DNA from: Myxosarcina sp. GA_180221_E-2-1-MAG-40_15
GTDB lineage: Bacteria; Cyanobacteriota; Cyanobacteriia; Cyanobacteriales; Xenococcaceae
Length of the DNA stretch: 38,130 nucleotides
Assembly (NCBI GenBank): GCA_020692205.1
Contig: JAIMKV010000049.1
Location: forward strand, 1 to 38,130
Reading direction: 5' to 3'
Under the pieces are notes generated by a model. The model was not told the DNA's origin and did not search any database. It worked only from the letters and a program-made list of their open reading frames with translations. Of the stretch, positions 1-38,130 are shown piece by piece (within the stretch, counting starts at the first letter, position 1; the number at the start of each line of letters is the position of its first letter). Both the position numbers and the translations under genes were made by a program.

Positions 1-8
1 TTTTACTA

Positions 9-407
9 ATGAGTTTTTATTCTAATTTATATTGTGCCTTATTGCCTCAATTTTGCCATGTCTGGTTCAAATCTGCGAGAATATCGCCAACAACTGCTGG
101 AGAATGTATCGAGAGAGATTTTAGAGATTGGCTTTGGTACTGGGTTAAATTTGTCCCATTATCCCAAAACGGTAACTAAAATTACTACTGTTGATCCTAA
201 TCCTGGGATGCAGAAACTAGCGTGATCGCGTATTCTTAAGTCTCAGATTACCGTAGACTACAAAATATTAAATATGGTTGTCATCTTAATCGCAAAATCA
301 ATGACATAGTTAAAGAAACCTTTGCGAATGTAATTACTAAACAGTTTTACGCTCCTAAATTACCTAAGGTTATCGGCTATATGTATCAAGGAATAGCGGT
401 TAAATAA
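9..407 (+). pseudogene. Decayed class I SAM-dependent methyltransferase
   Basis: Three pieces of one methyltransferase lie in order but in different frames. An ATG at 9 opens MSFYSNLY in frame 3. From about 34 the match continues in frame 1 with an SAM-binding motif I (LEIGFGTGLNL) and a second strand ending DPNPGMQKLA before a stop at 223-225. From 276 to 407, in frame 3 again, a C-terminal tail follows (GCHLNRKINDI, then QFYAPKLPKVIGYMYQGIA), which is how this family normally ends. The middle of the domain, roughly 100 residues, is missing. At least one frameshift near position 34 and an internal deletion are therefore needed to explain it. The family assignment is from recognised motifs; the natural substrate is unknown. 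The gene cannot make a working enzyme. Confidence 0.75.
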
Positions 408-543
408 CTTGATAGCAAATCTAGACTTTAGCCGCGATCGCTTTATTGATCCCTCGGTTTTTAACTATTAATAATTATTATTCATTATCAAAACAAGAAC
501 AAAAGTCAGCTTCTGGTTCTTTAGCAGAGACAGGCAAAATATC

Positions 544-1506
544 TTAAGACATTGCTAACATTCTTTGAATTGGCTGTAATGCCTTGACACGAATAGCTTC
601 AGGCAAGGTAATTTCTGGAGCTTTGTTTTTCATTGCCAAATATAATTTTTCCAAAGTATTTAAGCGCATATAAGGACATTCATTACAGGCACAGTTATTC
701 ATAGCTGGTGCGGGAATAAACTGTTTGTTAGGTGCAGCTTTTTCCATTTGATGAATGATACCCGGTTCGGTAGCGACAATAAATTGATCACTCTGGCTTT
801 GCTGGCAATATTTCAATAAAGCGGTAGTTGAACCAATATAATCTGCATGACGCAACACAGGAGGTTCACATTCTGGATGAGCAATAATTTCGGCAGATGG
901 ATGCTCGACTTTTAGTTCGATCATCCTTTTTTCTGAGAAAGTTTCGTGAACAATACAGCTGCCATCCCACAAAACTAAATCTCTGCCTGTTTGCTCACTA
1001 ACATAACGACCTAAATTGCGATCTGGAGCAAAAATAATCGGTTGCTCCGCAGGAATCTGATTAACTATCTTAACTGCATTAGAACTGGTACAGATAATAT
1101 CGCTGAGAGCTTTAATTTCGGCACTACAATTGATGTAGGAAATAACGATGTGGTCTGGATGAGCAGCCTTAAACGCCTGAAAAGCCTCAGGAGGGCAGCT
1201 ATCAGCCAGAGAACACCCAGCTGCTAAATCTGGTAATAAGACTAGCTTGTCAGGGTTAAGAATTTTCGCCGTCTCCGCCATAAAATGCACCCCCGCAAAG
1301 ACGATAACTTCCGCATCAGTGTTGGCAGCCTGCTGAGATAAACCCAAAGAATCGCCCAAGTAATCAGCAATGTCTTGAATATCTGCTTCTTGGTAGTAAT
1401 GAGCCAACACAACGGCATTAAGCTCTTTTTTTAGCTCATTGATTGCCCCAAATAGATCGCTGGGAATTTCGTCAAGATGAGTTTTGGGTTTAACTGCGGT
1501 GAACAT
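544..1506 (-). CDS. nadA: Quinolinate synthase NadA
   Basis: Condenses iminoaspartate with dihydroxyacetone phosphate to quinolinate, the first committed ring of de novo NAD synthesis, in the cytosol. The protein is 320 residues, normal for the cyanobacterial form. Visible family motifs include LAHYYQE near residue 35, [10 protein letters not shown] (98-104), [11 protein letters not shown] near 180-190, AHPECEPPV (C213), ATEPGI near 245 and [11 protein letters not shown] (271-280). The cysteines around 98, 213 and 274-277 are where the family binds its oxygen-sensitive [4Fe-4S] cluster. It is read alone, away from the methyltransferase relic. A strong palindrome sits about 50 bp upstream of the start and may be an operator. 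After the TAA stop, 21 further sense codons follow in frame, which I take as untranslated. Confidence 0.97.
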
Positions 1507-1555
1507 AATGATAAATAGCCTTTACCTTAATTTAAAAATTTAGTTGGAGCAACAA

Positions 1556-1589
1556 TTATAGTAGTTTTTACTATAAATTCATTATAGTT
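1556..1589. promoter_or_regulatory. Candidate operator upstream of nadA
   Basis: TTATAGTA (1556-1563) and TACTATAA (1569-1576) form a perfect 8-bp inverted repeat with a 5-bp spacer, 21 bp in all. A third half-site, TTATAG (1582-1587), pairs with the second at the same 5-bp spacing. The element is 50-83 bp upstream of the nadA start. A 21-bp palindrome suits a dimeric repressor; NrtR-type regulators of NAD genes use sites of this size, but assignment to NrtR is inference. Confidence 0.5.
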
Positions 1590-1652
1590 TATTTAACCAA
1601 AATTTGCCGACTAAAGAGTAAGAAGCACAAAGTCAGCAGTTTCAAGCCTCGA

Positions 1653-2342
1653 TCAAGAATATAGCCAGCTATCAACTACTTTTAACATAGTCTTATCACC
1701 CAATCCTTTCACATTTTCCAACACTTCATTGAGTGATTTAAAAGGTCTTGCCTCGATAATCTTGGGAGCTATATCGTTAGCTTTTTTATCTGATCTAAGA
1801 ATTGGTTTTAGCTTAATGACTAATTCATTCTTACTAGCTTGATTAAAAGTTGTCAGTGGCTCTATTCGTTCGGGAAGCTTCTGCTTAAGATGATCAATTT
1901 CTTGCTCTAATTCCTGATTTTTTTGAGAAAATTCGCTTGTTAATTCATTAAACCGATTTTCTATTCTTGATTCAAGGTTGGTTAACCTAAATTCTAAATT
2001 ACTAACATTTCCTTCGATGGGCTTTGGTTCTTGAGACTCTCGAAAGATGCTAACCTGTTCTTCTATTGTTGCTTTATTTTCTTCTTCAATGATATATGCT
2101 GCGATCGCTTCACCTATTTCTAGATTTAATTCTCTGGCTCTAGCTGCTGCATGATATTCCAAGTGTCCATGTAATACCTGAAAAGAATTAATTCCTGTCC
2201 GACTTACTATTATGGGATTAATTATGCCTTCTGCTTCAATAATTAACTGTGCAGCTTTTTCTATTTTCTGTTCATCAAAGTTAGAACGAGGTTGATCGGA
2301 AGCTATCGTTCTCACTTCTACTAAAGATGGTGATAGAGTCAT
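1653..2342 (-). CDS. ParB-like protein with C-terminal helix-hairpin-helix
   Basis: A 229-residue protein with three parts. Residues 1-105 resemble the ParB/sulfiredoxin fold that in ParB proteins binds CTP and DNA-loaded clamps; VLHGHLEYHAAARARELN occupies the position of the family's GERR-type motif, but the usual arginine pair is absent. Residues about 120-165 are charged and heptad-like, probably coiled coil. Residues 170-229 carry a helix-hairpin-helix-like end (EARPFKSLNEVLENVKGLGDK), which usually contacts DNA non-specifically. The start is well supported by AGGAG four bases before the ATG, and this ATG overlaps the stop of the upstream ParA fusion (ATGA), so the two are translationally coupled. 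The central helix-turn-helix typical of chromosomal ParB is not evident, so this is not the housekeeping copy. Function in partition or in defence is inferred from its partner. Confidence 0.75.
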   Translation of the reverse strand: MTLSPSLVEVRTIASDQPRSNFDEQKIEKAAQLIIEAEGIINPIIVSRTGINSFQVLHGHLEYHAAARARELNLEIGEAIAAYIIEEENKATIEEQVSIFRESQEPKPIEGNVSNLEFRLTNLESRIENRFNELTSEFSQKNQELEQEIDHLKQKLPERIEPLTTFNQASKNELVIKLKPILRSDKKANDIAPKIIEARPFKSLNEVLENVKGLGDKTMLKVVDSWLYS

Positions 2343-3730
2343 ATTGCTCCTATTTTTTTCAATACTTCAGTTGCTAAATTTTCAAACTCTTGTGCAGATT
2401 GAGAACTGGGACTAAAGTCTAATACAGATCTGGGATCGGGAATTTCTATTTCACCTACAAGTTGAACAGCATCAGCACATTTAGCTAAATCCTCTCTTTG
2501 AAATATAGTTGTTTTTAACAAAGGTAATTCATATTTATCAGTGATTTTCGATAACTGTTTAGGTAAAGTGCTAGTTACAAATTTGTGGTTGGTTGGTATT
2601 TTACTAGGAAGTACACCAATAATTTTCAAAGGTTCTTGATTAATTATTTTTTTTGTGGAATTAATATCTTGAATAAAGTTTTTAACATTTACCAATCCTT
2701 GGTTAGCAAAAGGCTTTAAATCTGAAGGGATAATTAGAAATTCCGCTGCGATTAAAGAAATTCTGGCATATAAATTTAAAGACGGAGGGGTATCTATTAA
2801 AACAATATCGTATCGCTCCTTAACTTCTTTTAATTTTTGGATGAGGGTGAAATTTATTGAAGCTAATTGATTTAATTTACTTTCTTTTTCCATCAAGGTT
2901 ATATGAGAAGGAATAACATCAATTGTTGGAATACAAAAGTTAGATGTTCTCTTAATAGCTTCAATAGGATAAGATTCGCCAAATTCTATAACATGAGAAG
3001 CATTGGCTTTTTTGATATCATCATCAACCTCATCTTCAAACTTTACTAAGCCAGTAGCAAAGGTTGTATTTGCCTGACTATCTAAGTCTATAACTAATAC
3101 TTTTTTACCTTTTTTGCTTAAGGCTGCTGCTAAATTGATGACAGTAGTTGTTTTGCCTACACCACCTTTATTGTGATATACCGCTATAGTTTTCATATTT
3201 TGTTTGTTTGGTACTTTGGTTGCTGTAGAAGCATTTGTGATAGTTATTTCATGGCTTTGCCTATTGTTTTTTCTAAGACTATTTTTGCCAATTATAGCTT
3301 GAATTGTAGTAATATTATGGGAAATTTTATTGCCGCTACACCGAAATAAAAGTTTTAAGGGAATAGGAAATAAACCTCTAGCTAGTCCTGGCGAGTCTAC
3401 TTTTTGATAAATTCTAAAATCTCTGCCACTTGTCAAAACTCCATACGGTACTGATATGGTATGTAGATATTTATTTAATTTTCCTACATGATTATCTAAA
3501 TTCTCTTTTGGGTGTTTAGTTTCTATGATTAAACTACGAGCCAAGTTTATTTTTTGCTCATTAGAAATAATTGGGCTGTTCAAAATAAAAAAGTCAAGAC
3601 GAATCTGTCGAACAGTTACTTCTTCGTACCAGCTATCAGGAGAATATCCTAATCTTGGTAATAAATAGTGAACTATTAGTTTACTTCTTACTTCTGTTTC
3701 ATTACGGCAATGCTGGGGAATAAAGTTCAA
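2339..3730 (-). CDS. Fusion of HsdR-N-like nuclease domain and ParA ATPase
   Basis: The 463-residue product joins two domains. Residues 1-130 resemble the N-terminal nuclease domain of type I restriction R subunits: an early Glu (E12), LDFFIL (D46) and IIETKHP (E70-x-K72) fit the PD-(D/E)xK active site. Residues 179-463 form a ParA/MinD-type ATPase with a deviant Walker A KGGVGKTT (188-195), DLDSQANTT in the switch I region and VLIDTPPSL as Walker B. The first codon in frame is TTG with no good ribosome site; the next Met is 179, exactly where a normal ParA would begin, so two products are possible. It is the first gene of a pair with the ParB-like gene, overlapping by four bases. A ParA normally ferries DNA cargo on nucleoid; a nuclease attached to it is unusual. 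The role is unknown; plasmid partition or defence are both possible. Confidence 0.82.
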   Translation of the reverse strand: MNFIPQHCRNETEVRSKLIVHYLLPRLGYSPDSWYEEVTVRQIRLDFFILNSPIISNEQKINLARSLIIETKHPKENLDNHVGKLNKYLHTISVPYGVLTSGRDFRIYQKVDSPGLARGLFPIPLKLLFRCSGNKISHNITTIQAIIGKNSLRKNNRQSHEITITNASTATKVPNKQNMKTIAVYHNKGGVGKTTTVINLAAALSKKGKKVLVIDLDSQANTTFATGLVKFEDEVDDDIKKANASHVIEFGESYPIEAIKRTSNFCIPTIDVIPSHITLMEKESKLNQLASINFTLIQKLKEVKERYDIVLIDTPPSLNLYARISLIAAEFLIIPSDLKPFANQGLVNVKNFIQDINSTKKIINQEPLKIIGVLPSKIPTNHKFVTSTLPKQLSKITDKYELPLLKTTIFQREDLAKCADAVQLVGEIEIPDPRSVLDFSPSSQSAQEFENLATEVLKKIGAI

Positions 3731-4087
3731 TTTAATCTTTGGATCTGTTTATTTTTAGAACAATAATATAATTTTTTTAAAACACTCCCTTATTTTATAG
3801 CATTGAGCAATTTAATGGCAATAAATTTGGCAAAAACTGTGCAAAAATAGATTATTTGCTAATTGTTTATCTATTTATAAACTAAAAAATATAGGCATAT
3901 TACTTAAAATAAAAACATTACTATATTGTCTTATAGTTAGAGACAATAATAATTTTTATCAGCTTCATATTTATAAAAGTTGATGGCATTAAAACTAACA
4001 AAATTGCCAAAATATTCATAACTACTGAAATAAAATAGTGTAAGTCGGCCCGATCTCTCATCTGCTATTCCTCATCCTTAGAAAATT

Positions 4088-4318
4088 ATGTCTTTCCATT
4101 TTTCCTCCTGGTCGATTAAAAATCTCATTCCCACCTAGATAGTGATCGCTGTTATTGGCGGATTTACTACCTCGACTCTTTTGAATTTAGTGATTGTACC
4201 CGTTTTGTTTACCTATGTTGATAGCTTGATTAAAAGCATGAGCAAGTTTTTCGGCTTAACTCGCGCTAAAGAAACTAGTAGCGAATTAACCGTTAGTGGT
4301 AAGCAATTTGTCTGTTGA
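4088..4318 (+). pseudogene. RND efflux transporter remnant, ends only
   Basis: An ATG at 4088 opens MSFHFSSWSIKNLIPT, the characteristic start of cyanobacterial RND (AcrB-type) pumps. A TAG follows at 4136, and the same frame then runs on as IVIAVIGGFTTSTLLNLVIV, then PVLFTYVDSLIKSM and a short polar tail to a stop at 4316-4318. That second part is the last transmembrane helix and C-terminus of the same family. About 1,000 residues between them are gone. This is a dead gene produced by a large internal deletion with the reading frame kept. It ends just upstream of the gdmH promoter. Confidence 0.8.
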
Positions 4319-4362
4319 ATTTAAATTTTTGTTGATGAACGATAACATTACTTGTAAATATG

Positions 4363-4404
4363 GTAATAATTGTTACATTCTTCTGGATAGTAAGCAGATA
4401 AGTT
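4363..4404 (+). promoter_or_regulatory. NtcA-type nitrogen-activated promoter of gdmH
   Basis: GTAATAATTGTTAC (4363-4376) is an exact GTA-N8-TAC box, the binding site of the cyanobacterial nitrogen regulator NtcA. Exactly 22 bases later comes TAAGTT (4399-4404), matching the TAN3T -10 element. This is the canonical spacing of NtcA-activated (class II) promoters, in which the NtcA site replaces the -35 box. Transcription would begin near 4410, just before the riboswitch. Confidence 0.72.
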
Positions 4405-4421
4405 TAAGATACGGAAAATTT

Positions 4422-4546
4422 GAGAAGGCTTCTAGGGTTCCGATTTATAGCCATGGGCTAATGAATGACTGGACCGAGAGAAGCAAGCTACCTGGAACAG
4501 TAACTAATTCCAAGTAGCCCCACGGCGGGATAAAAGCCCGGGAGGA
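4422..4546 (+). ncRNA. Guanidine-I (ykkC) riboswitch aptamer
   Basis: The conserved blocks of the ykkC class appear in order: TCTAGGGTTCCG (4431-4442), ACTGGACCGAGAG (4468-4480), a variable arm, then CACGGCGGGATAAAAGCCCG (4521-4540) and GGAGG. Guanidine-I riboswitches bind guanidinium and turn on genes for guanidine breakdown or export. The 3' strand of the aptamer overlaps the left arm of a terminator, so this should be an ON switch acting on transcription. It lies about 75 bases upstream of gdmH. Confidence 0.95.
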
Positions 4547-4588
4547 TTCGATATTTGCAACATAAGTATCGCTCTTCCTGGGTTTTTT
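4537..4588 (+). terminator. Riboswitch expression-platform terminator
   Basis: The left arm CCCGGGAGGA (4537-4546) pairs over ten positions, two of them G-U, with TCTTCCTGGG (4573-4582), followed at once by six T (4583-4588). The left arm is also the 3' conserved strand of the aptamer. Guanidine binding would sequester it and let transcription proceed into gdmH. Confidence 0.88.
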
Positions 4589-4620
4589 GTATTTGAGATC
4601 AATAGTCGAGGAATAATTTT

Positions 4621-5814
4621 ATGAGCGAACAATCTCCATTTCAACCATCAAATAATAGTGAAAATGGATCTAGTAGCGAAGCCCAAGCAGCTTTAGCCAA
4701 AGAACGTCAACTACCCCTCACAGGCTGGCAACAGGAAGTAGACCAAGGCTTAGAGTATGGTTTAGCAGCAGCAGAGAGTATTAAAGATCGAACTATTTCT
4801 ACTTTTTCGCGCGGGGAATTGCCCCACTATGCGGGAATTAACACGTTTATGAAAGCTCCTTATTTAGAGAATGTAAACCAAGTAGGCAATTACGATGTAG
4901 CAATTATTGGTGTTCCTCACGACTCTGGTACAACCTACCGCCCTGGCACTCGTTTTGGCCCCCAAGGGATTCGCAAAATTTCGGCTTTATATACCCCTTA
5001 TAACTTTGAACTGGGGGTAGATTTGCGAGAACAGATTACCCTCTGTGATGTGGGTGATATCTTTACCATTCCCGCCAACAACGAAAAATCTTTTGATCAG
5101 ATTTCTAAAGGTGTGGCTCATGTCTTTAGTTCAGGTGCATTTCCGATTATTTTAGGTGGCGATCATTCCATTGGCTTTCCCACAGTTAGAGCTGTTTGTC
5201 GTCATTTAGGCGATAAGAAAGTTGGGATCATCCACTTTGACCGCCATGTGGATACGCAAGAAACGGATTTAGATGAAAGAATGCACACTTGTCCTTGGTT
5301 TCATGCAACCAATATGGCAAATGCTCCAGCCAAAAACTTAGTCCAATTGGGCATTGGCGGTTGGCAAGTACCTCGCCCTGGAGTAAAAGTATGTCGAGAA
5401 AGAGCGACTAACATCTTAACCGTAACCGACATTACCGAAATGGGTTTGGATGCTGCGGCAGACTTTGCCATTGAGAAAGCTACCGACGGTACAGACTGTG
5501 TTTGGATTAGCTTTGATATCGACTGCATCGATGCGGGATTTGTCCCTGGTACTGGTTGGCCTGAACCTGGTGGCTTATTACCCCGCGAGGCTTTGTATTT
5601 ACTCAAAAAAATTGTCCAAAACACCACCGTATGCGGTATCGAAGTTGTGGAAGTTTCACCTCCCTATGACGTTAGCGATATGACCGCACTGATGGCAACC
5701 CGTGTTATTTGCGACACTATGGCGCATTTAATTGTCTCAGGACAGCTACCTCGGCAAGAAAAGCCTTCATACATTCATGAAGAAGCTCAACAAGTAGATG
5801 AACCTTGGCAATGA
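4621..5814 (+). CDS. gdmH: Nickel-dependent guanidine hydrolase (ureohydrolase family)
   Basis: Hydrolyses guanidine to urea and ammonia. The 397-residue protein belongs to the arginase/agmatinase fold but has the long N-terminal extension (about 85 residues) seen in the cyanobacterial guanidine hydrolase represented by Synechocystis Sll1077. Metal ligands are all in place: GGDHS (H182), FDRHVDT (D207, H209, D211) and SFDIDCID (D299, D301), followed by AGFVPGTGWPEPGG. Older annotation would call this agmatinase (speB). Three features argue for guanidine: the riboswitch in its leader, hypA/hypB nickel chaperones downstream on the same strand, and the extended N-terminus. The NtcA-type promoter adds nitrogen control. 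Substrate identity is inferred from homology and context, not measured. Confidence 0.92.
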   Translation: MSEQSPFQPSNNSENGSSSEAQAALAKERQLPLTGWQQEVDQGLEYGLAAAESIKDRTISTFSRGELPHYAGINTFMKAPYLENVNQVGNYDVAIIGVPHDSGTTYRPGTRFGPQGIRKISALYTPYNFELGVDLREQITLCDVGDIFTIPANNEKSFDQISKGVAHVFSSGAFPIILGGDHSIGFPTVRAVCRHLGDKKVGIIHFDRHVDTQETDLDERMHTCPWFHATNMANAPAKNLVQLGIGGWQVPRPGVKVCRERATNILTVTDITEMGLDAAADFAIEKATDGTDCVWISFDIDCIDAGFVPGTGWPEPGGLLPREALYLLKKIVQNTTVCGIEVVEVSPPYDVSDMTALMATRVICDTMAHLIVSGQLPRQEKPSYIHEEAQQVDEPWQ

Positions 5815-5900
5815 GCAGGGGAAGATTGCTTTTTCATTGATTTAACATTTATTTTCTATCATGCTTTTGACCGCGACTTAAATAGTAAAGGATGAAATCA

Positions 5901-6659
5901 ATGACTAATCAGCTTCATCAAATGAATCCTCCAGAAAGATTTAATAACCGCGCTGAAGACTATGCGAAATATCGACCGAGTTATCCATCCGCAGCAATCG
6001 ACTGTATTGTGGAGGGATTGGAGAAACCAGATGGCTTAACTGCTGCTGATATCGGTGCGGGAACAGGCATTGCTTCTCACTTATTAGCTGAAAGAGAAGT
6101 CAAGGTAATTGCGATCGAGCCTAGTGCAGGTATGAGACAAGCAGCAACACCTCATCCTTTAATTCAGTTTGAGGATGGTAATGCTGAGAATATTCAATTA
6201 GAAGATAATTCAGTCGATTTAGTTACTTGTTTTCAAGCCTTTCACTGGTTTAATCCCGAACCCACCCTAGCCGAATTTGCCCGTATTCTCAAGCCAGGAG
6301 GAAAACTAGCAACAGTCTGGAATAATCGCGATCGCTCTGATAAATTTACCAAAGAGTATGGTAATTTAATGAAAATAGCTGCTAATGTTAAGCCTAAATT
6401 GCGGAAAGATCGAATAAAATCTCTTCACAATACTTCACTTTTTTCCTCAGTTCGTCATCTGGTTTTTCCCTACCAGTACGCCTTGAATCGAGATGGTTTA
6501 ATCGGTCGTGCTATGAGTGCTTCATACATGCCTAAAACAGGAAAAATTAATGAAAAATTGACTAGAAAACTGAATAAATTATATGACCGATATTGCGACG
6601 ATGCAGGTTTAGTTTACTTCAAATACAAAACCAATGTTTATCTGACTTCACCTAACTAA
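5901..6659 (+). CDS. Class I SAM-dependent methyltransferase
   Basis: A 252-residue Methyltransf_11-type protein. It begins with the typical RFNNRAEDYAKYRPSYP segment, then motif I ADIGAGTGIASHLL (about residues 49-62), an acidic end of strand 2 (IAIEPS), and motif VDLVTCFQAFHWFNPE near residue 105. The C-terminal half is poorly conserved and could hold the substrate site. I chose the ATG at 5901 because AAAGGA lies eight bases before it; an upstream ATG at 5892 sits inside that ribosome site. It lies 86 bp after gdmH and before the GST and hypAB genes on the same strand, so it may be carried on the guanidine-induced transcript. No role in guanidine metabolism is known for this family; the substrate is unknown. 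Confidence 0.85.
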   Translation: MTNQLHQMNPPERFNNRAEDYAKYRPSYPSAAIDCIVEGLEKPDGLTAADIGAGTGIASHLLAEREVKVIAIEPSAGMRQAATPHPLIQFEDGNAENIQLEDNSVDLVTCFQAFHWFNPEPTLAEFARILKPGGKLATVWNNRDRSDKFTKEYGNLMKIAANVKPKLRKDRIKSLHNTSLFSSVRHLVFPYQYALNRDGLIGRAMSASYMPKTGKINEKLTRKLNKLYDRYCDDAGLVYFKYKTNVYLTSPN

Positions 6660-6689
6660 ATTCAGCATTCTCAACCGAGATAGATAACA

Positions 6690-6735
6690 GTTGACGGTCA
6701 CTAAATAAAGTCAACGGGCGAATGGTAATTCGCCC
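6690..6735. repeat. Hairpin-forming intergenic repeat
   Basis: GGGCGAAT (6716-6723) and ATTCGCCC (6728-6735) make a perfect 8-bp stem with a 4-base loop. Just before it, GTTGAC (6690-6695) and GTCAAC (6710-6715) form a second small inverted repeat. There is no T run, so this is not a standard terminator. It may be a dispersed palindromic element or an RNA-processing site between the methyltransferase and GST genes. Confidence 0.5.
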
Positions 6736-6785
6736 TCAATCATACACTAGTATTGGTTTAACCTCTTTGTTAGTAAAGACAAATC

Positions 6786-7391
6786 ATGTATAAGCTATAC
6801 GACTTTCTTCCTTCTGGCAATGGTTATAAAGTCCGTCTGTTATTAACTCAATTACTGATTCCTTTTGAAAGAATCGAGCTAAATATTTTAAATGGAGAAA
6901 CCAGAACTGCTGAATTTTTGCAGAAAAACCCTAACGGTAAAATTCCTTTACTAGAAATTGCCCCAGATAAATTTGTCTCAGAATCCAATGCAATTTTATA
7001 TTATCTCAGCCAAGAAACAGCATATTTTCCTTCAGATAAATATCAACAAGCGCAAGTAATGCAATGGCTATTCTTTGAACAATACAGCCACGAACCTAAC
7101 ATTGCTACTCCGCGATTTTGGATTACCGAACTAAAACAAGCTGATAAATATCAAGAACAGATCGAACAAAAGCGAAAATTGGGTTATGCAGCTTTAAATG
7201 TTATGGAACAGCATCTTAAAAACTACGATTTTTTTGTAGCCAATCAATATACGATCGCCGATATCGGTCTTTATGCCTATACTCACGTCGCTGAAGAAGG
7301 AGGATTTGATTTAACTAAATTTCCTGCTATTAATGCTTGGTTTAAAAGAATTGAATCTCAACCGAGACATATTTTAATCACCGATAACTAA
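6786..7391 (+). CDS. Glutathione S-transferase family protein
   Basis: A 201-residue protein with the canonical two-domain GST layout. The thioredoxin-like N-terminal domain (1-75) has PSGNGYKVRL, where a Ser or Asn normally activates glutathione, the cis-proline segment NPNGKIPLLE (48-57) and the glutathione-binding ESNAI (66-70). The all-alpha C-terminal domain follows with NYDFFVANQYTIADIGLYAYTHVA containing the N-capping D motif. It lies 126 bp after the methyltransferase and only 11 bp before hypA, so it is probably co-transcribed with hypAB. Its electrophilic substrate is unknown, and a link with guanidine use is only positional. Confidence 0.9.
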   Translation: MYKLYDFLPSGNGYKVRLLLTQLLIPFERIELNILNGETRTAEFLQKNPNGKIPLLEIAPDKFVSESNAILYYLSQETAYFPSDKYQQAQVMQWLFFEQYSHEPNIATPRFWITELKQADKYQEQIEQKRKLGYAALNVMEQHLKNYDFFVANQYTIADIGLYAYTHVAEEGGFDLTKFPAINAWFKRIESQPRHILITDN

Positions 7392-7402
7392 TAACTGAAA
7401 AG

Positions 7403-7798
7403 ATGCATGAAACTGATATGACCAAGGCTTTAATCTTGACGGTTAAAGATTGGTATCACTCTCAACCAGAAAAAGCCAAAATAGAAAAAATTCATTTAAT
7501 TGTCGGACAGTTTACCTGTGTCGAACCCGTTAGTCTACAGTTCGCTTTTGAAGTTCAAACCCGCAACACTTTCCTAGAAGGAGTAGAACTGGCTATTCAA
7601 GATATTCCTTTGATCGCTTTTTGTCATAGCTGCCAACAAGAATATAAACCTGAAATTGGACTGCAATATAGTTGTCCTGATTGTAAGTCACCAATGGAAG
7701 ATATTCGCTCTGGACGTGAATTAAAAATTGATCGCCTGGAATATTCATTAACAAATAATTGTAGTACCGAAGGGCAATTTGCCACTAACGATAATTAA
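7403..7798 (+). CDS. hypA: Nickel chaperone HypA
   Basis: HypA delivers Ni2+ to a target enzyme together with HypB. The 131-residue protein starts with MHE, whose N-terminal amine and His2 bind nickel in the family, and has the structural zinc site CHSCQQ...CPDC (C74, C77, C91, C94). No hydrogenase subunit or other hyp gene is in the window, while a Ni-dependent guanidine hydrolase lies upstream on the same strand. In Synechocystis an adjacent HypA/HypB-type pair is needed for GdmH activity, so this copy most likely serves GdmH rather than a hydrogenase. The gene is 11 bp after the GST gene and 19 bp before hypB. The bases before the hypA and hypB starts are alike (TAACTGAAAA then ATGCA), suggesting coordinated translation. 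Confidence 0.93.
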   Translation: MHETDMTKALILTVKDWYHSQPEKAKIEKIHLIVGQFTCVEPVSLQFAFEVQTRNTFLEGVELAIQDIPLIAFCHSCQQEYKPEIGLQYSCPDCKSPMEDIRSGRELKIDRLEYSLTNNCSTEGQFATNDN

Positions 7799-7817
7799 TT
7801 ACTATTAACTGAAAAAA

Positions 7818-8519
7818 ATGCACCAAACATTCGACGCTGCAATTGAACTAAATTTACTCCACGCCAACCAAGAAGGCGCAGATTACAACCGTGAACACTT
7901 TAATGAGTGGGGAATTACGTGTCTTAACATTATGAGTAGTCCAGGGGCTGGTAAAACTGTTCTTTTGGAACAAACCTTAGCTGCATTAAAAGATAAATTA
8001 AACATTGCCGTAATTGAAGGAGACATGACCACCGAACTAGATGCCGATCGCCTGCGTAAATACAATGTTCCTGTAATTCCGATTAATACGGGACGTTCCT
8101 GTCATTTAGATTCCAAAATGGTGGCTGGCGGCATTCATACTCTAGCACATCAATATAATCCCTCTGATTTTGACCTAGTTTTAGTAGAAAACGTCGGTAA
8201 TTTAGTTTGTCCTGCCGAATTTGAAGTAGGAGAACACGCTAAAGTCGCCTTACTCAGCGTCACTGAAGGGGAAGACAAACCCCTGAAATATCCCGTGATG
8301 TTTCAAGAAGCAGATTGCTTGTTAATTACTAAAATCGATCTCGCACCTTATTTAGATATCGACCTAGATCGCATTACTGCCAATGTGCGACAAATAAATC
8401 CTAAAGTAAAGATTATTTCTGTATCAGCGAAGACAAGTGAAGGACTAAAACAATGGTTTGCTTGGATAAGCGATCGCGTTATCGAAAATTCAACTAAACA
8501 AATCGCAACACAAGTCTAA
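7818..8519 (+). CDS. hypB: Nickel-insertion GTPase HypB
   Basis: A 233-residue SIMIBI-class GTPase that drives nickel transfer from HypA to the target. The P-loop is SSPGAGKT (40-47). GRSCHLDSK (C95, H96) holds the conserved metal site of the G domain. [31 protein letters not shown] and the guanine-specificity motif [10 protein letters not shown] follow. The N-terminal CxxCGC nickel motif and any His-rich stretch found in some HypB proteins are absent, so it does not store nickel. It pairs with hypA immediately upstream and is the last accessory gene before the symporter. Most likely it matures GdmH. Confidence 0.95.
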
Positions 8520-8638
8520 ATAAGTAGAAATGAACTTCTTTCTGGAAATAACCTCCAGAGATATATCTTGGTCAAAGCAGTTCGTTGCTACAAGTATCTA
8601 ATGTTATTGTTATGTGGTCATTGTTGACCAGGAGTAAT

Positions 8639-10141
8639 ATGACAGAAAAACTTCTGTTTTGGGGAATTATCATATTTTTGTTTGCCACTCTAGCAATTGG
8701 TATGTGGGCAGCAAAACAAGTAAAAGGAGATAGCGAAAACTATTTAGTGGCTGGGAGAGGATTAGTCTTACCTTTAGCCGCAGCAACTTTGATGGCGCAG
8801 TCAGTAGACTCAAACGCTACTTTAGGCAATACAGATTTAACCGCAGAATTTGGCTTTTGGGCTGGGGCATCTTTACCGATTGGATTAGCACTATGTTTGT
8901 TTCTAACAGCCCTGTTTTTTGCCAAACCGATGAACCGCATGGGTTTAATTACTCTGCCAGATTTTTATCGAGTTAAATACAATCGCCTCACTGAAGTAGT
9001 TGCTTCTTTGTTAATGGTGTTGAGTTTTTCCTTCTTGTTGGCCGGTAACTTAGTTGCTGGAGGGTATTTATTTCAAGCGTTTTTAGGCACGAGTTACATA
9101 GCAGGTGTAATGTTGCTGGCAATTGTTGTCTTTATTTATACCGCTAGCGGCGGATTATTTGCCGTAGCCTATACCGATGCCATTCAAGTTGCGATCGCTT
9201 TTATTGGTTCGATGGGTTTGCTGGTCTTTATGGCTGTTAACTTTGGTTTAGATATACCTGCTGATACTGGTCCTTTAGCCCTAGCACAACTAAGTGATCC
9301 TGCCGCTGGTGCTGCAATTAACTGGGCAACTCTATTAGCTTTGGGATTGGGAGATATTGTAGCGATTGACTTCATGGCGAGAGTCTTTGCCTCAGAAAGT
9401 CCCGAAACGGCTCAGAGAGCTTGTTTAATTGGCTGTGCTGGCACTTTGATTATTGGCATTCCTTTCTCCTTAATTGCCCTATCTGCACCTCAAATTCTCG
9501 CCGATGCAGGAATTACTCCTGATGGACCAATTCTTTACGCACTTTTGAATGGAATCGTTCCTCCCTTACTATCATTATTGGTAATAGTGGCAATTCTTTC
9601 TGCTTCTCTTTCTACGGCGGACGGCGCAATCTTAGGAACTTCTTCCGTCATCGCCCACAACATAATAGGCATTCGTTCTGACGACCATAACGCAGCAGGA
9701 GACAGACTGTTGTTAGTTACCCGCGTTATGGCTTTTGTGGTTACGGCATTAGGAGTATTCTTCGCCTTAAAAGTGCCTCAAACTGGAGTTTTACTACTAT
9801 TAGCTTTCGATTTGGGTTTTGCAGGTCTGCTAGTTCCCTTAGCTGGAGGACTTTACTGGAGTAAGGCAACTTGGCAAGGTGCGCTATCTTGTATTATTCT
9901 TGGTTCGCTGACGCGACTGGTATTTTTTGTGCTAATGCCTACTGCCTTCGGCATCGACAATACTTTACTATATATCCCTAACAATATTTTTACGGCGGAT
10001 TTTGATGGTTTCCCTACTTTAATTAGTCCTTTAGTCGGATTAGCCGCATTTATAATTATTTCCAATTTGACACGGGGAAGTAAAGTTACACCAGGGCGTG
10101 TGCAGTCTGAGGCGAGAGAAGCATCAGTGTATCGTAGTTAA
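8639..10141 (+). CDS. Sodium:solute symporter (SSS family), candidate guanidine importer
   Basis: A 500-residue inner-membrane protein with about 13 hydrophobic helices. The family signature region is present: GMWAAKQVKGDSENYLVAGR after helix 1, SVDSNATLG in the unwound part of the second helix, YTASGGLFAVAYTDAIQ and later SASLSTADGAILG, whose Ser/Thr residues form the Na2 sodium site. I chose the ATG at 8639 because AGGAG lies four bases before it; the frame is open back to a TTG at 8585. The gene is 119 bp after hypB on the same strand. In Synechocystis the gdmH-hypA-hypB locus is followed by an ABC transporter; here an SSS protein holds that place. Guanidinium is therefore a reasonable substrate guess, but urea, amino acids or other solutes are equally served by this family. 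Confidence 0.88.
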   Translation: MTEKLLFWGIIIFLFATLAIGMWAAKQVKGDSENYLVAGRGLVLPLAAATLMAQSVDSNATLGNTDLTAEFGFWAGASLPIGLALCLFLTALFFAKPMNRMGLITLPDFYRVKYNRLTEVVASLLMVLSFSFLLAGNLVAGGYLFQAFLGTSYIAGVMLLAIVVFIYTASGGLFAVAYTDAIQVAIAFIGSMGLLVFMAVNFGLDIPADTGPLALAQLSDPAAGAAINWATLLALGLGDIVAIDFMARVFASESPETAQRACLIGCAGTLIIGIPFSLIALSAPQILADAGITPDGPILYALLNGIVPPLLSLLVIVAILSASLSTADGAILGTSSVIAHNIIGIRSDDHNAAGDRLLLVTRVMAFVVTALGVFFALKVPQTGVLLLLAFDLGFAGLLVPLAGGLYWSKATWQGALSCIILGSLTRLVFFVLMPTAFGIDNTLLYIPNNIFTADFDGFPTLISPLVGLAAFIIISNLTRGSKVTPGRVQSEAREASVYRS

Positions 10142-10160
10142 TGAGCGATCGCAATTACGA

Positions 10161-10529
10161 TTAACGGTAGTAAGTAACGCCACGATATTTTAATTTGGTT
10201 TTCTGCTTTGGTTTTAAAGCCTTAGTTCTTTCCGTTTGTAAAGTTAAATCCCAAGCGCGATCGAGTTTTTCTACTTCAGCTAAAAACCAGCAATTTTCCA
10301 GAAATTTCCGTTTATGATCGTACCAAAATCTAATTGGATCGAAAACGGGTTTTGATTCAGACTTGCCAAATAGCTGTTTGATATAGTTTAGCCAAGGAAA
10401 TTTAGGATTAATTCGGGCTTTAAGACAATTTCCGCGATAAATAAGCTCTTGGTTTGGTATTCCTACTGCTGATGCGGAAAAACTTGGATTTTCTTCTTGA
10501 TATTGAACTCCCCGATAAGTTAGCTTCAT
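10161..10529 (-). CDS. DUF4278 domain protein
   Basis: A 122-residue basic protein of the cyanobacterial DUF4278 family. The hallmark MKLTYRGVQYQE forms the N-terminus, and a second copy, LKYRGVTYYR, forms the extreme C-terminus, so the protein is framed by two LxYRGVxY motifs. A third, weaker one (LIYRGNCLKA) lies near residue 30. The start at 10529 is favoured by GGAGG eight bases upstream of ATG; the GTG three codons earlier overlaps that ribosome site. No membrane segments or signal peptide are visible. It is convergent with the symporter gene, 19 bp apart. The function of the family is not known. Confidence 0.85.
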   Translation of the reverse strand: MKLTYRGVQYQEENPSFSASAVGIPNQELIYRGNCLKARINPKFPWLNYIKQLFGKSESKPVFDPIRFWYDHKRKFLENCWFLAEVEKLDRAWDLTLQTERTKALKPKQKTKLKYRGVTYYR

Positions 10530-10894
10530 TTTCTCCACCTCCGTTACTCTGTCATGATTGAGGTGCGTTCCTTCAGGATTTTGGGATTACTCCTTACTTC
10601 CGTCTTTTCTCCCACGAACATAGAAAAGATGAACGATTTAGTAACTCTATCTTTATGATAATCAATAATTACCGATCCAAAGGTGGTGTAATTACTATTT
10701 GTTCAATATTGTTTTAGCTACTGTACAAGAGTTAAAGTGAACACTCATCAGTAGTCCAAGGTCGGGATTAAAACCAGCTTTTGCCGCCTAGTTGGATCAT
10801 TTCACCTAAACTAAAATTCCCACGACACAACTAAAATTTTGTTGTTGATCTCAAAGTATTAGAATTAAATCATGATTAAATTTGGCAAGTAGCC
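10530..10894. other. Divergent intergenic region, nothing specific seen
   Basis: This 365-bp gap lies between the DUF4278 gene (leftward) and the SLH lipoprotein gene (rightward) and must hold both promoters. I see no tRNA, riboswitch motif, strong palindrome or convincing small reading frame. It is AT-rich, without the GCGATCGC octamer. Confidence 0.5.
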
Positions 10895-12280
10895 ATGCTA
10901 TTCAAATACCACAATCGCTCTGCGATTCAAGCAGTTATATTAACCAGTTTATTATTAGCTGGCTGCGGTAATAGTGCAGCCATAGAAAGCTTGGTCAGTG
11001 CCGATCCTCGGTTAAAAGAGATTAAACAACAATCTCAAGCAACCAGGTTAGAAGCATCTCAAGATTCAGCACCCGTTAAAGATAATGATTCATTGTCTGC
11101 AACACCTCCATCTGGAGAAGCGGCAGCTCAAAGTTCCGTACCATCAAACTTTCCTGCTTCTTTTCCCGTTTATCCTCAAGCTAAGCTACAAGAGACTAAG
11201 TCCGAAGGCGATAATTCAGGAATGCTAGTGTGGAACACTACCGACAACCGCAAAGCAGTTGCGGATTATTATCAGACAGAATTATTAGCCAACGATTGGG
11301 AGATAATTAAACCATTTACGCTTAATCCCGAGCAAAAAATAGCTAGAGCGATCGCTGTCAAAGACGATCTAAAGGTAGAGATGACTCTCTTACCCTTGGC
11401 TGAGGCTGCTGAATCAGATAACAACAATACTCAGCTTTCAGTGAGCTATCGTCCTCGATCACAAGATATACCTGAGTCGGAGATTCAGGCGACCAATCCC
11501 GCCGAAAATAGCCAGCCAGCTCAAAATAACCAGGGTCAAACTCAACAACCAACTCAGCGCGCAAGCAGCTCCAAACCAAACAATCAGGCTGATTTTGCCG
11601 ATTTGGATGAAGTTTCAGAGCAATTGCAGCAACCCTTAGAATCGGTTGCTGCCTTAGGTGTTTTGACTCCTTATACTGGTGAGGCTAACGTTGAGCTGTC
11701 TAAATTTGCTCCCAATAAAATAATTACGCGCGGAGAATATGCTCGTTGGCTAATTACGGCCAACAATCGTTACTATAGCGATAATCCAGGTAAGAAAATT
11801 TACGTTGCGACTGAAACCAACCAGCCAGCCTTTCAGGATGTCAAGCCAAACGATCCAGATTTCGCCGCAATCCAAAGTTTAGCCGAGGCAGGCTTAATTC
11901 CTTCTCGATTAACCGAAGACAATACTAACCTGCTTTTTAGACCAGATGCACCTTTGACCAGAGAAGACTTGATTACTTGGAAAGTACCATTAGATACGCG
12001 CCAGTCTTTACCCAAAGCATCGATTGAAGCGATAGAAGAAAGTTGGGGATTTCAAGATGCAGAAAGTATTGATTCTGCTGCCATCAGAGCTTTGTATGCA
12101 GACTTTCAAAATGGCGATCGCTCAAACATTAGGCGTATTTTTGGCTATACAACTCTCTTTCAACCCAAAAAACCGATAACTAGGGCAGAAGCTGGTGCTT
12201 CGCTATGGTATTTTGGCTTTCAAGGGGACGGGATTACAGCGCGGGAAGTTTTGGACTCGACTACAGATGTAGACAGTTAA
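10895..12280 (+). CDS. Lipoprotein with SLH-like region
   Basis: A 461-residue envelope protein. The start is a lipoprotein signal peptide with lipobox LLAGC (Cys24). Residues 28-85 are low-complexity polar. Residues about 90-190 form a domain beginning FPASFPVYPQAKL and containing WNTTDNRKAVADYYQTELLANDW, a pattern seen in small extracytoplasmic modules. A Gln/Asn-rich linker (about 195-230) follows, then S-layer-homology-like repeats: ITRGEYARWLITANNRYY (about 285-300), AFQDVKPNDPDFAAIQSLAEAGLI (about 312-335), PLTREDLITW, and a last segment ending KPITRAEAGASLWYFG. SLH repeats bind wall polymers or peptidoglycan, so the protein probably links the outer membrane or inner leaflet to the wall. 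Its precise task is unknown. Confidence 0.85.
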   Translation: MLFKYHNRSAIQAVILTSLLLAGCGNSAAIESLVSADPRLKEIKQQSQATRLEASQDSAPVKDNDSLSATPPSGEAAAQSSVPSNFPASFPVYPQAKLQETKSEGDNSGMLVWNTTDNRKAVADYYQTELLANDWEIIKPFTLNPEQKIARAIAVKDDLKVEMTLLPLAEAAESDNNNTQLSVSYRPRSQDIPESEIQATNPAENSQPAQNNQGQTQQPTQRASSSKPNNQADFADLDEVSEQLQQPLESVAALGVLTPYTGEANVELSKFAPNKIITRGEYARWLITANNRYYSDNPGKKIYVATETNQPAFQDVKPNDPDFAAIQSLAEAGLIPSRLTEDNTNLLFRPDAPLTREDLITWKVPLDTRQSLPKASIEAIEESWGFQDAESIDSAAIRALYADFQNGDRSNIRRIFGYTTLFQPKKPITRAEAGASLWYFGFQGDGITAREVLDSTTDVDS

Positions 12281-12384
12281 CGATCAGCTTCATTGTATTA
12301 GGGATTTAGGGCTTAAGAGGTATTTAACAGCTTATCGCTTAAAATCCTTAAATATAAACGAAGCAAATTCACATTGAACATTAA

Positions 12385-13071
12385 GTGATTAGTAAATTAC
12401 TGTCTACCGCAGTCAAGCTTTATTTGCGATCGCAAGTTGAGCAAGCAGAAGATTTGCAGCTTAAAATCCTGGGCAAAAATCAGCAAATTCTTCAGGGCTA
12501 TATTCCTCAAATACTGCTTAGCTGTAGTTGTACTGTTTATCAAGGGCTTTACCTACGTCAAATTGAACTCAATGGTTCAAATATTAGCTTTAATTTAGCC
12601 GAGGTGATGCGCAAGAAACCCTTAAAACTGCTCGAACCAGTTATGGTGGAAATTCAGTTAAGATTGGATGCTGCGGATTTACAGGCTTCTCTTAATTCGC
12701 CATTGTTACAAAGCGGTTTGTCTGACTTGTGGCAGATGGTTTTGTCAATCCAGCAAATAGATGCTTCTAGCGTTTTAGCTAATTTAGCCATTGAATGGCA
12801 GAGTATTGCGATCGCCAATGAAGGTTTGAACCTCACAGGTAGATATCAAGATGCTTTAGGAGAACAAGAATTTGCTTTATCTACGGGAATAAATTTACCT
12901 GATAGCCATACTCTTTGTTTGTCTCCATTAAAAATTATTGATCAATCTTTTGCTTTTGCTGAGATCCACAATGAACTCAAGATCGATCTGGGAACAAATG
13001 TGGCTCTCGAACAATTAGTTATTGAATCTGAGCAAATTATCTGTTCAGGAAAAATTAAGATTCACAATTAA
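12385..13071 (+). CDS. DUF2993 (LmeA-type) lipid-binding-like protein
   Basis: A 228-residue protein of the DUF2993 family, common in cyanobacteria and related to the actinobacterial LmeA, which binds phospholipids. Recognised segments are the N-terminal AVKLYLRSQVEQAEDLQLKI, QILQGYIPQILLSCS, IELNGSNISFNLAEV and alternating short beta strands to the end. The gene starts with GTG. There is no signal peptide in this reading, so it may act on the cytosolic face of a membrane. It is 104 bp after the lipoprotein gene on the same strand and could be co-transcribed with it; the two together suggest envelope maintenance. The biochemical function in cyanobacteria is not established. Confidence 0.8.
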   Translation: MISKLLSTAVKLYLRSQVEQAEDLQLKILGKNQQILQGYIPQILLSCSCTVYQGLYLRQIELNGSNISFNLAEVMRKKPLKLLEPVMVEIQLRLDAADLQASLNSPLLQSGLSDLWQMVLSIQQIDASSVLANLAIEWQSIAIANEGLNLTGRYQDALGEQEFALSTGINLPDSHTLCLSPLKIIDQSFAFAEIHNELKIDLGTNVALEQLVIESEQIICSGKIKIHN

Positions 13072-13090
13072 ATGCGTGATGAATGTGTTG

Positions 13091-14251
13091 CTAGAGCGCG
13101 TGAGGATCGCTGTAGGCAGGATTGGTAATAAACTCTTCATCAGTCAGACTTTGCAAAAAGGCAATTAAATCGCTAATTTCTGGTTCAGTAATTTCAAATC
13201 CCTTGATAAAGCCACTTTTATAAGGATTAGCGCTGCCTACTCCTGCCCATTCTCCTTGAGTAATCGTTCTGCCTCCAGCCTGATAATGAGCGATCGCATC
13301 TCGTAAAGTAGCCACGCTACCATCGTGCATATAAGGTGCAGTCAAGGCAATATTACGCAAGCTAGGAGCTTTAAAACGCCCCATATCTTGAACTTCTTGG
13401 GTAATTTCGTTTATTCCCGTATTTTGTGGCGGATAACTACCCTGACCATCAAGATTATATAAACCAGTATTGTGAAATGCTGTTTCAGTAAATGCCAAAT
13501 TTTCATGCTTTACCGAATCGCTAAAGTTAATTCCCCCATGACAGTGAAAACATTCTGTCCGTTCGCTATTGAATAGCTTTTCGCCTCGTTTAGCAGCAGC
13601 CGAAATAGCGTTAGTTTCTCCTTGATAACGATAGCGATCATAAGGAGAATTAAAAGAAACTAAGCTTCTTTGAAAACTGGCGATCGCCTTGGTCAAATTA
13701 CTAAGATTAACTGGCTGTTCGGCGCTAAAAGCTTTGGCAAACATTTGACGATATTGAGGATCGTTTTGCATCCATTGAATTATCTGTTGTTCTTTACCTA
13801 CCATGCCCATCTCTAGGGGATGTTCCCCAAACAATGGAATTAATGCCTGATTTTCTAAGCTAGTCATGAGCGGGTTTGCCCATGTCAGCACAGAAGTATA
13901 AGCGACATTAGCCAAACTCATTGAATTACGAGTATGCTGTTCATTAGTTGAACCCAATGCCACTTGCTTACCATCGGTAAAGGCTAAAGACTGCTGATGA
14001 CAAGAGGCACAGGAATACTGCCCCGTAATCGATAGACGTGGTTCATAAAAAAGATGTCTACCCAATTCAACTTTCGCGGCAGTCATTGGATTATCTTCAG
14101 GAACTACGGGTTTTGGTGTCCACTCTGGTAAATTCCAGTTATATTCAGTTGTGCTTAAATGCCCGTCTGTCGCCATAGCTTGACTTAAGCCGATGGAGAG
14201 ACAAATAGACAGAACAAAAGCAACCAGCAAGTTGAGAAGGCGATCGCCCAT
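13091..14251 (-). CDS. mbnH: MbnH-type di-heme cytochrome c enzyme
   Basis: A periplasmic 386-residue di-heme protein of the MauG/bacterial cytochrome c peroxidase superfamily. A signal peptide (1-27, cleavage near AMA) is followed by YNWNLPEWTPKPVVPEDNPM, the typical start of the MbnH (MXAN_0977) branch. Heme-binding motifs are CASCH (81-85) and CFHCH (234-238); GEHPLEMGM near 142 and YMHDGS (307-312) are conserved too. In methanotrophs MbnH oxidises a tryptophan of its partner MbnP to kynurenine, creating a copper site. Here the MbnP gene lies immediately upstream on the same strand with an 87-bp gap, so the pair is complete. A generic cytochrome c peroxidase role is the alternative, but the neighbour makes MbnH much more likely. 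Confidence 0.93.
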   Translation of the reverse strand: MGDRLLNLLVAFVLSICLSIGLSQAMATDGHLSTTEYNWNLPEWTPKPVVPEDNPMTAAKVELGRHLFYEPRLSITGQYSCASCHQQSLAFTDGKQVALGSTNEQHTRNSMSLANVAYTSVLTWANPLMTSLENQALIPLFGEHPLEMGMVGKEQQIIQWMQNDPQYRQMFAKAFSAEQPVNLSNLTKAIASFQRSLVSFNSPYDRYRYQGETNAISAAAKRGEKLFNSERTECFHCHGGINFSDSVKHENLAFTETAFHNTGLYNLDGQGSYPPQNTGINEITQEVQDMGRFKAPSLRNIALTAPYMHDGSVATLRDAIAHYQAGGRTITQGEWAGVGSANPYKSGFIKGFEITEPEISDLIAFLQSLTDEEFITNPAYSDPHAL

Positions 14252-14338
14252 GCGATTAATAGGTGTAAATTTATATGTGGATTTGTCAAGTGGTTAAAGT
14301 AGAACAGTGCTAAATTTTTAACCTACAGCGATTAAGAA

Positions 14339-15280
14339 CTACTCAACCCAGAAGAAATTTTGTTCAGAGTCAGCTACATCACCAGAAGATAAGTTAAGAC
14401 TTTGCATAATTGGCAGGCAATCACCATCTTCTGGGGAAGACATACACCCATTAGGGGTATTAGCTTCATTGGTAGTCAAGTCGCTTTCGGCTAATAGTTC
14501 AGCTAAATCAGCAACGACTACATTATCTTCAAAAGAGAAATCTTCTAACACCACATCGACGCGATTAGGATTGGCACAGCCAAACAAATCGCTTTGGGCT
14601 GACTCGGAACATCCTGTACTACCCAAATGAATTAAGTAAGCATTGCTGCCAGCATCTTGATGAGTATCCTGTCCATGCTGGAAAATGCCAGTTTGATTGC
14701 TGTGTCCCCCGCTAGTTTCCGCAACATTAGTGATTGCCTGTTCGGTTTCTAGATCTACCCGCAAAAATTTATAACCCCCCTGCCAATTCCACCACATCGA
14801 AGTTAGGTTAAGCGGCGACGGTGCGATCGCCGCATCACTATGATTAAGATTTTGGGGGACTCCCATCGTAAACTGTAAACTTTGATAATCACCTTCAGGC
14901 ACTGTCCCAACTATCATGGTATTCATCTCGGCTGTACCGTTATCACAGGCACTAGTTCCATCTTCAAAGTCTAGTAGAGCGACATTTTGATGTTGCCATT
15001 TGCCGTCTTGTGCTAATTCGAGGGGAACAGCATTACCTGCTTCGTCAATTAAAGCCACATCGGATACATAAAAGCGAAAGTCGGTAGGAGTGATGGTAGA
15101 TTGATTAACTCCAACTCCCTCATAGCTTTCACCACAGGAAAATTCGCGATCGCCTACCCATGCCTCAAAATTAATCGCAATTTTCTGCGTGTCAGTTTGA
15201 GCCTGAACCTGACCATAAGCACCCAGGGCAGTGACTACAGCTAGTAATATAGATTTTCGCTTTAATGATAAGAACATCAA
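14339..15280 (-). CDS. mbnP: MbnP-type copper-binding periplasmic protein
   Basis: The 'metallo-mystery pair' four-Cys protein, 313 residues, secreted by a signal peptide cut near residue 28 (QVQA-Q). Family landmarks are DFRFYVSDVALID (67-79), NLTSMWWNWQGGYKFLRVDL (158-177) with the cluster of tryptophans of which one is oxidised by MbnH in known pairs, and YLIHLGSTGC (215-224). Six cysteines (49, 112, 224, 234, 279, 288) could make three disulfides. A His-containing insertion near 192-208 (GGHSNQ, QHGQDTHQD) offers extra metal ligands. It lies downstream of a metal ABC ATPase and upstream of MbnH on one strand, which suggests a joint role in periplasmic metal handling. Copper is known for the family; the metal used here is unproven. 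Confidence 0.92.
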   Translation of the reverse strand: MMFLSLKRKSILLAVVTALGAYGQVQAQTDTQKIAINFEAWVGDREFSCGESYEGVGVNQSTITPTDFRFYVSDVALIDEAGNAVPLELAQDGKWQHQNVALLDFEDGTSACDNGTAEMNTMIVGTVPEGDYQSLQFTMGVPQNLNHSDAAIAPSPLNLTSMWWNWQGGYKFLRVDLETEQAITNVAETSGGHSNQTGIFQHGQDTHQDAGSNAYLIHLGSTGCSESAQSDLFGCANPNRVDVVLEDFSFEDNVVVADLAELLAESDLTTNEANTPNGCMSSPEDGDCLPIMQSLNLSSGDVADSEQNFFWVE

Positions 15281-15413
15281 TTTAGTTTTTTGAACTAATA
15301 AAATACAGACAAAGTGTCATCGTATCGAAGCATCAGTGCTATTGTCCAAAGACAGTCTGTAGAACTTTGTGAATTTGATGCTGATTTAAACATCAACTAA
15401 TTCACGGAAATAA

Positions 15414-16154
15414 TTAATTTTCCTCAGCAAAAAACATTACTTTACCACCGTATGCCCGTTGCAGATTTTCCTCTTTTAATACCTGTTGTCGTTGTCCTGC
15501 GGCAATTAGTTCTTTATTGAGTAAAATCAATTCATCAAAGTTAGTGATCGATTCACCCAAGTCATGATTGACTACTACAACAATTTTGCCGACCTCTGCT
15601 AAGCGATGAAAAATATTAAAGATAATATTTTCCGTCTTTTGATCTACTCCCACAAAAGGCTCATCAAAAAAAAACACTTCGGCTTGTTGTGCCAAAGATC
15701 TAGCCAGAAATACCCGTTGTTGCTGTCCCCCTGAAAGCTGACCGATCGGACGATTTTTGTAGTCGCTCATTTCTACTTGTTCTAGTGCCAACATTCCTTG
15801 TCGACGGCTAACACTAGAGAAACGACGAAACCAGCCAGTTTTACGGACTCTACCCATCATGACTACATCCCAGACAGTTACGGGATATGTCCAGTCAATT
15901 TGCGATCGCTGAGGTACATAGGCAATCTTGTCTAAATGGTGTTGTAGGGGTTGACCATCATAAGACACTGAACCAGTATTAGCAGGAATCAAACCCAGCA
16001 TGGCTTTAACCAAGGTACTTTTGCCCGCACCATTGGGGCCAAAAACTCCTGTAACTTTCCCTGGCACTAGATTGAGAGAAATATCGCGCAATGCTTCTAC
16101 TGTACGGTAACAAACTCCTAAATTGTCAATGGCGATCGCGCTATCATAGCTCAT
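15414..16154 (-). CDS. Zinc/manganese-type ABC transporter ATPase
   Basis: A 246-residue ATP-binding subunit of the cluster 9 (zinc/manganese/iron) ABC importers. Walker A is GPNGAGKST (39-47), the Q-loop region reads YVPQRSQIDWTYPVTVWDVVMMGR (79-102), typical of ZnuC/MntB-like proteins, the signature is LSGGQQQRV (140-148) and Walker B FFFDEP (161-166) is followed by FVGVD. It is divergent from the gene for a metal-binding lipoprotein 251 bp away. The third component, a membrane permease, is not found in this window. Downstream on the same strand come mbnP and mbnH. It energises metal uptake from the periplasm; the choice between zinc and manganese is discussed under the binding protein. Confidence 0.92.
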   Translation of the reverse strand: MSYDSAIAIDNLGVCYRTVEALRDISLNLVPGKVTGVFGPNGAGKSTLVKAMLGLIPANTGSVSYDGQPLQHHLDKIAYVPQRSQIDWTYPVTVWDVVMMGRVRKTGWFRRFSSVSRRQGMLALEQVEMSDYKNRPIGQLSGGQQQRVFLARSLAQQAEVFFFDEPFVGVDQKTENIIFNIFHRLAEVGKIVVVVNHDLGESITNFDELILLNKELIAAGQRQQVLKEENLQRAYGGKVMFFAEEN

Positions 16155-16350
16155 TACGATACTCCTAAGTGGATTTAATAGATTTAATCAAGCCTTTTCG
16201 GTTCTGTCTAATGATCATTAAATTCAAGTTGTTAAACCTTGCCCTCCGTCCACGGCTATAAGCTTTAAATCGAAACCGAGGGTCAATTTTCTCTTGAGGA
16301 TAGAGGCTTATATCTTTAGTACTACTATTGGTTAATTAGAATATGAAAAG

Positions 16351-16386
16351 AATATGATAAACATTATGAAAGAAATATGATAATTA
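16351..16386. promoter_or_regulatory. Candidate Zur/Fur-family operator
   Basis: TGATAAACATTATGA (16355-16369) is a 7-1-7 near-palindrome that resembles cyanobacterial Zur boxes (TGATAAT-N-ATTATCA) at 12 of 14 arm positions. AATATGATAA occurs at 16351-16360 and again at 16374-16383, giving repeated half-sites. The site is about 35-50 bp before the metal-binding lipoprotein start and lies in the region shared with the divergent ATPase gene. Confidence 0.45.
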
Positions 16387-16405
16387 TGTCAATAGGAATA
16401 ACCGA

Positions 16406-17365
16406 ATGTTGAATCAACAATTAAAACTTACTCGCCGCTGGTTTTTAGCAGCAGGAGTTGGTTTAAGCTTATTAATCGGCGGATGTGAAGCGGTTTCTGG
16501 TGGTGGAGATAGCGATCAACTACAGGTAGTTTCTACCAGCACAATTATTGCTGATTTAACCGCAAGAATTGGGGGAGAAGAGATCGAACATCAAGGGATT
16601 TTGCAACCAGGTGCCGATCCTCATGTATATGAACCGACTCCTCGAGACAGCGTGGCGTTAGAACAGGCAGATTTAATTTTATATAACGGATTTAACCTAG
16701 AACCTGGATTAATTAAACTAATCGAATCCACGGGAGTTCAGGCGGATAAATATGCTGTAGGCGAAGTAGTTGAGCCTTTAAAGTTTGAATATCAGGGACA
16801 ACAAGAACCCGATCCTCATGTCTGGGGATCGGCTACAAATGCGATCGCCATGACCGAAGCAATTCGCGATCGCCTGATTGAATTATCTCCCGAAAATGAA
16901 GCTGAATTTAGAGCTAATGCAGAGAGGTTAATTAGAGAACTACAACAGGTCGATCAGTGGATTACGGAACAAATCGCCACGATTCCTGAAAATCAGCGCC
17001 AGTTAGTTACGACTCACGATGCGTTTCAATACTATACCAATGCCTACGGTTTGGAGATGGCTGGCACCTTAATTGGCATTAGTACCGAAGAGCAACCTAG
17101 CGCGCAAACGGTCAAGAAACTGGTCAATGAGCTTAAACAAAGGCAAATATCGGCAATTTTTGCTGAAACAACGATCAATCCTCAGTTGATTAAAACTGTT
17201 GCCGAAGAAGCAGGGGTACAGCTAGCACCGCAGGAACTATATTCAGATTCCATTGGCGCACCAGGAAGCAAGGGAGATAGCTATATTAAAATGCTGGTGG
17301 CAAATACTGAATCAATTGTTAAATCTTTGGGGGGTGATTATCAAACGTTTTCTTTTGACGAGTAA
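16406..17365 (+). CDS. Metal ABC transporter substrate-binding lipoprotein (ZnuA/MntC family)
   Basis: A 319-residue cluster 9 binding protein. It starts with a signal peptide combining a twin-arginine motif (TRRWFLAAG, 9-17) and a lipobox (IGGC, Cys27), so it may be exported folded by Tat and then lipidated. Expected metal ligands are H73 (ADPHVYEPTP), H138 (DPHVWGS), H204 (TTHDAFQYY) and D281 (YSDSIG). A His at the third position is the zinc-type pattern; manganese binders such as MntC have Glu there. The flexible His-rich loop of many ZnuA proteins is missing. I lean towards zinc, in line with the Zur-like site upstream. The partner ATPase is divergent and a permease is not present nearby. 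Confidence 0.9.
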   Translation: MLNQQLKLTRRWFLAAGVGLSLLIGGCEAVSGGGDSDQLQVVSTSTIIADLTARIGGEEIEHQGILQPGADPHVYEPTPRDSVALEQADLILYNGFNLEPGLIKLIESTGVQADKYAVGEVVEPLKFEYQGQQEPDPHVWGSATNAIAMTEAIRDRLIELSPENEAEFRANAERLIRELQQVDQWITEQIATIPENQRQLVTTHDAFQYYTNAYGLEMAGTLIGISTEEQPSAQTVKKLVNELKQRQISAIFAETTINPQLIKTVAEEAGVQLAPQELYSDSIGAPGSKGDSYIKMLVANTESIVKSLGGDYQTFSFDE

Positions 17366-17393
17366 GTATGAAGTATGAAGTATGAAGTATGAA
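17366..17393. repeat. Heptamer tandem repeat, four copies of GTATGAA
   Basis: Four perfect head-to-tail copies of GTATGAA begin at the base after the stop codon of the metal-binding lipoprotein. Short tandem heptamers of this sort are a known feature of cyanobacterial intergenic DNA and vary in number between strains. Confidence 0.9.
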
Positions 17394-17406
17394 GTCAGAG
17401 ATTATC

Positions 17407-17453
17407 TCGTAGCTAAGAGCTTTTAGCTTTTAGCTCTTAGCTCTTAGCTACGA
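17407..17453. terminator. Long perfect inverted repeat between convergent genes
   Basis: TCGTAGCTAAGAGCT (17407-17421) and AGCTCTTAGCTACGA (17439-17453) are a perfect 15-bp inverted repeat with a 17-base loop that itself repeats TTTAGCT. It lies between convergent genes and could end transcription in both directions, although there is no long T run on either side. A mobile palindromic repeat is an alternative. Confidence 0.55.
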
Positions 17454-17480
17454 ATTAATTAGTTGAGAACGTAGTCTATT

Positions 17481-18881
17481 TTAAGATCTTCTTGACTGTC
17501 TTAGAGCGGGTGCTGGTTCTTGCTGCGGAACTAGCTGCATTTTAGAAAATCCCGCGATCGCATAGTAAATCTGTTCGGCAGCCTCTTCGTTAGCAGCTTC
17601 ATTTAAATGAATGGCATCAATAAAGCTAGGAGAAGGATATTTATCAGTCATTTTGTATAAATCAATTACCTCCAGGTTTTTTGGGTAGGCTTTGGCTAAT
17701 TTTGATGCAGCTGATGAAAAAGCGGGATAGCTTTCTTTAACTCGCTCTATATAGGTTCTGCCTAGTTCAGTCGCAATTTCTCCTTCAATATCTGTCAGCT
17801 GACTAGGATTACGCCCCGTGATTTCTGGCTGTATTGCTACCACTAGAGGGACTTGCGCCGCTGTACTCAAATTGAGCATTTGCTTTTGATGTTCGATGTA
17901 GCGCTGGACTCTGTTTTGCAATTCTGCTTCGCTTGTAGGCAAATGCTTGACTAGGTTAGAGGTTGCTTCGTCGAGAATAAAATCGGTTTGAGAATTAGTT
18001 TCTAACGAGCTTAACCATCTGTTTTCAGCCGCTTTTACCAAATAACTGTTGTTTCTTAAAGGCTCAATCAGTCGATCCAAATAAGTTCCGACACTACTAG
18101 GCTGATCTGCCAAATCTGTTTGGGATCGAGGAACTTGGGTAGCTGTTTGATCACCATCAAGCATTAAGTCCACATAACCATCAAGAACGACGATCAAATC
18201 GGGTTTGTATTTGAGGATTTGCAGGGCTAGCTGCGCCATCTCATTGCCTGAAGCATAGCCAGGAACAGCCGCATTAATTACCCGATAATTGCCAGGCTTA
18301 ATTTTGGCAGGTTTGGCAAGAGATTTTTGTCTGGCTGCTTGATCGACAGGAAGTAGATCTGGTTTGTATAGCTGTGGAGAAATTTGCTGTTGTTGTACAC
18401 GCTGTTGTAAACGCTGTTGTAACTGTGCGCTGATGGTTGTATCATTACTAGAATTGCCATAGCCAAAAGCGGTTGAACCACCTAACAAAAAGATTCTAAT
18501 TTCGTCTTTCGGTTTAGCTAAGGGTACAGGATCGCGATCGCGAAATCCCTGTTCGTTAATTTGCCAATATTCACTCTGTTGATTGGCGATTAGCTCATAT
18601 CCCACCGAAATAGCACTCTGAGCCGTCAATTCGCCCCGTTTTATCTCTGCGCCAGATTCTGGGGTGATGAAATTTAGTCCATAAGCTTGCTCCAAAATCG
18701 ATTCTTCTGTCTGAGCAAATTCACTTCTGCTGCCAGAAAGATCGATAAAAATGCGTGTTAATAGCTCTAATACCAATAAAAATAGTACCACTGAGGCGAT
18801 CGCGCCTAACCAGGAAAAACGACGACGTTCTCGTCTGCCCTTAGTAAAAATTCTTCGTTCTCTAACTTTAGCTCTAAACAT
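17481..18881 (-). CDS. Membrane-anchored SGNH/GDSL hydrolase-like protein
   Basis: A 466-residue protein with a very basic N-terminus (MFRAKVRERRIFTKGRRERR), one transmembrane helix (about residues 22-45) and an extracytoplasmic SGNH domain. Block I is FLLGGSTAFGYGN with the likely nucleophile Ser in GGSTAFG; block II is INAAVPGYASGNE; block III is VVLDGYVDLML; block V is FIDAIHLNEAAN with the Asp-His pair. SGNH proteins at this location commonly add or remove acyl groups on exopolysaccharide or wall glycans. The start at 18881 is chosen because AGGA lies about ten bases upstream; the frame is open for 23 more codons to 18950. A Gln-rich insert (about residues 150-175) and a Pro-rich C-terminal end are lineage extras. 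The substrate is unknown. Confidence 0.82.
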   Translation of the reverse strand: MFRAKVRERRIFTKGRRERRRFSWLGAIASVVLFLLVLELLTRIFIDLSGSRSEFAQTEESILEQAYGLNFITPESGAEIKRGELTAQSAISVGYELIANQQSEYWQINEQGFRDRDPVPLAKPKDEIRIFLLGGSTAFGYGNSSNDTTISAQLQQRLQQRVQQQQISPQLYKPDLLPVDQAARQKSLAKPAKIKPGNYRVINAAVPGYASGNEMAQLALQILKYKPDLIVVLDGYVDLMLDGDQTATQVPRSQTDLADQPSSVGTYLDRLIEPLRNNSYLVKAAENRWLSSLETNSQTDFILDEATSNLVKHLPTSEAELQNRVQRYIEHQKQMLNLSTAAQVPLVVAIQPEITGRNPSQLTDIEGEIATELGRTYIERVKESYPAFSSAASKLAKAYPKNLEVIDLYKMTDKYPSPSFIDAIHLNEAANEEAAEQIYYAIAGFSKMQLVPQQEPAPALRQSRRS

Positions 18882-19254
18882 ATAATAGTTGTCCTGCTGG
18901 ATAAATAAATCAGCTAAATAGCAAAAGACATCTAAGCTGTCTCCAATCAAATTTAACGACCAATACGGTCAATATGGTTACTTGTCATTAGTTACAGAGT
19001 CAGTTGCCATCATCTGCTTTAGATCCTTACTGCAAAGTACCGTTGACTTTATCAACTGGTCGGGTTAACTCTGTGGTACATTGACGAAATGATTATTTGT
19101 GGGCAAACTAAACTGCTTAACTTAAGTTTTTAAAGCTTTAGTTTGTGCCTTTTGCTGAATTATCCCAGTTATTGTTCAGCACAATGGTCCAAGCAGTTAA
19201 ACCAGAAGCAGCAATGTGGTATTACAGTAAATTATTTTCTATCTTTCTTTCTTC
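18882..19254. other. Divergent intergenic region with a possible 24-codon leader frame
   Basis: This 373-bp gap holds the promoters for the SGNH gene (leftward) and the phosphatase gene (rightward). An ATG at 19184 opens a 24-residue frame (MVQAVKPEAAMWYYSKLFSI...) whose TGA at 19256-19258 overlaps the phosphatase ATG as ATGA. No clear ribosome site precedes it. I see no other structure. Confidence 0.35.
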
Positions 19255-19749
19255 ATGACCTATAAATTATTGTTTGTCTGTTTGGGTAATATTTGTCGTT
19301 CTCCATCAGCAGAAAATATTATGAACCATCTGATCAAAGAAGCTGGGTTGTCAGCTAAGATTACCTGCGATTCCGCTGGGACTTCAAGTTATCATATTGG
19401 CGCATCTCCAGATCAACGCATGAATATTGCTGCTAGCAAACGAGGAATCAAGTTACAAGGAAAATCTCGTAAATTGAAGCCTGCTGATTTGCAACACTTT
19501 GACCTGATTTTAGCTATGGATCGCGAAAATTACCAGGACATCTTATATTTTGATCGCGAAGGCAAGTACGAAACTAAAGTGCGGTTGATCTGCGAATTTG
19601 CAACCCAAAAAACTGCTCAAGAAATCCCCGATCCATATTATGGTGGTCAAGACGGTTTTGACGAGGTAATCGATCTCTTGTTTGACGCTTGTACGGGCTT
19701 ATTAGATTATGTAGTTAATTCCGAGGGGTATCAAAAAGCCCAAACATAA
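19255..19749 (+). CDS. Low molecular weight protein-tyrosine phosphatase
   Basis: A 164-residue cytosolic phosphatase. The P-loop CLGNICRS (C9, R15, S16) supplies the nucleophile and phosphate-binding arginine, and the general acid loop is DPYYGG (D126). Length and order are normal for the family. Bacterial members remove phosphate from tyrosine kinases that steer polysaccharide export, or from arginine or tyrosine residues in other proteins. The gene precedes the SbmA-type ABC exporter gene by 53 bp on the same strand and is divergent from the SGNH gene, so a cell-surface polysaccharide link is possible but not shown. Confidence 0.95.
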   Translation: MTYKLLFVCLGNICRSPSAENIMNHLIKEAGLSAKITCDSAGTSSYHIGASPDQRMNIAASKRGIKLQGKSRKLKPADLQHFDLILAMDRENYQDILYFDREGKYETKVRLICEFATQKTAQEIPDPYYGGQDGFDEVIDLLFDACTGLLDYVVNSEGYQKAQT

Positions 19750-19802
19750 TTTTGTCGCGCCATTAATTATCGAAAATCATCCCTGTTATCAATAGAAACG
19801 CA

Positions 19803-21518
19803 ATGAATCGATTTAACTTTACGGTACTTAAGCGGTTTTGGTCACTGGCAAAGCTTTACTGGTTGGGAAATGAAAAAAAAGGAGCTTTGAGCCTTTTGGC
19901 TTTGCTGTTTATCTTACTCGTAGCCTACACTCAACTTAGCGTTTTGTTGAATCAGCAGCAGGGTTTGATTATTTCTTCTCTTTCAGCTAAGCAAGTCGAT
20001 CGCTTTTGGAATACGATCCGAACTTTTTTTATTATCCTAGTTATCTACGTACCGCTGTTTGCTGGTTTTCGCTATGTTCAGGGTATATTAGGCAACTATT
20101 GGCGTAAATGGTTGACTAATCAATTTCTGAATCGCTATTTTAGTAAACGCGCTTTTTATGAACTAGGAAATCTTAATCGCGATCTTGACAATCCAGATCA
20201 ACGAATATCCGAAGATATTAAAAGTTTTACCATCGATTCTCTAAGTTTTATACTCGCGATAGTTAGCTCGGTTTTTCAGGTAGCTGCATTCAGTATCGCA
20301 CTCTGGCAAATTTCTCAGATTTTAGTCTATGTTTTGATCTTGTATTCCCTAGTTGGCAACTTAATTGTTATTGGCGTATACGGCAAAAAACTGGTCAAAA
20401 TTAATTTTAATCAAATTGAAAAAGAGGCAAATTTTCGCTTTGGTCTAGTCAGAATCAGGGAAAATTCCGAATCGATCGCTTTTTATCAGGGAGAAAATCA
20501 AGAAAACCAGAATCTTAAGCGTAGATTTGGCGAAGCTTTTCGCAACTATAATTTATTGGTTCTCTGGCAAGAAATATATCTGGGGTTGTTTACTCATGCC
20601 TATGATTTCTTTCCTTATATCCTACCGGCGATCGTCATTGCGCCGCAGGTTCTCTCTGGTGATTTGGAAGTAGGAAAAGTTACTGAAGCAGCAGGTGCTT
20701 TTGCGATCATCTTTCGTTCGCTAAATTTCATTGTCGAGCGATTCCAATCCCTGACCGCATTTGCTGCCAGCGTTGATCGTCTATATACCCTCAAAGTGTA
20801 TCTAGACAATCCTAAAGTAATTCTCGAAAAAGATGTCTTAGAAAAAGATATTTTAGACTGCCCTACCATCAGCACGATTAAACAAGATCGACTAGCTCTC
20901 AAAAACCTGACTCTGCAAACTCCCAACTATCAAAGAACCTTGGTTAGCGATCTATCAATTGACTTGCCCAAAGGAGAAGGCTTGCTGATTATGGGTGCTA
21001 GTGGCTGTGGTAAGAGTTCTTTATTAAGAGCGATCTCTGGATTATGGGACTCTGGAACGGGGGCAATTTATCGCCCAGATCTTGCGCAAATGATCTTTCT
21101 ACCGCAAAAGCCATATATGATTTTGGGGACTCTCCGCAGTCAGCTAATTTATCCTCACGATCATTTAGAAATTTCCGACCATCAGCTCAACCAAGCTTTA
21201 GAAGCAGTCAACTTAGGCGATCTAGCCGAACGTTCTGGTGGTTTTGAGGTCGAAAAAGACTGGGATGAGATCTTATCTTTGGGAGAACAGCAAAGGCTAG
21301 CCTTCGCGAGAATTTTAATCAATAAACCTAATTATGTAGTTCTAGATGAAGCCACCAGTGCCTTAGATATTAATAACGAAGCAGGACTATATCAGCATCT
21401 GTTAAATAACAAGACTACCTTTATCAGCGTTGGTCATCGCTCCAGCTTAATTAAATATCATCGTTGGTTATTAGAAATGCAGTCAGGGGAACATTGGGAA
21501 TTACAGGAAGTAAAATAA
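19803..21518 (+). CDS. ABC transporter of the SbmA/BacA-YddA (ABCD-like) type
   Basis: A 571-residue half transporter with permease and ATPase in one chain. Six predicted helices lie in residues 30-320 (for example LLALLFILLVAYTQLSVLL and TFFIILVIYVPLFAGFRYV). The loop YWRKWLTNQFLNRYFSKRAFY and the PDQRISEDI motif (131-139) mark the SbmA_BacA/ABCD family. The ATPase has Walker A GASGCGKSS (398-406), signature LSLGEQQRL (490-498) and Walker B YVVLDEATSALD (510-521). It works as a homodimer in the inner membrane. Relatives move peptides, vitamin B12 or fatty acyl-CoA; cyanobacterial substrates are unknown. It follows the phosphatase gene and is convergent with the mqo-like gene, only 7 bp apart. 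Confidence 0.93.
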   Translation: MNRFNFTVLKRFWSLAKLYWLGNEKKGALSLLALLFILLVAYTQLSVLLNQQQGLIISSLSAKQVDRFWNTIRTFFIILVIYVPLFAGFRYVQGILGNYWRKWLTNQFLNRYFSKRAFYELGNLNRDLDNPDQRISEDIKSFTIDSLSFILAIVSSVFQVAAFSIALWQISQILVYVLILYSLVGNLIVIGVYGKKLVKINFNQIEKEANFRFGLVRIRENSESIAFYQGENQENQNLKRRFGEAFRNYNLLVLWQEIYLGLFTHAYDFFPYILPAIVIAPQVLSGDLEVGKVTEAAGAFAIIFRSLNFIVERFQSLTAFAASVDRLYTLKVYLDNPKVILEKDVLEKDILDCPTISTIKQDRLALKNLTLQTPNYQRTLVSDLSIDLPKGEGLLIMGASGCGKSSLLRAISGLWDSGTGAIYRPDLAQMIFLPQKPYMILGTLRSQLIYPHDHLEISDHQLNQALEAVNLGDLAERSGGFEVEKDWDEILSLGEQQRLAFARILINKPNYVVLDEATSALDINNEAGLYQHLLNNKTTFISVGHRSSLIKYHRWLLEMQSGEHWELQEVK

Positions 21519-21525
21519 TTTAAAC

Positions 21526-22869
21526 TTACTGAGTTGCGGCTGTTTTGGCAGATAAATCATCAAGGAACTGTTGACGGTTAAATTGATAACCATCACCCAA
21601 AAAATCGATTAATTTCTCGGTATCTTCCAAAGCATTTTGTAAACAGGTAGACGCACCAGGAGAAGGAGTAATATTAAATATAATCCCCTCGCCAATAATT
21701 TTTGCCTCCCCCATTTCTAATGCCTGGGTATTAAGATTAACTATCTGGGGTCGAACTCCACCATATCCTTTAGCATAGGTAAGATCCTTTAATTTAATTG
21801 AGGGAACTATCTGCTTAACTTCCTTGATAAATAGTCTTTTGCCAATAAACGGCAAGTCGTAAACAAAATTGAGCGCGATATATTTAAACATAATCGGGTC
21901 AGATAAGATTTTGGCAAAGCTTAAAATCGCCTTGAGGCTTAAACCCGCAGTTTGGAAATATTCAATTATGCTGCCGTACTTGTGACGTTCTAACATTGGC
22001 AGTACTTTAGCAGTTGGCCCAAAACGAGCGATCGCGCGATCATGAACTTCAGGATCGCCATGAACAGCGGCAAAAGGTAGCTTGGGGCGCTGTACGGTGT
22101 AAACCTTGCCGTTGAGCAATCCAGGAGCAAAATAGAAGCTTCCCGCCACGCTGAGTAAAGCATAATCTAGACCATAACCTAATGATTTAGCAAACAACAG
22201 ACTGTGCGCTCCTGCTGCAACTAAAATAACCTTAGCTCGAATGGTTTTCGCTTGGGTTTTAATTTGATACTGATCATCTTGCTTGATTATTTGCTTAACT
22301 TTAGTATTAAACAGCAGGTCAACATTTTTATCAGAACTAGCTTGAGCATTAGCGACAAATGATTGAGCTAAACGATTATAGTCTACGGCATAGCCTTGAT
22401 TAGTAAATAGGGCAATAACTGCTTCGCTGGGATCTCTACCGACCAAAACCTTTGGTTCTTGGGCTGCTATTTCTGTCTTGTCTAGCAGTTTTAAATCAGG
22501 AAAAAGCTGTTTGAATTGTTGATATCGATCTTGTAATTTACTAACCTGTTCTGCACCAACTCCTAAGACCATTTTGTGGTACTTAGTATAAATTTTTCGC
22601 TGTTTGTCTTTAGTCAGCAAATAATTTTTGACTAAACTTGCTCCCGCATTAACTTTCTCTGCCTTAGCTAAAGTGTAGTTAGTTTCAATATCGCCAAAAT
22701 GAAGCGTTTGGCTATTACTATTGGTAAAAGAATTAACTAAAGCTACATCAGCTTCTTTCTCGATCAGAGCAATACGCTTAATGTTGGTATAATTAATCAG
22801 AGTATAAAGCAGTGCCGTACCACAAACACCACCGCCGATGATCGCAACTTCATAAGTATTGCTATCCAT
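21526..22869 (-). CDS. mqo: Malate:quinone oxidoreductase family flavoprotein
   Basis: A 447-residue FAD enzyme. The N-terminal dinucleotide-binding motif is VAIIGGGVCGTALLYTL (8-24), followed by the acidic ribose contact (IEKEADVALVNS). SNSQTLHFGDIETNYTLAKA matches the Mqo segment that positions FAD. The C-terminus ends with GEGIIFNITPSPGASTCLQNALEDTEKLIDFLG, the FAD-contacting end of Mqo. It oxidises malate to oxaloacetate and passes electrons to membrane quinone, bypassing soluble malate dehydrogenase. It is shorter than the classical enzyme of about 490-500 residues and lacks some of its loops, so a related 2-hydroxyacid oxidase is possible. It stands alone, with 152 bp to the next gene on the same strand. 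Confidence 0.8.
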   Translation of the reverse strand: MDSNTYEVAIIGGGVCGTALLYTLINYTNIKRIALIEKEADVALVNSFTNSNSQTLHFGDIETNYTLAKAEKVNAGASLVKNYLLTKDKQRKIYTKYHKMVLGVGAEQVSKLQDRYQQFKQLFPDLKLLDKTEIAAQEPKVLVGRDPSEAVIALFTNQGYAVDYNRLAQSFVANAQASSDKNVDLLFNTKVKQIIKQDDQYQIKTQAKTIRAKVILVAAGAHSLLFAKSLGYGLDYALLSVAGSFYFAPGLLNGKVYTVQRPKLPFAAVHGDPEVHDRAIARFGPTAKVLPMLERHKYGSIIEYFQTAGLSLKAILSFAKILSDPIMFKYIALNFVYDLPFIGKRLFIKEVKQIVPSIKLKDLTYAKGYGGVRPQIVNLNTQALEMGEAKIIGEGIIFNITPSPGASTCLQNALEDTEKLIDFLGDGYQFNRQQFLDDLSAKTAATQ

Positions 22870-23021
22870 AATATGTTTTTAGGTCAAGAGTCAAAAGATA
22901 ATTGAACGATCGCTTGTTGGTGATTGATTATTACTAGCTGTTGTGGGTCTATTGTACTAGATCCAAGTCATAGTATCTGATGTTGATAACTATAAATCAA
23001 GCCACAAGAACCTCTTATCTC

Positions 23022-24920
23022 TTACTTTAACAAAGTTGCTGCGATCACAGCCGATACTGGCTTAGAAAACAAATATCCTTGGGCATACTGACACCCAAGC
23101 TCCATTAGCGTAGCGCACTGCGCTTCACTTTCAATCCCTTCGGCAATTAAATCTAAATTAAATACCTCTGCCAGCTTGATAATTGTCTTAACCAACTCTA
23201 ATTGGTGGCATTGCGCCGTTATGCCAGAAGACCGATTGCTTTGCATACCCTGGATAAAAGAGCGATCAATTTTTAAGGTATCTACGGGTAAACAGTGTAA
23301 ATAACTTAACGAGGAATAACCAGTTCCAAAATCATCCATCGATAGCTGAACTCCTAAGCTTTTTAACTTTTCCACCGTGGAGAGAACTAACTCGATATTT
23401 TCAATAATTTCGCTTTCGGTGATTTCTAGTTTGAGACAGCTAGGATTTAAACCTGTTTCTGAGAGAATTTGCGCAATAATATCTCCTGCATAAGGTTGAG
23501 AAAACTGTTTGCCCGTAATGTTGACGCTAATAAACATCGACTTGGCATCAAGATTTGTCTGCTGCCACAGCACCATCTGTGAACAAGCAGAACGCAACAC
23601 CCACCAGCCAATTGGCGTTATTAATCCTGTCTCTTCTGCCAGAGAAATAAACTCGGCAGGAAGGATTAGACCCCTTTGGGGATGTTGCCAGCGAATCAAG
23701 GCTTCAAAACCAACCAGTTGCCGACTTTCTAGCTTGACAATAGGTTGATAATGCAATTCAAATTGCTCTTGCTCGATCGCCTGTCTCAGGTCATCTTGCG
23801 ACTTAGTTTTGGCTAAATGTTGTAAATATGCTTCGGATTCAAAAACTCGGTTACACGACTTGCCTTGAGCCTTAGCCTGGTGCATGGCAATTTCTGCATT
23901 TTGCAGTGATTCAACCAGATTATTCGGTGCGTTTTCCCATAAACGATTATCCACAAGCTGCGGTACAGCGATGCCGATACTGATGCTGATCAAAATCGCA
24001 TGTTCCGCTACCTTAATCGGTTTAGAAAACTCCTGCTGGATTAAAGCGGCAACTTCTAAGGGATAATCCACCCGATTGAAGCCAGCTAGTAAGATTGCAA
24101 ATTCATCTCCACCGATACGAGCGATAATATCTTGGGTTTTCAAACAAGATTTTAGCTGATCCACGATTTTGCTCAACAGGCGATCGCCTGTTGAGTGACC
24201 ATAATGATGATTGACGTTTTTAAATCGGTCTAAATCTAGGCATAAAATCCCAAATCGGTAATTTGGATGCTGCTTTAATTCAGATATCCCGCTTAGTTTG
24301 GCAATAAAAAGCTGGCGATTAGGCAATTTGGTTAGTTTGTCGTAATCTGCAACATAATTTAGCTGGGCTTTAATTTGTTTTTGTTCGGTAATGTCGGTTT
24401 GGCAACCAATCAAACTCTTCACCACTCCTTGAACATCCTTGACTGCCAGGCATTTACAGTACATGAAACGATACTGTCCGTCTCGATGCAGCAAAGAATA
24501 TTCCATTTCAAAGCGATCAATCTCTCCCTGTCTACAGGCTGTCAGCTTTTGCCTGAGTTTTTCTCGCTCTGCGGGATGAACCCTAACCAACCATTCTACT
24601 GGATTATGCTTAATTTCTCTGGCAGTGCAGCCTACCATTGATTTCCAGCGATCAGAATAATCGATGCGATCCGCATTTAAATCCCATGACCAGATACCAT
24701 CGTTAGTTACTTGTAAAGTCAAAGCGTGTCGCTGTTCACTGTCTTTTAATTCCTGGAGTAGCTTTCTTTCTCTGGCTGATTCTGGCTGAGCAATACTGAC
24801 CGCGTCTTGATCTTTTGACTCACCATTTATTAATAAAGGAAAGACATTAGTTAACGAATTTCTGACTGTAGAATGTTTCACTAAACTAAATGCTAGTTGA
24901 ATAAGTATAATCGTTCGCAA
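23022..24920 (-). CDS. PAS-GGDEF-EAL cyclic-di-GMP protein
   Basis: A 632-residue signalling protein that may both make and break cyclic di-GMP. Order: a PAS domain with PAC tail (about 58-180, WSWDLNADRIDYSDRW and ITEQKQIKAQL), a GGDEF domain with RIGGDEFAIL (268-277), and an EAL domain with FEALIRW (405-411), DDFGTGYSSLSYLH and LKIDRSF. Both active-site motifs are intact. The inhibitory RxxD site ahead of GGDEF reads KTQD, so product inhibition may be lost. No transmembrane segment is convincing; the first 15 residues are only mildly hydrophobic. The start is uncertain: the TTG at 24920 opens the frame, and a GTG 13 codons later is an option. The ligand of the PAS domain is unknown. Confidence 0.93.
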   Translation of the reverse strand: MRTIILIQLAFSLVKHSTVRNSLTNVFPLLINGESKDQDAVSIAQPESARERKLLQELKDSEQRHALTLQVTNDGIWSWDLNADRIDYSDRWKSMVGCTAREIKHNPVEWLVRVHPAEREKLRQKLTACRQGEIDRFEMEYSLLHRDGQYRFMYCKCLAVKDVQGVVKSLIGCQTDITEQKQIKAQLNYVADYDKLTKLPNRQLFIAKLSGISELKQHPNYRFGILCLDLDRFKNVNHHYGHSTGDRLLSKIVDQLKSCLKTQDIIARIGGDEFAILLAGFNRVDYPLEVAALIQQEFSKPIKVAEHAILISISIGIAVPQLVDNRLWENAPNNLVESLQNAEIAMHQAKAQGKSCNRVFESEAYLQHLAKTKSQDDLRQAIEQEQFELHYQPIVKLESRQLVGFEALIRWQHPQRGLILPAEFISLAEETGLITPIGWWVLRSACSQMVLWQQTNLDAKSMFISVNITGKQFSQPYAGDIIAQILSETGLNPSCLKLEITESEIIENIELVLSTVEKLKSLGVQLSMDDFGTGYSSLSYLHCLPVDTLKIDRSFIQGMQSNRSSGITAQCHQLELVKTIIKLAEVFNLDLIAEGIESEAQCATLMELGCQYAQGYLFSKPVSAVIAATLLK

Positions 24921-25165
24921 AATAACTTTAACATGAGAGCAAAATAAACGATTAATTTACTCTCATAAAATTTTAAAAGGCGAAGATGCCCAAACTTTTT
25001 TTTTGAATATTATTTTTAGATTTGAGGCTTACTATATTGTTTTGAAGCAATAAAAGCAGCATTCTAACTCAGATTACATAAGCTCGGATCAGGTAAAGTT
25101 AACTTTGGCTTAAGATATATTTTGGAGATTGCTTATGCTTATTGGTCAAAAACTGGCTGAGATAC

Positions 25166-25205
25166 ATTTAAGCAAAATGTATATCTAAATACATTTTGCT
25201 TAAAT
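25166..25205. terminator. Perfect 17-bp inverted repeat after the AAA gene
   Basis: ATTTAAGCAAAATGTAT (25166-25182) and its exact complement (25189-25205) flank a 6-base loop. It ends two bases from the stop of the leftward AAA protein gene, so it is well placed as a transcript end, though no T run follows on the minus strand. Confidence 0.55.
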
Positions 25206-25207
25206 AC

Positions 25208-26524
25208 TTAAAGGCGATCGCGAAAATAAAGTCGATAAAGTTCACACCTAGAAATAGTTTTATTTGCTTCTAACTTGACTAAACCCATACTTTCTAATTC
25301 ATAAGCAACAAGAGAATTCAAAATTACTGGCTCATCAGATTCAATTACCTGTTTATAAGCTGCTGCTAATTCAGGATGATTGCCCAAAGCAATTAAATGA
25401 CCCCGCAAATGGTCGCGATAAATACCTGTATCAGTTACTGCTTCACGAATAATTTGTTCAATATCGCTATTTTGAGTAACCAGATGACAAAATGCCAAGC
25501 TAATTAAATAAGGATGACCATTGACAATCTGCGCCAAGGACTTTATTTGTTCGATCTCGATGTTAAATTCATCTCGGTCTAGCCCATAACGTTTAGCTAA
25601 TTCATGAACCTGTGACCAATTGAATTCATTTAATCTTAAAGACAAACCAACATTAAACGGAGACTGGTTCAGGTTGAGAGAAAGATAGATTTCTGTGGAA
25701 TGAGTCACAATCAAACGTAGCTTTTGCCAAACAGGCACATTATTAGCTTCTTCATGCCAAAAGCGCAGCAGCGGTAAAAATTCTCGAGCAACTTGAGGAT
25801 ACTTAAAAAGACGATTTACTTCATCTAGGGTAATAACTAAGGGACTGTCTAACTGCCCCAGAATATATCCCTGTAAGTATGTAGTACAGCTAACTTTAAA
25901 CCCCAAATCTTCATCCCAGTATTCATCGAGCAAAGATTCAATATCTAGCTGAAGAGTTATATTGGCGCAAAACCAGCGTAGTAAACGCTCTAAATCTCTC
26001 AGTATATTATCTTCTGCCTGAAGCAGGTTTAATCTAACTGTGCGATAACCTCTAGACTGGGCATGGGCGAGAATTCTCATCACCAGAGACGTTTTCCCCA
26101 TGTGCCTTGAAGCTTTGATTCTGATTAATGCTCCAGGTTTGACAATCTCTTCATAAGCTTGAGATTCTGTAGGAGGACGCTGTACGTATAGTGCGGAATC
26201 TAGAGGAACAGGCGTATTAGGTAGCTCTAGAGCAGAAATACTTCCCCTGACTCTATCTGGTTCATTTACCTGACTGGGCTGTTGTCGTAAAACGGAGCGA
26301 AAGTTACTTTTTGTAATTTTTTCGCCAAAAGATTCTGAGAGAAGCTGCCAAAGACGAGAGCCAACTACTCTCACATAATCAGGATCGTAATCAGAGGCAG
26401 CGGCAATTTCTTGATAAGTTTTGCCAGACCAGCATTGAGTTAAAATTAGCTCCTGAACGGAATTTAATCTCTCTGGCTTAATAGCGCGATCAACGAGATC
26501 CAAGGCTTCTTCGATCGTTATCAT
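25208..26524 (-). CDS. HTH-AAA protein with VMAP-type N-terminus
   Basis: A 438-residue protein with two regions. Residues 1-80 match the N-terminal helix-turn-helix of vWA-MoxR-associated proteins (TYQEIAAASDYDPDYVRVVGSRLWQLLSESFGEKITKSNFRSVL). Residues 100-400 form an AAA-like ATPase of the cyanobacterial type that begins PVPLDSALYVQRPPTESQAYEEIVKPGALIRIKASRHMG..., here with the P-loop HMGKTS (141-146) and Walker B LVITLDEVNRLF (229-240). A winged-helix-like end follows (ALGNHPELAAAYKQVIES). In proposed bacterial conflict systems this N-terminus is found on STAND-like or effector-linked proteins. No effector domain and no VMAP or MoxR partner is seen beside it, so this is an orphan or regulatory form. 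Function unknown. Confidence 0.82.
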   Translation of the reverse strand: MITIEEALDLVDRAIKPERLNSVQELILTQCWSGKTYQEIAAASDYDPDYVRVVGSRLWQLLSESFGEKITKSNFRSVLRQQPSQVNEPDRVRGSISALELPNTPVPLDSALYVQRPPTESQAYEEIVKPGALIRIKASRHMGKTSLVMRILAHAQSRGYRTVRLNLLQAEDNILRDLERLLRWFCANITLQLDIESLLDEYWDEDLGFKVSCTTYLQGYILGQLDSPLVITLDEVNRLFKYPQVAREFLPLLRFWHEEANNVPVWQKLRLIVTHSTEIYLSLNLNQSPFNVGLSLRLNEFNWSQVHELAKRYGLDRDEFNIEIEQIKSLAQIVNGHPYLISLAFCHLVTQNSDIEQIIREAVTDTGIYRDHLRGHLIALGNHPELAAAYKQVIESDEPVILNSLVAYELESMGLVKLEANKTISRCELYRLYFRDRL

Positions 26525-26763
26525 TTTTGGTAACTGTTCTGGATCAACAAGGTGCTTTTTTTAGCATACTTAATTGTTACTTGGTTGAGCTAAATAATTA
26601 AATATCCTGCGATCGCCGAGTTTTGGGGAAAACAGTATTTTTGGCAGAACATCAATTGTTTGATGATCACAGAAGGCGGCGGAGCGTGTCTTACCCTTGG
26701 CAACCGAGTCTAAACGACTTGCGATCGCTATGCCTCAACGTCATCATTTCACAGCTTTTTGAC

Positions 26764-27101
26764 CTATTGACATTGACGAATGACATCTAAAATTAATTCA
26801 GTTAAAGCTAAGGCTCGCAATCTTTCAATACGAATCCGAATTACCGAAAGAGCAGAAAAATCATTCAGAGCCAGAATCGAGTGAAAATCGGCATCTAAAG
26901 TAATAATAATGCGACTTTCCTCTTGAGCTTTTTGAATAATTTCAGGATCTTCTGCTGCCCACATTCCTATTTCACAAACGTGAATAGTGTCAAATCCCTG
27001 TTGACTCAATAAACTAGATGACGAACTGTTAGGCGAAGATTGCGAATACAAGGCTGTCCATTCATCTTATTGGGGTTACTGGTAATGCGGTCTAATTTCA
27101 T
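26764..27101 (-). pseudogene. Collapsed DUF433-DUF5615 toxin-antitoxin pair
   Basis: Reading leftward from an ATG at 27101, 31 codons give MKLDRITSNPNKMNGQPCIR followed by NLRLTVRHLVY and a stop at 27006. This is the start of a DUF433 antitoxin (the NPxxxxGxPCIRxxR pattern). In another frame, from about 27025 down to 26764, the product SLLSQQGFDTIHVCEIGMW then AAEDPEIIQKAQEESRIIITLDADFHSIL is the body of a DUF5615 PIN-like toxin, which normally begins with a further 15-20 residues including a catalytic Asp. The pair is usually antitoxin first, toxin second. Here the C-terminal half of the antitoxin and the N-terminus of the toxin have been deleted. Neither should function; the open toxin frame of 95 codons is a relic. 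Confidence 0.75.
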
Positions 27102-27221
27102 GAGGAACAAATACAGCAACTAAACAAGAAAATGTATGACTTTATTATAGCTCCGCCTTACTTCTCAAATAATTGCAAGTCATCGCTACAATGACCTCAA
27201 TGCGAGGATTGGCTCACTTCT

Positions 27222-27341
27222 ACTAACTATACTGACGATGAGAATGATACAGGTGAAGCTGTTGTAGAACGGTTGGTTGATGACGGCGATCGCATTGCCC
27301 TAACTTTTGATGGAAATGGTAATCAATTGGCGCGCAGGAGG
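27222..27341 (+). pseudogene. Possible RHS-repeat protein fragment
   Basis: The plus-strand frame reads TNYTDDENDTGEAVVERLVD then DGDRIALTFDGNGNQLARR with no start codon nearby. The last part resembles the YDGDxIALxFDGxGxxxxR segment of RHS/YD-repeat-associated proteins. It is flanked by unrelated sequence and runs into the end of the DUF4336 gene on the other strand. I regard it as a fragment left by a rearrangement. Confidence 0.35.
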
Positions 27342-28571
27342 TTAAGTCTGTATTTTGCGCCCTGTCTTTGGCTGAGGGGGCGGAACGATACCAGGTTTAT
27401 ACAGTAAGGCATCAATAGTTTTTAAGGTTTTGAGATCGGCTTCTGGTAGATCTTGCTGCTTATTTGATTCCAAAAAACTGAATGCTTGACGAAACTCCTC
27501 GGGGGTAGCGTAGATCGGGGCGGAAAAATGACAGGGAATAATCCGATTAAAGTTCCAACTGGCAATTGTATCTGCCCACTGAAGAGTTTCTTGGGGAGCG
27601 CGGTTGAGGATTAGGGTTTGCAAGATGGGTGCAACTAGTAAACGACCATCTCGACGCAGTTTCTCAAAAGAATCTAACCAATTAGCTTTCCATTGAAAAG
27701 GAAATAAACCCCAGTAGGCTTGGGCTGACTTATATGGCGATCGCCAAGCAGCGGCGACAATTTTACTCAGGCTAGGTATATCTAAGACGCTAGAGCGAAA
27801 ATACAGCGAAAATAAGCAAATTCTTTGCCAACCTTTGAGGCGATTTTCTGGGGTATCAGTGATCCTTTCGCTGCCACTTTCTCTGGCATGAAACAACAAA
27901 GGAAATAGATCCTGTTCGATAATTTCTGGAGGGCGATCGCTAATCGCAATAATTGAGTCGGTTACTAGTAAAGTTTGCGATCGCCTGTGTAACAATGCTA
28001 CCTCTTCAAACTGACCTAATCTCAGATCGATCTCACCCAAAATAGCGTAATCAAACTCTTCGGCAAAAGGCGTTTGGCTACTGTCGGCAGGCAAAACTTT
28101 AGTTCGTTGAGCTGGAAACCCCAGCCAGCTTAAAGGCAAATCTAGAGGAAAACTCCACTGTTTGGGAGCGACATATACTGTGGCATCAGGAAACTGTCGT
28201 GCAAAAGGCCCAACAAAATATTTATGCTCCAATCCCGAAATAGTCGGCAGAATAATGTATTTAATAGCTCCGTATCGGTCAACTAATTCTTGAACTAAAC
28301 GGATACATTCCCTAGTTGGAGCAACGGGAGCATATACCAAAAGCCCGCCTCGCTCCAGTCGTACCACAGTCATACGGATTGGCACAACGACATAAAAAAT
28401 GCCCTGAAGCTGATCGAAAGTCCAGATCGTGTCTGGTAAAACTTCTCGTCGCAGGGTGCGTCGCTTGCTGTAGGGATAAATCGGTACATTTGCCCAAAAT
28501 CGCCAATGATAATCTTGATCTTGAATTTGATTGTGCCTTAGCTCATTGGTTTTTATCTGGCTCACGCTCAC
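27342..28571 (-). CDS. DUF4336 domain protein (metallo-beta-lactamase-like fold)
   Basis: A 409-residue protein of the DUF4336 family, frequent in cyanobacteria and plants. Family segments are DYHWRFWANVPIYPYSKRRT, IWTFDQLQGIFYVVVPIRMT, YAPVAPTRECIRLVQELVDR, IKYIILPTISGLEHKYFVGPFARQFPDA, VAPKQWSFPLDLPLSWLGFP and LLVTDSIIAISDRPPEII. Residues SGLEHK and later ACHFSAP-like HFSAPI sit where metallo-beta-lactamases bind metal, but the HxHxDH motif is not conserved, so catalysis is uncertain. I chose the GTG at 28571 because AAGGGAG lies five bases before it; the frame is open nine codons further to a TTG. It is divergent from the small membrane protein gene. Function is unknown. Confidence 0.85.
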   Translation of the reverse strand: MSVSQIKTNELRHNQIQDQDYHWRFWANVPIYPYSKRRTLRREVLPDTIWTFDQLQGIFYVVVPIRMTVVRLERGGLLVYAPVAPTRECIRLVQELVDRYGAIKYIILPTISGLEHKYFVGPFARQFPDATVYVAPKQWSFPLDLPLSWLGFPAQRTKVLPADSSQTPFAEEFDYAILGEIDLRLGQFEEVALLHRRSQTLLVTDSIIAISDRPPEIIEQDLFPLLFHARESGSERITDTPENRLKGWQRICLFSLYFRSSVLDIPSLSKIVAAAWRSPYKSAQAYWGLFPFQWKANWLDSFEKLRRDGRLLVAPILQTLILNRAPQETLQWADTIASWNFNRIIPCHFSAPIYATPEEFRQAFSFLESNKQQDLPEADLKTLKTIDALLYKPGIVPPPQPKTGRKIQT

Positions 28572-28756
28572 TCGATCTCCCTTCAACCTGACACGCAAAT
28601 TAACCGTATATAAATATTCTCTCTAAAAGTTGATGTTTAGTAAATTACTAATTTTGCTTCGACTATTTTTCAGCCATTCCCTGGGCAAAATCATTCAGTT
28701 ATGAGCGTGCTAATCTGGGAAATTAACTCAAGATTAATTGCTGAATGAAAAAATGA

Positions 28757-29191
28757 ATGAAAAAATTTTATCCAACTGCCAGTATTACCAGCCGACAGTT
28801 GCTATTTATTTTGCTTCTCTTAGAGAGTTTGGCAATTACGTTAGCAACCTGGGGGGCAGTTGCATCAGGGCATTCTCCTAAAGCTTACTTTGAAGAGGGA
28901 AGATATATGCTAATTTTTTTAGTTTATGCTGCTAAGACATGGCAAACAATTAAGCTTTTTCAACGCTCTTTTATCTATTTTCAAATTGGCTTAATCTTGA
29001 CCGTAGTAATAATTGTCTTCAATGCTGCCAGCAACAACACTTTGTTTGTTTCAATGCTTACAAATGAGCCTGAACAACAAATACGCCTACAAATATGGTT
29101 TGGTACGTTTGAAGATAGCGTTAAAATTTTTGCTGAGGGATTATTTCTCGTTGGCATAGATCAATGCTGGAGAATAGCTAAATCATTTTAA
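28757..29191 (+). CDS. Small four-helix membrane protein, unknown function
   Basis: A 144-residue hydrophobic protein. Predicted membrane helices are at about residues 13-36 (LLFILLLLESLAITLATWGA), 50-62 (MLIFLVYAAKTW), 70-92 (FIYFQIGLILTVVIIVFNAA) and a weaker one near 115-140. The N-terminus is basic, suggesting a cytosolic end. I do not recognise a family. The bases before the start contain a duplicated GAATGAAAAAAT, so an ATG 12 bases earlier was considered but it meets a stop. It is convergent with the UvrD-like helicase gene, 26 bp apart. Confidence 0.65.
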   Translation: MKKFYPTASITSRQLLFILLLLESLAITLATWGAVASGHSPKAYFEEGRYMLIFLVYAAKTWQTIKLFQRSFIYFQIGLILTVVIIVFNAASNNTLFVSMLTNEPEQQIRLQIWFGTFEDSVKIFAEGLFLVGIDQCWRIAKSF

Positions 29192-29217
29192 ATCTTGTTC
29201 TCTTATCTTTTATCTAT

Positions 29218-31581
29218 CTACTTGTTTGAAAGATAATTTACTCTAAGATGATGCGCTAATACAGGCAAAACAGGACAAGGTTTTTTTGCTTGTAGACTAT
29301 TGGGTTGATCTGAGCGAAATACGCTCCAGCGAAAAGGGCCTAATTGGGCGGCAGACATCCATAAAAGGCGTTTGGCTCTGGTCATTGCTACGTATAGTAA
29401 ACGATATTCTTCAGCTTGCTTGAGCTTAACTGCTTCTTGCCAGGCTGCCAGCGGTTGAGGAATAGCTTGAGGTTGATTGGGAGTTAAATGTTGATAGTGT
29501 ACCACAGCTCGAATCTGAGCGCGGGCAACTTCTGAAAGGGTAAAGTTGCCTAAGAATTTTCCTGCATTGGGAATCCAAGGTTGACCAGGTAAGATATCTT
29601 GGTGCAGAAAAGGAATAAATACATAGTCCCAATCTAGTCCCTTGGCTTTGTGCATCGTAATAATGGTCACTTGGTTAGGGCGAGTATAGCGATCGCCATC
29701 ATCTTCTTCTACCCCCTCAAAGTTTTCTGAACTAACAATTTCTGATAATGCTTCTATGGCAGCCTTGAGGGAACTACGACCTTTAATTTGTTGACTGACT
29801 TTTTCTGAGAGCTTTTGCACCGTCGCTAATTCTGACCCTGTATATTTCAAGGTCATTCCCAAAAAGGGAATTAATTGATAGTTGGGTAACTCCATCCGAG
29901 CGCGCAGTAAATTAACCCCATAGCGACGGGCTTGTTCAACCTGGGGTTTATGTTTGGGATGGAGGGGAGTCGGATAGAGAAACTGTTCGGGAAAAGTGGC
30001 CAGGGCGTTGAGATCCTGGGTGGGAATCAGACTACGCTGTTGAAGTACTTCTAAAGCAGCCTTAAGATTATCTGGGGAGTGGGGACGATCAATAAACTGG
30101 AGTAGTTTGAGGATTTCGACTGGGATCTGGGAATATCTTTCGCTTTCGCCAACTTCGTAGATGTTGATGTCGTGTTCTTTTTTTAGGTAAGCTAATTCTG
30201 CTGCTAAAAACCTAGCCTGACGATTTTCCCGCACCAAGATAGCTAGATTTCTTTTTGGATGTTCTTGTAGTAAAGCGATCGCCTTACTGCCGATCAGTTC
30301 TACTGTTTGATAGACATCATCGGGATGACAAATTACTACCCCACTACCTTCTGGCTGAGGGTTGGCATCTGGTTGAGGATCGTTAGCATCGACAGTGACA
30401 ATATTCTGTTGACGAAAGGGTAATAATATTTGCTTCTGGGATGATTGATGATTCGACCACTGCTGATTTACCCAACCCAAGACAAAATTGGCGCTCTCAA
30501 TAATAATCTTGCTGCTGCGCCCTGCTTGGTTCATGGTTGCCAAGCTATTTTGCTGTTTGCAGGTTTCACAAAACCAATTGAAGTAAATTGGATCGGCTGG
30601 GGTAAAAGTAGAGTTAATTGCTTGGTTAGGATCGCCTACCCGTACTAAGTTAGGCTCTGAATTAGCCACACTACCACTACTAGCTAAAATGGCAATCAAT
30701 CTTTCCTGTAACGGGCTAGAATCTTGGGCTTCGTCTTCAAATACGCCATATACCTGATTTTGCCAGAGGAGGCGCATTGGCGGATATTCCAGAACCTTTA
30801 ACGCTGCCAAGATCATATCGTCATAATCTACTAGATCTTGCGCTCGCATTGCTCGTTGATATTCTTCATATAGTCCTGCGGCGATCGCTAAAATGCCATA
30901 TTCATCCGTAGCATTTTGGCTTAGTTGCTGTAGCTGTTCGGGTAATAGTCCCGAACTTTTAGCTTCCCGCACCACGGTATAAGTTAATCCTGATAATACT
31001 TCGGTTCGCAATACCGATTGACGGCGCAATCTCTCGGTTTCTTCGCCATCAAACTGTACCCCTTCGAGCAATCTTTGATACTGTCTGGGATGTTCGGCAA
31101 TCCATCTTTCTACCGCACCGCGAATAATGCGATGTCCCGTATTAGGAACAACCAGCGTCACGTTATCTAAATCCAGTCCCGACAATTCTTTACGAGAGTT
31201 GGCAATATTAAGCGCCAAACCATGCAGGGTATGCACCACAAAGCCTCCAGGAGGCAACATCAGCTCTTTGAGGCGATCGCGAATTTTACTCTTGATATTG
31301 GCTGCCGCCGAACGAGTATAGGTAACAATTACTAGCTGTCTGCGGCTGTGTAGCTGATTTCTAGCAATAGCGATCGCTGCTGCCACTGATAAACTATGAG
31401 ACTTACCCGCTCCTGGTACAGCGGCAACCGCCATCTCGCCACCATTCCAGCTAGCTAAACTTTGTTGTCCCGTTCGCAAACTAGCCTGTAATTGCTTTAG
31501 CTGTGATTCGAGCCATTGCGATCGCTCTGCGCGATCAGCACTTGAAGATTTGCTAAGGTTTTGCTGTTCAAAAGATAGCAT
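29218..31581 (-). CDS. UvrD/Rep-family superfamily 1 helicase
   Basis: A 787-residue 3'-5' DNA helicase. Motif I is VPGAGKS (55-61) in place of the usual GxGKT; motif Ia VTYTRSAAANIKSKI, DYDDMILAAL, motif II FEDEAQDSSP, motif III RVGDPNQAINSTFTPADP, motif V VTIITMHKAKGLDWDYVFIP and motif VI LLYVAMTRAKRLLWMS are all seen. It is longer than UvrD in the N-terminal lead (about 50 residues) and lacks the C-terminal tail that binds RNA polymerase. It also lacks an exonuclease motif, so it is not AddA/RecB. It is divergent from the SNF2-like gene across 360 bp. It probably acts in DNA repair or fork maintenance; the precise role is not settled. Confidence 0.93.
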   Translation of the reverse strand: MLSFEQQNLSKSSSADRAERSQWLESQLKQLQASLRTGQQSLASWNGGEMAVAAVPGAGKSHSLSVAAAIAIARNQLHSRRQLVIVTYTRSAAANIKSKIRDRLKELMLPPGGFVVHTLHGLALNIANSRKELSGLDLDNVTLVVPNTGHRIIRGAVERWIAEHPRQYQRLLEGVQFDGEETERLRRQSVLRTEVLSGLTYTVVREAKSSGLLPEQLQQLSQNATDEYGILAIAAGLYEEYQRAMRAQDLVDYDDMILAALKVLEYPPMRLLWQNQVYGVFEDEAQDSSPLQERLIAILASSGSVANSEPNLVRVGDPNQAINSTFTPADPIYFNWFCETCKQQNSLATMNQAGRSSKIIIESANFVLGWVNQQWSNHQSSQKQILLPFRQQNIVTVDANDPQPDANPQPEGSGVVICHPDDVYQTVELIGSKAIALLQEHPKRNLAILVRENRQARFLAAELAYLKKEHDINIYEVGESERYSQIPVEILKLLQFIDRPHSPDNLKAALEVLQQRSLIPTQDLNALATFPEQFLYPTPLHPKHKPQVEQARRYGVNLLRARMELPNYQLIPFLGMTLKYTGSELATVQKLSEKVSQQIKGRSSLKAAIEALSEIVSSENFEGVEEDDGDRYTRPNQVTIITMHKAKGLDWDYVFIPFLHQDILPGQPWIPNAGKFLGNFTLSEVARAQIRAVVHYQHLTPNQPQAIPQPLAAWQEAVKLKQAEEYRLLYVAMTRAKRLLWMSAAQLGPFRWSVFRSDQPNSLQAKKPCPVLPVLAHHLRVNYLSNK

Positions 31582-31941
31582 CTAATATCCCCGAAAAAAA
31601 TAATAGCTGATTTTAACGACTTTAGTAAGTTCGTACTTCATACTAGACTTTTTAGCTACACGTTACCTGAATATAACTGGTAAAGTATTAACTAACCTAT
31701 CCGTGCAAACACTTTCCCAGCTTGTTAGTTTTGCTGTCAGATCGAGAACCCAGCTAAAATTAAAGTTAGCCAGTAAGAAATGAGCGAAACTTGCTAAACT
31801 AATCATTACCTTGCAAAGTTTCTTCTCCGACGAATCAGCTAGATGAATGGAGAGCAGACCAATTCGTTTTTTTTAGTCTGAGGTCGGGAAACAGAATTAA
31901 TCTCCCCATTCTTAGCTTACCAAGTCTCAATCAAGATAACT
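31582..31941. other. Divergent intergenic region with a weak terminator-like hairpin
   Basis: This gap separates the two helicase genes and holds both promoters. ACGAAT (31830-31835) can pair with ATTCGT (31862-31867), followed by eight T in a row (31867-31874), which could end a short leader or small RNA reading rightward. The stem is short and its loop long, so this is weak. Nothing else stands out. Confidence 0.3.
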
Positions 31942-34900
31942 ATGTCAATTATTCACGGCAGTTGGATCGTTAATTCGGGTCAGGACTATTTTTTTGTGTG
32001 GGGACAAGCTTGGCGTTCTTTAGTTAACGAAACCTTTTCTCTTAATAAATCAGGGGACTTTATTCATCCCTTTAATTTGTCGTGTCCAGAATTACTCGCT
32101 CTGTTCCAAAGCCATGAATTGGAGGTTGCTCAGTTATTAGACGAAAGCAAATGGCAAGTTCAATTGGTCGGGATGCCAACTATTGTGACTGGTACAGCCC
32201 AGAGTAAGAAAGTACAGCCAGTTTTTGCGGGAAATGCCCTGGAAGATGAGTCAAAATTAGACCTTTATCTTTGGGAAGTGAAGGGATTCCGCTTAACTCC
32301 TGAAGAGACGATTAATTTATTGCAAATATTATCCTTGAGTTCTTTACAGTCCAATACTGATTATTTAGCAGGAGATCTTCGTTTTTGGTCGCACATATAT
32401 CGCTGGGCATTAGATCTAATCGTTAGACAAAAGTTTTTGCCAGGAATAGAGGTGCAAAAATCGCGCCAAACTACCTATAAAAGCGTTTGGCAACCTGTAA
32501 TTGATAGTGAGGTTGATCGGGTGCGATTAGCCAAATTTACTCAGGCTTTACCCGAAGCTTGTTTAGCGTATCTTGATGCGGAGGAGTCAGAAGCAGAGAC
32601 TACAGACGAAGATTTATTATTGCGATCGCTCTCGTTAATTTTGGATGCCAGATTACGCACCTGGATCGATTACAATCCCAATGGCTTTAAAGATCTTAGC
32701 GTCGAACCTTGGTTGCGATCGCTTAGCTCATCTCCATTCATAGAGGCAGATTCCCAAAATGCTAATCGCTTAACTAATGCTCTGTATAGCTGGACATTGC
32801 CGATCAGCGAGTATATAGTCAATCGCCAAAACGATCTTGGCTTGAATCGCTATCGAGTTTGTTTTGCTCTGACCCCTCCAGTCGCAGCGGCAGAAGATGA
32901 TCGACAACCAGATTGGTCTTTGAATTATTATTTGCAAGCCTTAGATAATCCTGACTTTGTAGTTGATGCCGCAACAGTTTGGCGATGTCCCGCAGAATTT
33001 TCAACTATTGGCGATCGCACCATTGAAAACCCCCAGGAAACACTATTGAAAGGTTTGGGTTTGGCAACTCGGATCTACGATCCGATTAGAGCCAGTTTGA
33101 ACCGCAGTCAGCCAATTAGTTGTGCGCTCAATCCGATTCAAGTATACGAATTTATTCGGGCGATCGCTTGGCAGCTAAAGGATAATGGTTTGGGGGTAAT
33201 TATGCCTCCTGGCTTGACTGATAACAGCGAACAGAGATTGGGTATTAAGATGACGGCTAGCGTGCCGCAAAAGAAAGGAGAGCGTTTAAGTCTGCAAAGT
33301 ATGTTGAAATACAAATTAGAGATTGCCGTAGGCGATCGTACTGTTTCTAAACGCGACTTTAAAAAGCTACTGGCGCAAAAATCGCCCATAGTCGAAATAG
33401 ACGGACAGTGGATTGCGCTACAACCCGCGGATGTCAGGGCTGCCCAGGCGGTATTGGATCAATCTAACGCTCAGCTAGATCTATCGGTAGAAGATGCCCT
33501 GCGTTTATCTACAGGAGACACTACAACCTTAGCTAAGCTACCCGTGGTTAAGTTTGAACCCACAGGAGTATTAGCGGGTTTACTGGATAATTTGACTGAT
33601 GATAAAGCCGTTGAACCTGTCAAGCACATCGCCGACTTTGAGGGAGAATTACGCCCTTATCAGGCAAAAGGTGTCGGTTGGCTATCTTTCTTAGAAACCT
33701 GGGGATTAGGTGCTTGCCTGGCAGATGATATGGGTTTGGGGAAAACAATCCAGCTGATTGCTTTTCTGCTAAACCTTAAACAACAAGACTTGTTAACTAA
33801 GCCTACCTTGTTAGTTTGTCCAACTTCGGTAATTAATAATTGGGAACGAGAAGTTAAAAAATTTGCGCCTAAATTAAATGTGCTAATTCATCACGGGGAT
33901 AAACGGAAACAGGGCAAGACTTTTGCTCAACAGGTTAAAGATAAACAGTTGGTAATTACCAGCTATTCTTTAGTCCATCGCGATCTGAAAACCTTATCGG
34001 GGATGGAATGGCAGGGAATAGTTTTAGACGAAGCACAAAATATTAAAAACCCTGCGGCAAAACAATCTCAAGCAGTCAGAGAAATTCCCGCAGGATTCCG
34101 TATTGTCTTAACGGGTACTCCTGTAGAAAACCGCCTGACTGAACTGTGGTCGATTCTAGACTTTCTTAATCCAGGGTTTTTGGGTAATCGCAACTTTTTC
34201 CAAAAGAGATTTGCGGCACCCATCGAAAAGTATGGCGATCGCGAGTCATTAAATATTCTTCGTTCTTTAACCCAGCCGTTTATTCTGCGTCGTTTAAAAA
34301 CCGATAAAAATATTATTCAAGACTTACCAGAAAAGCAGGAAATGAATGTTTTCTGTGGTCTTTCAGCCGAACAGGCGGAACTATATCAGCAGTTGGTTGA
34401 TAACTCTTTGGCAGAAATTGAAGATTCAGAAGGGATTAAACGTCGTGGTTTAATTCTAACTTTATTGCTGCGTCTCAAACAGCTTTGCAACCATCCAGAG
34501 TTACTTAGCGATACTAAAACCAAGAATCTTCAGCTAAATGCCGATTTTGGCGATCGCTCAGGTAAATTACTCCGTTTGGAAGCAATGTTAGAAGAAATTG
34601 TCGATGAAGGCGATCGCGCTTTGATCTTCACCCAGTTTTCTGAATGGGGCAAAATGCTCAAGCCTTATTTAGAAGAGAAGCTCAAAGACGAAGTTTTATT
34701 TTTATATGGTTCAACTCGTCGTGAAGCCAGACAAGAAATGGTGGATCGTTTTCAAAATGAACCTAATGGCCCCAAAATATTTATCCTCTCCTTAAAAGCT
34801 GGAGGAACAGGGCTCAATCTAACTAGAGCAAATCACGTCTTTCATGTTGATCGCTGGTGGAATCCTGCGGTAGAAAATCAGGCAACAGATCGGGCATTTA

Positions 34901-35103
34901 GGATCGGACAAAAACGTAACGTTCAGGTACACAAGTTTGTTTGCACAGGCACACTTGAAGAACGAATTAACGATATTATTGAAAGCAAAAAAGAACTAGC
35001 CGAACAAACCGTAAATGCAGGAGAACAGTGGTTAACCGATTTGGATACTGGTAGCTTACGTAACTTGTTGTTATTAGATCGTGATGCGATTATTGATGAC
35101 TAG
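31942..35103 (+). CDS. SNF2-family DEAD/DEAH-box ATPase
   Basis: A 1053-residue bacterial Snf2-like (HepA/RapA-related) protein. Residues 1-560 form the SNF2-associated N-terminal region typical of the cyanobacterial branch. The motor begins at [20 protein letters not shown], with motif I DDMGLGKT (595-602), motif Ia [15 protein letters not shown], motif II DEAQ (696-699) in place of DEAH, motif III [23 protein letters not shown], and the second lobe with [33 protein letters not shown] and RAFRIGQ. Such proteins move along double-stranded DNA to remodel RNA polymerase or other complexes rather than unwind it. All motor motifs are intact. No nuclease or methylase partner beside it suggests a DISARM- or restriction-type system, so a housekeeping role is most likely. 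Confidence 0.95.
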   Translation: [1053 protein letters not shown]

Positions 35104-35568
35104 ATCAAGGGCGATCGCAACTTGCTTAGAGCGTAACTACGATAATTTGAATTTGGTCTTATTCCTCTTCTGTCATTCTCCGAGTTCAAATAGCAACAAA
35201 TAAAAGAGATTATCCAGAAAGAAAAAAGGGCTGAAATTGATTCATATTCATCGGTATTAATTGAGTTGTCTGGTAGATCATTGAGGCTATTGTGAATCAA
35301 ACTAACATCGGGAATATTGACAGCACCCGACGATATTGCACCTGTAGCGTTGAGATCGGCGCGATTATTGTTTTCTAAAGTTTCGGGTTTAGCGTCAAGA
35401 GAGTTGAAATTTGCTATTGAAAGCGGATGTATTTTTCTGCAACTCAATTGGCACAAATAGCTAGTGTTTTTAATTTTTTCTTCTTTTATTGTTGTAGTTA
35501 TAGAGAGATTAGACAATCAAATATAAATCTTTATAAAAACATTAATTACTTAAAAAATAGGAGCAATC
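35104..35568. other. Intergenic region with promoter of the small peptide gene
   Basis: This 465-bp stretch follows the SNF2 gene. A 138-codon minus-strand frame runs through it from a TTG at 35516, but it has no ATG, no ribosome site and no family I recognise, and it crosses the promoter-like repeat below; I do not call it a gene. The right part holds the promoter of the peptide gene. Confidence 0.5.
35439..35505 (+). repeat. Promoter-like direct repeat, copy 1
   Basis: GCAACTCAATTGGCACAAATAG then CTAGTGTTTTTAATTTTTTC and TTCTTTTATTGTTGTAG match copy 2 at 35917-35983 over about 65 bp at roughly three bases in four, both in the same direction. TTGGCA could be a -35 box, with TAATTT 17 bases later as -10. 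It lies about 65-130 bp upstream of the small peptide gene. Confidence 0.6.
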
Positions 35569-35784
35569 ATGAAAATTAAAGATTTATATTTTCTTGCTGA
35601 AGTTACTAAAAAAGATACTGCTAATGTCGATGGTGGAGGGATACAAGATATTTCTTCTGGTCTTTTTAATATCATTCCAGGCGTTATTCCCTCATTCACC
35701 CCAGTAGTAGATGATTTGGGTTTTATTGGATTTGAACGCATAACTCCAGAAATACCAATACCATTTGATTTAGGAATACCTTAA
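35569..35784 (+). CDS. Candidate double-glycine leader peptide precursor
   Basis: A 71-residue peptide. AGGAG five bases before the ATG is one of the best ribosome sites in the window, and a terminator follows, so this is very probably a real single-gene unit. The first 24 residues, MKIKDLYFLAEVTKKDTANV then DGGG, look like a leader of the type cut after Gly-Gly by peptidase-containing ABC transporters: amphipathic, acidic near the end, with a conserved-looking L-x-x-V-T pattern. The following 47 residues are rich in Ile, Pro, Phe and Asp, end in PIPFDLGIP and have no Cys, Lys or Arg except one Arg. No modifying enzyme or transporter is adjacent. It may be a bacteriocin-like or signalling peptide; function unknown. 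Confidence 0.65.
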   Translation: MKIKDLYFLAEVTKKDTANVDGGGIQDISSGLFNIIPGVIPSFTPVVDDLGFIGFERITPEIPIPFDLGIP

Positions 35785-35816
35785 AATTAATTTTAAATAT
35801 TTTTAAACTTTTCTAT

Positions 35817-35860
35817 ACCTAAAATATTGAGTCATCTATAATTTGTAGGTGCTTTTTTTT
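35817..35860 (+). terminator. Rho-independent terminator of the peptide gene
   Basis: ACCTA (35817-35821) pairs with TAGGT (35846-35850), with partial pairing extending inward (AAATA against ATTTG), and is followed by GC and eight T (35853-35860). It lies 33 bp after the stop codon of the small peptide gene. Confidence 0.6.
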
Positions 35861-36198
35861 ACTTCAAAATTTTGGTAACAAAATTAAAATTAAGCTCAAA
35901 ATATGGCATTTGTATGCAATCAAATTGACACAGATAGCTAGTGTTTGCAATGTTGTCTTATTTTATTCTTATAGAGCAATTTTTTAAACAAATTCTAATT
36001 TTATTAAGTATTGTCGGGTGTAACCTGGGAAAACGCGCGATCAAGGTTTTTATGCATCGTGCTTACAAGACTGTTCCTAGAATCTTCCAGTACGTACAGC
36101 ATTAAAAAATGTATCTTTGCAAGGCGATCGCTAGCTCGATTTATTAGCCTAGTAAAGTTTTAAATTATATTAATCGTTTTTTTTAATAGCTTTTTAAG
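35861..36198. other. Intergenic region before the DUF4419 gene, contains repeat copy 2
   Basis: The region holds promoter-like repeat copy 2 at 35917-35983 (TTGACA with AGATAGCTAGTGTTT after it). No peptide gene follows this copy; the next frame is the DUF4419 gene at 36199. Either the element serves that gene or a second peptide gene has been lost. I see no other feature. Confidence 0.5.
35917..35983 (+). repeat. Promoter-like direct repeat, copy 2
   Basis: GCAATCAAATTGACACAGATAG, CTAGTGTTTGCAATGTTGTC and TTATTTTATTCTTATAG align with copy 1 at 35439-35505. The -35-like hexamer is a perfect TTGACA in this copy. The -10 region is poorer (CAATGT at 17 bp). Confidence 0.6.
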
Positions 36199-37223
36199 AT
36201 GAATACTCCATTTATAAGCAAGTCAAAGTCGGGTGTTAGTTTTCAAGTTTCTGAAGTTGAGAGGGCAAAACGCAAATTACCTGTTACCAAATACGAAAAA
36301 GTATTGAGAAACATTTTAAAAACCCAACCTAAATCTTACTCGCGAGTCAAAAAAGATTTAGTGGCAAAAATATATACTCATCCATTTATAGGTGCAGCTC
36401 ATTTAGCTTTTGCCCATCATTATCCTTTGATTATTTCTCCAGATGTTGTTTGGCTGTGTTTAGTACAAGGACTAGCCTTACATATTAATCACAATCGGGA
36501 ACAATTTCGTCATCATTTTGTTGATTATCTGGGAAAAAAAATCTTGTGATTGAACGTAATGACTTTCTCAAAAATTTATCAGAAAATTGTTGGGATGAAG
36601 TGTCGCATCAATTTTCTGAACAAATTGCCGAACATATTGGAAATAAACGGGATTTAATCGTATGTGATTTTTCTACTACTGGTATTTTAGAAAAGACAGT
36701 TTCTCAGATTGCTTTGATGGATGTCGTCAAACACTATTTTGATTATGAGGTGCATACTTTTTGTGGCATTCCTGAAATTACTTTACTAGGAACGATAGAA
36801 GATTGGCAGTCAATACGCCGACGAGTAGAAAATTTTGATTGCTTTGGTTTGGAAAAATGGGTCGATTTATTAATTCCAGTATTGGATCGATTTATTGCTA
36901 CCGCTAATGGTGAAATCAATCAGCAATTTTGGCGTTCTTTCTACAAATTTGAGGATACATCTGGAGGAACTATAATTACGGGTTGGGTCAACCTCTTTTT
37001 TCCTTATATTAAAGATTGGCAAAGAAATTACACTACCATAAATCCTTATCTAGTTGCAGCAAATCAAGATTGGCACTCTCCATATTTAGAGGGATCAACT
37101 ATGGATTGTTTGCCGATTGGTTTATCGCAAGTACCTTTTGTTTGGAAATATATACAAGAAATATTTGAGATGAATTTTATTGGTGGTTTTGTTGGGGTTG
37201 TGTTAAGTCCCCTACTGAATTGA
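36199..37223 (+). pseudogene. DUF4419 family protein, frameshifted and C-terminally short
   Basis: Two consecutive frames together make one DUF4419 protein. The first (36199-36549, 116 residues) holds the conserved THPFIGAAHLAFAHHYPLIISPDVVWLCLVQGLALHINHN. The second (36546-37223) begins in the family's next block VIERNDFLKN and holds LIVCDFSTTGILEKTVSQIALMD, HTFCGIPEITLLGTIEDWQSIRRRVE, KFEDTSGGTIITGWVNLFFPY and VPFVWKY...MNFIGGFVGVV. The switch falls in a run of eight A (36534-36541); one more A would join the frames through GKKNLVIERND. A real mutation, ribosomal or polymerase slippage, or a sequencing error could each explain it. The product also ends early, in SPLLN, where relatives continue. 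The biochemical role of DUF4419 is unknown. Confidence 0.85.
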
Positions 37224-37426
37224 GTAAGCTTTGTATAATTGTTTTGACGCTATCCATTGTGCGGTAATCTTTCAACACTTTTACCTTAATCACATGGATA
37301 GCTTTTTTCCTGGTTTTTCAAAAATTGTCCGAACCATTGTATTAATAACAATTAAATATATTTACCTTGCTTGTTGAATAAAGCTTCAAAAGAACTAATG
37401 TTTTAATCAGACTTTTTCAGTAAGCC

Positions 37427-37696
37427 CTATTTAGGAGAATAATTATCATTGTAAAAGGCTTTAATAATTTCTCTAATTTCTTGAGGCTCAAAGCATTCAG
37501 GAGGTTTCTTTTGTGGTTGAGGTATCCTGATTTTCTTAAATGGATTCTTGCTAATCAACTCAGCCTCTACCGCTAGATTGATCGCAGGGTTAAAACATGA
37601 TCTAAATAAAGTGGCAATAGTTGACACTGCAAATTTAGTTTGCAGGTAAGCTAGAAATTCTTGTGCTTTGGTGTGACCGCACCAATTCCGCACCAA
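37427..37696 (-). pseudogene. Tyrosine recombinase (integrase) remnant
   Basis: The 89-codon frame holds the core-binding (SAM-like) domain of a phage-type integrase: HTKAQEFLAYLQTKFAVSTI then LFRSCFNPAINLAVEAELI and SKNPFKKIRIPQPQKK, followed by the first residues of the catalytic domain (CFEPQEIREIIKAFYND). It stops at 37427 before any of the catalytic R, H, R or Y residues, so it is inactive. An 11-bp tandem duplication (CCGCACCAATT at 37677-37687 and 37688-37698) shifts the frame at its N-terminal end. It lies about 220 bp from a tRNA gene, a usual integration target. Confidence 0.75.
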
Positions 37697-37762
37697 TTTT
37701 TGGAGAGATTAAGCCAAAAAGCTGGATGTAATTAAAAAAACTACATGACAGTCATAAAAAAT

Positions 37763-37783
37763 CTCAGGTATTTTCTACCTGAG
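37763..37783 (-). terminator. Hairpin with T run on the minus strand
   Basis: CTCAGGTA (37763-37770) and TACCTGAG (37776-37783) form a perfect 8-bp stem with a 5-base loop. On the minus strand it is followed by ATTTTTTA, as expected for a rho-independent terminator of a leftward transcript. No leftward gene is seen between it and the tRNA, so its original gene may be lost. Confidence 0.6.
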
Positions 37784-37917
37784 TAAAGCTTTTCTACGTA
37801 GTATTTAAGCCTATTTTTCTAAACCTGTTTGCCTAAACAACTCTAATGCTGTTATACTAACCAAGTGCCAAATTAAAAGCTTAAAACTAAAAACGTTTTA
37901 AAGCTAAACAAGGTTTT

Positions 37918-37989
37918 GGGCGATTAGCTCAGCGGTAGAGCGCCTGCCTTACAAGCAGGACGTCACTGGTTCAAATCCAGTATCGCCCA
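37918..37989 (+). tRNA. tRNA-Val, anticodon UAC
   Basis: A complete 72-base cloverleaf without encoded CCA. The acceptor stem GGGCGAT pairs with ATCGCCC, the D arm is GCTC-AGCGGTA-GAGC, the anticodon stem is CCTGC/GCAGG with loop CTTACAA (anticodon TAC), and the T arm is ACTGG-TTCAAAT-CCAGT. The discriminator base is A. Confidence 0.97.
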
Positions 37990-38029
37990 CTTCGATGCCG
38001 CTCAATCCTTGACTGATTCTCACAGTGAT

Positions 38030-38045
38030 GTCCTGCTTGTAAGGC
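38030..38045 (-). repeat. Inverted 16-bp copy of the tRNA-Val anticodon arm
   Basis: GTCCTGCTTGTAAGGC is the exact reverse complement of positions 37946-37961 inside the tRNA-Val gene. It starts 41 bp after the tRNA end. A partial attachment site left by an integrative element is the simplest reading, but its opposite orientation is odd. Confidence 0.75.
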
Positions 38046-38130
38046 GCGCCACTTTACTCAAAAGTGAATATAGCAGTAGGGCGAATACGAGTGCAACGAG
38101 TACTTCTGTACCCCAATTATCTAGGCGGTT

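Follow-up and report, generated by a model that had tools for sequence, protein, structure and literature searches.

The window analysed here (a 38,130-nt stretch of Myxosarcina sp. DNA) probably contains a riboswitch- and nitrogen-controlled guanidine-assimilation operon equipped with a predicted Na+-coupled guanidinium importer. Six genes on the forward strand (4621-10141), assigned by Pfam/NCBIfam profiles and separated by gaps of 77, 126, 11, 19 and 119 nt, follow an NtcA-type box and a guanidine-I riboswitch; the motifs and gene order that an earlier note had described in 4363-10141 are thereby confirmed. At its core (riboswitch, gdmH, hypA and hypB), the locus corresponds to the guanidine operon already known from Synechocystis. 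The most notable addition concerns import: judging from sequence comparison, a sodium-driven transporter, a sodium:solute symporter (SSS), appears to stand in for the importer powered by ATP that such clusters usually carry. The guanidine uptake route is known in few microbial systems, and no description of an SSS-type guanidine importer was found in the literature searched.

Promoter and riboswitch

Promoters activated by NtcA have the consensus GTAN8TAC, with TAN3T located 20-24 nt downstream. Both elements are present at 4363-4404 (+), where the box GTAATAATTGTTAC occupies 4363-4376 and the -10 element TAAGTT 4399-4404. The single strict motif in the 38-kb window equals the shuffle expectation (mean 1.07, maximum 4), and the box was accordingly rejected on window evidence alone. 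The promoter is accepted because 26 of 70 related, non-independent sequences (several from Microcystis, for example), the window included, keep the strict motif in the 160 nt that precede the aptamer core, compared to a mean of 0.20 and a maximum of 2 in shuffles. The box alone is found in 44 of the 70 (shuffle mean 1.43, maximum 5). The 70 sequences, also used for the terminator counts, remain from a set of 81 (80 loci and the window) after removal of 11 in which no aptamer start was recognised. The strict promoter is absent from the riboswitched SSS copies of L117 and L041. An NtcA-type promoter 5' of the riboswitch is thus a conserved trait that NtcA would be predicted to bind, and the nitrogen control suggested in the earlier note is backed by this conservation.

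The guanidine-I (ykkC) aptamer, at 4421-4546 (+), scores 75.7 bits against Rfam RF00442 (gathering score 63); at E <= 0.001, the 4.87-Mb draft genome contains no other match to this model. Overlapping its 3' end, a predicted intrinsic terminator (4532-4587, +; -29.2 kcal/mol for the region 4527-4592) uses the 3' strand of the aptamer in its hairpin and continues into a T-run, the arrangement of an expression platform. A similar hairpin is present in 8 of 9 SSS-type sequences, window included, the one in which it was not found being L047; L117 did not pass a simple terminator test. The riboswitch and the terminator would together control the operon in response to the ligand, and family membership and conserved gene order both support guanidine sensing. 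The enzyme is not always under a riboswitch, given that seven scanned gdmH loci (L011, L012, L014, L018, L035, L065 and L075) lack a guanidine-I match; these are seven of the 11 without a recognisable aptamer start.

Predicted guanidine hydrolase and nickel chaperones

The first gene (4621-5814, +; Pfam Arginase) encodes a predicted Ni-dependent guanidine hydrolase, GdmH. Residues 18-397, nearly the full length, align to 7esr (7esr/7oi1, E 1.5e-242), 7OI1 being the GdmH of Synechocystis in the account cited (PMC11410670). The GGDHS, HFDRHVD and SFDIDC motifs of the metal site are identical to those of 7esr in a pairwise alignment and the Trp of GTGWPEPGG is present, which places the protein in the GdmH family. 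Downstream are genes for a hypA-type nickel chaperone (7403-7798, +; TIGR00100, 123 bits, cut-off 88.1) and a hypB-type GTPase (7818-8519, +; TIGR00073, 308 bits, cut-off 121.2). These equivalog scores and the linkage to gdmH identify them as GhaA- and GhaB-like, and a hypA-hypB pair lies downstream of gdmH in 69 of 76 testable loci. Family assignment together with the conserved order of the genes accordingly backs, as predictions, the guanidine hydrolysis and nickel loading put forward in the earlier note.

The same genome encodes a second hypA/hypB pair on contig C114, adjoining a gene that, judged by eye, resembles a hydrogenase maturation protease. A 'no hydrogenase' result was rejected as proof that the hypA/hypB pair of the window serves GdmH alone, in view of this second pair.

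Accessory genes

Between gdmH and hypA lie genes for a class-I SAM methyltransferase (5892-6659, +; Methyltransf_11) and a glutathione S-transferase-like (GST) protein (6786-7391, +; GST_N/GST_C). These adjoin gdmH in only 7 and 6 of the 80 loci, respectively, and close relatives have no gdmH within about 1.5 kb at 13 of 24 methyltransferase and 20 of 30 GST places. A role of either protein in guanidine chemistry was dropped since both are patchy and also found away from gdmH; as judged from gene neighbourhoods, they are lineage-specific passengers. In Xenococcus sp. PCC 7305 (L047), the genes follow one another as in the window except that the methyltransferase is missing. The proposal of a single module uniting the eight elements is thus not supported for these two genes. 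Nor is the module self-contained, as had been claimed, because the urease required for the use of the urea product is encoded on another contig, C129.

The sodium:solute symporter

The last gene (8639-10141, +) starts at ATG 8639, TTG 8585 being the mechanical start of the open reading frame. Its product matches PF00474 (SSF) over the entire profile (1-406 of 406, E 8.6e-34) and belongs to the SSF superfamily (TC 2.A.21), whose members are known as sodium-driven importers. The closest solved relative, and the best match by both sequence and Foldseek, is CHT1, which couples the transport of an organic cation to Na+. The AlphaFold model is weak (pLDDT 60.5), for which reason reading a binding site from it was rejected and the fold match alone was used; DUR3 urea transporters are also among the fold matches.

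Residues S325 and T326 (TM8), aligned with S346 and S347 of the CHT1 Na2 site, are invariant in all 17 orthologues compared with the window, an alignment that leaves out L065, where the protein was matched in two pieces. Of the CHT1 Na3 residues, S350 is replaced by Gly in the window SSS and D188 by Ser in two actinobacterial SSS proteins. The choline cage is not kept: W62, Y67, Y91, W141, W254 and W406 correspond in the pairwise alignment to S55, A60, L83, L133, A242 and L386, all six non-aromatic. The invariant Asp57, within the signature Q-[SA]-[VL]-D-[STA]-N-A, aligns to G64 in the chloride-binding loop of CHT1, beside choline, so that a built-in negative charge would replace chloride and pair with guanidinium. 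On balance, we favour the reading that these symporters are a third class of guanidinium importers, after the ABC and APC types, which would be Na+-coupled, distributed among cyanobacteria, actinobacteria and haloarchaea, and marked by the signature around Asp57.

Linkage of the symporter to guanidine genes

Close orthologues of the SSS (E <= 1e-60) are encoded in 6 of 386 genomes of the phylum, all six among the 58 with gdmH (p 9e-6; both sets include the window's own genome). In the best 80 of 445 gdmH loci, the SSS is found in 9, an ABC binding protein in 39, both in none and neither in 32. This avoidance is significant in the 80 loci (p 0.0015) and remains so (p 0.0008) when only the 68 with 4 kb or more of downstream sequence are counted. 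Among the 32 loci with neither importer, 24 were listed gene by gene, three more (L024, L049, L056) had no gdmH ORF called and the remaining five were short. Two SSS copies lie directly behind guanidine-I riboswitches of their own (L041, 81.2 bits; L117 of genome G169, 86.3 bits).

Mutual exclusion of the two importers by genome holds only partly: G169, with an ABC importer at gdmH plus an SSS, is a counterexample. Among the 58 genomes with gdmH, the SSS is present in 4 of 7 without and 2 of 51 with a close ABC binding protein (p 0.0011), a result that depends on a close/distant cut drawn after the table was seen and is weakened if G011, scored as lacking ABC, is counted as ABC on the strength of its 31% binding-protein and 49% permease homologues. 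In the window's own genome, an ABC binding protein (L146) persists as an orphan; the best permease match there, at 29%, is not an orthologue. Across 13 cyanobacteria, the pairwise distances of gdmH show a weak correlation with those of the SSS (0.21, or 0.40 with G169 left out), a pattern more in line with exchange than with co-inheritance.

The possibility that the SSS is an unrelated downstream neighbour outside the guanidine response appears highly improbable. The 119-nt gap preceding the gene could hold a separate promoter, and a weak terminator-like site (8539-8561) separates it from hypB, one of 7 (4 on the + strand) found on both strands of 4300-10700 compared to 5.7 in shuffles, in a scan so insensitive that the riboswitch terminator was also missed. 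Furthermore, two of the six SSS genomes (G157 and G213) carry the gene apart from gdmH. The stretch examined around it contains no riboswitch reaching the gathering score, and the G213 genome as a whole has no guanidine-I match at E <= 0.001; L065 also lacks a riboswitch. Nevertheless, within the 386-genome sample the SSS occurs only together with gdmH, some copies have their own riboswitches, and the gene recurs as a neighbour of gdmH both in two actinobacteria and in cyanobacteria that are distant from the window's; in haloarchaea, its neighbour is a different ureohydrolase.

The symporter beyond cyanobacteria

Six of seven plasmid records with the SSS were opened, the seventh being a second Haloarcula marismortui record. 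The order on a Rubrobacter plasmid is riboswitch, gdmH-like gene (61%), SSS (58%), formamidase and urease; in Nonomuraea, the gdmH-like gene (59%) is divergent from the SSS. In haloarchaea, the SSS adjoins a ureohydrolase only 34-36% similar to GdmH, and the substrate could accordingly differ. The stretches scanned from Nonomuraea and the haloarchaea yielded no riboswitch.

The distant haloarchaeal partner, the diversity of SSS proteins and the DUR3 fold matches would all fit import of another guanidino or amine compound (e.g., agmatine, methylated guanidine or urea) accompanying guanidine use. We regard this as unlikely, given the two copies directly behind their own riboswitches and the place of the SSS, which is that of the ABC importer assigned to guanidine in the sources cited (PMC12186494, PMC10094980). 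Urea in particular is made inside the cell, and its import on a guanidine signal is implausible.

According to the cited account (PMC12186494), exporters are the targets of many guanidine riboswitches, and guanidine itself may act as a stressor. On this view, the locus might mainly destroy harmful guanidine, with the SSS exporting or balancing ions. The conserved NtcA-type promoter, the binding protein of the ABC counterpart, an importer trait, and the urease genes adjoining gdmH and SSS in Rubrobacter argue against such detoxification. SSS proteins, moreover, are known as importers driven by sodium, and we give this reading very little credence. Guanidinium import, raised as possible in the earlier note, is instead supported by sequence ties of the symporter to guanidine: own riboswitches, replacement of the ABC importer and linkage in other phyla.

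Proposed mechanism and comparison with known systems

Under nitrogen shortage, NtcA would activate transcription, and the transcript would end at the terminator unless guanidine occupies the aptamer, whose 3' strand is common to both structures. The read-through mRNA would yield GdmH, converting guanidine to urea and ammonia, together with HypA and HypB for nickel loading. The same mRNA would most likely yield the SSS, which would import guanidinium on the sodium gradient in place of a Synechocystis-type ABC importer; urea would be split by the urease encoded elsewhere in the genome. If true, the SSS importer, possibly an unrecognised microbial uptake route, would enlarge the range of organisms with known guanidine uptake by additional cyanobacteria, by actinobacteria and perhaps by haloarchaea, and would offer a single-protein tool for such uptake. 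The vague annotation 'sodium:solute symporter' becomes a testable substrate prediction.

As outlined in the cited accounts, the Synechocystis operon sll1077-1082 comprises gdmH, ghaA, ghaB and an ABC importer and is lowered by ammonium, and similar guanidine clusters exist in marine Synechococcus and Prochlorococcus (PMC8390497, PMC10119275, PMC10094980). The Synechocystis operon and the window share the guanidine-I riboswitch, gdmH, hypA and hypB, whereas the window has the SSS instead of the ABC importer, plus the inserted methyltransferase and GST genes. The comammox Nitrospira locus, as depicted in its source, likewise combines a guanidine-I riboswitch, a guanidinase and a single-protein secondary transporter, but the latter is an APC-superfamily permease and nickel chaperones are lacking, in contrast to the SSS, hypA and hypB of the window (PMC11410670). 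Finally, CHT1 (SLC5A7, SSS superfamily) and the window SSS have in common the Na2 residues and an organic cation substrate (predicted for the latter), whereas the aromatics surrounding choline and the chloride-loop G64 described for CHT1 give way to non-aromatic residues and the invariant D57 (PMC11589582).

Organization and control of the locus

The guanidine utilization locus occupies one strand of the window, which is the complete 38,130-bp contig C57 in a draft cyanobacterial genome totaling 4.87 Mb. An NtcA-type box, GTAATAATTGTTAC (4363-4376), with TAAGTT 22 nt after it, lies upstream of a guanidine-I riboswitch (4421-4546, Rfam), which is followed on the same strand by gdmH (4621-5814) and genes for a methyltransferase (5892-6659), a GST (6786-7391), HypA (7403-7798), HypB (7818-8519) and an SSF-type sodium:solute symporter, SSS (8639-10141). 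GdmH was reportedly described by Funck et al. in 2022, and the locus is of a known operon type, with an apparently new kind of importer. The best-matching gdmH loci come from Pleurocapsales/Xenococcaceae records. Elsewhere in the same genome, a urease alpha gene (contig C129) and a second hypA/hypB pair (C114) are present, and a search of this genome for a NiFe hydrogenase found none. Upstream of the locus, the minus-strand region 1653-3730 encodes a 463-aa protein that combines a type I restriction HSDR_N domain with a ParA ATPase; its neighbor is a ParB-like protein whose C-terminal part gives a weak ComEA-type match.

A hairpin predicted at 4527-4592 (-29.2 kcal/mol) leads into a T-run and uses the conserved 3' strand of the aptamer as its 5' arm. 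Given the known mechanism of the guanidine-I class, guanidine-dependent read-through is predicted: bound guanidine would keep the shared strand within the aptamer, and transcription would go on. By a simple test, a terminator-like hairpin is found between the aptamer start and gdmH in 43 of 70 sequences, the negatives including Synechocystis salina (L057) and Xenococcus PCC 7305 (L047). The riboswitch was absent from 7 scanned gdmH loci, all without a recognized aptamer start, and is therefore not universal at gdmH.

Judging from its title, a 2025 PNAS paper is said to treat cyanobacterial guanidine assimilation and riboswitch regulation, so that dual control by guanidine and nitrogen may already have been published. 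The NtcA count covers the 70 sequences, out of 81 (the window plus 80 gdmH loci), in which an aptamer start was recognized. Within 160 nt 5' of the aptamer, the strict NtcA-type promoter, i.e., the box with a -10 element, occurs in 26 of these 70 (shuffles: mean 0.20, maximum 2); with the box as the only requirement, the count is 44 (shuffles: mean 1.43, maximum 5). Of the 26 strict promoters, 23 lie 56-78 nt ahead of the aptamer core. This conserved promoter agrees with the reduced expression of Synechocystis sll1077-1082 under excess ammonium, as stated in the accessible part of PMC10094980.

Core and accessory genes

Both hypA and hypB are located 3' of gdmH in 69 of the 76 loci that have at least 1.5 kb downstream. 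The methyltransferase and GST genes adjoin gdmH in 7 and 6 loci, respectively, among the best 80 of 445, with one short match each (L009 and L006). Among 60 relatives, homologues are found in 29 (GST) and 21 (methyltransferase), and gdmH lies inside the ~1.5-kb flanks at 10 of 30 GST and 11 of 24 methyltransferase places, the window counted. Judged by these sequence neighborhoods, both genes are lineage accessories. Between them lies an inverted repeat of 8 pairs, GGGCGAATGGTAATTCGCCC (6716-6735), without a T-run on the plus strand.

Predicted alternative importers at gdmH loci

The window SSS is a putative importer whose substrate, guanidinium, and direction of transport are predicted. Among the best 80 of 445 gdmH loci, 9 contain an SSS orthologue (76-91% identical to the window protein), 39 an ABC binding protein (reference from Synechocystis salina), none both and 32 neither. 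Pleurocapsales-type records show either importer next to gdmH-hypA-hypB (SSS in L003-L006 and L047; ABC in L002, L007, L009 and L020). At E <= 1e-60, SSS was detected in 6 of 386 sampled genomes of the phylum, all 6 of which encode gdmH, itself present in 58.

The symporter gene can have a riboswitch of its own. In L041, SSS is divergent from gdmH and each has a separate guanidine-I riboswitch; in genome G169, the two genes are on different contigs and SSS lies 107 nt 3' of its own riboswitch. In that region of G169 (L118 5445-9525), the riboswitch-SSS unit is downstream of a hypA-hypB pair only 31% and 52% like that of the window. In G157 and G213, SSS and gdmH are likewise on separate contigs, and the surroundings of SSS yielded no riboswitch. 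Stand-alone guanidine-I riboswitches elsewhere in the genome set precede ABC importers (e.g., L121, L123, L127 and L129), and importers with their own switch are therefore common in this set; others precede a carboxylase-type operon, as read by eye (L124, L125, L128 and L131). Guanidine-I riboswitches also occur in small genomes of the phylum (family f31, about 2 Mb) in which gdmH has no match at E <= 1e-60, and in the one examined (L137 285-755) the gene after the riboswitch looks SMR exporter-like by eye. In the window, the symporter gene ends tail-to-tail with a minus-strand unit at 10161-10637, a DUF4278 gene preceded by a glutamine riboswitch (RF01739, 57.1 bits); a DUF4278 homologue also adjoins SSS in L003 and L174.

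The same genome encodes, on contig C67, a homologue (66%) of the ABC binding protein, with neither an adjoining permease or ATPase gene nor a riboswitch; no permease orthologue was found in the draft assembly (best match 29%). Because of this isolation and the missing permease, the C67 protein is likely a remnant of a displaced importer.

Among the open-literature matches listed, two of the listings covering 15 of 176 and 20 of 138 papers, no title or accessible passage connects guanidine use with an SSS symporter. The one paper among them in which the words 'guanidinase' and 'symporter' co-occur is PMC12625717, where, in the accessible text, the symporter is the urea symporter DUR3; the guanidine importers named in the accessible part of a review (PMC12186494) are of the ABC and APC types.

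Beyond cyanobacteria, a plasmid collection contains SSS in 7 records at 50-62% identity, the next matches dropping to 31% or less. The order in Rubrobacter indicoceani is guanidine-I riboswitch, gdmH-like gene (61%), SSS, formamidase (other strand) and urease; in Nonomuraea, SSS is divergent from a gdmH-like gene (59%), and no guanidine-I riboswitch was found in the stretch. In the haloarchaeal records, from Halalkalicoccus, Natronorubrum and two species of Haloarcula, SSS lies about 1.6-3.4 kb from the gene for a ureohydrolase that resembles GdmH at 34-36%, and no riboswitch was found in these stretches. In Natronorubrum (L207 8001-10296), the SSS match extends over 163 residues only, and after it come the genes for an IS200/IS605 transposase and TnpB.

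Comparison with the choline transporter CHT1

Human CHT1, the high-affinity choline transporter, is the nearest solved structure both by sequence and by Foldseek, and residues were matched through a HMMER alignment and the site assignments in the accessible part of PMC11589582. The Na2 residues S346/S347 of CHT1 correspond to S325/T326 of SSS, which are invariant in the orthologues. Of the Na3 residues, D188/D349 correspond to D180/D328, with D180 replaced by Ser in both actinobacterial proteins, whereas S350 corresponds to Gly. The aromatic residues that surround choline in CHT1 (W62, Y67, Y91, W141, W254 and W406) are all replaced in SSS, by S55, A60, L83, L133, A242 and L386, respectively. 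According to the same text, CHT1 holds a chloride beside choline with the help of G64, which aligns with D57 of SSS; this residue is identical in 17 of 17 orthologues compared with the window protein and is Ser in both paralogues from the same genome, for which the alignment at this position is less sure at 21-26% identity. Because an invariant aspartate thus aligns with the chloride-holding glycine of CHT1, Asp57 is a candidate guanidinium ligand.
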